From NCBI GenBank assembly GCA_029204225.1, contig CM055100.1, positions 4,529,737 to 4,593,736 of the forward strand: 64,000 nt of DNA, in the 5' to 3' direction. Under the pieces are notes generated by a model. It was not told where the DNA came from, made no database searches, and worked only from the letters and a program-made list of their open reading frames with translations. This document shows positions 1-64,000 of the stretch, one piece after another. How positions within the stretch are numbered: the stretch's first letter is position 1; every line of letters begins with the position of its first letter. The position numbers and the translations under genes were made by a program. This DNA comes from Diphasiastrum complanatum. Taxonomy: Eukaryota; Streptophyta; Lycopodiopsida; Lycopodiales; Lycopodiaceae.

Positions 1-802
1 ATGAAAATTCTGATCTTTACATGAGATGATGTGCATGGGCCTCACTTCTACCTGAAAGCTGATCCCCATCCATTCCCCACGCTCCAAGCACAAGAATGAA
101 TGAATATACACAAACCTCACTATAGGCTATACTTGAGCAGCTCGCCCACCTCCCTGAGCTACCAATGATGATTTGCCTCTCCTACATCCCATGTAGGCTC
201 AACTTTCCCATGCTTGACATTGCCAACTCTGATTTGACCAGCTTGTCAGCCTCCCACCAAGGAGCCTGTCTCACCAATATATCCATCATGTCATCCAAAC
301 CAAAGCAAATGCAAACTAGATCCACTGTCGTGATGAGAAACTCACCAACGATCCATAGCATATCAGGTAGGATAGCTCCATCAAAACCCTGTACCATGTA
401 CCATCTGGAAGTGCAACATAAAGAACATGCTGCATCATGGGCTTCGCTCTTCAAGAAGGAAGATAGGAAACCCTCTCCCAATTTTTCCAATGTTGTTGCT
501 ACAACTATTTCGAAAGACAAGTTGAGAGAACAAAAAGCCCATAATGTGAGAGTAAGAGGCATCTTGGACACACAGGATCATCCCAAGAGGGTAGCAAGCC
601 AAGTGGGTTGAATCGATGCAGAATTTCACATGGAAATTTGGTACAAGAAGAATGCCAAAATTGTGTAGCTTATGCTTATCTCAAAATTGTACTAGATGTC
701 TTTTTTGGTAATAGAGAATTGTTGAGATTAGCCAGGCTCACAACGAGGATCCCCATTGCCAAGAAGTGGTGAGAAAGGCAAACCTTGAGCAAGTTGGGAA
801 AG
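1..802. other. No recognisable gene
   Basis: I see no family I can name. Positions 165-611 are open on the plus strand (148 codons), and an overlapping minus-strand frame is open over 182-571. Neither product resembles a family I know, and neither has clear splice or promoter context. If the OSCA gene on minus continues to lower coordinates, this stretch may be intronic. Confidence 0.3.
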
Positions 803-1152
803 TGTTTCCATGGCTGTGACAAATTTGCCTCATACACCATCACAACATGATTCTGTCCGGGTTGTGGTTGGCAAACTCATGAAGATGGATCACTTTATCT
901 CCTACGCACAAACAAAAATGATGTGTCTAGAGTAGCTAACCTATTTATCAGGTACGAATTCATACTTTATGCATTACCGTCATCCATAGTGTCGGATAGG
1001 GATACTTAATTTATTGGTGACTTTTGGACTACAATCATGTCTAGGCTAGAAATGCAGTTGAGAATGAGTAGTATAGAGCATCCTAAAACTAATGGCTAAA
1101 CTGAGAGAGTCAACCAAAACCTTCAGAGCATGACTTTCATTCATGTGTTGTA
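803..1152 (+). pseudogene. Ty3/gypsy integrase remnant
   Basis: Conceptual translation on plus shows the integrase core of a gypsy retrotransposon. The TPSQHDSVRVVVGKL stretch leads into KMDHFISY (the family usually has a W-V-V-V-D-R-L-T-K-M-A-H-F pattern), then the second catalytic aspartate in SIVSDRDT, then EHPKTNG and TERVNQNLQ. In-frame stops follow SDRDT and sit before TERVN, so the copy is dead. No LTR, PBS or reverse transcriptase lies next to it, so it is a fragment. It is probably an old insertion in or beyond the next OSCA intron, which would make it antisense to that gene. Confidence 0.75.
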
Positions 1153-2086
1153 AACTACAATACAAACGACTTTGCATGTAGAAGATGATCCAAAAAAGCT
1201 TTGAACAAAAACCTTAAGCATAATATAAAATATTCTCCTTTTCAGTCAAAATTTTGAGTCTGTAAAAACTTTTGCTAGATAGCAATACAAGTGCCCGGTT
1301 TGAGCAGCTCCAATGGATGTATATAGCTCCAAATCTGGTTTACAAAAAGTACGAAAATGAAAACATTTTCCAATCTTTAACGTACACAATGTAACACAGT
1401 TTCTCCCCTTCCAAAGCAATGCTCTAGTACCAAGTTACAAGTATTGAAACGGAAATAGGATAACATTAGAAAAAACTAAATGTGTACTACAAGAACCACC
1501 AATGAATTGATAATGAAAATTTGTACGACTATGCTAATAGGAAATCTAACAAACTCACGAATTTGGACTAGGAGCACAAAAAGAATGTGTGACCTTATCC
1601 TAATGTTCAAAGGGCCCAAGAGGCCAAACCATATATTTCACTGATAAATATTAACAAATAATGTGTTCAACGCCCATGGCTCGATATAGATGGCCTATAA
1701 ACCATGCGTTGTAAGATGACTACTACTATTGACAAACTCACAATTTGCACATGAAAACCAAACTCATACAAGAGAATTATTGAATGATGATACAAATCGC
1801 CTAGCAAGAAACATATCAGTAATCAAACATGTTTTCATTCAATATGTCATTGAACCCATACACTAAGATTGTTAGAATCATAAGAAAGCACTTACTATAC
1901 ATGAAGAAACTCGACAATGTACATGCTCATTCAACAAATATATCGACATTAATTTTGTGGTATTATGGAAGTTTACAACCTTCACTTGTATAGATCCATC
2001 GGACATCCAGAATTCTCAACTCCATGAATTGCAACATCATTCTCACGTAGTAAGTGATTCCTATAAAGAGAATGCAACATAATTAC
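1153..2086. other. AT-rich noncoding, probable OSCA intron
   Basis: No coding similarity is visible. On minus this follows the donor of OSCA exon 5 (GTAATT, just below 2087), so it is most simply intron 5. I looked here for the next family exon (the conserved F-V-S-F-x-x-R-W-G-A-A region) and did not find it. Confidence 0.4.
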
Positions 2087-2275
2087 CTTCTTCTTGAGAG
2101 CACTTTGATGCTCTCTAATGCGTTGATGAAGGTCCTCAATCTTCTGTGAATTCACCTCAATTGGATCTACTTTGGGTCCAAACCAAGCAATAATTCTTTT
2201 TGAATTTTTTATTCTTTCACTTGTCGGTTGCTTCTTCAACTCCTCACCCTTTTTGATAAGTTCCTCCAATTGATG
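2087..2275 (-). CDS. OSCA-like exon 5
   Basis: The acceptor GTACTCTTAG precedes CATCAATTGGAGG on minus, in phase 0, matching exon 4. The exon encodes [15 protein letters not shown], then [20 protein letters not shown] and [16 protein letters not shown]. The order (K-L-x-x-L-x-x-K-K, then G-x-x-G-x-x-V-D-x-I, then a charged helix) is that of the OSCA cytosolic domain, which ties it to exon 4 although 10.4 kb of intron lies between. It ends at a GTAATT donor. Confidence 0.78.
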
Positions 2276-5200
2276 CTAAGAGTACAAACAATAAAAAATA
2301 GTCAGGGCACATGTCAAGGAGAGATAAAAAGATGGAGATTTAGCATGAATCAACAACTCTTCAACTCTATACCTTAAGGGTCACAAGCTAAACTAAGTTT
2401 GTCTATCTTCGATCATGTTATCCTTTTTTTTCACTTTGGAAAAACAAACAAACACATGAATTGCTTTGTACCTGCTTGCCCTACAAAAGCAATGCAATAA
2501 GAAAAACTAATATATATTGTTCTTCTTTCAACTGCCCACGTTTTTTTATAAGTTCCTCCAATTGATGCTAAAAGTAACAACAATTGAAAAACAATCATAG
2601 TACACCTCTCATGTTAAGCATGCATTAAAAGCAAAATACATTAAGATGTAGAGTTTAGGTCAATTGACCGTTCTTCAATTCTATAACTTAAAATTCACAA
2701 GCTAGACTACATGTTTTGTCTATCTTCAATCATGTTTTCCTTTTCTTTCACTTTGGAAAAATAAACAAACACAAAAATGGTTCGTGCCTTTTTGGCCCTA
2801 CAAAAGCAATATAATAAGAAAAAAACAAAATATGTTGCATTCTCAAGGTAGGTATCAACTTGATTCACAACCTACTTGGGGCCTTCTAGACAAGGTAGGG
2901 AACTCTAGCCCTTCCTTTGTATATCATTGTCAAATTAGGTATGCAGCCTAAGTTTAGTAGAGTGTAAACAGGAAATAGAGACATTCAATTGAAGCTTATG
3001 TTTTGGACTATTTGAGTCCTCTTTAAGAAGCTCATAGATCTTCCTAGTAGAAAATCAATTTTTCATTATGAGGGACACTCATGCGCACATGAGGCAAAGA
3101 TAGAGATTCGTTTAACTGGGTTAGAGGATCATGACCTATGTCATGGGCCACATAATACTCCAGATGAGACAAAGCATCAAGAGGAGGTAGAGAATCAAGA
3201 TATTCCATATCAAATAGAAAACTATTTAGATGAGCAACAGAGAACATTGTGTCATGAATTACAAGAGACTAGGGATGACATTTTGGCAAAAGATTTTCTA
3301 AATGCAATAGAAATTCCAAAGATATGCCATTTAACCACAAGTCCGGATTAGGCATGGATAGAGTCATCAGACAAGAACACATGCAGAGGATCATTTAGAT
3401 CTCCCCAACCGCTTCACAACTCAAAATCAAGTAAATTCATCTTTGAAGCACATAGGGTTTGTATATGAGCACCAGTGTTATGACCCTATAACTAGAGGCC
3501 ACCAACTCTAATGGAGCCGATAGAAGATGGTAAACACAATACAAGGCAAGACAGTGTACATAGTGTGAAAAATTGTCAACTAGTAGTATTTTCCTAACTT
3601 GAGATTTTGTAGGCCTATGGCCAAATAAAAGTTAGAGATAGGTTCATACATGTATGTAGAGGCCCAAAGTATGTGTACACTACTTTTGAGGTCACATTAA
3701 TTAGAGGAGGTCGAGTGTGGAGCTCTTCTATTGGCTCATAATTTGGTGCATTCCTATTTGACCAAATTTCTAGGTATATGGGTGAATCCTATTGGACCCC
3801 AATTTTAGCCTATCATAAGACAAGTGGCCAAGAGGCACTATGGCTGCTATAAATAGCCATCTCCACGAGTATGTACACATCTCATTTTCATTCTATTGAA
3901 TGAATGTTATGCTCTTTGAAGATCCATCTTCTTCTCTCTCACTTTTTTGTTCATATCTTGCATTCTAGCCACTAGAATTGTGATTTCTTTGTTGCTATGG
4001 CTTCACACGTGTGAAATGCAGGTTGTAGGCTCTGAAGTACGGACAGGGACAGCAAGTTTCTGTTTGTGGAAGCTTATGATCAGATTTTGATGTTTAGTTG
4101 ATGTTTAGTATGCTTAACATCACAATTTCTATCATTTTTTCAATCTAGATGTGCATAACTTCCATGGCCAAGATCTTTATGAAACTTTAGCATCTTTTGG
4201 ATCTGAGTTTTTCACATGGTATCAGAGCATTAGGCGGCCAAATGTGCAGGTTTTGCCAGATTTAGAAGAGATTTGTGGGCGAGTTTGCTTTTGTAGCATT
4301 CCAATCAAGTTTCTAGCTAAAAATCTTGTTGATTTATGTGTAGAAATTGGATCTTTGTGATCAAAACATCATTTGTATGCATTTCAATTGAAGTAGGGCG
4401 AATTCCCTCTATACTTATCAGAATAAGGAGACAAAAATTGTTTTGGAAAGAGGGAGATGCAAGATCCAACAAGATCCTATTAGTTTTCCATTCTAGCATA
4501 TAGTTTTTTGATTCAATTTCTTGCTTCTTCATGTCAAAAACTTCAAAATTGATGTAACCCTCTGATTTTCAGTTTGCTGAATGATTCAAGAGTGTATTTC
4601 AATCTTAGGAGTGAGGGAAAAGCAAGTATATTGAGGTTTGGTCTTGGTTTGATCAAGAAATCATAAAACTAGTGGCTAAAATTGAGAAAAAAGTGAGGAA
4701 AAGAGAGAAAAAGTAAGGTTTTAGGTTCCAAATCTTTGTGATTTCTTCTTGTGTTTCATTTGTTGATTCAAGAGAGTGCTTAGTGCATTGGAACAGGTCA
4801 AAGATCAGAGATCAATCATTGCAACATGGCTACAAATGGAGGCTACATGTTGGAAAGCAATGATAGGCTTACCTCCCTCAACTATTCTACTTGGAAAGTA
4901 AGGATGGAGTCTTTGCTTGAGATGAATGAGTTGATGGATATTGTTGTAGGTGTGGAGGAGAGACCTTTGGCACCTCAAGAACAATTGAGGTATGACAAGA
5001 GGGCAAAGAAAGCCCTTCACATGATCAAGATGAATGTGACAAATGAGCTTATCAAAGAGGTTGGTAAGTGCACATCATCTAGTGAAGCTTGGGAAGCCTT
5101 GAAGAAGGTTTATGAATCCAAGTCTACTTCTAGAGTGTTGACTTTAAGAAGGCAAATCTTTTCTTGTATGCAAAAGAAGAGTGAGAATGGACATGCTTTT

Positions 5201-8200
5201 GTTTTGAGAGTTAAAGCATTGAATGATGAGTTAGCATGCATTAATGATGGCATAAATAATGAGGAGCTTGTTCAAGTGATTCTCAATGGCTTGTTGGATG
5301 ATCATGCTAATCTTGTTCAAAGTTATGCTATCCAAAAATGTTTACCAAGTGTTGGAGACTTGCAAGAGGTCTTGTTGGCTGAAGAATTCAGGTTGCAAAC
5401 AAGAGTGGGAGCATCTTCTACATCTCAAGGAGGAGAAGAGGAGGCAATGTTCTCTAAAGGCAAGTTCAAGGGCAAAGGTAAAAGCAATTGGTCTAAAGGG
5501 CAAGACCAAGGTGAGCACTCTACTTTTGGCAAAAAGAAGGATAGATCTAAGCTAAAATGTTTCTATTGTGGAGTCAAAGGGCATTTTGCTAGTGATTGTT
5601 TTAAGAAAAAGAGGGATCAAGGGGAAAAGCAAACCAATCTAACTATTGATGAGGGTGGGGATGAGCTTCTTTCAAATGATGCTTTTGTTATGTCATCTTG
5701 CTTGTTGGCTAATCATGGAGACATTGATCCTTGGTGGATTGATAGTGGAGCCACTTCTCATATGACATATCATAAAGAGTATTTTTCATCTTTAATGGCA
5801 TTTGATGGTGATAGGAAGGTAATCTATACCGCAAATGATGGTGAGTGTGCAATCAAGGGGATTGGCACAATTCCTATTTCACTTTCTACAAATAGGAATA
5901 TAGAATTGAAAGATGTTTTGCTCATTCCATCCATTACCAAGAACTTACTTAGTGTAAGCCAAATGCTTGACAAAGGATTCAAAGTTGAGTTTGATGGTGA
6001 TGCTTGCTTGATCAAAAAGGGGTGTAGTATCATTGCAAAAGGGAAAAGGCAAGGGAAATTGTTCAAGCTTGATGCATGTGTTGTTGCTAACCAAGTTGGA
6101 TGCATGGCAAATGAACAAATGTCAATTCAAGAGGTATGGCATAAAAGGATGGGACATCTCAACTACAAGGCCTTGGAGGTAATAGCCAAAAAGGAGGTAG
6201 TAAGGGGACTTCCCAAGTCTCTTACTTGCTTGAATCATGTTTGTGAAGAATGTGCTTTGTCTAAATCACATAGATTGCCATATACTAGATCTATATCTAG
6301 ATCTAAGATGCCTTTTTCTCTCTTGCATTCGGATATTCATGGTGTTACTACAATTAGCAATGGAGGTGCTAAGATGTATGTAACTTTCATTGATGATTTT
6401 AGTAGATTTTGTTGGGTTTATCTACTAAAGAGCAAGGATGAGGTGTTTGATGTGTTTGTCAAGTTCAAAGTTGCTATTGAGACTCAATTTACAACCAAAA
6501 TCAAATGCTTGAGGAGCGACAATGGTGGTGAATACATTTCTAACAAATTCAAAGCCTTTTGCGATGAGCATGGGATCAAGAGGGAGTACACATGTCCAAG
6601 AACACCACAACAAAATGGAGTGGCCGAGAGGAAGAATAGAACCTTGTGTGAGAGTGCAAAGGCAATGAGATTGAATGCTAATCTTCCTAAACCTTTTTGG
6701 AGTGATGCTTTGTTGTGTGCAAATTTCCTATGCAATAGATGGCCAAGTGTTGTATTGGAAGGAAAAACCCCTTTTGAAGCTTTGTTTGGTACGAAGCCTA
6801 ATGTCAAGTTTCTAAGAACTTTTGGATGCATTTGCTACTTCAACATTACTCTTGATGATAGAACTAAGGAGGATCCATCTTCAAGAAAGGGCATTTTTGT
6901 TGGTTATAGTGAAGTAAGCAAAGCATATAGGATTTATGTTCCTTCAATCAAGAAAGTGTTCACAAGTAGGGATGTCATTTTTGATGAAAGTAACATTCCA
7001 AAAGTTGTTTCAAGTGATGATGGTGTTGTTGCAACTAATGTGCTTGATGACAATGGAGTTGATGACACATTGGATGTGGATGTTGAAGAAGCCTCTTCAA
7101 GTAAAATTCCAAGGAGAACTCCAAGGCATAAAGTGAAACCCTCAAGGCTCACTTATGATGGCAAAGGTAAGCAAGTGGTGGATGGATCCAACTATGCTTT
7201 CCTAACTTCTTTTGATGTACCTTCATGTGTAGATGAAGCAAGGCAAGAAGAGGAATGGATCCAAGCAATGGATCTTGAGTTTGAAGCACTTATGAAGAAC
7301 AACACATGGAGATTGGTGGAGCTTCCAAAGGGCAAAAGTGCAATTGGATGCAAATGGATCTTCAAGGTAAAGACAAATCAAGATGGATCTATCAACAAGT
7401 TCAAGGCAAGGTTGGTGGCTAAAGGTTATGCTCAAGAGCATGGCATTGACTATGAGGAAACCTTTGCACCCGTGGCAAAGATGGTGAGCATAAGAGTAAT
7501 CATTTCCCTTGCAACTCTTTATGGATGGGATCTTTGGCAATTAGACATTTCTAATGCTTTCTTGAATGGTGATCTTGAAGAGGAAGTCTACATGGAGCAA
7601 CCCGAGAGCTATGTTTCTCATAGCAAGCCTAATCATGTGTGTTTTCTACAAAAAAGTTTGTATGGTCTTAAGCAAGCACCAAGGAGTTGGTATGCTAGGC
7701 TTAACTCTTTTCTACTTTCTCAAAACTTCACTATGAGTGAGTATGATCATTCACTTTACTTTAGAATTAGTGCTAATGATGTTACAATCCTTATAATTTA
7801 TGTGGATGACATTATTTTAAGTGGAGGGAACAAGGAAGATATAGAAGATATCAAGAAAGCACTAAAAAAGGAATTTGAAGTGCATGATCTTGGTCTTTTG
7901 AGCTATATCTTAGGAATAGAAGTAATTAGAACTTCTCAAATCACTTTTATTTCACAAGAGAAGTATGCTATTTCTATTCTCAATAGATTTCATATGGTAG
8001 ATGCAAATCCTATTGATACACCTATGGAATCACATGTAAAGCTAACTATAAGAGGTAATGAAAGATCCTTCGAGGACATTACTCTCTATAGGAAGCTAAT
8101 AGGTTCTCTTATATATCTAACCATCACAAGACCTGATTTATCTTATTGTGTTGGTAGATTAAGCCAATTCATGCAAGATCCTAGCATAGAACATTGGAAA

Positions 8201-11200
8201 CTAGGAAAGAGGATCTTGAGATACATCTCGGGAACAAAAGATTTTGGCATTGTTTATAGAGGCTCATCACCTAACTTATTTGGTTTTTCAGATTCAGATT
8301 TTGCAGGAGACCTTATGGATAGAAAATCCATAAATGCACATGCTATTTTCATAGGTGATGGAGCTATCTCATGGATGTCGAAGAAACAAGCAACTATATC
8401 ACTTTCTTCTAGTGAGGCCGAGTACAAAGCTTTGACATCATGCACAAAGGAGATGGTGTGGATCAAGAGGATGATTATGGAGCTTCATTTGCTGGATTTT
8501 TCAGAGAGTCCAATCATCTTTTGTGACAACCTTTCAGCCCAAAGTCTAGCAAGCAATCCGGTTTTCCATGCAAGGAGCAAACATATCGAGGTGGCTTACC
8601 ATTTTGTGAGAGAACAAGTGTTGGCAAAAGAGATCAAGCTTGAACATGTCCCATCAAAGGAATGTGTGGCTGATATCTTTACCAAAGCATTGGGAAAGGA
8701 CTTATTTTTCAAGCATAGAACAAGTCTTGGTGTACTTTCTAAATCTATGCTAAAACTAGTTGAAGAGGGAGTGTGAAAAATTGTCAACTAGTAGTATTTT
8801 CCTAACTTGAGATTTTGTAGGCCTATGGCCAAATAAAAGTTAGAGATAGGTTCATACATGTATGTAGAGGCCCAAAGTATGTGTACACTACTTTTGAGGT
8901 CACATTAATTAGAGGAGGTCGAGTGTGGAGCTCTTCTATTGGCTCATAATTTGGTGCATTCCTATTTGACCAAATTTCTAGGTATATGGGTGAATCCTAT
9001 TGGACCCCAATTTTAGCCTATCATAAGACAAGTGGCCAAGAGGCACTATGGCTGCTATAAATAGCCATCTCCACGAGTATGTACACATCTCATTTTCATT
9101 CTATTGAATGAATGTTATGCTCTTTGAAGATCCATCTTCTTCTCTCTCACTTTTTTGTTCATATCTTGCATTCTAGCCACTAGAATTGTGATTTCTTTGT
9201 TGCTATGGCTTCACACGTGTGAAATGCAGGTTGTAGGCTCTGAAGTACGGACAGGGACAGCAAGTTTCTGTTTGTGGAAGCTTATGATCAGATTTTGATG
9301 TTTAGTTGATGTTTAGTATGCTTAACATCACAATTTCTATCATTTTTTCAATCTAGATGTGCATAACTTCCATGGCCAAGATCTTTATGAAACTTTAGCA
9401 TCTTTTGGATCTGAGTTTTTCACACATAGCTCCGTAGGCTCTTAACCCACTATTGGTCCATACCCTAGCATTAAGGCCTAACTTCAATGTAGGGCCCAAC
9501 AGCAAATAAGGCCCTAAGTTAGGTACTGACATGCAACTCAGTGATTAGGTGTCCTGTGAAATGGCAGTGGTGCCAATGCACATGGCACAGAGCATGCAAT
9601 GAGCTTATGCCAAGCTAGGTGGGGAATTCTCTATCATAAGAGAATGCAACGGCTAGGTGGATCAAAATAAAGCTAGCCCTACTCTGTTTCCAAGCTTCTA
9701 ACACTGGTATCAAAGCCACCTTGCCATTTTGTTTTTGAATTTAGAGAGAGAATTCTCAGTGCCCGCCGCCCTTCTTCCAGGCCATTTTTCTCTTCTTGCA
9801 TGTAGGTTTCTTTTGGAAAAAGATATGGAGGGATTGGGGGCACATTCTATTGGGGTTCCAGCGAACAGATTCAACAGCAGGAAGGCCACACTGTAGCCGG
9901 ATTACTTTGAAAAAAAATTGTAAAAGAGAACCACGCTAATCCATAACGCTCGGTAGGCAAGATTTCAACACATCCTATCCATCATTTTTGCAGCTAGAAC
10001 CCACACAGATCTAGTGTTCAGAAGGCAGGTCTCCAACACTATTTGCAAAGACATATGAGCTTCTTAGGAGAATTTTTCTGGCCTCGCATGATAAAGGACG
10101 TTTGTCATTATGTGGTTAGTTGCCATAAATGTCAAGTTAATAATGTAGAGCGTCTAAATGCGGGTGGGTTACTGCAACCTTTAGAAATACCAACTAGTAA
10201 GTGGGAGAGTACCTCCATGAATTTAATAGTAGGCCTGCCCAAGACCCAAAAAGATCATGACGTCATATGGGCCCTACTGGACCGTTGGACTCATTTTATC
10301 ATGACGTCATATGGCTCATTTTATCCTGACCAAAACAATCATCACAGCTCTAGAATTAGCAAGGTTATCTGCAGAATGGCTATTTAAACTTAACGGTCTT
10401 CCCTCCGGTAAGGTTAGTGACTGGGATAGTAAGTTAAATGCGGGACTTTGCATAGCAATATTCCATCGCCTCCATACTAAGCTTAATATGAGTATAGTTG
10501 ATCATCCTCAAACTAACGATCAAACAGAAAGAGTAAACCCAAGTGATGGAGGACATGCTAAAGCACAAGTTAGCAAGAAACAAACCAACTGGGAAGAATA
10601 TCTTCCTATATTGGAGTTTGCTTATAATAGTGCCAAACATGCAGCTACAGGATACATGCCATTTATATTGATGTATGGTTTTCAACCACGCTCACCCACA
10701 GCCAGAGGGTTTTAGCAAGAAGAGATTGAAGCAGCAAAACCCTTTTTAGAAGACCTAAACCAACAGGATGTTCAATTCTTCTTTGGTGAGTCTTCCTTCG
10801 AGTTCCAACTAATTCTAAAACTCTATAAACAGGAGTGTGTGCTAATCTCCTAGGTATTGTGGTCCGTTTACCATTATCAGGAGAATAGAAGTTACCTATG
10901 AACTAGAATCCCCAAACAATAGTAAGGCCCATCCAGTTTTTCATGTTAACTAGTTACAAAAAGCTTTAACCAGATCAAATAATCTAGTAGAGGACAACGT
11001 TCTAGTTAAGCCCTTGGAAACTCAACAAGTTCTTCAAGAACCAGAAAACCTTCTTGATTGAAGAGAGACTCAGACATGTCACACCTTATATCAAAACTAA
11101 TTTTGATAGAAAACTCCAATCGACAAGCTTGAAAGTGCAATGAGCTCATGTTCAAGTATGGAATATACAGGTCCGTAGGGTATTTGAAAAAAAATCTTGC

Positions 11201-14200
11201 AAAATAGAAAACAAAATATTCTATTTTGAGCAAATTTCCACTTTGCAATAACTTCACTTTTAGCAAGTCAAAACGGATGGAAAATGTATCTTTAAGCTAG
11301 TAGGACATAATAGAACATGTAGATCCACTCAAACATTGAACAAAAGGTGTTTTCCATAAAAGTAAAGAATTCCCTTTGACCAAAACTTTGATTTTGCAAT
11401 AACTTTTGAAGAACTTTGATTGATGTGGCATCTACTTTTGTAGGTGTGCCTTGATCCTTTATTTCCAACTTTTGTCACCAAAAAATAAGTAGATGACCTC
11501 CAAAAAGCCAAAAATTAGGGTTTCTAGAAGACGACGAAAAAGAAACTTACTTTGCAGGGGGAGCCCAGCACTAGGAGACCAATGCAACTAACAAAACTCA
11601 AATCTGATCACAAGCGAAAGAATGATGGCAAAAAATGTCAACTTAGATCTAGAGGAAAAAAATGGCTAGAGAGAGAGCTTAACCTTCTGGGTTCCCACAA
11701 TGTCAACCAAAGCCCTACAAAAGTTGCTAAACCTAGAATCTCTATTGAAGTAGTGGTGCACAAAATGTGCCTCATGTACAAATGCGCTGCTTCTGGAACA
11801 AAGTTGTCAATTGGTCACAATAGTCTTGCTCTATCAATGTGAGGTTTGGGGAAGAAACATTTTCTCACACTAGATGGACAAAATTGTAAGGTTGCAAAAG
11901 AACATTTATTGCTCCCTGAGAGTAAAATAATTTACACCTTACTCCATCCCCTTGCTTGAAACCGTAGCACAAAACAATAGCGGATGCTACCGTGTACTCC
12001 AAACTATCTTTGAGTATTTGATTGACTCTGTTTGACACTTCCGCTAATAAGCAGTAAGCGTTTCTAGCAATACGCTATATTAATCTCCAAGATCAATATG
12101 CAAAAATGACTAAAGAAATGAAAATCAAGTTAACCTAGAAGCCGTAACCACGATGATGGTGATCCATTCTATTGAAAGAGCAAATGAGTAGGCTGACATG
12201 TGTCACTCATACACTGGACCAAGTGTCCTAGTGAGCATGTGACACGTGTCATGTTTGACCAGTCAACCTTGACATGTGCCACTCATTCACTAGACCAAGT
12301 GTTCCAATGAGCATATGACATGTGTCCTATTGACTACTGTAAATGACCGGGACCGGGACAGGGAGTAAAGGCTCTAACAACTAGCATCTTTGGTCACATA
12401 GTTTTCTAGAGGTGGACTTCTTTAAGAGGAGTTTTTTACTATATAAGTAGCTCTTTATCTATGGCTATGTTTTTGTTGGTCCCATAGAGGCTGTTAATAC
12501 AAATATTTCATGATCAAACACAAATTATCAAACTTCAGCATGTACCTATGCCAAACTCGAAAGAATAAAACCAACTGCGTCATTGATGCTAATAAAGTGC
12601 TAAAAATCTTAGCTCTCCTGCACAACATGAAAATACAAAAGATGCACCAACACTCTCGAATCAACTCCAGGAGATTGATGATTATACCAGCATGGCAGAA
12701 ATTTTTCCTTCAGAATAGGCCATTTGATGTGTATAGTAGGTAGAACTATAAAATCGAGCGAAAAAGGCTTCGACACTCTCACTGTAACTTTGATGTTCCT
12801 GCTCCCGAGGAATTGCACGAACAAGAGCAGTGAATTGATCTGGTTGAGGACGGGTAGCATTGATAAATTCAAGACGTTTTTGAGAAATGTGCTTGTATTC
12901 CTGATAAGAAAAAATAGATATGTAAGCAGATTACAGCAATTTTGATTTGCAAACTTTTTATTTCCTAATATCACACATGAAACGAATGTGAAGCCAAAAT
13001 AAATGATCATAAATGACTCTAGAGAAATATAAAAGTATAAGAATCTGCATACCAAATAAAGAAGGCAGTATGCTACTATCGAGAGGATATACAAAGCTGA
13101 AAAGTGTACCCACAGCCTGTAAAAAATGAGGTCATAGAATCGATAACAACGCTAAAGTAGCAACCAAACATTTCAAATTCAACAGTATGCACTAGGTCCA
13201 CCAAAAGGTCATGTAAAAAGGTAACTGCATCAGACAGGTTACGATCTGGCAGAGTAACTTGTGCAGTGCTCAACTTGCGAAACAATTTGCAACAACTTTT
13301 TACAAATGACATTACTTGTTTGATCTTCTCAGCAAGCTTACATGTAATCTCAGATAAATCAGCAAAAGAAAACGCTTTATAAGGACAAGAGCTCAGCAGA
13401 AGCTGAAAGCCAATCTCCAACTTCTAAACCTCACAAAAGTTAAATTGAAGATTTCAAAGAAGTTTCAACAGAAGTTAAATGCATCAAAAGTCGTGAGTAC
13501 AATCCAAAAGACCTAAATGCAACCAACTCGATCCACAGAGAAGAAAACAGCTTTTGAAACAGGAATAAGCAAATTGATGTTCAGGATTAGTGCTTATTTT
13601 CGTAGCAATTTGTACACTTAATGAACTCACCGATTTGAGCCATTCTTGACATTTGCTATGGTGAAATAATCCAGCTGATCAGTTTCATTTCCACGTCTAA
13701 CTTGAGTGTCAGTGTAATTAACTGGAACAAGGATACAGACTCCCAAAATAGTACTGATGGCAAAAAGCCGCATACTGCACAAGACAACAATGACTTTGCA
13801 AGAATCAAAATATGCACTCTTGATCCATAAAGACTGCATTAAGTGGAATGAAAGATTTTTTCAGATTTGAAAGAGACTTCACATCTTGGGCCATAAGGAG
13901 ACATCAAAAACCAGATATAAGGTGGAACCAATTGAATGTGAAAAAAATGACATTCTCGAATCATTTGTTTGTTAATATGGACTCACTTATTGCTAATAGT
14001 ACAAAAAAATTCACTCTATGTAACAGCAATAAACTTAGAAAGAGAGCAGAGGAAGACCCCTTAGGAAAAGTCCGCATGGTACATCTACAAGCACTTGAAC
14101 TTTGTATATCTAAACATCATGCACTTAAATTACAGATATCACTCTTGTGAATAAAGGAGGCCAAAGCATATGCCTAATCCTAAAGAACTAGCAACATACT

Positions 14201-16705
14201 AAATTTTGCTTTAAACTCATTCAAAGAACATCATAAATGAGAAATAGGCATTGCCAAGGTGACTTGAGCGTAATTTCTCCTTTTGGACATCTACGACATG
14301 CTTAGAACGGTCAAAACAAGCTCAAGCTCATAGGAGGACAAACATGGTAATTCTGGACGTTAGATACACTATAGGCCAAAAGCTTGCCATATAATAATTA
14401 ATAGGCTGGGGAAACCTGATTTAACATAATGTGCGAATTGATAAATCTACCAAAAATAGGTTTTTCTCCCAAAAGGCACTCTCCTTTGGTCGATGTTAGT
14501 AAATGCCAACGAAACATGCCCCTTGGCCCATGCTAAAAGATTAAAGATATTATACTGCAAAGTGTGTTAATCTCCCAAATATAAGCATTTTAACATGAAC
14601 CAACAAGAAAAACCTAAAAAGCGACACAAACAAAGTTCTGCCTCCTAACTTCTTTCTCGCACAAATTTTGTGCAACATGGTGCAATACTGCATCTTCTCA
14701 CCATAGCATTCTTATTGTTGTTATTCAACATTCTTGGATGATGCGATTTGTTGGAAATGCACATTCATGTGGAGTCTCAGCCCATGATGCTACCATGTGG
14801 CACTCTTAGACCATCAAAGTAGTGAGATCCTTTTTGCAACATGCTAATTCTTTATGCTCGATAAAAATCTATTGCTACCACCACTCCACTTTATGAGGCA
14901 CACTAGCAATTGTATCTTATTGATGTTTAGTAACAAATTTTTCGCCCATTCAAAGTGGCGAAAAAAATTTGGTTTCCTTGAGATTGTTGTGTACATTACA
15001 CTAGCGACATATTGCTTTACACCCCACCAAGGCACACACCACACCAGGCATGAACTAGCTACTAGCAAAATTGCAATATGAATTTCATCCACTTTTCAAA
15101 TTTTTCCTTTTGCCCGATTTGGCCCCAAAAAGGGATCAAATTGGGCCAACAAGCACATTGGAGCTAATTCCCAAAAACGGTTGTCTCCTTATCCCTCAAA
15201 TTTTTCTACTTTTCCTACGTTTCAAAACCACTCCCTTCTCCTCATCCAAGCTGCAAGAGACCCATTCTCCTCTCCATCTTTTGGTGAGATTTTTAGTAGG
15301 TGGGTTCAGGGTCAGAGTTCATGGATTAAATAAAGATTGAAATAATACAACTACAAGCTTTTCTGTGAGCTAGATGAGGGCATCTGTTACTCGTAGTAGA
15401 TTGATTGATATTTTCACCTCATTCATCCAAAAAAATGTATGTAACAAGACCCCTACTACTTAAATTAACATGTCTGTGGATAAAAGCCTAAAACAAAACT
15501 CACGGAAAAAAGGAAAGAAAAATTTGAGTTTCAAAAGTTTGATTGCAATTATGGCTGCCAGAGAGTCTAGATTGTATTCCTGCAGAAACAAACACACGTG
15601 TTTTTCTGTGGCTAGGGCAGAGGATATGCGATGCGACGTCTAACTCCAATTACAGCTTGAAAAGTGATCGATAATGTGGATATTTACAGACCAAATACAA
15701 ATGCCTCCAGACCCCACGACTAAGATCAGTATTGACATCTGCAAGGAGATATTTCGGCTCAACAAAGGATATCAGCACACTTACTGCTTCATAGTTCAAA
15801 TGCAGGGTAAACTCTTGGGAAGAAAAATTACCCAGTTTAAGGACCCGTGACCTAAAGCATCAAGTCCCAAAACAGGGTAAATTCCCTGTTTCCGAGGTAA
15901 AACCTCGCAAATAAACAAGCTGAGAAAAAAATTTACAAATGATTTTATTGTTCATTCTCTGAAAGTTTACCACAGTGAACAAATATATCAAGACCAACCT
16001 TTTATGTTCCTTACAAAGACAAGATTTTGGATCGAGATAATGAAGTAGTTTGTGAGGTTTGTCCAAGGTGCTTCAAAAAGAGCTAGCCAAACTTTCCAAA
16101 GGCTCGAGGATTTTACTGCACTATAACTAGCTTGAGCCTAGTTAGCACCCATCTCATACTATTATCCACATCATGTATGTCATCTTGCTGCTTGACAATA
16201 GAGAAGAAGCATAAGCAAACTTGTTGAACAGAGTAAAAAGAAAATGTAGCAGATAGCAGGTAAATTTACAAGCTCCAGATCATCCCTGTTCTCACCAAAA
16301 GGCTGCATTTTTCTCTCCAAAACATTATCTTGTTCTCACCAGAAACTTTAAAAAAAAACTAACAAATTTCTCTCAAAAATATTATCTTTTTTCTCACCAA
16401 AGGTTCAATTTATCTTCTCACCAAAAGATGAAGATTCTCAAAAACACGAGCGAATCTAGCGCTGAAGAAGCTATGATATCATCATCTGATGGCTGTAATG
16501 ACTTCTTGATCCAGCCTGCTGATGGAAGTAGTCTCTGGAAAGTGAACCCCTTGTCCATTTTCAGATTCTGGTCTCGCCATACATGGCGTGCAAAGAACAC
16601 GTTGGCATTCACAGGCTGCTTCCTGAACACTGAGTACAAGGTCAGGAACAACGCTGCAAGCCCTATGTTGATGCCTGCTGAAACTGCTAAACCTAACAGA
16701 TTCAT
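2087..16705 (-). CDS. OSCA/CSC1-like hyperosmolality-gated Ca2+ channel family protein, 5' five exons (partial)
   Basis: This is the N-terminal part of a DUF221/TMEM63-type membrane protein, the plant OSCA/CSC1 family of mechanosensitive and osmosensitive cation channels. Five minus-strand exons join in phase: 16422-16705, 13631-13774, 13053-13116, 12688-12900 and 2087-2275, giving 298 codons. All introns are GT-AG. Residues 1-94 hold the first membrane helix ([18 protein letters not shown]) and the family's [13 protein letters not shown] and RLLPSAGWI motifs. Residues 95-164 hold two more helices with the hallmark LVPVNYT. Residues 165-298 are the start of the cytosolic domain (FTALVRAIP, then FGPKVDPIE and a charged coiled coil). 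Family members are usually about 700-800 aa, so the pore region is missing and should lie beyond position 1 or in undetected exons. Intron 4 is 10.4 kb and holds retrotransposons. The family call is firm; expression and intactness are unknown. Confidence 0.85.
2230..2840. repeat. Diverged tandem duplication of intron 4 end plus exon 5 start (~292-bp unit)
   Basis: Copy A is about 2230-2520 and copy B about 2521-2840. They share the block GTTCCTCCAATTGATGCTAA at an offset of 292 bp, then a common series of intronic words (CAAGCTA, TTTGTCTATCTTC, ATCATGTT, CTTTCACTTTGGAAAAA, CCCTACAAAAGCAAT, AATAAGAAAAA). Copy A contains the real acceptor and first codons of exon 5. Copy B keeps a similar AG plus the LEEL start, but the frame soon decays. 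Confidence 0.75.
3016..3468 (+). other. Unrecognised open frame, one internal stop
   Basis: The frame starting just after a TGA at 3013 is open for 111 codons to a TAG at 3349. It then stays open again to a TGA at about 3466. It lacks a convincing ATG. The product is acidic and polar ([49 protein letters not shown]). I cannot assign a family. It could be decayed retroelement gag or a chance open stretch inside OSCA intron 4. Confidence 0.25.
3564..4216 (+). repeat. Copia element 1, 5' LTR
   Basis: 653 bp, TGTGAAAAATTG...TTTTTCACA. It contains a TATA box (TATAAATA at 3848-3855), likely the promoter, with transcription start some 25-35 bp downstream. The upstream U3 has no obvious tandem repeats. 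A 14-bp palindrome with a CACGTG core lies at 4002-4015. Confidence 0.95.
3848..3855 (+). promoter_or_regulatory. TATA box of copia element 1 5' LTR
   Basis: TATAAATA in the context GCTGCTATAAATAGCC, about 285 bp into the LTR, where a U3/R boundary is expected. The same box recurs in the 3' LTR at 9056-9063 and, inverted, in both LTRs of element 2. Confidence 0.7.
4217..4229 (+). other. Primer-binding site of copia element 1
   Basis: TGGTATCAGAGCA directly follows the 5' LTR. It is complementary to the 3' end of plant initiator methionine tRNA, which primes minus-strand DNA synthesis. Confidence 0.9.
4826..8776 (+). CDS. Copia gag-pol polyprotein, element 1 (intact)
   Basis: One 1316-codon frame encodes all products of a Ty1/copia element in copia order. 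Gag spans about residues 1-260, with a CCHC knuckle C245-x2-C248-x4-H253-x4-C258. The aspartic protease active site is D306-S-G-A. The GAG-pre-integrase HHCC finger begins at H439. The integrase catalytic triad D503, D565 and E601 has the canonical D-x35-E spacing. Reverse transcriptase has Y992-V-D-D. RNase H has D1156, E1197 and D1234. No stop or frameshift interrupts it, so it could be active. The start is the ATG at 4826 ([10 protein letters not shown]), which relatives at 41013 and 61863 share. The stop TGA lies inside the first bases of the 3' LTR. It differs from the twin protein at three residues seen by eye (192 T/A, 760 K/Q, 990 I/L). Confidence 0.96.
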   Translation: MATNGGYMLESNDRLTSLNYSTWKVRMESLLEMNELMDIVVGVEERPLAPQEQLRYDKRAKKALHMIKMNVTNELIKEVGKCTSSSEAWEALKKVYESKSTSRVLTLRRQIFSCMQKKSENGHAFVLRVKALNDELACINDGINNEELVQVILNGLLDDHANLVQSYAIQKCLPSVGDLQEVLLAEEFRLQTRVGASSTSQGGEEEAMFSKGKFKGKGKSNWSKGQDQGEHSTFGKKKDRSKLKCFYCGVKGHFASDCFKKKRDQGEKQTNLTIDEGGDELLSNDAFVMSSCLLANHGDIDPWWIDSGATSHMTYHKEYFSSLMAFDGDRKVIYTANDGECAIKGIGTIPISLSTNRNIELKDVLLIPSITKNLLSVSQMLDKGFKVEFDGDACLIKKGCSIIAKGKRQGKLFKLDACVVANQVGCMANEQMSIQEVWHKRMGHLNYKALEVIAKKEVVRGLPKSLTCLNHVCEECALSKSHRLPYTRSISRSKMPFSLLHSDIHGVTTISNGGAKMYVTFIDDFSRFCWVYLLKSKDEVFDVFVKFKVAIETQFTTKIKCLRSDNGGEYISNKFKAFCDEHGIKREYTCPRTPQQNGVAERKNRTLCESAKAMRLNANLPKPFWSDALLCANFLCNRWPSVVLEGKTPFEALFGTKPNVKFLRTFGCICYFNITLDDRTKEDPSSRKGIFVGYSEVSKAYRIYVPSIKKVFTSRDVIFDESNIPKVVSSDDGVVATNVLDDNGVDDTLDVDVEEASSSKIPRRTPRHKVKPSRLTYDGKGKQVVDGSNYAFLTSFDVPSCVDEARQEEEWIQAMDLEFEALMKNNTWRLVELPKGKSAIGCKWIFKVKTNQDGSINKFKARLVAKGYAQEHGIDYEETFAPVAKMVSIRVIISLATLYGWDLWQLDISNAFLNGDLEEEVYMEQPESYVSHSKPNHVCFLQKSLYGLKQAPRSWYARLNSFLLSQNFTMSEYDHSLYFRISANDVTILIIYVDDIILSGGNKEDIEDIKKALKKEFEVHDLGLLSYILGIEVIRTSQITFISQEKYAISILNRFHMVDANPIDTPMESHVKLTIRGNERSFEDITLYRKLIGSLIYLTITRPDLSYCVGRLSQFMQDPSIEHWKLGKRILRYISGTKDFGIVYRGSSPNLFGFSDSDFAGDLMDRKSINAHAIFIGDGAISWMSKKQATISLSSSEAEYKALTSCTKEMVWIKRMIMELHLLDFSESPIIFCDNLSAQSLASNPVFHARSKHIEVAYHFVREQVLAKEIKLEHVPSKECVADIFTKALGKDLFFKHRTSLGVLSKSMLKLVEEGV
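8762..8771 (+). other. Polypurine tract of copia element 1
   Basis: GAAGAGGGAG directly abuts the 3' LTR and primes plus-strand synthesis. It is also translated, encoding the last Glu-Glu-Gly before the Val codon and the stop. Confidence 0.85.
8772..9424 (+). repeat. Copia element 1, 3' LTR
   Basis: 653 bp; I found no difference from the 5' LTR when reading them side by side. The gag-pol stop codon TGA is at its positions 3-5. It is followed by the TSD copy CATAG. Confidence 0.95.
9704..10024 (+). other. Gypsy PBS and decayed leader
   Basis: TGGTATCAAAGCC at 9705-9717 is a PBS after the inferred gypsy LTR. The following 300 bp carries a short frame from an ATG near 9824 ([16 protein letters not shown]) that soon hits stops. 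It may be the ruined start of gag. Most of gag, protease and reverse transcriptase is deleted before the integrase remnant. Confidence 0.4.
10025..11060 (+). pseudogene. Ty3/gypsy integrase remnant, frameshifted
   Basis: Frames at 10043-10387 and 10311-10715 overlap and together make a broken gypsy integrase. The first has [14 protein letters not shown] and CHKCQ (the second half of the HHCC finger), then [15 protein letters not shown] and [14 protein letters not shown]. After a frameshift near 10310 come [42 protein letters not shown] and [13 protein letters not shown]. Beyond 10716 a decayed tail shows YCGPFTI, VTYELE and HPVFHVN, typical of the C-terminal region in chromovirus-type elements. 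The usual S-D-R-D motif reads SDWDS. Several stops make it nonfunctional. It belongs with the LTR and PBS at 9425-9717. Confidence 0.8.
11061..12687. other. Intron 4 sequence without recognisable coding content
   Basis: Noncoding on both strands as far as I can tell. It holds the 76-bp tandem repeat at 12194-12336. Near 11967 is a short word, ACAAAACAATAGCGGAT, that recurs at about 26877, suggesting a shared old repeat. Confidence 0.35.
12194..12336. repeat. Two-copy 76-bp tandem repeat
   Basis: Both copies contain TGACATGTG, CACTCAT, CACT-GACCAAGTGT and GAGCAT-TGACA at an offset of 76 bp, with several substitutions. The unit also contains ACACGTGTCA or ACATGTGTC, an internal near-palindrome. 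Confidence 0.7.
12688..12900 (-). CDS. OSCA-like exon 4
   Basis: The acceptor TTCTTATCAG precedes GAATACAAGCAC on minus, in phase 0. The exon encodes [12 protein letters not shown], then [15 protein letters not shown], then [16 protein letters not shown]. This is the typical start of the cytosolic domain after the third helix in OSCA proteins (E-Y-K, F-T-x-L-V-R-x-I-P, x-F-F-x-x-F). It ends at EGKISAML before the GTATAA donor of the 10.4-kb intron. Confidence 0.85.
13053..13116 (-). CDS. OSCA-like exon 3 (short)
   Basis: This is a 64-bp exon after the acceptor TTTTTTACAG. Joined to exon 2 it reads [17 protein letters not shown] and continues CLLYL, matching the family pattern L-W-x-H plus a transmembrane helix. 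It ends in phase 0 at a GTATGC donor. It is too short to notice as an isolated reading frame; the phase match on both sides supports it. Confidence 0.8.
13631..13774 (-). CDS. OSCA-like exon 2
   Basis: The acceptor TTGTCTTGTGCAG precedes TATGCGGCTTTTTG on minus. The exon encodes [20 protein letters not shown], a membrane helix ending in the family hallmark PVNY, then a polar loop with YFTIANV. It ends at a consensus GTGAGT donor with two bases (CG) left over, which complete an Arg codon with exon 3. Intron 1 is 2.6 kb. Confidence 0.85.
13775..16421. other. OSCA intron 1
   Basis: 2.6 kb between OSCA exons 1 and 2. I see no coding similarity and no LTR signature. Several frames of 60-100 codons occur on both strands but have no recognisable content. 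Confidence 0.6.
16422..16705 (-). CDS. OSCA-like exon 1
   Basis: The start is the ATG at 16703-16705 ([11 protein letters not shown]), which matches the usual family N-terminus. An in-frame stop lies a short way upstream, and the only longer option would be a GTG seven codons earlier. The exon carries the first transmembrane helix and the motifs [13 protein letters not shown] and [10 protein letters not shown]. It ends after [10 protein letters not shown] plus two bases (TG) at a GTGAGA donor. The split codon TG|T gives Cys95 when joined to exon 2. Confidence 0.85.
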
Positions 16706-19211
16706 TGCCCAAGCTCCCAAGTCCACTCTTTTTCTTCAATTTCTGCAGATTCAAGTCATCAGCTTGCTCAACCGGCCATACACTTCATGAAGTTATTATG
16801 AACAGTTTTAAGAGAAAACTGATACACCTGTCATAGCTATGTGCTGGCAAAGCATATGAACTGTTCTAAGAGAAAAGTGATCTATCTGCAATTGTCAGAG
16901 CTACATATGCTGGTCAATCAATTGAGAGGAAAAAGAAAGACAAAAAAGGAGAGTAGAAAAAGTGGTGATGTTGGGAATACATATATATTTGAATAGAATG
17001 AAGTTGGGAAAAGATAATGTGAGGTGGCACAAGAATTCCACTCCCACGTGGCCATTTTTAAAGTCAAGTAGAGAGTGGCACATTGAGCCCTATGAGTAGT
17101 GACTGGCCATTTTTAAAGTCAAGTAGAGAGTGGCACATTGAGCCCTATGAGTAGTGACTGACCCAAATTTAGGAGACTAGGAGTGGACTTCATTCACAAT
17201 TGGGCAATAGAATAGAGAGCATAAGCCGCCTGAGGCTCGACAAAAGGCTGTTCTTTAAACTTGAGTCCAAACAAAGACAACCTTGAATGAAGGGCAAACC
17301 TCAAAGCCCCCAATCTTAAGGGCACATAGAAAGATGGTCTTCAAACTTGAGTCCAAGCAACAACAAGCTTGAGAGAAGCGCAAACCTCAAAATTAGTTCC
17401 CAAAGGTCAAACTTTGAACTAGTCAAAGCAAAATCAACTTGGGAGGAAAAACTTTAACTAAGAAGTGTCCAAGTGAAAAGGGCCTCCTCATATGCGCACA
17501 TGGGGACTTTGATGTGAGTGGGCAAACCCACAAGCCAAGCTATTATCCCCCATCTATGAATCGTTGGTTTAACTGATGGCTCAAATATTTCAAAGTCATG
17601 TCTTTACCTTGACTAGATTTCATAGCAATTTAGATTCATTTGGCAAGATAAAGTGCCTACTTAGGTATTTTCAATCAACTCACGTCTTGTTGAATCTTTA
17701 AGAATTACACTAAACTTGTATTGGAATAGGGTTGCACACCTCCCTACTCATATTCCATGAGGTGTACATATTTTGTGAATGAGTTCTTGGGCAAGAAAAT
17801 GAGGAAGGGGCTTAAACCTTCATGCCAATTAAGTTACCCAATTGTGAATTTGTTTGGTTATCATGAGGGTAGTCGATGGTCGTTATGGGGCAACAATGGA
17901 AATGTTGGACACTCAAATAGAGATCATGAGTACAAGTTCTTTGAAAGTATATCTCCTAAGAATCGCCATTGTTAGTAAAGGCTTGTTAGTTATGTCTTTG
18001 ATCATTTATTGATGAGGCCTACAAGAGAAACAAGAATAACCTTTAGCATCAATTGTTGCTCCACAATGGTAGTTGCAATTGACCGCCTCTTTTGCATGCA
18101 CCAAAGGCATGGCAATTCAGCAAGAGCATGAAAAAAGACACAAATAGAAAGTAGGTATAGTGCCAATGGGGGTCTCAACTTCAATTTTTAGTGAGAGACA
18201 TAGTAAAATCGAAGAAAATAAATGCACAAGATGATAGGCATAGGTCAATGGACATTCTTAAGCCCAGATCCTTCATAAAAATCCGTTTTCTAAAAAAAAA
18301 TTAGGACTCTCTTAAATTTGTTATGCTCATATATGCGCTACTATGTTCTTTACTTAGGTGATGTGGGTTTTGATCATTATGTGATCTACGAGACTCGTGT
18401 GGCATCTTCAGTGAATTTACCACCACTAGTATTCGACTTGGTATTAAACAAAGTTCATTGGTGGCTCTAAGACTCACCACCTATTGCACATAACACCTAT
18501 AGGATTTTGAGTTTCTCACACATTCCAATGATCATTTCATCAACTCATATATGTTTGCTATGTTTGTTGAGTTGCTTATGAGAGGCATGGAAACAAAATG
18601 AACATTTTGTTAATAAATAATTGCAATTTTTCCAAATATAACTTGTTGAGAAAAAAAAAAGTTTCATGCCTGCAATCAAGTTTTTAACAACACATGGAAC
18701 CATTCTTGTTGGCTATGCCTGAGCTAGTACATGAACATGTTCAGTGAATTTTTTCTAGGGTGTCTTAGCCATCCACAACTTACAAGAAGGGTCATGCTAC
18801 CAAAATGCCCATTCTCAGATGTTTACAACTCCAAATCCATAGACCATGCTCAATATCCCTGTTTTTTCACAAAATAAATCTTAGTTGTAAACTTTCCAGC
18901 TTTCTTGGACATCTTTTCATCACCCAAAATTACCTTTTGAATTATTCAGGCACATCGTTCCGTGGTTCTTGTTTTTTTTTCTTCCTCTAGTGAATTGATT
19001 TTGGTTTTGGTTTTGCCCTTTGAGACCAATTTATATGTCGTTGAACATTTCTGTTTCATTGATTTATAGGTCAAAGAATCGTTTTCATAAATATTTGGAT
19101 CCATCTTTCCTTGAACTTTGTCCAACTTTTGTGTATGAGTGACATGATCATTGATCTCGGGACCACTTTCATAATTCTTATTTGGGAGATTACTCCATCT
19201 GAAAACTTGGT
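16706..19211. other. Upstream of OSCA gene; no gene recognised
   Basis: The part next to 16706 should hold the OSCA promoter and 5' UTR, but I could not place a convincing TATA box. The stretch contains a perfect 55-bp tandem duplication at 17049-17160. It also has a degenerate direct repeat near 17246-17310 and 17335-17400 that shares AAACTTGAGTCCAA and GCAAACCTCAAA. The rest is AT-rich without recognisable coding. Confidence 0.4.
17049..17160. repeat. Perfect 55-bp tandem duplication
   Basis: The unit starting GGCCATTTTTAAAGTC and ending TGAGTAGTGACT occurs twice head to tail without a mismatch, so it is recent or recently homogenised. It lies just upstream of the OSCA gene. Confidence 0.9.
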
Positions 19212-20395
19212 TTATAACATTGTTTTGCCTATTTTTTTGTCATAAGTATAGTAGGTTTCACGTTTTTTTAACAATTGTTCATGGTGGCTTTGACGGAGAT
19301 TGATCAGAAGTTTGTTGTACTCAAAATCTAGTTGGATCCATACGGCATAGAATTTGCCATAAGTCGATTCAGCTCCCTCGTCACAAGATAAAACATGACC
19401 CATTGGTATGAGTTCATCTTCTATCGGATTAGGAATTGGATTAGCTATAATCCAAGCAATGCTCATCATATTCATACTATAGGTGATGGGAGTATCTAGA
19501 GTGCGCTCATTAGGAGATGAGATACTCACTTTCGATCTTTCATAATGCCAACAGATATAACCTGAAGTGCAATCAACAGGTATATCTTCAACCACTTCTC
19601 TTGGCCTCATGTTTGATTGATTTTCTAATGCAAATTTGCAAGTTTCACCTTTGGAAACCCCCAGTTCTTGTATATCTTAAGGAAATAAGATTCACCTTAG
19701 ATCCGCCATCTATAGTTGTTGTTTCCTCATAAAACAATTTATTCTTGATTGGAAAAGAAATATTATGCTGCTTACTTTCCCAAGTTGCCTCTCTATTGAG
19801 AATTTCATTAGATTTTTCAAATCTGGCACAATATAATGGCTCTCATTAAATCTTCGATTCTGTCTTGCCAAAACTTCTTTTGCTTGTGGAACAAGCTGTA
19901 AGAACTCCCCACAAGCAATATTTATCTTACTTGAAAGAATATTTGCAATCAATTTCATCTTAGGAATCTCTGGTTCAATCATCTAAAAAGGCTCCTCACT
20001 CCAATGCAATTGAGTATCAATAGTTGATCTCTGATGTGAGTTATGTAATGGATTCAAAAGATCTTCACCAATCAGTGTTTTCTATGTATTAAGAGAGGCG
20101 ATCCTTGTGGCTTACAAAGCCTCTTCCACTTGAAGATCTTTAGATATTTCTTCTTCTTTGAATCCAAATTTGGATAAATTCTTAGTAGATGGTTGACCAC
20201 TCAGGGATTCAATAGGTAATGAATTTGGAACAACTTCCTTGAGCTTTTAGCTCTTGTAACCGCCATCACTGGTGCAACTATCTAATTCATTCATGTTGCT
20301 CTCTTCATGGTTGTCTTCAACGCCTATCCAGATAGTCTAACAATTGAAAGAACAATCTAAGTAATCGTCAAAATTTGATGATTCGGTTCGATCCT
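19212..20395 (-). pseudogene. Unrecognised decayed coding region
   Basis: On minus, one long stretch reads as protein with scattered stops. It has an acidic part near 20390-20150 (FDDYLD, LPIESLSGQPSTKNLSKFGF). A block at 19982-19710 follows (MKLIANILSSKINIACGEFL, then QLVPQAKEVLARQNRRF and YIVPDLKNLMKFSIERQLGK). A block at 19610-19212 comes last (VEDIPVDCTSGYICWHYERS, GKFYAVWIQLDFEYNKLLI, then a basic tail). Between the last two blocks the reading suggests a protease-like D/N-L-I-S region, but it is broken. I suspect a retroelement polyprotein, though no diagnostic catalytic motif survives, so the family stays open. Confidence 0.4.
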
Positions 20396-20473
20396 TTCAA
20401 TATTCTTTTCTTTTCTTTGTTTGGATAGGACTTGGACATCTCTCAGGGTGTCGAGCTAAGTCGCTTTCGCAAC

Positions 20474-20517
20474 TTTATACACGCATGCATGCACACGCGC
20501 GCACGCACACACACATA
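20474..20517. repeat. (CA/CG)n microsatellite
   Basis: An alternating purine-pyrimidine run (ACACGCATGCATGCACACG, then CGCGCACGCACACACACAT). It lies at the boundary between the minus-strand decayed frame and the plus-strand copia gag. Confidence 0.85.
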
Positions 20518-20532
20518 TTTCTCATCCAACAA

Positions 20533-21412
20533 GATGGTGAGATCTGGTTGATCACCAAATTCAATGGTGATGACTTCTACATGTAGAAGTTCAAGATGAC
20601 GATGGTACTCATCGAGAAAGAACATTGGGAATACATAAATGGTTCGATAGCCAAACCAACCAAACTTGAAATGATGACCGCATGGCAAGCCAAAGATGGC
20701 AAAGCATTAGCCATTGTATCCTTCAATCTTGAATATTCACATATAGCTCATGTAGCTAATTGTTCCACTTCCAAAAAAACATGGGATATATTAACTGGTT
20801 TGTACGAAATGATAGATGTATCGACTCGTCTCTTTCTGAAAAAGAAGTTCCTATCTCTCAAGATGAGTGAAGGGACCTAAGTCACTAATTTTCTGAACAA
20901 ATTCGAACAGTTGCTTAACCAGCTAGTTGCAGTAGGTTCGCTAGTGTTAGACAAAGATGCTAACATGTCTCTTCTATCCAATCTTCCTCCTTACGACAAT
21001 TTAGTATTGCTTTTGAGCAATACGCCTGAGCTGTCTCTATAGAAGTTGACATCAAGTTTATTGTAGGAAGAAGCAAGAAGGAAAAGCTTATCGACATCGA
21101 ATACGAAGACAATTGTCCTCTATTTGACTAAGCAACAGTCCCAGAAGAAGAAGACCTCAAAGGACAGGAAGATCAAAGCTGAGTGGAGTGATTCAAACCA
21201 ACATCAACAACACGATTGACAACAACAAAAGTCGAAGGCCAAGCTCTTCTGCAAATACTACAAAAGAACCAAGCATGACATCAAGGACTGTCAAGTTCTC
21301 ATCTTACTACCACAATAAGACTACACCCTCACCAGAACGACAACTAGTAGACCTAACAACAAGTCACTGAACATCCCAAATGATTACTTTGTCTCAAATG
21401 TAGGAAATGCAT
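20533..21412 (+). pseudogene. Copia gag remnant
   Basis: The plus-strand reading begins LITKFNGDDFYM, continues KFKMTMVLIEKEHWEYINGS and CSTSKKTWDILTGLYE, then VTNFLNKFEQLLNQL and MSLLSNLPPYDNLVLLLSN. It ends with a degenerate knuckle, CKYYKRTKHDIKDC. This is the UBN2-type gag of copia elements. Stops (for example after KMSEGT at 20878-20880) and frameshifts break it. Its closest relative here is the plus-strand piece at 42607-43420. No LTR is attached; element 4 (pol at 27115 onward) could be its other half, but that is inference. Confidence 0.75.
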
Positions 21413-21467
21413 AAACACATACAACTTCGACTCAAATCTAAACTCTCGTGACAAGGTAATATGCAAG

Positions 21468-21483
21468 CACACACACACACACA
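21468..21483. repeat. (AC)n microsatellite
   Basis: About eight AC units in a row, just after the copia gag remnant. Confidence 0.85.
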
Positions 21484-21777
21484 TGCAAACCAACACGAAT
21501 GATAAGACATCAAATATGTGACCCAGGCCTGTTCAAAAGTGGTATTCTCTCATACCAACACATGTGCCACTTGTAGATCCACTTCTACACCACTGGTCTC
21601 CAAATCAAATCTTGATCATGGCCCGCACCTATAACCAAGATGCCCTCATGTCCAAGCATATCAAATAGATGTTGTCATACATCATCCTAAGATCCCCCAC
21701 GATCCAATGAGCACTCCAAGTCTCATCCCTAATGCATCTTTCAAACAAAGCATTTCTCCAAGCCACTTTGTCCTAAC

Positions 21778-22429
21778 TGTGAAAATTGTCAACTAGTTTA
21801 GGTGGTTTCATTTGGCAAATTGGAGGCCAACAATAGATTTAAACTTAAAGATACATTTCTTAATTTGAATAAAACTTAAAAATAGTTTATTCACTATTTT
21901 TGGCAAGTATGTGAGTAGCTAATATTGGATTTGTACCTATTCCTATTGGTTGGTTGAGATTTATTGAAACTAGTCACTTATAAATAGGTTTTTTGGTAAG
22001 TACATGGAAACTACCAATTAGGCCAATAATTGGCAAGGGACCAAACGATATTATGGATATCATATTTAGTTGTACCTACATGGAGAAATAATGGATTTCA
22101 TCTCTCTACTTTTGGAGAGCCTTCTACTTCAATACTATTGTCTTCCTCTATGTCTCTTCTCGTGATATTGGTAATTCTAATGTGTAGAATGCAAATAATC
22201 TTGTTGTACTTAATTTCGTACATGTGAAGGATATTGTTCAAGTTGTTGTAGTATAGATCTAACTAGAAACTAATTGGATTTTAGTTTTCATAATGACTTA
22301 TGCATGATTTCTCATGAACTAGCATATTAGAAACAAGATTTCTAAATTGTTGATGAAATGAGATGTGCACCCAAATTAGCCAAAGATCAATAGGTTCATT
22401 TATGAAATTTATGAATCGGATTTTTCACA
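21778..22429 (+). repeat. Copia LTR, diverged relative of elements 1 and 2
   Basis: 652 bp from TGTGAAAATTGTCAACTAG to GGATTTTTCACA. Both ends match the element 1 LTR ends, and the length is almost the same, but the interior has diverged strongly. It is followed by TTGTATCAAAGCAG, a mutated PBS. It is the 5' LTR of a truncated plus-strand copia. Confidence 0.8.
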
Positions 22430-23105
22430 TTGTATCAAAGCAGATTACATGCTAAAATTAAAGTTTGTTTCAAATCTATTAAAGGATTTGAGGGTGCCAC
22501 TAATTCTAGTGAAGGGTAGAGCAGATCCTTGATCAAATCAAGCAATTTCATGTGTGGAAATTGGATCTTTGTGATATTATGCTCATTTTAGGTCAAATTG
22601 ATTGGAATTAGCCAACTTTTATTTCTATTGATTGTATCATTGAGATAAAAATTCCACATGGTGGAGGGATATGCATTCTATTAGAATCTATATCAAGTTT
22701 GCTAGTTTTGCATGTAGATTTTAATATTTTCAATAGTATGAATGATTATAAATTTTCAAATTTTAAATACCAAGGGCAAGAGACAAGGTGAGCTCTACAA
22801 GCTTGATGGATGCATTATTTCTAACCATGATGGTTTGAAGGCAAAGAGTCAAGTTGGTGAGCTTTATTCAATGTCAAAATCACATAGGTTGTCTTACTCT
22901 AGATGTAGCTCAAGATCTAAGATCCCTTTGTCATTTAGTACATTTGGATGTGCATTGTACTAATGCTTTGAGTAATGGTGGAACAAAGATGTATGTGACT
23001 TGCATTGATGACTTTAGTAGATATTGTTGGATCTATTTTCTAAAGAGCAAGAATGAAGTCCTTGATGTTTTTCTCAAGTTGAAGATTGTTATGGAGAGTC
23101 AATTC
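22430..23105 (+). pseudogene. Truncated copia internal region (pre-integrase and integrase start)
   Basis: After the PBS and a leader of about 300 bp, gag and protease are missing. The frame starts with GKRQGELYKLDGCIISNHDG, then SKSHRLSYSRCSSRSKIPLS. In another frame come LVHLDVHCTNALSNGGTKMY and DDFSRYCWIYFLKSKNEV. These match element 1 residues of about 400-560. The reading stops abruptly after MESQFS at 23105, where a minus-strand copia integrase begins. It is dead by deletion and frameshift. Confidence 0.8.
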
Positions 23106-24878
23106 AGTGGAGATGTATTCTCCCCCGTTATTTGTCCTTACTGCTTCAATTCGTTTGCCAGTTTGATTTTCTGCATGCTCTTTGAATTGTCTGAACTTGA
23201 TGAAAGCTTCTAATTTCTGTTTAATGAAGTAAATAGTTGTTCTTCTGGAGAATTCATCAATAAAGATAATAAAATACTTTGCATCTAGCAATGAAGGAGT
23301 TTGCATAGGTCCACATGTATCTGTATGAACAACATCTAACAGACCTTTTGTTGCATGCTTGTGACTCGATCTAAAAGAAATCCTAGTCTACTTTCCAAGG
23401 ATGTAGCTATGGTAGATAGGGAGATCGACTTTACCAGAAGGATAGTCGAGATCAAGTACTAGGGATTGTCTGGACATGTTCGAAACAGATGCATAATTCA
23501 AGTGTTCTAAGCGAGATGCCATAGTAATGCTTTATTGACAAGAAAAGAGGTTTCCAAAGCTTAATGTGCCAATCTATATAAGTATCCATGTCTCTTGCCG
23601 AGTGCAAGGATCTTAGTACTCCTATCGATAATTCTGCATTGATCAGACTCAAACTCCACCTTATGACCTAAATATGTAATTCTACTTATTGATAACAGAT
23701 TTGTAGAGAGTTTAGAAACATACAAAACTTTTGACAATAGTTTAAATTGATCATGTTGGAATCTTAATCTTACAGTACCTTCATCTTCGATAGTGTGAGT
23801 ACTATCGTCGCCAAGATGAACATACTTCTTTGTGTGGTAAGGCATATAGGATTGGAAAATCTCACAATGATTGGTCACATGTTGAGTAGCTCTAGAATCT
23901 AGAAACCAAAAATCATCCAAATTCGCATATTTGTCTTTGACCATAAAAGCGCCTTCGTCCATTTCGACTTCAAAAGATGCTATAACTGTATTTGCTTGTT
24001 GATCAGGTTGCTTGGCTGCATTCTTCGCTTTGAGAATTTGGCAATCCTGGATCTCATGGTTATTGTGCTTGCGACACCTACAAAACATCTTCTTCTTCAA
24101 CGAATGTGGATTCGATGATTGTTCTTGACTTTGAGTCTATTTCTGATTAGATGTAAATTGCTTCGAGCTTTTCTGCTTCTGTCATTTCGAGCCCTTGTTG
24201 ACATATAGAGCATGAGACGAAGAGGTAGACAAAGTGTCTTGGCTTCTTCGATTATCTTCTTGCAGCAACATAGTGATAACTCAAGTAAGAGTTAAATTTG
24301 AGTGTGTCGTGATGATCATCATCCAGTTCTCATATGTAGAGGGCAGGCTTGAAAGCAATGTCATAATTGCATCTTGATCATCTATGACTGGTTCGACAGT
24401 GGCCATCTTTTGCAAGAGATTCTTAAACTGGTTAATATGATTCTGAAGAGAATCACTATTCATGACATCTTGAGTGTGAAAATTTTTTTGAAGATTAACT
24501 TGGTAGTTACGGCTCTCACATCATATAGTGAGTTCAGGATGTCCCAAACTTTTTTTAAAGTCTTAGCTTCAGCTATGTGGCCAATTGAGTATCTGATATA
24601 TTGAGAATAATAAGCGCAAAAGCTTTACCATCCTTCAAATTCCATTTCGAGTCGTATGTGTCATTCTCATACTCACTTTGATACCTGTAACAACATTCCA
24701 CAACTCGTTGGCGATTAGCAAGGTCTTCATCTTAAATTTCCATAAATGATAATTGGATCCATTTAGCTTGTTTACGATAAGACTGGCTTTACTTTAAGAA
24801 TCCATCTGGAACTTTAGACTGTCGATAATTTGATCGTTGTTAAGAGAAAGATGTAGTGATGTGGAAATCAATTCTCTG
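23106..24878 (-). pseudogene. Copia element on minus, gag to integrase, truncated
   Basis: From 24878 downward: a damaged PBS (reverse of TCTCTGATACTG); gag start near 24797 with KLNGSNYHLWKFKMKTLLIA and NELWNVVTG; NSDSLQNHINQFKNLLQKMA; SLPSTYENWMM; a degenerate knuckle CRCRKHNNHEIQDC; a protease with active site D-S-R-A in place of D-S-G-A (DFWFLDSRATQHVT); LGHKVEFESDQCRI; and an integrase piece with FIIFIDEFSRRTTIYFIKQK and VRTNNGGEYIS. It is cut at 23106 inside integrase. No LTR remains. Multiple stops and the protease mutation make it inactive. Confidence 0.8.
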
Positions 24879-24896
24879 ATACTGAAACAAATTGAT

Positions 24897-25262
24897 TCAA
24901 ACTGAAAAATCATAAGTGAGCCTTGAAGGCATTTGTCTTTCCCTTGATGTTTTCCTTGGATTTTCACTTGATGAAGGTCCATCATCATCACCATCAAAAT
25001 TAGGATCCTTTACATCATCATCAAGAATGTTAGATCCATCCACATCACCATCAATAATGCTTGAAGATACTTTTGGAATGTTCCCCTCATCAAAAATGAC
25101 ATCTCTACCAACAATCACCTTGTTAGTAGAAGGAATGTAATCCTTGTAGGCTTTACTCACCTCACTATATCCAACAAATATACCTTTCCTTGGAGATGGA
25201 TCCTCCTTGGTCCTATCATCAAGAGTAATGTTGACATAGCATGTGCATCCAGAAGTTTGGAG
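24897..25262 (-). pseudogene. Copia pol fragment, integrase C-terminal region
   Basis: Minus-strand reading: [20 protein letters not shown], then [38 protein letters not shown], an acidic linker, and MPSRLTYDF. It aligns with element 1 residues of about 670-780, so it is a diverged member of the same lineage. It is a separate fragment from the neighbouring minus copia, because the domain order does not continue. Confidence 0.8.
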
Positions 25263-26065
25263 AATATGCTAACTGGCGCATCGCTGGCTATTTCTATTGG
25301 TGTAGTGGCCAATTGCTTGTGGGTCCTCAAAGATTTGACAAATTTTCACAGCAAAATGAATCCCAATCAATCCTAAAAGTGATGGAGGATGCACAAATCA
25401 AAGATCTAGATCCAAACTATGAGCTACAATCAAGACTAGTTACCAAAACTAGCTAATTTGGCATTTAACTCCACAATGGCCACATAGATTTGATCAAATA
25501 CATAAAATTAAAGTGTAGCAAACTTCTGAGACCTGTAATCAACTTCAATACCTTCCAAATCATGTAATTAAAGCATAAAATCACTCACATCCAATAGATA
25601 TAACTTGCCACCCAAAGAGAATATTGATAGAAGTGGAAAAACTTGATATTTCTTCATTTTTGGATGGAGATCCCATCATACATTTCTATTTCAAGATCGG
25701 ATCTGAGCATATTAGGGCACCTCTGAACTTATCATACCTGAAACCTAACATCTAATCCAATAAGTCATTGGATCCACCCTATCTTGGGGTCAATATCTCA
25801 AGATCCAAAAACAATGTAAAACATGCTATTTTTAGATCCTAGAATTTCTCTAGCCTATCTAAACACATTTTGGGCTCATTTCAAAGATGCTATCACAAAT
25901 TAATATGAGGAATGAAGTCTTTGGAAATCATCCTATGTGATTTGGCACGTATGGCATCTATTTACATGTCATTCTTGCCAACTACAATGCATGTGACCAA
26001 AAATGGTCAAGCTAGAATTGTGAAAATTCAATACTCCTCATCACAATCTAGCTAGATGATAACAT
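25263..26065. other. No recognisable gene
   Basis: AT-rich sequence between two minus-strand copia fragments. It could be decayed LTR or leader of the same lineage, but I could not align it. Confidence 0.3.
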
Positions 26066-26367
26066 AGCTTAACTAATTAAGCCAAGGGCTGATTTAAGCT
26101 TCAAAAAAAAATTATTTTGAAGAGGCTTTGCCAATATATCAGCAATGCATTCTTCACTTAAAACATGCTCCAATGAGATCTCCTTAGCTTGGACCTTTTC
26201 TCTTACAAAGTGGTGAGCAATCTCTATGTGTTTGCTCCTTGCATGGTAGATTGGATTGGATGCTAGGTGTTGGGATGAGATGTTGTCATTGTAGATGAGT
26301 GGAATGACACCCGATCTGATCACTTTGAGCTCCTCAAGCAACCTCTTGATCCATAGTACTTCCTTGT
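26066..26367 (-). pseudogene. Copia RNase H C-terminal fragment
   Basis: Minus-strand reading: KEVLWIKRLLEELKVIRSGV, then [39 protein letters not shown], and ADILAKPLQ. It matches the last 100 residues of element 1 pol and keeps the catalytic D of Y-N-D-N. The frame itself is open, but everything upstream of it is missing, so it is a fragment. Confidence 0.8.
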
Positions 26368-27114
26368 TGGAAAGAGGTGTGTGAAGAAAGATAACTCAAA
26401 AAAGAAACGAGAAGCGAACTCGAAACTTGAAAAAGAAACGAACTCGAACAAAAATTGTTCGTGCGCAGCGGAATAAGCTATCTCACTCTTTTCTTAAGCA
26501 TGACTATGCTTATTAGACTTGAACAGAACATTAGTGATAGAAATCAGGTTTACGTAACCAAACATTAAGCATCAAAAACATCAGAAAGATAATTTGTTGC
26601 GAACAGCTAGACAAATTACTAGTCACGAATTATTCGCGAAGAGCTAGATTAATAATCAGTCACGAATCAGTCACAAAAAACAAGACTAAATATTAGTCGT
26701 GAATAGCTAGACTAATAATAATTTGTGAAGAGCAGACAGCCAGATTAAGTAATTAGAAAGCCAGACAGAATGTAGAAAAGCATTGCAATATTGACACAAA
26801 TCTGAACGCAGAACAAACAGAGTTGTAATCAGATTAAGTATAGTGAAATATAAAGGTCAATAATTCAGGTGAGCACAAAACAATAGCGGATATAATCGTG
26901 TGCTTCACAAAGCTAATCACACAATCTATAAAGGTGATGAACCTATTACTGACAATACATCTGGAAGAAAATAATTAATGCACAAAAGCATCTACGATGT
27001 CTATTTTTTATTATTAGTGATGTTTCGTTCTCTCTTTTCTATTCTGATGTTGTTCTGATACATTTTTTGTTCCTCCTTTGAATACTATAGGGTCGAAGAT
27101 CTCGCCAGGTAGTA
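26368..27114. other. No gene; probable old LTR-like sequence
   Basis: Contains runs such as GAAACGAGAAGCGAACTCG and repeated variants of AGCTAGA-TAATAATCAGTCACGAAT near 26600-26730, typical of decayed copia LTRs in this window. No boundaries could be set. Confidence 0.3.
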
Positions 27115-28087
27115 AAGTTGGTACATCAATCCTTCATTATCATCACCTTATACATGGATGATACGTTGCTTTTCAGCAATAATACCAATTTGGTCAAGGA
27201 TTATAAACAGATGCTATATTCTTAATTCGACATGACTGATTTGAGTGAAGCTCACTTCTGTCTGGGCATTCAGATCCATAGAGACAGAACGAGACCACTG
27301 ATCTATATTACTCAACGAAGGTATCTTCACAATATTCTTGACAAATACAATCTAATGAGCTATAAGTTAGCTCACTCATCGATGGATCCAGGCCTGCGTT
27401 TGTCAAAGGACCAATGTCCCCAGACCAAGCAAGAAGAGGAGCAGGTGAGAGAGTATCCTTATCGATCAATATTTGGATCTCTCATGTACGCAATGGTCTA
27501 TACAAGACCTAACATCTCTTTTGCAGTAAGCTCACGTAGCCAATATATGGCTAATCCTGATATTACCCATTGGAAGGCTCTCATAAGAGTCATGAGGTAT
27601 ATTTGAGCTACCATGGACTAGTGCATCTGCTATGGAGAAGTCAGCAAAGACAATCTTCATCAGCTCAGTGGATATTCTAATGCAAGTTGGGGAAGAGATG
27701 TAGACAATCATAAGTCCACATCTAGATTTACATTGTTCTTCAACGGTGGTCCTATGTCATGGAATAGTCATAAGCAAGCCTCTATCGCTTTTTCATCTAC
27801 AGAACTAGAATACATAGTTGTCTCTCAATCTATTAAAGAAGCGTTTTGGTTGAGAAATTTACTGTCAGACATTAGTTTGTATCAGTACAGCCCTATAATC
27901 ATATTCCGTGATAATCAGAGTGATATTGCCTTATCGGCCAACCCTAAATTTCACTCTAGGAGTAAGCACATTGAAATCAAATATCACTACATCAGGGGCA
28001 AGGTTCTCAACAAAGAGGTAAGCTTAACGTACTGTAGAACGTAGGACATGGTTGCATATATATTCACAAAGGCATTAAGTGTTAATG
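27115..28087 (+). pseudogene. Copia element 4: reverse transcriptase end and RNase H
   Basis: Plus-strand reading: IITLYMDDTLLFSNNTNL (the catalytic YVDD box reads YMDD), MTDLSEAHFCLGIQIHRD, QRRYLHNILDKYNL, YRSIFGSLMYAMVYTRPNIS, SGYSNASWGRD, SWNSHKQASIAFSSTELEY, IIIFRDNQSDIALSANP and SKHIEIKYHYIRGKVLNKE. Stops after LYS (about 27223), after MRYI (27604) and near 28042 break it. The frame runs into the TSD TAATG at 28083-28087, where element 3 has inserted, and resumes at 34491. Confidence 0.85.
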
Positions 28088-29067
28088 TGATGATGAATTC
28101 GTGGTCGAAAAAGTTTCGCAAAACAATCGTGAAGGCTAAGCAACTGCGATTCAATGCGATTCGGATGGAGTTCAAATGCGGTCGCTAGACACTGCCAGCT
28201 GAATCACTCCTACAGTCTTCCAAAATGTAGTCAAGAACTGCTGATCTACGTTTATGAATTAATGTAGCATTCAACAAATTCAATCGATGTGCAAAATTAA
28301 ATGAATAGGAGAATCAGACATACAAATAACAGAAGACACATTTGCATTCAAGATCATACATCATAAATTGATATGTGCACAATGGCTACAAGGTCATCTA
28401 TTGATTTTCTCTGATTCTTCAAGCACTGCATGCAGATTCACGCAGTGCGTTGGCGTGAGAGAAATACAGTTCTCTCACGAGGCGGACTTCTAGATCTTTA
28501 TGGATCTTGATCACAGGACTCGTCTTGCATGCAGGCGGACCTTTTGTCTATATTTTGTCTTGATTGCTTACTAGCATCAGACTACTTCATGCATCTCTAT
28601 GTATGTTCTATATGTCAAGTTTCAAGTATCATCCAGTAAGTATATAGTCATTCTATGTAACTTTAAGATTAGAGTGATTAAACATCTACAACTAATTAGG
28701 AAATTACAAGAGTGGCAAATTAGCCATGACCTAGAGTGTATCTGCTAATGGCATGCCATCAGATCAGATATCTGTACTTCTGGGTACTTGCATGATCTTT
28801 GTTGGTACTCTTTGGAGCGTGAGGGTAGAAAAGGTTTCGCGCCGTTTTTCGTGTCGCGTCGTTGGTTTCATTTCTGTCTTCTGACTTTCTCGTGTTGGAC
28901 CGCAAAAGATTCTTGTTCGTGAATCTTTTGCATTCGTGTCTTCTCGTCAAGTGTTCGTGAAACTTTTGTGTTTCGTGTCTCTTGACTTTTGTGTCCGTGA
29001 ACATCTTCGCCAGGCAGAGGGCTGAAAGCTAGCAAGGCTTTGTAAACAGAAATGTTTTGTTTCTTCG
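28088..29067 (-). repeat. Element 3, 3' LTR
   Basis: About 980 bp, from TGATGATGAATTCG to TTTGTTTCTTCG on plus; the last base is G in place of the A expected for TG...CA. It holds about 26 bp (around CACGCAGTGCGTTGGCG) that the other LTR lacks. Confidence 0.85.
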
Positions 29068-29074
29068 ACTCCCT

Positions 29075-31065
29075 CTCAAATCATGATAGCTTTACGATCC
29101 CGAGACTACTCCTTTGTCTCTCAAAGAGTCCTTTGTCCAGAACTTTGGTGAAGATGTCAGCAACCATGTCTTTTGTTCCGATGAAGGTGGTCTGCAACAT
29201 CTTCTTTTTAATTAGATCTCTAATCAAGTGGTACTTGATCGCAATGTGCTTCGTTCTGAAATAGAACACGAGATCTTTAGTCAGATGTATTGCAGAGGTG
29301 TTATCTATTTGCAAGACCAAAGGCTCGTTCCTTGTTTCATCCAATTCGTCTAGGAATTGCCTTAGCCAGATTACCTCATCGGCCATCTTTGCTGCTGCAA
29401 CATATTCTACCTCGCAGGATGACTGGGCCACAATGGTCTGCTTCTTGCTGACCTAGAGAATTGCCGCTCCTGATGCGATGATGCATCCTCTTGAGACGCT
29501 TTTACAATCATCTTTGAGAGATGCCCAGCTAGCATCGTTGTAGGAAAGTATCCTGAAACTTGCATCATGACAATAACACAAGCCATAATCCCTCGTTAAT
29601 TGAAGATATTGCAAAATGCGTTTTGCAATCTTCCAATGTGTCGAGCCTAGATTCGTGCAAAATTGGCTCATCCTGAATACTGCATAAGCAATATCAAGGT
29701 GTGTGTTTTCTGGAAGGTACATCAGTGATCCTATCAGCTTCCTATAAGGTGTGATTTGTTCTCTCTCTTCCTCAGTCTTTGGACAATCATCATTTTTCAG
29801 CACCATCCATACGAGCATTGGAGTATTCGCTCCTTTGCAGTTCAACATCCCAAAATCCTCTAAGATCTTCTGGGTGTATCTGGACTGGTGAAGGTATAGC
29901 TTACCTCCCTCATAGTCCCTTTCAATTTGCAAGCCTAGATAACATCTGGCTTCTCCCAGATCCACAATCTCAAAATGTTTTGAGATGTCTATCTTCACTT
30001 CAGCAATCAGTTGTTCACTCCTGCAAAGTATCAGAGTGTCGTCCACGTAAACAACCACAATGATGATCTGCCCTTATGTGACTCTGACATATACATTAGA
30101 ATCAGCCAACAGAGGCTTGAATCCTAATTATTTCAGGGCTTGATCTTTCTTCTTGTACCATTGTCGGGCTGATTGTTTTAGATCGTAGATGCTTCTATGC
30201 ATTCTGCATGCATAGTCAAGAAGTGAATTCAAGACATATCATGGGGGTTGATCCATATAGACCTCTTCGTCTAGCTCGCCATGCAAGAAGGTTGTCTTCT
30301 CATCCACAATGTGGATCCTGAGGTCATAAGTTGCTGCATATGCAAATAACAATCGTAGGGATGAATGTTTGACGACAGGAGAGAAGGTTTCAGAGTAGTC
30401 AATATTGTATCTCTAAGAAAATCCCTTAGCGACCAGTCTTGCCTTTATTTCGTCACATTCCCATCTGGTCCGTATTTGAGTTTGAAAACCCATTTGCATT
30501 TGACAGTCTTGCACTTATGTGGTAATGGCTGCAACATCCATACTTGGTTCTTCCTCATGGACTCCATTTCTTCATTCATGGCTTGGATCCATCTGTTCTT
30601 TTCTTGACTTTCAATCGCTTCCTCAAAAGTCTGTGGTTCACCACTGAATCCGCAAAACTCTTCTGATGTGGAAGCTGAGCTGCCTGGCACATATCTTGCT
30701 AGCGCTCTTCGTGGTCTAGTCGACCTAGGAGATCCTCCTGGGACAGCAATGCCTTTGTCTTTGTCTGTTTTGCTCGGTCCAGGACCATCTTGGTTTACAT
30801 GAACTGTAGCAGTAGGCTGCCTCCCGAATCTTTTTTCTTCAGATTCGTCGTTTGAATGAGAAACGACTCAAAAATCTTCATTTTCGTATTTGTCCTCTGC
30901 TCTCTCTATCACTTGCGGCAGGTCATAGTATTGTCTCTCCAGAACTTCATAGCTGACAGGATCATCATTGGCCATTGTTCTGCTCTCATCAAATCTGACA
31001 TCTCTCACTATTTTCACAGTGTTCATGTCTGGCATGTAGACTCTATAGTGACGAGTTGTTGTCAT
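29075..31065 (-). pseudogene. Element 3 pol: linker, reverse transcriptase, RNase H
   Basis: Minus-strand pieces in order. First is HYRVYMPDMNTVKIVRDVRF (integrase C-terminal linker, 31065-30868). Then comes ESQEKNRWIQAMNEEMESMR and VKCKWVFKLKYGPDG (RT start, 30690-30445). Next are MVVYVDDTLILCRSEQ with the YVDD box (30058), RKLIGSLMYLPENTHLDIAY, and SYNDASWASLKDDCKS (RNase H first D). Last are AQSSCEVEYVAAAKMADEVI, LVLQIDNTSAIHLTKD and MVADIFTKVLDKGLFERQRS (29431-29081). Stops and frameshifts lie between these blocks (for example about 30070-30440), so it is inactive although the RT palm box is intact. Confidence 0.85.
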
Positions 31066-31071
31066 AACCTA

Positions 31072-32312
31072 CTAGAAATCCCTGCTCGGCTTTCTCATCA
31101 AGCTTCTTTCGAAGCTTATTTGGGACATGTGCATAAGCTGCACAGCCAAAGATTCTGATGTGAGACAGGTTGGGCTTTCTACCCCACCATAACTCGTGTG
31201 GTGAGGAACACTAGACTTACATGTTCTGTTCTGAATGTATGCGGCTGTAGCTACAGCCCACATTACCCTTGGAGCCTTCCAGTAGGCCATCATGCATCTG
31301 GTTGCTTCCATCAGGGTCCATAACTCGTGTGGTGTCATGTGAGGAAGACTAGACTTACCTATCATATTTTGGATGTATGTAGCTGTAGCTACAACCCACG
31401 GTACCCTTGGAGCCTTTGAGTAGGCCATCATGCATCTGGCTGCTTCCATCAGGGTCCTGTTCTTTCTTTCTGCAACACCATTGTGCTGCGGTGTATAGGT
31501 TGCAATCCTTCTGTGAATGATGCCACAATCATTGCAAAAGTCAGTGAAGCGATTCGAGATGTATTTGCCACCTCGATCCGTTCTGATCTGCTTCACTTTG
31601 ATGCTTGTACATCTCTCAGTCCAATTCACATATTCTGTGAATTTATCAAGTGCTTCAGATTTATTCTAAATAAAATACACTCTAAAAAATTTACTATAGT
31701 CATCAATGAAGGTAATATAATACTTTGAACCTCCTACTGAGATCACATTGAAAAGTCCACAGATGTCAGAATGCACTAATTCCAGAATCTTACTCATTCT
31801 GTAGGAGCCTTTGATGCATGGAGTGCGTGACATCTTGTCCTTCAAACATGCATCACAGGTGGTCGACTTGGTTGCATTCGAGATGCTGACCCCTGTTATC
31901 GCTCCATGATGGCTTGCTTGATAAAGTGCCATTGAGTTTATGTGGCATAGTCTTCTGTGCCACAGAGTGTCTGGCGAGTCATCATGAGTCTGATGCACTT
32001 GATCTGCAGTTAGGCATACCTTCAGATGATACAGGTTTTCTTTCCTTCTGCCTTGAGTGATCAATGTACTGATATTGGCGTCAATCACGTTGCATGCTTT
32101 GTTATAAAATGTCACACGCATCCCTGCATCTGCTATTCTTGCTACAGAAAGCAAGTATTGTTGCAGAGTAGGCATGAACAAAATGTCTTTGAGTTGTTTG
32201 TCTCTGCCGTTGGTGTTGAGCCATAGTGAACCAATATCGTTCACTTGATGTCTAGATCCATCTCCAAGAACTATGAAGCTTGAAGGATCTACACTTCTGA
32301 AATCAGACATTA
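31072..32312 (-). pseudogene. Element 3 pre-integrase and integrase, with internal duplication
   Basis: Minus-strand blocks: GDGSRHQVNDIGSLWL, LLSVARIADAGMRVTF, TLWHRRLCHINSMAL (HHCC H-H pair), CDACLKDKMSR (C-C pair), LVHSDICG (first catalytic D), YYITFIDDYSKFF, KQIRTDRGGKYISNR (second D), and [19 protein letters not shown] (catalytic E). After this, a segment of about 42 residues (MEA-RCMMAY to PHELW) occurs twice in tandem. A stop at about 31665 separates the two halves. It is inactive. Confidence 0.85.
31195..31456 (-). repeat. Tandem duplication inside element 3 integrase (~128-bp unit)
   Basis: On plus, TAACTCGTGTGGTG...GCTTCCATCAGGGTCC occurs twice (about 31192-31320 and 31321-31456), sharing GTAGGCCATCATGCATCTGG and CTTGGAGCCTT. 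The protein therefore repeats RCMMAY-KAPRV and VATA-YIQN. The copies have several substitutions, so the duplication is not recent. Confidence 0.8.
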
Positions 32313-32334
32313 TTCATCTTGATGTCATGAAGTG

Positions 32335-33409
32335 TGAGGTGGCTCCTGAATCTAGGATCACCTCATGTGTATCAGATATTGACGTTGCACACACGTCTTC
32401 ACAGATATAGGCTGTCGAACAGTTTCTATTCGTTCTTTCTTTGCCCATCTTCGAGCTCTCGGGCTCCTCGACATAGGATGAACTGTTGTTGTTCTCCTAT
32501 CTGTTTTGCGCTAATTTGTTCCTTAAGTTCTGGCGGCAATCCACGGCTGCATGACCCTTCTTGTGGCAATGAATACACTCAATCTTTGGATTGAGCCAAC
32601 ATGTATCAACTGTATGCCCATCTCTTCTGCATCTTATGCAAGTCTTCTTTTTTCCACCTTGTTGTTTGGACCTCCCTTTGCTCTTCCAGTTGCCTTTGTT
32701 GGGTCCCTCTGCTTGCCGGTCACGATCCTGCCTCTAGTTCGACTCTCTCTTAGGCTTAAATTGTCTCTTGGATTTTTCTTTGTTGCCGTAGAGGGCCTGG
32801 TCAGAACCATCTTTATGATCAAGATGTTCTCTGGCCTCGACTTTCTCTTGAATATCGACAATCGCCTTCTTGAGGTGCATGGTAGGATCTTTCATGAACA
32901 TGGTTCTCGTTGTCTGGAATGATCTGGGTAAGGCTCTCAACAAATAAGTGAGTTGTTTCTTAGCTGGCACTGCATTCTCTGCTCCAGAGTTATGTAGTGA
33001 TAGGAATAGATTCCTTCATCTTTCTTACGAAAGAAGTGAGGTCCTTCCCATACCACTGTAGATTCGTCGGCTAATCTTCCAGCATCATGATTTGACTTTT
33101 TGATTTCGTCTGAAATCTGGTGAGCAATGCATCCCACATCTCCTTAGCTTTGGAGAGTGTAGCCAGGTCAAGTGTGAGACTATCTTCGATGGAAGATGAT
33201 AGCAAGGCTACTGCCTTGTCGTTTTTCTCCCTCCACTCACGTGGCTCCTTGCCTGATGTTGTAGGCATCTCTTCTGTGCCATCCACCCTGGGGAATAAAC
33301 CTTCGCCTTTGAGTATTAGTGATGTCTTAACTTTCCAGGCTAGAAAGTTAGATCCTAAGGAATCAAGAACTGTGCAGATCTTGCTCTCCATGTTGCTAAT
33401 TGAAGCCAC
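32335..33409 (-). pseudogene. Element 3 gag and protease active site
   Basis: The gag start MASISNMESKI at 33409 is now a GTG; the related element 6 keeps ATG at 48924, so the start codon has been lost. Next come KVKTSLILKGEGLFP, DKAVALLSSSIEDSLTLDLA and LSKAKEMWDALLTRF. After a stop at about 33068 gag continues (AKKQLTYLLRALPRSFQTTR). Two CCHC knuckles then follow in tandem, CIRCRRDGHTVDTC and CIHCHKKGHAAVDC (32580-32660). The protease site is VILDSGATSHFMTS (about 32330-32360). Two knuckles are more than the one in elements 1 and 2; element 6 also has two. Confidence 0.82.
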
Positions 33410-33531
33410 TGCTTTTGGAGTCTGTTCTCTTATTGATGGTTGTTTGTCTGAATGCTTGGCCTCCTGGATCTGATAGCTTCTTGGCTATGTCAGATTATGA
33501 CAATAAGTAGGTAGGAAGGCTCTGATACCAC

Positions 33532-34485
33532 TGATGATGAATTCGCGGTCGAAAAAATTTTGTGAAATAGTCGCGAAGGCGAACCAACTGCGATTCAATG
33601 TGATTTGGATGGAGTTCAGATGCGGTCGCTGGACACTGCCAGCTGAATTACTCCTACTGTCCTCCAGAATGTAATCAAGCACTGCTGATCTACATTTATA
33701 AATTAATGTAGCATTCAACAAATTCAACCAATGTGCGAAATTAAATGAATAGGAGAATCAGACACACAAATAACAACAGACACATTTGCATTCAAGATCA
33801 TACATCATAAATTGACATGTGCACAATGGCTACAAGATCATCTATTGATTTTCTCTGATTGTTCAAGCATTGCATGCAAATCCACCCAGAAATACAGTTC
33901 TCTCATGAGTGGATGTCTCGCTTACTAGCGAACATCTGGATCTCTATGGATCCTAATCACAGAACTCGTCTTGCATGCAGGCGGACCTTTTGTCTGTATT
34001 TCGTCTTGATTGCTTATTAGCATCAGACTATTTCATACATCAAGTATCATCTAATAAGTATATAGTTGTTCTATGTAACTTTAAGATTAGAGTGATTAAA
34101 CATCTACAAGTAACTAATAAATTACAAGAGTGGTAGATTAGCCACAATCTAGAGTGTATTTGCTGATGTCATGCCATCAGATCAGATATCTGTACTTCTG
34201 GGTACTTGCATGATATTTGCTGATATTCTTTGGAGCGTGAGGGCAGAAAGGGTTTCGCGACGTTTTTCATGTCGCATTGTTGGTTTCGTTTCCGTCGTCT
34301 GACTTTCTTGTGTTGGACCGCAAAAGATTCTCGTTCGCGAATCTTTCATGTTCATGTCTTCTCATCAGGTGTTCGCAAAACTTTTGTGTTTCGTGTCTCT
34401 TGACTTTCGTGTGCACGAACATCTTCGTCAAGTAGAGGGCTGAAAGCTAGCAAGGCTTTGTAAACAAAAACATTTTGTTTCTTCA
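33532..34485 (-). repeat. Element 3, 5' LTR
   Basis: 954 bp, from TGATGATGAATTCG to TTTGTTTCTTCA on plus, next to the PBS at its low-coordinate end. It aligns along its length with 28088-29067 and lacks about 26 bp of that copy. Confidence 0.88.
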
Positions 34486-34558
34486 TAATGCACACAACAA
34501 GTTTTGTGCATTGCTTAATTTGAAGATCAAAGCATTCAAGGATCCAAATTAAGGGGGG
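34486..34558 (+). pseudogene. Element 4 pol tail resumed after element 3
   Basis: After the TSD copy TAATG, the RNase H frame of element 4 continues (HNKFCALLNLKIKAFKDPN, then TAA). A polypurine tract AAGGGGGG follows directly. The frame joins to that before the insertion (IFTKALSVN) with one copy of the target duplication removed. Confidence 0.8.
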
Positions 34559-35092
34559 TGTTAAATTTATCTCCTTTACTCTCCTAAATCCTATGTTAAT
34601 CTGCCTTCATTCATGCTGCTGTATTTTACTTGTGTTGTCGCACAGTTTGCATACTTACATGTAAAATAAGACAGGCAAAAAAGACGTGAATGTCTGCATA
34701 AATACAAGTAGATTTTTACAGGCGAAAAAAAAGATGAAAAGGATGACACTGTGTTTTTACACGTGATTTGTGACAGGTGAAAAGGCGACACTGCCCTACA
34801 AATGCCAAAGAATGTCCTAAAAATACCAAAGGTGCCCTTATAGAAAAGTGAAGGTACCTTGTAAATCAATTTTTAAGGCATTTGTCAGAGTGTTGCGTTT
34901 TTTGCATTTTCATCAACGTTAATTTTAGCGAAGGCTGAAATCGCGGCCTTCCCATGCACTGTGCAATCAAATTTGACAACGACAGCAGCCAGCCACGATC
35001 TCCCATAGACAACACAACCAGTTTTGTACTTTTTTCATTTGCACACCTGTAAAAATTATGTATATATTGAATACCATCTGCGTATTTGTTGG
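34559..35092 (+). repeat. Element 4, 3' LTR (truncated)
   Basis: Begins TGTTAAATTTATCTCC right after the polypurine tract. It aligns with the 909-bp LTR at 47379-48287 (shared CTAAATCCTAT, CATGCTGCTGTA-TT, GGTGCCCTTATAGAAA, TTTGACAACGAC and AAATACCATCTG-GTATT). Similarity ends near 35092, so roughly the last 40% is missing. Confidence 0.75.
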
Positions 35093-36111
35093 TGGTATTC
35101 CAAACATATTGTAAATAAATAATATCGGCTAATAAAATGTATTGCGAGGGCATGACATCCTGCACGTATAAGGCCATGGCCCAATGAGCATGCAAGTTGA
35201 GTTGTAAATAGAATAATAGACTTGGGCCCCTTTGTAATTAAAATAAAACTTGAGGCCCAAAGTCATTTTAAACTTAGAAGTCTATTATTTTAGAGATGGG
35301 TCCAAATAGAGACTCACATGAATCATGTGAAATCCAATGTACTTTTTTGAAACCTTTGGATCAAGTTGGGTCCAAGATTAATGAATAGGATTAGTATACA
35401 TATTAGCCAATAGTATTTTGGTGCAAGGGCCTTCCCCATTTATTAAAAGACACCTCATGTACTCTATTTTCCATGCTTTATGAGAAGGAGAAAACTCTAC
35501 CATCTAATCTCCACTCTCACTCTCTATCTCTCTCTTTCTCTCTTCATCCTCTCAACCTCTTCTATTCTTCTCTTCTCTTTCACCCAAAATCAAGATGAAG
35601 GTTAGTTTAGTGGAGTAGAGTTAGGGGTGTGTAGTGTTAGTGGTGGTAGAGTTAGAAAAAAAGTAGAGAACTAACTAAAAGTAGCATCTATTCATAGTTA
35701 GGCACCTATCCAGTGTTTAGCTTGGCTTGGCATCTGGGGATTCTCTGGAATCCGCTAACATTATCCACCCCGAATCTGTTGCAGGACCCACTGCAACACA
35801 GGTGATGTCGTTTCGCTCGGCACTTGAAAAAGCGTGGATCTTCGTTCGCTTCCGTAAAACCAGGTGCTTATTATTCGCAAAACTGTTTCTCAAAAATGAA
35901 GATCTTTCAATGGCTGCTACATTCCAGCCCTCTTGAGAACCTCTTGCGAGTCCTGCTCGCCTCGTCGTCTTGTCGTTTCTTTTCGCTCACTCATGTTTCG
36001 CCCCAGGGCATCGAAGATTTGGAAGTGGAGCTTACTTCTATAGTTTAATGGCCCCAGGTATTCTCGTATCTTTTCGATGAAGCCCATCTCTTGCCAGTCT
36101 TCTACCATGGT
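35093..36111. other. Unassigned; promoter-like CT-rich segment
   Basis: A stretch of TCTCTCTCTTTCTCTC at 35510-35540 follows a possible TATA-like ATTAAAAG at 35438-35445, as in an LTR or plant promoter with a CT-rich leader, and an ATG follows near 35595. A short open frame at 35727-35936 (SGDSLESANIIHPES) has no family I know. No LTR ends could be set. Confidence 0.3.
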
Positions 36112-36414
36112 GACCTACCAGGCCAAGAAATAACATGGCGGATACCAAAGAGTCCGAAAGATTTGAAAGGAAATACCCTCGCAACATAGGGGTGGCAAAG
36201 AAAAAAGTGATCAAAGCCAATACTCCACCAGGGCTGAGATCATTGCTGCTTTGCAACCACAGCCTGAGCGGCGAAACAAAATCCTAAAGGATAGCAGATG
36301 GCTGCAAGAATATCTGAGCGCGCCAGCATGGAAAAGGATTGATCCATTTTATATACCAATCAAGCAAAGAAATCTCTGGCCCATAGAGTGACCACGAGTC
36401 GAAGTGGTGCATTG
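36112..36414 (+). pseudogene. Unrecognised repeat ORF family, copy 2, left part
   Basis: The plus-strand reading, with frameshifts, gives FERKYPRNI, then SDQSQYSTRAEIIAALQPQP, NKILKDSRWLQEYLSAPAWK and RIDPFYIPIKQRNLWPIE. This matches 58850-59100 (copy 1) almost residue for residue. The copy is interrupted at 36414 by copia element 2 and resumes at 42281. Function unknown; see the entries at 57785 and 59015. Confidence 0.75.
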
Positions 36415-37067
36415 TGTGAAAAACTCAGATCCAAAAGATGCTAAAGTTTCATAAAGATCTTGGCCATGGAAGTTATGCACATCTAGATTGAAAAAATGAT
36501 AGAAATTGTGATGTTAAGCATACTAAACATCAACTAAACATCAAAATCTGATCATAAGCTTCCACAAACAGAAACTTGCTGTCCCTGTCCGTACTTCAGA
36601 GCCTACAACCTGCATTTCACACGTGTGAAGCCATAGCAACAAAGAAATCACAATTCTAGTGGCTAGAATGCAAGATATGAACAAAAAAGTGAGAGAGAAG
36701 AAGATGGATCTTCAAAGAGCATAACATTCATTCAATAGAATGAAAATGAGATATGTACATACTCGTGGAGATGGCTATTTATAGCAGCCATAGTGCCTCT
36801 TGGCCACTTGTCTTATGATAGGCTAAAATTGGGGTCCAATAGGATTCACCCATATACCTAGAAATTTGGTCAAATAGGAATGCACCAAATTATGAGCCAA
36901 TAGAAGAGCTCCACACTCGACCTCCTCTAATTAATGTGACCTCAAAAGTAGTGTACACATACTTTGGGCCTCTACATACATGTATGAACCTATCTCTAAC
37001 TTTTATTTGGCCATAGGCCTACAAAATCTCAAGTTAGGAAAATACTACTAGTTGACAATTTTTCACA
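36415..37067 (-). repeat. Element 2, 3' LTR
   Basis: 653 bp, TGTGAAAAACTC...TTTTTCACA on plus. It carries the inverted TATA box within TTTATAGCAGCC and the CACACGTGTG palindrome. It abuts the stop codon of the polyprotein. Confidence 0.95.
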
Positions 37068-40000
37068 CTCCCTCTTCAACTAGTTTTAGCATAGATTTAG
37101 AAAGTACACCAAGACTTGTTCTATGCTTGAAAAATAAGTCCTTTCCCAATGCTTTGGTAAAGATATCAGCCACACATTCCTTTGATGGGACATGTTCAAG
37201 CTTGATCTCTTTTGCCAACACTTGTTCTCTCACAAAATGGTAAGCCACCTCGATATGTTTGCTCCTTGCATGGAAAACCGGATTGCTTGCTAGACTTTGA
37301 GCTGAAAGGTTGTCACAAAAGATGATTGGACTCTCTGAAAAATCCAGCAAATGAAGCTCCATAATCATCCTCTTGATCCACACCATCTCCTTTGTGCATG
37401 ATGTCAAAGCTTTGTACTCGGCCTCACTAGAAGAAAGTGATATAGTTGCTTGTTTCTTCGACATCCATGAGATAGCTCCATCACCTATGAAAATAGCATG
37501 TGCATTTATGGATTTTCTATCCATAAGGTCTCCTGCAAAATCTGAATCTGAAAAACCAAATAAGTTAGGTGATGAGCCTCTATAAACAATGCCAAAATCT
37601 TTTGTTCCCGAGATGTATCTCAAGATCCTCTTTCCTAGTTTCCAATGTTCTATGCTAGGATCTTGCATGAATTGGCTTAATCTACCAACACAATAAGATA
37701 AATCAGGTCTTGTGATGGTTAGATATATAAGAGAACCTATTAGCTTCCTATAGAGAGTAATGTCCTCGAAGGATCTTTCATTACCTCTTATAGTTAGCTT
37801 TACATGTGATTCCATAGGTGTATCAATAGGATTTGCATCTACCATATGAAATCTATTGAGAATAGAAATAGCATACTTCTCTTGTGAAATAAAAGTGATT
37901 TGAGAAGTTCTAATTACTTCTATTCCTAAGATATAGCTCAAAAGACCAAGATCATGCACTTCAAATTCCTTTTTTAGTGCTTTCTTGATATCTTCTATAT
38001 CTTCCTTGTTTCCTCCACTTAAAATAATGTCATCCACATAAATTAGAAGGATTGTAACATCATTAGCACTAATTCTAAAGTAAAGTGAATGATCATACTC
38101 ACTCATAGTGAAGTTTTGAGAAAGTAGAAAAGAGTTAAGCCTAGCATACCAACTCCTTGGTGCTTGCTTAAGACCATACAAACTTTTTTGTAGAAAACAC
38201 ACATGATTAGGCTTGCTATGAGAAACATAGCTCTCGGGTTGCTCCATGTAGACTTCCTCTTCAAGATCACCATTCAAGAAAGCATTAGAAATGTCTAATT
38301 GCCAAAGATCCCATCCATAAAGAGTTGCAAGGGAAATGATTACTCTTATGCTCACCATCTTTGCCACGGGTGCAAAGGTTTCCTCATAGTCAATGCCATG
38401 CTCTTGAGCATAACCTTTAGCCACCAACCTTGCCTTGAACTTGTTGATAGATCCATCTTGATTTGTCTTTACCTTGAAGATCCATTTGCATCCAATTGCA
38501 CTTTTGCCCTTTGGAAGCTCCACCAATCTCCATGTGTTGTTCTTCATAAGTGCTTCAAACTCAAGATCCATTGCTTGGATCCATTCCTCTTCTTGCCTTG
38601 CTTCATCTACACATGAAGGTACATCAAAAGAAGTTAGGAAAGCATAGTTGGATCCATCCACCACTTGCTTACCTTTGCCATCATAAGTGAGCCTTGAGGG
38701 TTTCACTTTATGCCTTGGAGTTCTCCTTGGAATTTGACTTGAAGAGGCTTCTTCAACATCCACATCCAATGTGTCATCAACTCCATTGTCATCAAGCACA
38801 TTAGTTGCAACAACACCATCATCACTTGAAACAACTTTTGGAATGTTACTTTCATCAAAAATGACATCCCTACTTGTGAACACTTTCTTGATTGAAGGAA
38901 CATAAATCCTATATGCTTTGCTTACTTCACTATAACCAACAAAAATGCCCTTTCTTGAAGATGGATCCTCCTTAGTTCTATCATCAAGAGTAATGTTGAA
39001 GTAGCAAATGCATCCAAAAGTTCTTAGAAACTTGACATTAGGCTTCGTACCAAACAAAGCTTCAAAAGGGGTTTTTCCTTCCAATACAACACTTGGCCAT
39101 CTATTGCAAAGGAAATTTGCACACAACAAAGCATCACTCCAAAAAGGTTTAGGAAGATTAGCATTCAATCTCATTGCCTTTGCACTCTCACACAAGGTTC
39201 TATTCTTCCTCTCGGCCACTCCATTTTGTTGTGGTGTTCTTGGACATGTGTACTCCCTCTTGATCCCATGCTCATCGCAAAAGGCTTTGAATTTGTTAGA
39301 AATGTATTCACCACCATTGTCGCTCCTCAAGCATTTGATTTTGGTTGTAAATTGAGTCTCAATAGCAACTTTGAACTTGACAAACACATCAAACACCTCA
39401 TCCTTGCTCTTTAGTAGATAAACCCAACAAAATCTACTAAAATCATCAATGAAAGTTACATACATCTTAGCACCTCCATTGCTAATTGTAGTAACACCAT
39501 GAATATCCGAATGCAAGAGAGAAAAAGGCATCTTAGATCTAGATATAGATCTAGTATATGGCAATCTATGTGATTTAGACAAAGCACATTCTTCACAAAC
39601 ATGATTCAAGCAAGTAAGAGACTTGGGAAGTCCCCTTACTACCTCCTTTTTGGCTATTACCTCCAAGGCCTTGTAGTTGAGATGTCCCATCCTTTTATGC
39701 CATACCTCTTGAATTGACATTTGTTCATTTGCCATGCATCCAACTTGGTTAGCAACAACACATGCATCAAGCTTGAACAATTTCCCTTGCCTTTTCCCTT
39801 TTGCAATGATACTACACCCCTTTTTGATCAAGCAAGCATCACCATCAAACTCAACTTTGAATCCTTTGTCAAGCATTTGGCTTACACTAAGTAAGTTCTT
39901 GGTAATGGATGGAATGAGCAAAACATCTTTCAATTCTATATTCCTATTTGTAGAAAGTGAAATAGGAATTGTGCCAATCCCCTTGATTGCACACTCACCA

Positions 40001-41013
40001 TCATTTGCGGTATAGATTACCTTCCTATCACCATCAAATGCCATTAAAGATGAAAAATACTCTTTATGATATGTCATATGAGAAGTGGCTCCACTATCAA
40101 TCCACCAAGGATCAATGTCTCCATGATTAGCCAACAAGCAAGATGACATAACAAAAGCATCATTTGAAAGAAGCTCATCCCCACCCTCATCAATAGTTAG
40201 ATTGGTTTGCTTTTCCCCTTGATCCCTCTTTTTCTTAAAACAATCACTAGCAAAATGCCCTTTGACTCCACAATAGAAACATTTTAGCTTAGATCTATCC
40301 TTCTTTTTGCCAAAAGTAGAGTGCTCACCTTGGTCTTGCCCTTTAGACCAATTGCTTTTACCTTTGCCCTTGAACTTGCCTTTAGAGAACATTGCCTCCT
40401 CTTCTCCTCCTTGAGATGTAGAAGATGCTCCCACTCTTGCTTGCAACCTGAATTCTTCAGCCAACAAGACCTCTTGCAAGTCTCCAACACTTGGTAAACA
40501 TTTTTGGATAGCATAACTTTGAACAAGATTAGCATGATCATCCAACAAGCCATTGAGAATCACTTGAACAAGCTCCTCATTATTTATGCCATCATTAATG
40601 CATGCTAACTCATCATTCAATGCTTTAACTCTCAAAACAAAAGCATGTCCATTCTCACTCTTCTTTTGCATACAAGAAAAGATTTGCCTTCTTAAAGTCA
40701 ACACTCTAGAAGTAGACTTGGATTCATAAACCTTCTTCAAGGCTTCCCAAGCTTCACTAGATGATGTGCACTTACCAACCTCTTTGATAAGCTCATTTGT
40801 CACATTCATCTTGATCATGTGAAGGGCTTTCTTTGCCCTCTTGTCATACCTCAATTGTTCTTGAGGTGCCAAAGGTCTCTCCTCCACACCTACAACAATA
40901 TCCATCAACTCATTCATCTCAAGCAAAGACTCCATCCTTACTTTCCAAGTAGAATAGTTGAGGGAGGTAAGCCTATCATTGCTTTCCAACATGTAGCCTC
41001 CATTTGTAGCCAT
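37063..41013 (-). CDS. Copia gag-pol polyprotein, element 2 (intact)
   Basis: 1316 codons, colinear with the element 1 protein and with the same residues at every catalytic site: CCHC at 245-258, protease D306-S-G-A, integrase D503/D565/E601, reverse transcriptase Y992-V-D-D, and RNase H D1156/E1197/D1234. The differences I see are A192 (T in element 1), Q760 (K) and L990 (I), the last two residues before YVDD. No stops or frameshifts. As in element 1 the stop codon falls within the first bases of the LTR. The start is the ATG at 41011-41013. With short, nearly identical LTRs and an open frame it is a candidate active copy. Confidence 0.96.
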   Translation of the reverse strand: MATNGGYMLESNDRLTSLNYSTWKVRMESLLEMNELMDIVVGVEERPLAPQEQLRYDKRAKKALHMIKMNVTNELIKEVGKCTSSSEAWEALKKVYESKSTSRVLTLRRQIFSCMQKKSENGHAFVLRVKALNDELACINDGINNEELVQVILNGLLDDHANLVQSYAIQKCLPSVGDLQEVLLAEEFRLQARVGASSTSQGGEEEAMFSKGKFKGKGKSNWSKGQDQGEHSTFGKKKDRSKLKCFYCGVKGHFASDCFKKKRDQGEKQTNLTIDEGGDELLSNDAFVMSSCLLANHGDIDPWWIDSGATSHMTYHKEYFSSLMAFDGDRKVIYTANDGECAIKGIGTIPISLSTNRNIELKDVLLIPSITKNLLSVSQMLDKGFKVEFDGDACLIKKGCSIIAKGKRQGKLFKLDACVVANQVGCMANEQMSIQEVWHKRMGHLNYKALEVIAKKEVVRGLPKSLTCLNHVCEECALSKSHRLPYTRSISRSKMPFSLLHSDIHGVTTISNGGAKMYVTFIDDFSRFCWVYLLKSKDEVFDVFVKFKVAIETQFTTKIKCLRSDNGGEYISNKFKAFCDEHGIKREYTCPRTPQQNGVAERKNRTLCESAKAMRLNANLPKPFWSDALLCANFLCNRWPSVVLEGKTPFEALFGTKPNVKFLRTFGCICYFNITLDDRTKEDPSSRKGIFVGYSEVSKAYRIYVPSIKKVFTSRDVIFDESNIPKVVSSDDGVVATNVLDDNGVDDTLDVDVEEASSSQIPRRTPRHKVKPSRLTYDGKGKQVVDGSNYAFLTSFDVPSCVDEARQEEEWIQAMDLEFEALMKNNTWRLVELPKGKSAIGCKWIFKVKTNQDGSINKFKARLVAKGYAQEHGIDYEETFAPVAKMVSIRVIISLATLYGWDLWQLDISNAFLNGDLEEEVYMEQPESYVSHSKPNHVCFLQKSLYGLKQAPRSWYARLNSFLLSQNFTMSEYDHSLYFRISANDVTILLIYVDDIILSGGNKEDIEDIKKALKKEFEVHDLGLLSYILGIEVIRTSQITFISQEKYAISILNRFHMVDANPIDTPMESHVKLTIRGNERSFEDITLYRKLIGSLIYLTITRPDLSYCVGRLSQFMQDPSIEHWKLGKRILRYISGTKDFGIVYRGSSPNLFGFSDSDFAGDLMDRKSINAHAIFIGDGAISWMSKKQATISLSSSEAEYKALTSCTKEMVWIKRMIMELHLLDFSESPIIFCDNLSAQSLASNPVFHARSKHIEVAYHFVREQVLAKEIKLEHVPSKECVADIFTKALGKDLFFKHRTSLGVLSKSMLKLVEEGV

Positions 41014-41610
41014 GTTGCAATGATTGATCTCTGATCTTTGACCTGTTCCAATGCACTAAGCACTCTCTTGAATCAACAAATGAAACACAAGAAGAAATCA
41101 CAAAGATTTGGAACCTAAAACCTTACTTTTTCTCTCTTTTCCTCACTTTTTCCTTAATTTTAGCCACTAGTTTTATGATTTCTTGATCAAACCAAGACCA
41201 AACCTCAATATACTTGCTTTTCCCTCACTCCTAAGATTGAAATACACTCTTGAATCATTCAGCAAACTGAAAATCAGAGGGTTACATCAATTTTGAAGTT
41301 TTTGACATGAAGAAGCAAGAAATTGAATCAAAAAACTATATGCTAGAATGGAAAACTAATAGGATCTTGTTGGATCTTGCATCTCCCTCTTTCCAAAACA
41401 ATTTTTGTCTCCTTATTCTGATAAGTACAGAGGGAATTCGCCCTACTTCAATTGAAATGCATACAAATGATGTTTTGATCACAAAGATCCAATTTCTACA
41501 CATAAATCAACAAGATTTTTAGCTAGAAACTTGATTGGAATGCTACAAAAGCAAACTCGCCCACAAATCTCTTCTAAATCTGGCAAAACCTGCACATTTG
41601 GCCGCCTAAT

Positions 41611-41622
41611 GCTCTGATACCA
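41611..41622 (-). other. Primer-binding site of copia element 2
   Basis: GCTCTGATACCA on plus, the reverse complement of TGGTATCAGAGC, directly abutting the 5' LTR at 41623. Confidence 0.9.
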
Positions 41623-42275
41623 TGTGAAAAACTCAGATCCAAAAGATGCTAAAGTTTCATAAAGATCTTGGCCATGGAAGTTATGCACATCTAGATTGAA
41701 AAAATGATAGAAATTGTGATGTTAAGCATACTAAACATCAACTAAACATCAAAATCTGATCATAAGCTTCCACAAACAGAAACTTGCTGTCCCTGTCCGT
41801 ACTTCAGAGCCTACAACCTGCATTTCACACGTGTGAAGCCATAGCAACAAAGAAATCACAATTCTAGTGGCTAGAATGCAAGATATGAACAAAAAAGTGA
41901 GAGAGAAGAAGATGGATTTTCAAAGAGCATAACATTCATTCAATAGAATGAAAATGAGATATGTACATACTCGTGGAGATGGCTATTTATAGCAGCCATA
42001 GTGCCTCTTGGCCACTTGTCTTATGATAGGCTAAAATTGGGGTCCAATAGGATTCACCCATATACCTAGAAATTTGGTCAAATAGGAATGCACCAAATTA
42101 TGAGCCAATAGAAGAGCTCCACACTCGACCTCCTCTAATTAATGTGACCTCAAAAGTAGTGTACACATACTTTGGGCCTCTACATACATGTATGAACCTA
42201 TCTCTAACTTTTATTTGGCCATAGGCCTACAAAATCTCAAGTTAGGAAAATACTACTAGTTGACAATTTTTCACA
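41623..42275 (-). repeat. Element 2, 5' LTR
   Basis: 653 bp, flanked at 42276 by the TSD CATTG. The LTRs of element 2 share at least one base that differs from both element 1 LTRs (ATGTACATATCTC against ATGTACACATCTC), so each element arose by its own insertion event. Confidence 0.95.
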
Positions 42276-42280
42276 CATTG

Positions 42281-42596
42281 GCCAGTAATTCCAAGAATTC
42301 CAGAGGGCACATCCATGGATGTCCTGAGAGTCCTGAGATTGCAATTATTAGACTTTGGACACAAATATAAATCTAACGTCGATCGATGTGTCCGAGAAAG
42401 TGCCGAATATTGCAGATCAATGGCCTTCCTGATGAATCGAAAATATTTTTGGGATCGTGGCTTAGATCCAATATGGAGCAATCCCAACATGGCCTCCCAG
42501 TCTGAAAACGATCATGAAATGATGGCCCGACTTTACTATAGAGCGGCCATGTATCAAATAGTACCACTTCTGAAGAAGCACAGGATATTTTAACAA
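42281..42596 (+). pseudogene. Unrecognised repeat ORF family, copy 2, right part
   Basis: Open frame MDVLRVLRLQLLDFGHKYKS, then CVRESAEYCRSMAFLMNRKY, FWDRGLDPIWSNPNMASQSE, NDHEMMARLYYRAAMYQ, LLKKHRIF and a stop. It matches 59130-59370 of copy 1 and extends further, since copy 1 breaks at RAA. Conserved Cys, Tyr, Trp and the DHEMMARLYYRAA motif suggest a real protein domain, but I do not recognise it. No catalytic motif is evident. Confidence 0.7.
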
Positions 42597-42606
42597 GCAT
42601 TTAAAC

Positions 42607-43420
42607 TTCGGATGTATCGACTCATCTCTTATTGAGAAAGAAGATCATTACTCTCAAAATGAGCAAAGGCACCTTAGTCAGTGATCATTTGAATGAGTTT
42701 GAATAGTTGCTGAATCAATTAGCTACTATAGGTTCTCCTATTTCAAAAGAAGACTCTACAATGTCTCTTCTTGCCAATCTTCCACTCTCCTACGACAATC
42801 TAGTGTTGCTTTTTAGCAATACTCTTGTGCTATTTCCAGAAGCTAACAACAAGTCTATTGTAGGAAGAAGGAGAAAGAGCTTATCTACAATGAGTAACAA
42901 GACCTTGTACTTTAATAACCAGCATACCAAGAAGAAGAACTTCAAGGATAAGAAGACAAAGGCTGAGCAGATAGATTCAACGCAACCACACCAAGAAGAA
43001 GAACTTCAAAGATAAGAAGACAAAGACTGAACAGAAAGATTCAACAGCACGGCCGACAACAACAACCTGCCAAGATCAAACTCTTTTGCAGATACTACAA
43101 GAGATCCAATCACGACATCAAAGACTATTAGATCCCCAAGCACAATGAAGCAAGGAAAACGATGCAACAGCACCAAGAAGGAGGCTCTAACTCTGTCAGA
43201 AATTTTCAAGAAGAAGAAAATGTACTGATGTTACAAGATCAATCATGTAAAGATGCCTATGAATGGTATCTAGATGTAGGTGCTTCACAGCACATGACTC
43301 CATGTAAGAACCTATTCTCAAATCTCATGATGGAAAAAAAAAAAAGGACGCAAATTAATTGTGAACGATAAACAATCTCTTAAAGCATGTATTTTCCTGA
43401 CTCCCAAGCTAGCTCTCTGG
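42607..43420 (+). pseudogene. Copia gag to protease remnant
   Basis: The plus-strand reading starts within gag (DVSTHLLLRKK, KMSKGTLVSDHLNEFE), then LLNQLATIGSPISKEDSTMS, NLPLSYDNLVLLFSN, a Lys-rich linker duplicated in part (KKKNFKDKK twice near 42930-43020), a degenerate knuckle, and the protease region YEWYLDVGASQHMTPCKNLF with D-V-G-A in place of D-S-G-A. A run of 12 A at 43332-43343 shifts the frame. Beyond it RKLIVNDKQSLKA continues to about 43410, where a minus-strand copia RNase H begins. It is related to the gag at 20533-21412. Confidence 0.75.
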
Positions 43421-46400
43421 CTTTTAAACATTGCCTTATCCAATGTCTTTGTAAAGGTAACAACTACCATATGCTTTGTTGGTATGAAGGTGGTCTTAGC
43501 TCGTCCTTCTCAACCAAATCCTTGATCAAGTGATACTTGATGACGATGTTCTTTGTTTTGGAATGAAACACTGGGTCTTTTGTCAGATGAATAGCAGAGG
43601 TGTTGTCCATGTGCATGATCAACGGTTCATTGGTGCTCTGTCCTAGTCCACCTAGGAACTGTCTGAGCCATGTCAGCTCATTGGCCATCTTGCCTGCAAC
43701 AACATATTTTGCCTCATAGGATGATTGGGCAGTTATTGTCTGTTTTTTGCTAATCCATATAACAGCTGCATTGGCTGCTATGGTGACTCTTCCTGAGATG
43801 CTTTTACTATCATCTTTCCGGGATGCCTATCTTGCATCACCGTAGGATTCAATCTGAATTCTGCATCTTGACAATAGCACAGGCCATAGTCCTTCGTGTT
43901 GCAGATATTGCAAGATCTTCTTGGCAAACTTCCAATGTGTTGGACCTGGATTGATATGAAATTGGCTCAACCTGAACACAATGTAAGCAATGTCTAGCCA
44001 TGTATTGTCTACCAAGTACATCAATGAACCGATAAGCCTTTTGTAAGGCTTATGCTCCATTGCTTGTCGTTCCGCTTCATCTCTAGGATAGTCTTTGTTT
44101 GTCAACATTGTGCTAGGAACCATTGGAGTATTTACTCCCTTGAAATCTTTCATGTTGAAATCTTCAATGATCTTCTGAACGTATCTTGACTGGTGTAGAT
44201 ATAATCTCCCAGTCTGAAGATCTCTGTCAATTTGTAAACCCATGTAGCATTTGGCTTCTCCTAGGTTCGATATTTTGAAGTGCCTCAAAATATCTACCTT
44301 CACCTGCACAATGAGATTGTCTCTCCATGACAAAATTAGTGTGTCATCTACATAGAAACCGACTATGATGATCTCCCCATTGTGACTTTCACATAAACGT
44401 TGTAGTCAACCATTAAATGCTGGAAGCCCAAGGGTCTAAGTGTGTGATTCTTCTTCTTATACCACTGCCTAGTGGACTATTTCAGTCCATACATGCTTCT
44501 GTGCATTCTGTAGGCATAGTCAGCAAGTGACTCGCAGGAAAAACCTGGTGGCTGGTCGACCTCTTCTTTCAGCTCCCCATGCAAGAAGACTGCCTTCTCA
44601 TCTACGATGTGGATCTTTAGATCATAGGCAGGCAACTGCGTATGCAAATAATATGCATAGAGATGTGTGCTTCACAACAGGAGAGAATTTCTCTGTATAA
44701 TCAATGTCGTACCTCTGTGAAAAGGCTTTTGTAGCTAGTCTGGCTTTGTATCTTAGTACAGTGCTATCTAGTCCATACTTATTCTTGTAGACCCACTTAC
44801 ACTTGATAGTCTTTATGTCATCTGGTAGTGGTTCGAGAGTTCAAACTTCATTTTGCTTCATGGAGCTCATTTTGTCTTCCATGGCCTTAATCTACTTGTC
44901 CTTGTCTGAACTGTTGATGTCTTCCTCATAAGTTTGTAGTTCTCCCTCGAATCCACAGAATTCTTCCTGAACAGAAGATGAGTTGTCAAGTATGTATCTA
45001 ACTAGTGCTCTTCTTTGTCTGGCAGATCTCCTTGGAGACAATACAGACTTAGCAATTGCTTTGTCGTTGTCTTGTCTGCTGACAGTGGGACCTCGGTGTA
45101 TCGCCGATGTGTTGGGTACTCCCAATATGTCGGTCTGCTCGTCATCCGAACTATCATTCAGTTCAGCTGAAATTTGAGTATCATCATCTAGATGCTCAGG
45201 GTCCACTCCCTTTGTTGATGTGGGCAGGTCATAGTACTGTCTGCTGAGAACTTCATAGATGATTGGATCTTCTTCAGCCATTGTTCTTGTCTCGTCAAAT
45301 CTGACATCTCGAACATTCTTTACTTCGTTGGTTTGAGGCGTGTATACTTTGTAGTATGCAGAATGTATATCATATCCAACCAAAAATCCTTGTTCCACCT
45401 TTTCATCCAGCTTCTTCCTCTTCTTATCTGGTATGTGTGCATATGCTATATATCCAAAGATTCAAATGTGAGCTAGATTTGGCTTGCTTCTCCACCGTAC
45501 CTCATGTGGGGTAGTGTGAGCAATGCTTGACTTGCCTATCCTGTTTTGCAAGTAGGCGGATGTAGTTACTGCCTCAACCCATAACGATCTTGATACCTTT
45601 GTGTAGGCCATTATGGATCTTGCAGCTTCCATGAGAGCTCTGTTCTTCCTCTCCGCTACACCATTATGTTGTGGTGTATAGGCTGCTATCTTCTTGTAAA
45701 TAATGCTTCAACTTTTACAAAAGTTGGTAAATCGGTTGGAGATATACTCTCCTCCTCTGTCAGTCCTGATCTGCTTGACTTTCCTTTCAATCCAGTTCAG
45801 ATATTCTGTAAACTTGTCAAGGGCTTCAGATTTGTTGTGGATGAAGTAGACAACAACAAACTTACTGTAATCATCGATAAAGGTGATGTAGTATCTTGAT
45901 CCTCCGACAGACAGTACGTCACCACAGATGTCTGAATGTATCAGCTCCAGAAGTTCCACCACTCTAAAGAAATCCTTTGTGAAAGAAATACGTGACATCT
46001 TCCCTTTGTTGCATGCATCACATAATGGTAGATTTGCATCTCTGATGCTCACTCTTGTGAATGCATTACTCTGGCTTGCCTTGTACAATGCCAGTAGGTT
46101 CATGTGGCATAGTCTCCTATGCCACAAAATAGCTATAGGCTTATGAACTTGATGAGCCTGCTCTGTCAGTAGGCGTACCTTCAAGTAATATAGGTTTCCT
46201 CTTCGTTTCCCTTGTGTAATGAGCATTCTGGAGCTAGCATCAATCACATTGCATGTCTGATTTGTGAATGTCACACACATGCATTCATCTGCTATCCTAA
46301 CAACTGATAGCAAATCTTTTTGTAGTGTTCGTCCAGTCTTCTACCTCTTCCATTGGTGCTAAACCAAAGTGCGCTAGTGCCGCTCACCTCGTGTCGCGAT

Positions 46401-47378
46401 CCATCTCCTAGAACAATGTATCTAGAGGAGTCGATTTGTCGAAAGTCAGCGATCATCTTGTCGTCACAAAGTGCGACGTGGCTCCTGAATCAAGAACTAT
46501 ATCTTGAACATCAGATTGTGATGTAGCGCACACATCAATGCATAGATAAGCAGTAGGACTTCTGCTAGCTCGATCTTCAGCCATCTTTGAGGATTCAGGC
46601 TCCTCCATGTATGATGTGTTGTTTGTGCTTTCCTTTCTGTTCTACGCCTTCTTGTTTCTTGGATTGTCGTAGCAATCCATGGCTGCATGAACTTTCTTGT
46701 GACAATGTATGCACTCAATCTTTGGATTCAGCCAACATTTATCCAGTGTGTGGTCGTCTCGTCTGCATCGGTCGCATGTCTTTTTGTCATTGCCTTGTTG
46801 CCTGTTCCTTCCTTTTGATCTGCCTTCTTGAGTTCCTTGCTTCTGCTAGTTCTAATCTGATCTCCTTATCGACTCTCTCTTAGATTGAGCCTTCTTCTTC
46901 AACTGGTCCTTGTTGTTGTAGAGAGCTTGATCAGACGCATTCTTGTCATCGTAGTGCTCCCTAGCTTCAACTTCTTCCTTGATGTCAATGATTGCCTTGT
47001 CAAAGGTCATAGTAGGGTCTTTAGCCAACAATGTTCGGGTTGTCTAGAACGATCGTGGTAAGGAGCGTAGCAGGTAACTGAACTGCTTTTCTTGCAAGAC
47101 TGTGTGTTCTGCTCCAGCGTTGTGTAGCGATAGGAACAAGTTCTTCATCTTCTTGATGAAGCTCGTGAGATCTTTGCCATCCCATCTTAGATAGGTAATG
47201 ATCTTCTAGATGCATTATCTGGTTTTGTGACTTGGTCTGAAATCTGCTGATGAGTGTATCCCCTTAGAGATTGATGCAAGGTCAAGGGTAATGTTGTCTT
47301 TGATGGAAGAGGAGATGACAGCTACCACTTTGTCGTTCTTCTCTTTCCAATCCTGAAGATCTTTGCTTGTGCTGGCTG
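43421..47378 (-). pseudogene. Copia element 6 pol and gag (decayed)
   Basis: Same subfamily as element 3. Going from 47378 down: gag pieces (47370-46850); two CCHC knuckles, one partly damaged (CDRCRRDDHTLDKC and CIHCHKKVHAAMDC, about 46670-46780); protease VLDSGATSHFVT (about 46485); pre-integrase LWHRRLCHMNLLAL and CDACNKGKMSR; integrase LIHSDICGD, YYITFIDDYSKF and KQIRTDRGGEYISNR (46313-45708); linker YKVYTPQTNEVKNVRDVRFD (45398); RT tail NLGEAKCYMGLQIDRD and YKRLIGSLMYLVD (44333-43827); and RNase H ANELTWLRQFLGGLG and LIMHMDNTSAIHLTKD (43688-43464). Stops and frameshifts are frequent. There is no 3' LTR: it is cut at about 43420. Confidence 0.82.
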
Positions 47379-48287
47379 TGTTGGATTTATCCTCTCTATT
47401 CTTCTAAATCCTATTTTTAATCTAGTTCCATTCATGTTGCTGCATTTTTACTCATGTTGTCGCACAACCTGCATAAATACAAGTAAAATTTAAACAGGTG
47501 AAAAATGTGACAAAGTTCCACCTTCGCATTTTTGCGAAGACCAAATGTCGAAGGTGCCCTTATAGAAAGGCGAAGGTACCTTACAAATGATTTTCTAAGG
47601 CATTGGACAGAGTGTCACAATTTTTGCATTTTCACCAGCATCAATTTTAGCGAAGCTCGACGTCGCGGCCTCCTCACGCTCATTCTATGCACTGTGTAAT
47701 CATATTTGACAACGACGGTAGCCACCCACGATCTCCTACAGATGACACAACCACTTCATGGCCTATTTTGTACCTATCATCTGCACAAATGTAAAATGTG
47801 TATATACTAAATACCATCTGAGTATTCATAAAAAAAAAAAAAAGTGAATGAGAATAACAAACAATACAATTAAATCGGTTTTTTTTTTTCAAATAGAGAC
47901 TGACATAGTAGATGTTTTTTATGCATTGATTTTTTTTTTCAGACAGATTGTCAGTAATAAGTTCATAACTTTTACAAATGGTGATTGGCTCTGTGAAGCA
48001 CACGGCTACGTCTACTATTGTCTTGTGCTCACATGCATTATCTGACTTGTATATCTCATTATACTTAATCTGATTAAGCCAATGTCTGGTTCTGCATTCA
48101 TATTCTTGTCAGTATTGCAGTGCTTTTCTATGTTCTGTTTGACTATTTGATTGTTTTGTTTGACTGTCTGCTCATCGCAATCACTATCACCACGCATTAA
48201 GCTCTTAATTCATCTTGTGTTCGCCTACTAAGTCACCTATAGTGCATGCACTAAGGAAAGTGGATCATCACCCAGCTTTTCTCGACA
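47379..48287 (+). repeat. Copia element 5, 5' LTR
   Basis: 909 bp, TGTTGGATTTATCC...TTCTCGACA, followed directly by TGGTATCAGAGCA (PBS, 48288-48300). It is the same family as the 3' LTR of element 4 at 34559. It interrupts element 6 gag on the other strand. Poly-A and poly-T runs sit near 47830 and 47880. Confidence 0.85.
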
Positions 48288-48700
48288 TGGTATCAGAGCA
48301 AAGATATCAGAACCTATCTGATTCTTTAAGCAGTTTCATTTCAGAGCTATTTCTATAGCCTGATAAGCCTCCATAGAAACAAGACTCTACTAGCCGATAG
48401 AGTGATTGTCTTCTTGTTCTGTAATTTAGCACCAGATTTTCATACTCAAATCACTGATAGTTACTCCTATCACCTAGACTAATCTTCCACATGGATTCCC
48501 AAGGAAAAGCCACTCCTATCGTGGACAAGCTTGATTGAGCTAATTACCATCTGTGAAAATTTAAGACGAGAACCGTGCTAATGGCTAAAGAGTTGTATGA
48601 TGTTGTTACAGGTGAAGAGGGAATACCTGAAGCTGATGACACAACATCTCTCTGGAGCTAAAGGATTGCAAAGCATTTGCGTTGATCATCCTCAATATTT
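48288..48700 (+). pseudogene. Copia element 5 leader and gag start
   Basis: After the PBS and a leader of about 190 bp, the frame MDSQGKATPIVDKLD starts at 48491, followed by ANYHL and KFKTRTVLMAKELYDVVTGE, then EGIPEADDTTSLWS. This is a copia gag N-terminus with the W of K-L-x-x-x-N-Y-x-x-W mutated to a stop. The copy ends at about 48700, where minus-strand sequence of element 6 type takes over. Confidence 0.75.
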
Positions 48701-49026
48701 TTGTCAGAAATGGTGAACTCCTGCAACTTTGTCGTGGCACGAACAAGACACGAAAGTCAAACAAGAACAATTCGCGACAGTCAATGTGTCTTTGACTCGA
48801 AGCAAGGGAATAATCCTTCACCCTTTAGTATCAGCGAGGTCTTTACCTTCCATGCCAAGAAGTTAGATCCTGATGAATCCAGAACTGTATAGATTTTGGA
48901 TTGTATGCTGCTGATTGAAGCCATTGTTTTGCACTTGTTGATGGTTGTTTGTTTAAATGCTTAGCCTCCTTGGATCTGATAGCTTTTTGGCCATGTCAAA
49001 CTATGACAAGGTGGCTTTGATACCAC
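48701..49026 (-). pseudogene. Element 6 gag N-terminus and PBS
   Basis: On minus, the ATG at 48922-48924 starts MASI, and SGSNFLAWKVKTSLILKGEG follows to about 48790, matching element 3 gag. The PBS (GGCTTTGATACCA on plus, 49013-49025) adjoins the LTR at 49027. Between 48700 and 48790 the sequence resembles LTR-type GTGTC-rich words rather than gag, so a rearrangement occurred here. Confidence 0.7.
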
Positions 49027-50095
49027 TGATAGTGAAATTGCACTCAAAAATTGCAAATTCCAGCCAAAACTCTGGTGACAAACTGATATTGGTCTCTCGA
49101 ACGATTCTCAAAACTTTCATGAATCTCGAATTATTTCTGTTCGAGAATAATTTGTGTTGGATCAATCAAGCTGTGTAACACAACAAGAAAAAATCTAGAT
49201 GAAATCTAGACAAAAACAAAATGAAACAAAATGAAGCGAAACGTAAACAAGCTCTGACATTGATTCATGTTGGAAGCATAGAGATCACAAAACAAAACGA
49301 AACACAAAACAAAACAAAGCGAAAATGTTTGCAAACAAAATCAATTTGTCAGGAATTCAAGTATGATTGCTAGTCATTGCCGGCTATATCATTCCTACAA
49401 TCCTTCAGAGTGTCGACAGACACTGCTGATCTACGTTAACAAATTAATGTAGCATTCAACAAAATCAAACCAATGTGTGAAATTGAATTAAACAAATGAA
49501 TCAGACACACGAATAACATCAGACAAAAATTCATTCGAGATCATACAATCATACAGAATAACATGTGCATAATAGCTACAATATGATCTATTGATCTTCT
49601 TGAATTTTAGCAGCATTGCATGATAGATCCACGCAGTACATTGGCGTGAGAGAAATACAGTTCTCTCATGAATTGTGTCTCGCTTACTAGTGGACTTTTG
49701 GATCTACTGATACTCTCAAAATTGTCTCGTATTCTGAATATTTTTGTCTTTTGATTTCTTCTTGCTTGCTTGCTTATGCATCAAACAGAAAGTATATAGT
49801 TCACAAACAATTTCGTGTCATGTCGTGTAACTTCCAGATTAGAAAGATTAAACATCTACAACTAATCATGAATTGCAAGAGTGGCAAATTAGCCACGATC
49901 TAGATTACTTCTGCTGATGTCATGATATTTGATCAAATGCTTGTACCCCATGGTACATGGCTGATCTTCTTGATCCCTTGAGGAGCACGACTGATTTCGT
50001 GTCGTGTTGTGTCACGTTCGTGTCGTGTCATTTGTCAAATTTTTTAGAATTGATAGCTAGCAATGCTTTGGGAATAGAAACATTTTGTTTCTTCA
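49027..50095 (-). repeat. Copia element 6, 5' LTR
   Basis: About 1069 bp, TGATAGTGAAATTG...TTTTGTTTCTTCA on plus. It shares long words with element 3 LTRs (GTAGCATTCAACAAA, GCATTGCATGA, GAGAGAAATACAGTTCTCTCA, GCTAGCAA-GCTTTG). No partner 3' LTR or TSD was found. Confidence 0.8.
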
Positions 50096-51444
50096 ATACA
50101 TTCTCCTCAATATGTATAGTATGACCAATTGCTAAATACTTATCTTAAAGCTCTAGGTCCTTTATACAGTTTTAAGATGTCGAAGACTAATATAGGTCTT
50201 TCCCTTAGTAAATTAGATACCGGTGAATTAGAAAGTAGGGATAACATGTTAGGCGACAATGTGGGGGGGGGGTTGGGGGTCATTCAATATTGGATGGAGT
50301 TTTTTCAGACCCCAATTTTTATAGATGTCGCATTGTTTTCTCTACAATTCATGGATGCCTTTGATTTTCCTGATTTTTTTTTTCTTGGTGGGGTGTATTT
50401 GCTATAACTCAAACAAATATTACAAGGCTTATCCTACTTGACAACTGCTACAAAAAGTGAGGTTGGTTGAGTTGGCCAGAAACTGGAATCCAACTAGCCA
50501 CCTCCTGAAAACTTGCTTCCTTTAATACAATGATTGGGTTCATAGCCTTGAGCTGATTGGCTCTCATTACATGTGCTGCCATAGACTATCTCTCTCTTAC
50601 ATAGGGGGGCTCCCCCTTTCGGTCATACAAGGAAGATACAGGAACAAATGTTGCCAACATCCTAACCAAACAAACCCCAATACAGTCGGGTGGCTTGTGC
50701 TTAGAGCTCGATGATGATTGTGGTTCCTCTCCCTTACAGCGCTTAATCATATTCGTCATTCTAGTTGTTGCGATTGTTCTGAAGTGGCCGGGATGTCTGC
50801 CCACTTCCTTTTGGGGGGATTTCTACTTTCGTTAGTTGTAGACAGATCGTGGTTTGTAGTGTCTTCTGGCATCTGGCTTTGGACTCCCGGTTTCTGCTTG
50901 CAACGTTTGCCTCGAAACCAAGCATAGAGTAAGGACACAAAAAATTTGCAAACAAAAGGCGCTTAAAATCGATACCAAAATTGAATATCGATTTCGAATG
51001 TAGGTTTACACAACAAGAAAAAAAAAAAAAAACAAGGTTCGCGCTCGAAAGCGATATCGAAGATATCGCGGTATCAATCTCGAGCGCAGGGGGCGATGGT
51101 GAATACGAGAAGGCAAATAGACACGCTTGAGAGCGATATTGGGAGGAAACAAAAAAAAAATTTGTGATGAAAATTGAAAATTCCGTGGAGGTATTTATAA
51201 TTTTTTTTTGCACGTGTGAAAAACAGCCCGGGACACATGGCATCCCTTTGTCAATGATGAGAGTGTGTGTAATCCAATTTGTATAAAGATGAACTCTATT
51301 ACACACACCCACAAAATAGCGAGGAGCCATATCAAAAAAATACTGGAACTCTTTCCAGTACCAGGTGCAACAGCCTATACGATTCTCAAAATGATTGATG
51401 CACATGTAAAAATTTTAGAATATCGGTTCGACGCACGCGCTTTT
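50096..51444. other. No recognisable gene
   Basis: Contains a G-rich run (GTGGGGGGGGGTTGGGGG at 50261-50278) and a cluster of GCGATATCGA-type words near 51040-51080. A minus-strand frame at 50761-51405 is open but low-complexity and Ser/Phe-rich, with no recognisable content. It may be partly intron of the exon pair at 52014-52394. Confidence 0.35.
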
Positions 51445-51597
51445 TGTTAGAAAGTGTCAAGGCTATAACCCTTGCACAACACTCCTGGAACACAAATGGA
51501 CGGGTAGCTCAGTGGTAGAGCAGCCCACCGGAATGGGGGAGGTCCTAGGTTCAATCCCTAGCCCGACCACACACACCAAGTGTAAAAACTTTTCACA
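51445..51597 (+). repeat. TRIM LTR 1
   Basis: 153 bp, TGTTAGAAAGTG...AACTTTTCACA. It differs from LTR 2 at five single bases, mostly in the tRNA-like part (ACGGG/ATGGG, CAGTGG/CAATGG, GCAGCCC/GCACCCC, GCCCGAC/GCCTGAC) and once upstream (TATAACC/TATAGCC). Confidence 0.95.
51498..51569 (+). ncRNA. tRNA-like module in TRIM LTR 1
   Basis: A 72-nt cloverleaf can be drawn. The acceptor stem is GGACGGG with CCCGACC (6 of 7 pairs, one A-A mismatch), followed by a discriminator A. The D arm is GCTC/GAGC with loop AGTGGTA, an excellent A box (TAGCTCAGTGG). The anticodon stem is weak (GCCCA/GGGGG) with a 7-nt loop CCGGAAT that has C where U33 is expected. The variable loop has 5 nt. The T arm is a perfect CTAGG/CCTAG with loop TTCAATC, making the B box GGTTCAATCCC. 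It is best seen as a tRNA-derived pol III promoter module, not a working tRNA. Confidence 0.8.
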
Positions 51598-51669
51598 TGG
51601 TATCAGAGCCATGGTTGTGGGTGTGGTCTAGGCGGGCGGTAGCTAAAAGGGCTATGCCTTGAGGGGGAG
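51598..51669 (+). other. TRIM internal region: PBS and polypurine tract
   Basis: PBS TGGTATCAGAGCC (51598-51610) and purine tract GAGGGGGAG (51661-51669) almost fill the 72 bp. GGTGTGGTC within it can pair with GACCACAC at the end of the LTR 1 tRNA-like module, which could fold the transcript. Confidence 0.85.
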
Positions 51670-51822
51670 TGTTAGAAAGTGTCAAGGCTATAGCCCTTGC
51701 ACAACACTCCTGGAACACAAATGGATGGGTAGCTCAATGGTAGAGCACCCCACCGGAATGGGGGAGGTCCTAGGTTCAATCCCTAGCCTGACCACACACA
51801 CCAAGTGTAAAAACTTTTCACA
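51670..51822 (+). repeat. TRIM LTR 2
   Basis: 153 bp, directly followed by the TSD CTTTT. It contains the palindrome GGCTATAGCC near its start. Confidence 0.95.
51723..51794 (+). ncRNA. tRNA-like module in TRIM LTR 2
   Basis: The same 72-nt module, 225 bp downstream of the first. The A box (TAGCTCAATGG) and B box (GGTTCAATCCC) are kept, and the D and T stems are intact. The acceptor stem is weaker (GGATGGG with CCTGACC gives two G-T pairs and the A-A mismatch), while the anticodon stem is better (CCCCA/GGGGG). Confidence 0.78.
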
Positions 51823-52013
51823 CTTTTAGTGTTTGTAGATTTTCATTTCACATCATGTGCGCTAATCCAATATCTCATCAATATTTTTTTTATATCGGTT
51901 TGACGCGTGCTTGTTGCCTTTGTAGATTTTAATATCATCTCGTGCGTGTTGATTTGGTATTGCATAAATTTAGGATTTTGTTACTAACTTTTGTATATAT
52001 CTGAATACTGCAG

Positions 52014-52119
52014 TCCTCCTAGCAGCTTGATTATGTTAGCTGTGGTTGGTATAGTATTCAATGCCAAATATTTTTTTAATTGGCTTGCACAACAAGATAA
52101 GCTTCTGAATCTGCTAGAG
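52014..52119 (+). CDS. Candidate internal exon of an unrecognised host gene
   Basis: Bounded by an acceptor (TATCTGAATACTGCAG) and a donor (GAG|GTAATC). One frame is fully open: PPSSLIMLAVVGIVFNAKYF, then FNWLAQQDKLLNLLE, ending in phase 0, which fits the next candidate exon. It looks like a hydrophobic helix followed by a charged helix. I do not recognise the family, and upstream exons were not found. The TRIM lies about 190 bp upstream, so it would be intronic or adjacent. Confidence 0.4.
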
Positions 52120-52214
52120 GTAATCTATTAATTCACAATCAAATTCAAATATTCATAATTCCTGATAACTGATCCTTGATTAATAACATGTACTTGTGTT
52201 TTTGTTTGTTTCAG

Positions 52215-52394
52215 TTCAAATGCCCAAAGATCTCCCTTATGGAGATAATGCATTTCCGGCAGGAGACAATAAAACTTATGATCGAAAATTCATATCCAGT
52301 TTCAAGTGTAGAGTGTTCTTCACCAAAGTTACTTCCAACTGGAGAAATGGATTTACAAATCATAGAAAAGAAAGACCCTGAACTTGAACAATGA
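52215..52394 (+). CDS. Candidate 3'-terminal exon of the same unrecognised gene
   Basis: A strong acceptor (TGTGTTTTTGTTTGTTTCAG) precedes a 59-codon frame in phase 0: FKCPKISLMEIMHFRQETIK, then LMIENSYPVSSVECSSPKLL, PTGEMDLQIIEKKDPELEQ, and stop TGA at 52392. The soluble acidic tail differs in base use from the surrounding elements. The polypyrimidine tract, phase match and clean stop favour a real host exon, but the family is unknown. Confidence 0.42.
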   Translation, partial: FKCPKISLMEIMHFRQETIKLMIENSYPVSSVECSSPKLLPTGEMDLQIIEKKDPELEQ

Positions 52395-52439
52395 TACTCA
52401 AGTTGAGCGGTTCATATATTATCAATCAAGATGTATACA

Positions 52440-52690
52440 GAAACGATCAAATCTCGACCGAAGGGTTTCGATCAAATCTCGACTGAAGGAAACGATCAAA
52501 TCTCAACCAAAGTAAGCAATCAAATCTCGACCAAAGGGTTTCGATGACCAAGGCATCTAGGTCAATTCTCGACCGGAGCAAATAACTCCCATCTCGACCG
52601 GACCAGATCCACACTAGAGCACATAACTTTCGATCAACACCTCTGATTGCCATTTCGACCGAACCACCATCTTCCCACAGCCTTAGAGGG
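52440..52690 (+). repeat. TCTCGACCG-type degenerate repeats
   Basis: Variants of GATCAAATCTCGACCGAAGG recur about every 20-35 bp (52446, 52468, 52493, 52519), then sparser copies with CTCGACCGGA. The same word is reused at 55836-56090, upstream of the unrecognised ORF family. Confidence 0.75.
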
Positions 52691-52908
52691 AAAAAAAAAG
52701 GCATGAATACCAAAAAAATTTCAAAAAATAAAACTCATACCAATAGAAAGCCCTTTTCATTCTCAGTCTCCCCCTTCACTTCCTTAAACACCCTAAAAAT
52801 CCAAAAAATCCAAAAAAACACCAAAAATCCAAAAATACCAAAAAACTCTAAAAAATACAAAAACACCGAAAACTCATACCCACCATAAAAAAGACACAAC
52901 AATATCCA

Positions 52909-53502
52909 ATGGACCAGCGTACAGATCCTAAAATCCCAGAAGATTATCCATACGAGGTAAGGTCCCCTACAGCTGAACAAATCCAACGTCATAGGTTCTA
53001 CCGAATGCGGTCCCAACTCCAAGACCCATCCACAAACCCATTTGAGGGACTAGAACCTGATAGAGTTGAGTCCTCATGCACACAACCCCATTTTTATGGT
53101 GTTGAACCCTCACAGACCAGAACCAACCTTAATGGAGTTTCTGCTACCCACAGAGCTCATCTTGAGAGACGTACACCCAAGTTAGATCTACCCAAGTTTG
53201 ACAGTAGTTCAGACCCTCAAAGATTTCTACAAATCTTTGAGAATGCATGCGATGTGTATGGCGAAACATGTCTCACTACTATGGTCCAACTGTTTTTGAT
53301 GACCATGATCGCTACAGCACGTGACTGGTTTTTTAACCTCGATCGTGAAGATAAGACAGACTGGTCAATTTTGAAAGAGCCCTTTATCAAAAGCGTTCTA
53401 TCAATGTTCATAAATGAAAGTTTTGTTCAACAAGTGCTATACAGTTCTCACTCTCTGTACAGTTTGTTTGTTTCTTTGTTGCTCTTCATTCCTAGTGTGT
53501 GA
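52909..53502 (+). pseudogene. Ty3/gypsy gag, truncated
   Basis: The ATG at 52909 opens a 197-codon frame after an A-rich leader. Residues 1-85 are a polar N-terminus (MDQRTDPKIPEDYPYEVRS). Residues 86-170 match the retrotransposon gag core (LDLPKFDSSSDPQRFLQIFE, ARDWFFNLDREDKTDWSILK, EPFIKSVLS). The C-terminal 25 residues (YSLFVSLLLFIPSV) look like chance read-through into noncoding sequence, so gag is cut at about residue 172 and no zinc knuckle or protease follows. Confidence 0.65.
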
Positions 53503-54574
53503 TTGATTTTTGCATGAGAAATACCTACTGCACAAGAGTCTTCCGTAGAGCATCTCAAGGACACATTTTCATTCAACCTTGCACAGGGTTTACGATCTTC
53601 GAGCATACTGAAACTTTGCAAAATCTTTGTCACGTTAGAGTTTATTCCTTAATCTCATCATCATATTCATTTTTGAGTCAACTACAACAAGATTGAAACA
53701 AATTTAGTTAAAATTTGTTCACTCTTTAGTCCAGTCACATGTTCAACGTGTTTCAACTACATGTTCCACACGCCGATCCAATCCTGAGCATGGATAGTTA
53801 CTAGCAACTCAAAAGAAACTCTCTGGAGCAATGATAGTTGAATCCCCTCCTATGAAGCCCAAAGAGATCCAAAAGTAACGGATCAAAAGAAAGAGCTGCA
53901 GAAAATGAAAGATGAAGACAACTGTGAACCTAGAAATAAAGTGAGCTCCTCACCCAGCAAGTGGTGGTCAAAGCTCGACATTGCAAGGGTCCAAGGCTAC
54001 AACTGTAGAACTATCAGTTCCTTCACCCTTCCACCAAGCATTCATCATGTTTCCTTGCCACCACCAAACCATTCATCCGATCTGTTTTCACCACCAATGT
54101 GTGGATGAGTCCATTCCCTTGAAGACTGATATACCAAGATTTGTGCTACCTATCAAGAAAGAGCATCGACAAGACTGGAACTTCAACTAGGAAAAGAATT
54201 ACGAAACACCCAGAAGCAATATGGAGGATACAGACCTCCCAGAAGTTAGAATCTGCCTAGAAATTAGGAGTGAAATCATCCATGGCAGATGCAACGAAAG
54301 AAAGAGACACGAGGAAAGCATTCAAGCATGCAAATTGTGAAGCTGCCGGGAGCTCTCCAAATTTTGAAAATGTCAACCACCTATAGCAATAAGACATTCT
54401 GATCAAATTGCAAAAAACAGTTTTTTGATAAAGATTGACAACAATAAGCACTTGGTTTTATGCAAGCGACCGAGGATCTACGCTTTTCCAAGTGGTGATC
54501 GAAGATGCCAATGAAGCAGAGCGACATCGTCCAATATGAGTTGCAATGGGTCCTGCAACACATTAGGGGTGGGA
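53503..54574 (+). other. Decayed gypsy internal sequence, uncertain
   Basis: No clear coding. The end has a purine tract AGGGGTGGGA (54565-54574) right before a probable LTR, so this is likely what remains between gypsy gag and the 3' LTR, with pol deleted. Confidence 0.35.
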
Positions 54575-55200
54575 TGATGTTGGCTGATTTTGACGAATCC
54601 CCAAGATACTCAGACAGAGCAACTCAAGAGCACCTCTCACCTTAGACCGAGGAGGTCTCTGAGAAGACGAGACTAACGAAGACTGAGAGCTGAGTATGAG
54701 AGCTGAGGAGTCTAATTAGTAATGACAAGCCAAAACTATGTAAGCCTCATGGTGAATCCTGGAAGATGGAATGACCATGTAGGAACTAGTATTTCTAGGC
54801 AAATGTAATAAATGCAAGTAGAACCCTCTCAAAGAAAGTAGAGTGAGCCACCTTTTGATGGTGACCTCTAGTGGAGAGCATTATTCCACTTGTAATTTGT
54901 GAAATGTGGAAATTTCACTAGGATGCCACCTAAGGAGCTCTCTTGCTTATTTAAGAGACTCCCTCTTTTTGAAGATGAGATTTTTGCATTGTATCCACTC
55001 CATGCTTAATAAGAAGATTTTCCATGAGTTTGATGCTACATTAAGCTCCTTGATCATAATGGTTTTTTTGAGTGATGCCCCTATGATCATGCCCTTCCAT
55101 TCATATTGTTTGTGGTTGTGGACTTAGAGTGGATTAGTATTCTTACTTTTCTAGTTGTGGATTAGATTTCCTTTCTGCTTGGTGGATTAGTGTAGGTTGC
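54575..55200 (+). repeat. Probable gypsy 3' LTR
   Basis: Begins TGATGTTGGCTG directly after the purine tract and contains a TATA-like TATTTAAGAG (54948-54957) with a CT-rich segment after it. The right end is not defined; 55200 is approximate. No matching 5' LTR is present in the window. Confidence 0.45.
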
Positions 55201-55830
55201 AGGCATCCAAGAGATTTGTAGCCAATAATGTGGTATAGATCTTGCACATTCATTTACGTTTTGGTTTCTTCAGTTTCCTGGAAAATTCAAGAATCAAGAA
55301 GATGGAGCTTCTTGATTCTTGAATGCTTGTAGAAGTGTTTTCTTGGTTTTTATATGACGTGAGGCATGTTAGAGTAATAGTTTGGTTGTCCAAGTAGATT
55401 AGCTTTTTGAATTTGGTTACAGCCCTTAGGATGGCAAATCTGAGTTTGTTCACCATGGCTTGCCTTATAATCTAAGTAGTTGACCCATTGGCAAGTGCTC
55501 ATTTATAAACAACAAAGTGTTTGAAGCCTTGAAGTCATCCTATGACAGGCAGGGTGAATATACTACCATGAACACCTATAGAACTGACTATCGTGATCCT
55601 GCATGCAAATAGAAATGATGTAGAAAAAGAAGTTTATGTTCTTCTCAGGCTCAGAAGTTAGGCTGCTGGGCAGAGCATATGAGACTGAAGAGCATCATAA
55701 AACAGTCCTTGCAAAAACACCTCAACATCTTTCGCTTTCACACTTTACCTTCCCTCTTTCTTTCCCAACCTCATTCCTTCACAATCCGTTCCTACCGCAA
55801 CATACCTCGCTCCACACACATCTTCCAATC
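55201..55830. other. No gene; leader-like sequence before ORF family
   Basis: No similarity that I can name. Two overlapping frames from 55636 and 55679 are open, Ser/Pro/His-rich and low in complexity, and run into the repeat tract. Confidence 0.3.
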
Positions 55831-55835
55831 CCTTC

Positions 55836-56092
55836 TCGACCGGAGCCATTCCTTTCCATCTCGACCGGGGTCATTCCATCCCATCTCGACCGAAGCCTCT
55901 GTCAACTCTCAACTGATGCCTCCATCAAATCTCAACCAAAGCCTCCCTCAAATTTCAACCGATGCCTCCATCAAATCTCAACCGGAGCCACCATCAATTC
56001 TCAATCGATGCCTCCATCAAATCTCAACTGACGCCTCCATCAAATCTCAACCGACGCACCCTTAACCCTGTCTCAAATCTCAATCGACACAC
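55836..56092 (+). repeat. Minisatellite of ~22-bp TCTCAACCG-type units
   Basis: About ten variants of CTCCATCAAATCTCAACCGA follow one another, with substitutions and some longer spacers, in a row upstream of an ATG at 56129. The sequence also reads open in more than one frame (for example CLHQISTDASIKSQP). That follows from the repeat and is not good evidence of a protein. Confidence 0.8.
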
Positions 56093-56128
56093 TTTTTCCA
56101 AACCCCTATTTTTTCCATTTTTTTTACC

Positions 56129-57082
56129 ATGTCATCCAACCCCAGTTCCAATTCTGATGACCCCGATGCTAATAAGCTCAACATCCAACTGTGCAAATTG
56201 GATCTTACACAGATGCAGACCTGGTACCAATAGGCAAAGTCATTCTTCAAGGCAATTGAGTTCCAAATCCCTATCCTGATGGGGTATCAAAGTCCGTACC
56301 TAATACATATGGCATATGCCAATTATAATGCTACGGCAAGGTCGTGCCAACTCATAGTTCCTCCTGTCAAGAACTATGTTTATAACATATCTTTTGCGGT
56401 GGCCAACTTGCAACCCTTTTCCTCAAGGGCCAAATGATGTCACAAGAACGTTCAAGAAGATTGAGCAGATGGCCTTTTTCAAATACATAGATCCCTCAGT
56501 GGACAAATGAAAGAGTAAAGATGGGTACCGAGCTGAGGCCATCAATGATCAGCAGCTGCAAGCGACATGTGCCTATTTGACCAAATGGACACAAAGACCA
56601 AGGACAAAAGTGCTGAGGGTACCCATGTCCCTCTTCCACATGATGGCAGATTCACGATTGCATGTCCAGAACCTTTATGATTGGGCATAGTTTGCTTCGA
56701 ACTGCCTTCATGAGTGTGTTAAGAACAAGTAGCCAATAACCGTACTGGGGTATCTCATGACTGATATCACACTCCAGCAAGTACAAAATGGGCCCAGACT
56801 CAAACAACACCTACAACTTGCGGACAAAGCCTAGGACATCCCAATAGAGTCCAAATAGTCCAAACATCCATGATCACGGGCTACTTCACCATCGGGGCTT
56901 CCACCCAAAAGGGTCAACACCAATATTATTCTGTTGGTACACAAGCGACAAAGCCCACAACCAGATCTACAAGCAGCCGCATCCTCCGAAGCTCAACAGG
57001 CCGATACCTCCAAGGCCCAGTTGCTAGACACAAGGCAACAACGAATACGTCGAAAGCTTTAAGCCAGGAGGAAATCACCTGA
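56129..57082 (+). pseudogene. Unrecognised repeat ORF family, copy 1, first ORF (broken)
   Basis: The ATG at 56129 begins MSSNPSSNSDDPDANKLNIQ, then LCKLDLTQMQTWYQ and a stop. The reading continues AKSFFKAIEFQIPILMGYQS and PYLIHMAYANYNATARS, then PPVKNYVYNISFAVANLQPF. Further stops and frameshifts follow, with a better part at 56870-57082 (MITGYFTIGASTQKGQHQYY). It looks like a once-real protein of several hundred residues. I find no gag zinc knuckle, protease or RT motif. Confidence 0.45.
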
Positions 57083-57640
57083 TAGATCATCATTAGACAA
57101 TTCAGCTTCAGATGATGAAAGCTCGAATGCAAACTCTTTGACACACTCCTCACCCTTACACACCATCGACGGGGGTGATGGAGCAGCCAAATCGTCCGAA
57201 GCAGCGGATATGGACACAACCCATGTCATGCCACCAGACGAAGTCACTACCCTACCCATGCTGATAACCACGCCAACGTCGCCAACATCACCAACGGCAT
57301 TTTTTTCGAGGGGGGGAGAGAAGTGGGGAGTTCCATTCTCCAAGACACGGAAGCGGCCCAGCAGCCACAAGATCAACAGCCACAGACCCAACAAGTCCAC
57401 ACCTTGGACACTTTGCAATATTTTGATGCTGCGGACCTGATGGAGATAAGTGATGACGAACCAAAGAAAGATGATCAACCAGGAGGAAGTCTGACCCTCC
57501 CAATAACCACCACCACTACCACAACAACAACCACCATTGCTACTAACATTATTCCTCCACTCCCTCCACCTCCATCTTCATTCCCTCCACAACATCTATT
57601 TTTTGGATTAGCTTCACCATCCCACACCCATGATTAGTAC
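57083..57640 (+). pseudogene. Unrecognised repeat ORF family, copy 1, acidic Thr/Pro-rich linker
   Basis: Frames switch here: SLDNSASDDESSNANSLTHS, then SSEAADMDTTHVMPPDEVTT. From 57323 come QDTEAAQQPQDQQPQTQQVH, LQYFDAADLMEISDDEPKKD, a poly-Thr run and PPPPSSFPPQ. Low-complexity acidic and proline-rich protein. A G-run near 57309-57319 is a likely frameshift point. Confidence 0.45.
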
Positions 57641-58800
57641 CCAACTATCACTAACCCTGAGAAGTTCTCCGAAGCAGCTAAGCGCTCAATGATCCGCCTA
57701 TCCGAAGCAAGCTACCACATGCACTGGTTGGTAAGCCAGCACCAAATGCTCGAGAATAAGGTCCAGTACTAGGACCAAGAAATTGTGCAACAACAGAAGT
57801 TGGCCAAAGAAAAAGAAAAAGAGACAGAAGAAATCAGATCCGTGATGGCCGGGAAAAAGACCACATTAGAAGAGGTCCAGCAGCAACTGAAGCACCAGAT
57901 AGTCCAGATCGACCAAATACGAGACGGATCATCGGGGGCAATGATAGTTGGTATTCCTCTAATAAAGCTCGAGGACATACAGTTTCAGGCCCCACAAGCC
58001 ACAGCCATCCGAATGGAGAAGTATGTGCGGCTGATCCAGGAACAGGAAGCCGAGAAAAGAAATTTTGAGAATATTGTGGACAAGCAGGAAAAGATCATCC
58101 TTGAGTCCCAGAAGCAGCTAGAAGATACAATGAAGGCCCTGCAGCAAGTCTTGGACAAGGTGAACCAGTTGTGGAACACGATGTGCAAGGCCCAATTAGG
58201 CGCTCATTCAAATAAACCACGGGATGATGATGGAGATGGCAGAGCAGGCAATAAGGACGGGCAAACCCAACCATCAGATGGTAGCTCGAGATTGGGTAGC
58301 CAGAGAGCCAAAGCTGCTTCCAGATATTTTCTCCTTCCCCCTCTCACTTTTAACCCTTCATCTTATTCAGCTTTTAATTTTTCTGAAACATTCATTCCGA
58401 CTTACCATGTTTCTTCATCTTCCCTCTCTCCACCACCTCCTAGCAGAATAATGGGTCCATCAAAAGGTCCAACTGACACATACAAAGCCCGACGGGATGA
58501 GTTCCTTCAACAACTCTGCTCTCCCGGTGTGGCGTATAATTTCTTGAACCCACCTCCTCCTAAACCTATCATTCCTGTACCTCCCTCTCCAGATCACTCC
58601 ATCCCTGACCTTCCAGAAGTTAATACTGACATTGGGCGTGATGACGACTTCCTGGCAGATCTATTGGAGTCAAGAAGATTCTTGTCTAGACAAGACACGG
58701 GTGCAGCTGAGCCGTCAACGAGCGAGCGGGCGAAGGAAAAAGATACGGACACTAAGGCCTTGAATGATTACCTGGCAAGGCCACCACACCCACGTAGGGC
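57540..58800 (+). repeat. Inverted repeat, left arm
   Basis: Matches 59388-60620 in inverted orientation. Shared words include ACCACATGCACTGGTTGGT, AGGTCCAGCAGCAACTGAA-type coding, ATACAGTTTCAGGCCCCACA and TTTCATCTTATTCAGCTTTTAA-type coding. Divergence is moderate, with indels. Confidence 0.75.
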
Positions 58801-59014
58801 AGCTTCTCCTACCAGGCCCAAGGGCAAGATGGCTGATACCAGAGAATCAAAGAAATTCAAAAGAAAATATTTTCCCAACATGAGGGGAGGCAAAGAGGAG
58901 ATAGATCAAAGCCAATACTCCACCAAGGTTGAGATCATTGCGGCACTACAATCGCAACCGGAATGGTGGAACAAGATCTTAAGGGATAGCATATGGCTCC
59001 AACAGTACCCCTAG
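57785..59014 (+). CDS. Unrecognised repeat ORF family, copy 1, long open frame (409 codons)
   Basis: The longest frame outside the copia twins. Upstream in-frame similarity (SEAAKRSMIRLSEASYHMHW) shows the protein once began further left, before a stop at 57769. Residues 1-65 and 75-140 are strongly coiled-coil (KLAKEKEKETEEIRSVMAGK, QQQLKHQIVQIDQ, EKIILESQKQLEDTMKALQQ). Residues 140-240 are polar with PPPPSR. Residues 240-350 are Pro-rich, with DEFLQQLCSPGVAYNFLNPP, DDDFLADLLESRRFLSRQ and STSERAKEKDTDTKALNDYL. Residues 350-409 are basic then conserved (KKFKRKYFPNMRGGKEEIDQ, SQYSTKVEIIAALQSQPEWW). The same protein appears at 36112-42596 and inverted at 59388-60620, so it is a repeat family. 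No known domain, catalytic site or zinc finger is seen. Confidence 0.5.
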   Translation: MQQQKLAKEKEKETEEIRSVMAGKKTTLEEVQQQLKHQIVQIDQIRDGSSGAMIVGIPLIKLEDIQFQAPQATAIRMEKYVRLIQEQEAEKRNFENIVDKQEKIILESQKQLEDTMKALQQVLDKVNQLWNTMCKAQLGAHSNKPRDDDGDGRAGNKDGQTQPSDGSSRLGSQRAKAASRYFLLPPLTFNPSSYSAFNFSETFIPTYHVSSSSLSPPPPSRIMGPSKGPTDTYKARRDEFLQQLCSPGVAYNFLNPPPPKPIIPVPPSPDHSIPDLPEVNTDIGRDDDFLADLLESRRFLSRQDTGAAEPSTSERAKEKDTDTKALNDYLARPPHPRRAASPTRPKGKMADTRESKKFKRKYFPNMRGGKEEIDQSQYSTKVEIIAALQSQPEWWNKILRDSIWLQQYP

Positions 59015-59372
59015 GCACCGGCATAGAAGCGAGTTGATCCATTCTACATGCTACTCAAACAAAGAAATCCATGGTCGGTAGAAAAGCCATGGGTTGAGTT
59101 GGTGAACTGACCAGTGATTCTAGGGATTTCAGACAGAATTTCCCCGGATGACTTGAGGCTACAATTGCTAGACTTTGGGCACAAATACAAGACAAGTGCC
59201 AATCTATGCATGCAAGAAAGTGTCGACTACTGTCGATCCATGGCCTTTCTAATGCAGCAAGAATGTTTCTGGGATCGTGGTTTGGATCCGATCAGGATCA
59301 ATCCCAACATAGTCCTCCAGTCAGAGGTAGATCATGAGATGATGGCCTGACTATACTATAGAGCGGCCGCCC
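59015..59372 (+). pseudogene. Unrecognised repeat ORF family, copy 1, C-terminal part
   Basis: After the TAG following WLQQYP, the reading continues KRVDPFYMLLKQRNPW and VEKPWVELVN, then a second stop, then from 59114 VILGISDRISPDDLRLQLLD, FGHKYKTSANLCMQESVDYC, RSMAFLMQQECFWDRGLDPI and QSEVDHEMMA. Copy 2 has the same region open at 42315-42593. Three stops show this copy is decayed at the C-terminus. Confidence 0.6.
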
Positions 59373-59387
59373 TACGTTGTTGAGGCG

Positions 59388-60620
59388 GCTTCGCCAGATA
59401 GTCATCTAGGGCCTTAGTGCCCGTATCGCTCTCTCTTCTCTGCTCACTTGTGGAAGGCTCTGCTTTGCCAGCATCCATAGGTCTGGATGAGAATCTGCGT
59501 GTTTCTAGCAGATCAGCCAAGAAGTCATCATCGCCACCAACGTCGGTGTTAGTCTCTGGAAGGTTAGGGATGGAGTGATTAGGAGAGAGAGAGGCATAGG
59601 AACGGCAGATTTAGGAGGAGCTGAATCTAACAAATTGTATGCTGCACAGGGGGGATTTGAGCTGTTTTAAGAACTCGTCCTGTCAGGTCTTGTACGTCTC
59701 AACAGTTCCTTGATAAGGTTTCAAAAAATTTCTAGGAGGAGATTGAGAGGAGAAAGAAGGTGGACGAATAGGGTAAGTTGGAATGAATGTTTTAGAGAAA
59801 TTAAATGCAGAGTAGGAAGAGGGTTTGAAGGTGGGAGGGGGAAGGGAAAAAGCTCCAGAAGCAGCCTTAGTTCTCTGGCTGTCCGAACCCGAACTACCAC
59901 CCAATTGTCGGGTTTGCCCATCATTGTTGCCCGCTCCATCATCTCTGTCATCGTCCCTTGGTCTATTGTCAAAAATTTATGCTTGGGCCTTGCACGCCGT
60001 GTTCCAAAGCTAGTTCACTTTCTCCAAGACTTGCTGCAGGGCCTTCATCATTTCTTCTAACTGATTCTGGGAATCGAGGATGATCTTTGCTTGTTTGGCC
60101 GCAACGTTCTCATAATTCATCTGTTAGGCTTCTCTTTCTTGAATCAACTATACGTACTTTTCCATTCGAATGGCTGGAGCTTGTGGAGCTTGAAACTGTA
60201 TGTCTTCGGGTTTGACCAAAGGGGCATCAACTGTCGTCGCGCTAGATGATCCATCTCGTGATTGGTCGATTTGGGCCATTTGGCACTTAAGTTGCTGTTG
60301 AACCTCTTCCAATTCTGCTATCTGCCCTGCCATCGCAGATTTTATTTCTTCTATCTCCTTTTCTTTTTCTTTTATTTGCTTTTTCTACTAAGAGATTGTT
60401 TGGTCCTAACATTTAACCTTATTTTCCAGAACCTTCTGTTGGCTCACCAACCAGTGCATGTGGTAACTGGTTTCGGACAGGCTAATCATCGAACACTTTG
60501 CTGCTTGGATACTGATCAGGAGCATGAGTGGTGATGTTTGTCCAAAAAATATATGTCGTTGAGGAAGTGAAGGTGACAATGGACGAAGTGGAGAGATGGC
60601 ATTAGTAGAGACGGTATGTG
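59388..60620 (-). pseudogene. Unrecognised repeat ORF family, copy 3 (inverted arm)
   Basis: Minus-strand reading parallels 57540-58800. From 60620 down: PPLSSIVTFTSS-like, SMISLSETSYHMHW-like, MAGQIAELEEVQQQLKCQMA, QIDQSRDGSSSATTVDAPLV, KPEDIQFQAPQAPAIRMEKY, SDSQRTKAASGAFSLPPPTF, KPSSYSAFNFSKTFIPTYPI, and the D-D-D-F-L-A-D-L-L-E region near 59520. It is broken by stops. It ends near 59388, shortly after the CCTCAACAACGTAG region that aligns with 58795 of the other arm. Confidence 0.7.
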
Positions 60621-61260
60621 AGAGATTTCAACAAGTTTAGTCATATTTTGGTAAATTGTCAATATGAGGCCAAACTCATTTTGGACTTAGAGATAAACTT
60701 TTTGAAGTTATATTAGTTTAAAATACATTCAATAAACACTTTTTGAAAGTGTGAGAAAGTTGGTAGTCAAGTTTGAGAGAGATTCAAATTTGAACTTTGG
60801 GTACATTGAATCTAGACCCAGAAATAGTAGGGTTTATATTTTGGAGAGAAAGCCAAGTGGCCAAACAGGGTTTGGACACTCTATAAAAGGATGTAACTCA
60901 TGGAGAGACACATCTTCTACCTTCTCTCTCTCTCATTTCATCATTATACATGGTTATCTTTGGATGCTACTACTCATTGGTGCACTCTCTTGATGATATC
61001 TTGTAATCTTATGTGTAGAATATTCATTTATTGCTATTTTTGGTTCCACACATGTAAAATATAGTAGGGTACTATAATTGTATGGATAGCAACTATATTC
61101 TATTTTTTGGTTCATTTTTTATCAGTACCTCTTAGAGTTTGCATCTCATTTTGTATGTAGATGCTGATTTTTCTACATTGGCAGGATTGTTGGTTTGCTC
61201 CTTTTGTAACCAAAGATTAGGGACATGGATTGGATCTTGAATGATCTAAAATCCTTCACA
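60617..61260 (+). repeat. Copia element 7, 5' LTR
   Basis: 644 bp, TGTGAGAGATTTCAAC...ATCCTTCACA, followed by TGTATCAGAGCTC (mutated PBS, 61261). It contains TATAAAAGG (60893-60901) as the TATA box, with CTCTCTCTCTC after it. Its ends and length place it with the element 1 lineage. Confidence 0.82.
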
Positions 61261-61862
61261 TGTATCAGAGCTCTTGTGTTTCAGGTTATTAAAGGATCAG
61301 CCATCTTTAGCAAGGATTTGGAGGAGTTACCAATGCTAGAGCATGCTAGATTGATCTCTACTCAAAAATCAGCATTTTTGCATGTGTAGAATCGATCTTT
61401 TGTAGGTCAAAACTCAATATAGGTTTATATACTTGATCAATTACAATTTCACACTTGGTTTACTGGAATTAGCCATTTTTTCATGCATTAGGAAGGTCTC
61501 ATTGGAGGCTACAAGATGATATATCAAGTTTCTAGAAATTGCATGTAGAATTTGAGATATTCAATTTTTTGTGATTTTGTCAAAACTCTGATTTTGATTG
61601 GATCTCTAGTTTGTGAGGTTACTGAACTTCATTTGAGTGTGTTTCAATATTAGAAAGTTGCAAGAATTATTATATTGAGGATAGATCATAGGTTGATCAA
61701 GATCTCACTATTCTATGTGTTGATTTTCTAGTTAGAAGTGCTAGAAGAGATTTGAGAGGTTCCATATCTTTGTGATTTCTTCTTGATTTCATTTTTTGAC
61801 ATTCAAGAGAGTGCTTTGTGCATCGGAAAAAGGTTGAAAGAAGAAGATCAGGTCATTGTAAC

Positions 61863-62614
61863 ATGGCTACAAATGGTGGATTCATGCTGGAAGGCAATGA
61901 TAGGCTTACCTCAATCAACTATTCTACTTGGGAGGCAATGATAGGCTTACCTCAATAAGCTATTCTACTTGGAAGGTGAGGATGGAGTCCTTATTGGAGA
62001 TGAATGAGTTGATGGAGATTGTTGCAGGTGTGGAGGAGAGGCCTCAAGCACCTCAAGATCAAGTGAGTTATGACAAGAGAGCTAAAAGAACTCTACACAT
62101 GATTAAGATGAATATTACCAATGAACTTACTCTTAGGAGAAAAATCTTTCAAAGTTTGCAAAAGAAATAAGAGAGTACTCATGATTTTGTTTTGAGGGTT
62201 AAAGCATTCAATGATGAGTTAGCATGTATTGATGAAAGCATTAAGAAGGTAGAACTTGTTCAAGTTATACTTAATGGCTTGTTGGATAATCATGCTAATC
62301 TTGTTCAAAGCTTTTCTATTCTTAAGACTTTGCCAAGTATTGTGGATTTGCAAGAGATTTTGGTGAATGAGGAGTATAGGCTTCAATCAAGAGGAGGTGG
62401 ATCTACATCAACATCTCATTATGAAGAGGAGGCTATGTTCATCAAAGGCAAGTTCAAGGGCAAAGGCAAAGGCAATTGGTCAAAAGGACAAGATCAAGGT
62501 GAGACTTCCTCTTCTGGCAAAAAGAAAGATAAGTCTAAGTTAAAATGCCTATGTTGTGGAATCAAAGGGCATTTTGCAAATGAATGTTTGAAAACTGGAT
62601 CTAAAATTGTATAG
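61863..62614 (+). pseudogene. Copia element 7 gag, truncated
   Basis: The ATG at 61863 starts MATNGGFMLEGNDRLTSINY. A 41-bp tandem duplication (61893-61974) then shifts the frame. From 61928 the reading is [40 protein letters not shown], then a deletion of about 35 residues relative to element 1, then LRRKIFQSLQKK, a stop, and from 62192 MRVKAFNDELACIDESIKKV up to the knuckle CLCCGIKGHFANEC. The element ends within TGSKIV at about 62614; protease, integrase and RT are missing. Confidence 0.85.
61893..61974 (+). repeat. 41-bp tandem duplication in copia gag
   Basis: GGCAATGATAGGCTTACCTC...CTATTCTACTTGG occurs twice, offset by 41 bp, with two or three substitutions. Because 41 is not a multiple of three, it breaks the gag frame. 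Confidence 0.9.
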
Positions 62615-62834
62615 AACCTATCCACGTGAGCTAGACCATCAGTTGTTGGCCTATAACACTCTCTGTGAATAGAGATGAATGAGATTAAAACATTATGTGG
62701 AATAAGATGCAATAAAGACTAATAGAGGCAGTCAAAAAGCATAAACAAAAGAAGATACAAAAAATAACACCGATAAAGATAAAAAAAAAAAATGTAACAT
62801 AAAAATATGCAAGAACTATGGAGTTATATTGGGT
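62615..62834. other. No recognisable gene
   Basis: Short AT-rich spacer between the truncated copia and the minus-strand gypsy integrase, with an A-run at 62781-62790. Confidence 0.5.
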
Positions 62835-63830
62835 CAATAAAAAACAACTCTTCGTAATACCGTCGTAGACGACCACCATTGACAACATTGACTAGGAGTA
62901 CTCCGTCAAGTGTTTGTAGTTGGAATACTCCATTGTGAGAGATTTTATTGATAACATAAGGTTATTTGCTTCTGAATTTTAGTTTTCTTGGATGCTTCTT
63001 AGACGTGTAAAAAAGCATGTGATCACCCAAGTATAAATCTTTATTGTGTAGGTGACAATCTGCTAGGCTTTTTGGCGACGTTTGTTAACCATTGTGCATG
63101 ATACGATATGAGTCGAGTCTCACACAATTGGGCTAACGTAAATAGCCTATATTTTAATTGCAGCATCCTCACAAAAATCTGTGGAGAAAGCTTGCATGAC
63201 TCGCAAGCAGGGTACTAGGAATTCAATAGGCATAACTGCCTCTTGACCATATACAAGGTGGAATGGGATAACCCATTCGGTGGCCTTCTTGGGAGTTGTG
63301 CGGTACTCCCAGATAGCGGAAAACAGTTTGGCTTCCCAATCTGATCGTCTTGTTTCTGCTATCTTGGTCAAGATCTTACAAATCGTCTTGGTCGTGGACT
63401 CGGCTTGGCCATTACATCTAGGATAGTACGGAGTACTTTTGCGGTGAACAACAAGGAAATAACAGAGGAGATTATTGATCACTTCGTTTAAGAAGTGTGT
63501 GTGTCACGGTCACTAAAAAGCTCAATTGGATAGCCAAAACGTGTAATAATGTTTTCATATAGAAAACGTGCTACGGTCTTCACATTAGCGTCCTTTGTTG
63601 CACGAGCTTCTACCCACTTAGTTGCATAATATGTTGCGATCAGGATATATCGTGCTTGGGTATTTTTGGCTGCTGGACTGATGGGCCCAACAAAGTTGAT
63701 ACCCCACTTATGGAAGGCTTCGCCTTCTGCATTGGGTGTCAAAGAGCCAAAGGCCCTAGCGACTTGATCTCCTGTGGAATGGATTTCGGCGGATAACGTT
63801 TGTTATCTAGATAAAAAATCACATGTTCAT
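62835..63830 (-). pseudogene. Ty3/gypsy integrase, C-terminal pol (broken)
   Basis: Minus-strand reading: STGDQVARAFGSLTPNAEGE, AFHKWGINFVGPISPAAKNT (first catalytic D replaced by N in W-G-I-N-F), ARYILIATYYATKWVEARA, RFGYPIELFSDRDTH (second D), a stop and frameshift near 63485, then HRKSTPYYPRCNGQAESTTK (catalytic E present), DWEAKLFSAIWEYRTTPKKA, FHLVYGQEAVMPIEFLVP, and, after further stops, LGDHMLFYTSKKHPRKLKFR and NGGRLRRYYEELFF. The W-G-x-D and Y-G-x-E-A-V-x-P-I-E patterns suggest the Tat/Athila-like branch. The loss of the first D and the stops make it inactive. The rest of pol should lie beyond 64000. Confidence 0.8.
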
Positions 63831-64000
63831 CCATCATTTCAACATCATTCATTGAAAGAATAACCTTCTTTCGAAACTTGTGCAACAGAGACACTAGGTT
63901 CTCCAGGGTACCAAGCTATGGGAATAGGGTTGATCATCATAGGAAAAATGTGATGTGTCAATGACCAAGATTTTTAGAATATACACTTCTTCTGCAGCTG

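What the first reader, a model, noticed from the sequence alone, without database searches (positions are those of the whole stretch)
51445..51822. TRIM whose LTRs carry a tRNA-like pol III promoter module
Seen directly: two 153-bp LTRs, PBS, polypurine tract, 72-bp interior and perfect TSD CTTTT, so this is a bona fide retrotransposed miniature element. Each LTR contains a 72-nt cloverleaf with an A box (TAGCTCAGTGG) and B box (GGTTCAATCCC). Established: plant Cassandra TRIMs carry 5S rRNA-like LTRs with pol III promoters, and SINEs carry tRNA heads. I do not recall a TRIM with a tRNA-like LTR, so this could be a parallel capture of a pol III promoter. Inference: the element may be transcribed by pol III, which would be unusual for an LTR element because pol III starts near the A box and stops at T-runs.
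Basis: partly seen in the sequence, partly recalled or inferred. Interest (0 to 1): 0.92.

Follow-up and report, generated by a model that had tools for sequence, protein, structure and literature searches.

The report
Mini retrotransposon with tRNA-like promoter
The window holds a 378-base, gene-free retrotransposon whose two ends each carry a tRNA-like stretch that probably serves as its promoter; elements of this kind (called Helenus) were described in 2024, so this is a new family of a known kind, with a second such family in the same genome.

Summary
At 51445-51822 lies a TRIM: two 153-bp LTRs (5 mismatches), 72-bp interior, PBS, polypurine tract, TSD CTTTT. Each LTR carries a tRNA-like stretch (Rfam RF00005, 49.9 and 52.4 bits) with A and B boxes. 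The host genome holds many copies (667 matches to a 33-base U3 pattern); of 29 independent complete or tandem copies, 16 have perfect 5-bp TSDs. 40 of 40 LTRs at 20 loci score as tRNA. The novelty claim fails: Kojima (2024, PMC10886601) described TRIMs with tRNA-like LTRs, 'Helenus', in fungi, animals and one plant. New here: a second family (144-bp LTRs) in the same genome, whose module is about 81% identical while the LTR ends are not recognisably related; and at least 10 of 62 independent loci where this TRIM is joined to another retrotransposon at the LTR/PBS boundary. These point to mobilisation by Copia machinery and to the module being the conserved part. Pol III transcription is likely but unshown: family A has a plant-like TATA-CAA-A-B-TTTT layout, family B lacks TATA and TTTT. 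Host species and parent tRNA were not identified.

The parts
51440..51444 (.). left target site duplication CTTTT
51445..51597 (+). 5' LTR (153 bp)
51464..51467 (+). TATA motif, -34 to -31 from the tRNA-like start (family A layout)
   Evidence: position read
51493..51495 (+). CAA motif at -5 to -3, candidate pol III start site
   Evidence: rule for plant tRNA genes from PMC11700998
51498..51569 (+). tRNA-like stretch, LTR1 (RF00005, 49.9 bits)
51505..51515 (+). A box TAGCTCAGTGG
51548..51558 (+). B box GGTTCAATCCC
51590..51593 (+). TTTT, candidate pol III terminator in LTR1 (must be read through for a full-length RNA)
51598..51669 (+). 72-bp interior, too short for any retrotransposon gene
51598..51610 (+). 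primer binding site TGGTATCAGAGCC (complementary to initiator tRNA-Met: recalled)
51661..51669 (+). polypurine tract GAGGGGGAG
51670..51822 (+). 3' LTR (153 bp)
51723..51794 (+). tRNA-like stretch, LTR2 (RF00005, 52.4 bits)
51815..51818 (+). TTTT in LTR2, candidate 3' end of a full-length pol III RNA
51823..51827 (.). right target site duplication CTTTT

Best explanation
A Helenus-type TRIM (non-autonomous LTR retrotransposon, TRIMp3 class). SHOWN: two LTRs, PBS, PPT, 5-bp TSDs, many dispersed copies, tandem arrays, and a tRNA-like module with A and B boxes in nearly all sampled LTRs. INFERRED: the internal boxes recruit TFIIIC and RNA polymerase III; transcription starts near 51494 in the 5' LTR; part of the RNA stops at TTTT 51590-51593 (about 100 nt) and part reads through to TTTT 51815-51818 (about 325 nt, with about 100 nt repeated at both ends). 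The long RNA is packaged and copied by the reverse transcriptase of Copia elements that use the same PBS, and is inserted by Copia integrase. The tRNA-like stretch is a promoter relic, not a working tRNA.
For: Anatomy. Family: the 378-bp query gives 43 matches with only 40 of 796 candidates scored; 460 matches to a 24-mer around the B box at up to 2 mismatches and 667 to a U3 33-mer at up to 3, reversed-pattern controls 0 both times. Perfect 5-bp TSD in 16 of 29 independent loci. RF00005 in 40 of 40 LTRs at 20 of those 29 loci, no other hit at gathering score in 67.6 kb. 23 of 23 LTR starts at 20 places that I picked from the 100 U3 matches listed still carry at least part of the module, judged by eye. 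At sites outside CG/CHG, diversity between 24 elements exceeds LTR-pair divergence in U3 (0.039 vs 0.018) but not in the tRNA-like part (0.0173 vs 0.0167); fewer changes per column in the tRNA-like part than in the rest of the LTR, permutation p 0.015, 57 LTRs. Second family B: module 58/72 identical to A, 0 of 300 letter shuffles as good; LTR ends no better than shuffles; RF00005 at gathering score in 21 of 22 near-full-length family-B LTRs looked at. TATA+CAA+TTTT all present in both window LTRs and in 67 of 91 nonredundant LTRs, against 0.19% of random window places (the three signs and their ranges were chosen after reading the LTR). Copia link: at least 10 of 62 independent loci join the TRIM to a foreign PBS or foreign LTR at the LTR/PBS boundary, two with Copia gag-like sequence downstream of the TRIM LTR (L042, L052).
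Against: No transcript data. Family B has no run of four T anywhere and no TATA, so a terminator inside the LTR is not a general rule of these elements. In family A the same TTTT must be passed in LTR1 and used in LTR2. No helix change on both sides among 28 family-A LTRs, one between A and B; the fold is no better than shuffles. The conservation signal in the tRNA-like part is modest and rests on few U3 columns; the last 28 bases of the LTR are as even as the tRNA-like part (0.0192 vs 0.0194). Counting all sites, the tRNA-like part is not more conserved: its twelve CG/CHG sites decay quickly. Some copies have lost a box by deletion (L041, L078, L085). 13 of 29 loci lack a perfect TSD. The CAA near the start is missing in 13 of 91 LTRs. 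The joints could arise by genomic recombination rather than during reverse transcription.
Confidence: 0.72

Rival explanations
1. Same TRIM, but transcribed by pol II from U3 like ordinary TRIMs; the tRNA-like stretch is a passive passenger left by a SINE or tRNA insertion.
For: U3 has a nearly invariant CTATAG inside a palindrome; no RNA evidence for pol III; family B lacks a T-run; fold not stable.
Against: Between families A and B the module, with perhaps some 25 bases upstream of it, is the only LTR part still alignable; in family A the module gains no source-copy changes outside methylation-prone sites; CAA sits within 10 bases upstream in both families.
Confidence: 0.22
2. A tRNA gene or pseudogene pair duplicated in tandem, with LTR features by chance.
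For: Rfam and ARAGORN both call tRNA.
Against: PBS, PPT, TSD and dispersed copies with the same termini. ARAGORN on 91 nonredundant LTRs: 67 called, 65 of them without an isotype, 24 with no gene.
Confidence: 0.01
3. A SINE that inserted into an LTR once, still moved by a LINE.
For: SINE heads carry such boxes; SINE-into-LTR is Kojima's proposed origin.
Against: Copies end at LTR termini with 5-bp TSDs (16 of 29), not at a SINE tail; 23 of 23 U3-selected LTR starts carry at least part of the module.
Confidence: 0.03

Closest known systems
Helenus (Kojima 2024, Biology 13:119, PMC10886601)
   Same: TRIM under 1 kb; tRNA-like stretch with box A TRGCY...YGG and box B GGTTC in both LTRs; PBS and PPT; 5-bp TSD as in fungal and plant Helenus; Copia link as in fungal Helenus; not expected to make a working tRNA.
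   Different: LTR/interior lengths 153/72 (A) and 144/116 (B) against 120/85 for the one plant family, Helenus-1_SMo; the genome (1.74 Gb) is far larger than that of S. moellendorffii (recalled). Sequence comparison with the published consensus set was not possible (supplements closed).
Cassandra (TRIM with 5S rRNA-like LTR)
   Same: pol III promoter module inside the LTR; tandem arrays (PMC7215508, passages).
   Different: No 5S match at gathering score in the window; the module is tRNA-like.
Ordinary plant TRIMs (Katydid, SMART and others; Gao 2016, PMC4717578, passages only)
   Same: size class and tandem arrays; PBS and PPT (general knowledge).
   Different: the word tRNA has 0 occurrences in that paper's main text.
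tRNA-headed SINEs
   Same: A and B boxes of tRNA type.
   Different: LTRs, PBS, PPT and integrase-type 5-bp TSD instead of a LINE-derived tail.

Membership tests
Helenus | TRIM: two LTRs, PBS and PPT, under 1000 bp, no protein genes | tested here: met
   378 bp with a 72-bp interior
Helenus | tRNA-derived sequence in the LTRs | tested here: met
   RF00005 in both LTRs and in 40 of 40 LTRs at 20 loci
Helenus | box A TRGCY and YGG, box B GGTTC | tested here: met
   TAGCT..TGG and GGTTC; motifs
Helenus | 5-bp TSD (plant and fungal families) | tested here: met
   window CTTTT; 16 of 29 independent loci perfect
Helenus | tRNA-like part not a plausible working tRNA | tested here: met
   ARAGORN gives no isotype for 65 of 67 calls and no gene in 24 of 91 LTRs; C where the universal U33 is expected (my reading; U33 rule recalled). 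tRNAscan-SE, used in the paper, was not available
Helenus | sequence relation to a published Helenus consensus | not tested
TRIMp3 | transcription by RNA polymerase III | not testable with these tools
   no RNA data; layout is indirect
Cassandra | 5S rRNA-like sequence in the LTR | tested here: not met
   no 5S rRNA hit at gathering score in the window, none up to E 1 in 51430-51840
SINE | no LTRs; LINE-type tail and TSD | tested here: not met
   LTRs, PBS, PPT, 5-bp TSD
functional tRNA gene | consistent anticodon, isotype and stable cloverleaf | tested here: not met

The most novel reading that the evidence does not exclude
The tRNA-like promoter is a module that stays, or moves, between otherwise unrelated mini-retrotransposons in one genome, and the exact LTR/PBS joints with several Copia elements and between the two TRIM families are fossils of shared reverse transcription: a pol III-made RNA hitch-hiking in particles of pol II-made Copia elements.
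Probability: 0.3. Interest if true: 0.6.

Novelty: new member of a known kind. Interest (0 to 1): 0.4.

Why it matters
Only one plant species, Selaginella moellendorffii, is listed with Helenus in the 2024 paper. Two abundant families in another, larger genome widen the range, suggest that the tRNA-like module outlives the LTR ends, and offer physical joints to Copia elements. The joints bear on the open question of which autonomous elements mobilise pol III-type TRIMs. Such copies would also inflate tRNA gene counts in this genome, as reported for rust fungi.

Tried and rejected
Partner by shared ends: the window's own Copia (5.9 kb, two near-identical copies) shares 20 bp of LTR end plus PBS with the TRIM, and Copia M shares 20 and 18 bp at the PBS and PPT sides, but these matches are short and general for Copia, so no single partner is claimed. 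Cloverleaf by covariation within family A: no two-sided change in 28 LTRs. Host identity: genome searches for PF01824 and PF00016 did not complete, and the homologous-protein query could not be made because the shared database is switched off. A lycophyte (Diphasiastrum, n=23) came to mind from the contig sizes only; it is recall, a paper search on it (listing only) settled nothing, and it is not claimed. That the host is a plant is inferred from CHG-type decay and the Copia PBS.

Corrections to my notes: entry 6 says 19 family-B tRNA hits; the table gives 21. Entry 3 counts L029 among the joints; the script does not list it and it is not in the count of 10. In the conservation test, the first version included loci picked by a 24-mer inside the tRNA-like part, which biases it; one search uses only loci picked by whole-element similarity. 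The first form of this report said that families A and B are unrelated outside the module; the alignment also pairs 17 of the 23 bases just upstream, so this was narrowed to the LTR ends.

Full report
OBSERVATION. Two 153-bp direct repeats (148/153 identical) flank a 72-bp interior; the LTRs run TGTTAG...CACA, CTTTT lies on both sides, a PBS TGGTATCAGAGCC follows LTR1 and GAGGGGGAG precedes LTR2. Rfam finds a full-length tRNA match in each LTR (49.9 and 52.4 bits) and nothing else at gathering score in 64 kb. ARAGORN agrees but assigns no isotype. The anticodon arm is odd: CCCCA/TGGGG with a 6-base loop in LTR2, or a 7-base loop with C at position 33, and the acceptor stem has an A-A mismatch (my reading). 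The predicted RNA fold is not more stable than shuffles.

FAMILY. The host genome is held (1.74 Gb, 5176 contigs). The 378-bp query gave 43 matches with only 40 of 796 candidates scored. A 24-mer around the B box has 460 matches at up to 2 mismatches and a U3 33-mer has 667 at up to 3; the reversed-pattern controls are 0. The 40 loci behind the 43 matches reduce to 29 after removing segmental duplicates with shared flanks. The window's copy has three near-identical duplicates with the same TSD (L001, L003, L004), so those are not independent. Perfect 5-bp TSDs flank 16 of the 29. Of the other 13, four are joined to other repeats on one side (L008, L015, L019, L029), two are arrays (L031, L035), three lack a few end bases (L016, L025, L034), one has 4 of 5 bases (L040), and three I cannot explain (L006, L020, L032). 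LTR pairs of 24 elements differ by 2 to 8 bases, mean 2.8%.

IS THE MODULE A FAMILY TRAIT? Yes, in nearly all copies seen. RF00005 is found in 40 of 40 LTRs at 20 of the 29 loci (the other nine were not given to it). Of 91 nonredundant full LTRs from 90 loci, 55 have a perfect A box and 74 a perfect B box; these 91 include loci chosen by a B-box pattern, so the B-box figure is biased upward. Twenty further places that I picked from the 100 listed U3 matches, at places where the B-box search had listed none, gave 23 LTR starts; all still carry at least part of the module by eye, some truncated or rearranged, and several are near-duplicates of each other. Copies that lost a box by deletion exist (L041, L078, L085). 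So no LTR that never had the module was met, in a small sample out of 667.

CONSTRAINT. All 12 CG/CHG-context sites of the LTR lie in the tRNA-like part and many have decayed, as expected of methylated plant DNA; over all sites that part is therefore not more conserved (0.0246 changes per site and LTR, against 0.0218 in U3). At other sites, differences between elements are twice those between the two LTRs of one element in U3 (0.039 vs 0.018), but equal in the tRNA-like part (0.0173 vs 0.0167) and in the last 28 bases (0.0192 vs 0.0194). So the source copies changed in U3 and not in the module. Changes per column are fewer in the tRNA-like part than in the rest of the LTR (0.48 vs 1.11 in 57 LTRs, permutation p 0.015; all). 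This is modest evidence and rests on few U3 columns. Among 28 family-A LTRs no pair of the cloverleaf changed on both sides.

SECOND FAMILY. At L065 a family-A LTR is followed by the interior and LTR of another TRIM with a tRNA-like LTR; this LTR scores 28.4 bits, just under the gathering score of 29. A search with it gave 47 matches, only 40 of 1387 candidates scored, with several pairs spaced 260 bases. A complete copy (L113) has 144-bp LTRs and a 116-bp interior. In 13 loci, 21 of 21 near-full-length family-B LTRs score as tRNA, 38.3-52.8 bits, so 21 of 22 with L065; an LTR of L122 and a piece in L074 have lost the module by deletion or truncation. Of the seven family-B loci printed for this, one (L114) shows a perfect 5-bp TSD, GAGCC. 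Families A and B share 58 of 72 module positions (0 of 300 letter shuffles as good). The parts before (50 of 300) and after it (287 of 300) are no better than shuffles by local score, though a gapped alignment pairs 17 of the 23 bases just upstream of the module and 12 of the first 30, and blastn extends its match upstream of the module. The interiors share a 25-base stretch that reads like a PBS region (0 of 300). One stem pair changed on both sides between A and B. Either the module was kept while the LTR ends diverged, or the same kind of tRNA-like sequence was taken up twice.

HOW IT MAY WORK. In family A the module lies in a layout known from plant tRNA genes (PMC11700998, passages): TATA at -34, CAA at -5, A and B boxes, and TTTT 21 bases downstream. 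All three outer signs occur in both window LTRs, in 67 of 91 nonredundant LTRs, and in 0.19% of random window places (ranges chosen after seeing the LTR). The only runs of four T in the element are those at the two LTR ends. A pol III RNA would start near 51494 and end either at 51593 (about 100 nt) or, after read-through, at 51818 (about 325 nt), with about 100 nt repeated at both ends: enough for the first strand transfer. Family B has CAA at -6 but neither TATA nor TTTT, so its RNA would have to end in flanking DNA, or another polymerase is at work. These steps are inference.

COPIA LINK. Besides the 5-bp TSD and PBS, at least 10 of 62 independent loci (deduplicated by hand from the 21 rows; 62) show the TRIM joined to something else at the LTR/PBS boundary: L008, L019 (inverted), L042, L052, L065 (A to B), L066, L069, L073, L082 and L087. 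I dropped L055-L057 (own truncated LTR) and L084 (no LTR-like end). In L042 and L052 a Copia gag-like stretch lies downstream of a TRIM LTR. In L066 the foreign LTR is of an abundant Copia family, M (2825 candidates, 40 scored), and in L073 of a relative of M (76-83% to it). For L069, L082 and L087 the foreign LTR was not classified. Such joints fit template switching during reverse transcription, proposed for Cassandra arrays (PMC7215508, passages), but genomic recombination is not excluded.

PRIOR ART. Kojima 2024 (PMC10886601; parts 1-5 of 6 of the text, figure legends and tables) named TRIMs with tRNA-like LTRs Helenus and grouped them with Cassandra and Ajax as TRIMp3; the only plant listed is Selaginella moellendorffii (LTR 120, interior 85, TSD 5). 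In the held library 'Helenus' with 'retrotransposon' occurs in two papers (the second is a meeting report, passages), and 'TRIMp3' in four, of which by their titles only Kojima's uses it in this sense. Further searches showed 20 of 51, 20 of 260, 15 of 19 and 10 of 48 papers; among those listed I saw no other report of a plant TRIM with a tRNA-like LTR, going by titles and abstract openings. Most subscription journals are not held. The element meets every Helenus feature I could test; sequence relation to published consensus sequences was not tested.

VERDICT. Real, and more interesting in its surroundings than first thought, but a new member of a known kind.

Noticed in passing
window 3562-9424 (+) and 36415-42276 (-): Two 99.8% identical, inverted copies of a 5.9-kb Copia element with 655-bp LTRs and one open 1330-aa ORF (gag, integrase and RT domains found in the first copy).
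   Followed up: partly
L001, L003, L004 (L002 is the window's own copy): The window's TRIM with 600 flanking bases is present three more times at 99.7-100% with the same TSD, twice on the same chromosome within 0.5 Mb and once on a small contig: recent segmental duplication or assembly redundancy.
   Followed up: partly
L113-L124, L065:1675-1831: Second tRNA-like TRIM family (B), abundant and with many copies of the same score, so perhaps the younger one.
   Followed up: partly
L072, L080, L031, L035: Tandem LTR-interior arrays of family A, about ten LTR pieces in L072.
   Followed up: no
L008, L029: TRIM LTR joined to TGGTATCA and then what looks like the start of a Copia LTR, in both orientations; could be an LTR-LTR joint that kept part of the primer tRNA copy.
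   Followed up: no
window 51458-51474 and 51647-51661: A near-perfect palindrome (CAAGGCTATAGCCCTTG in most copies) in U3 is nearly invariant in 28 aligned LTRs, and a similar stretch recurs inverted in the interior next to the PPT; function unknown.
   Followed up: no
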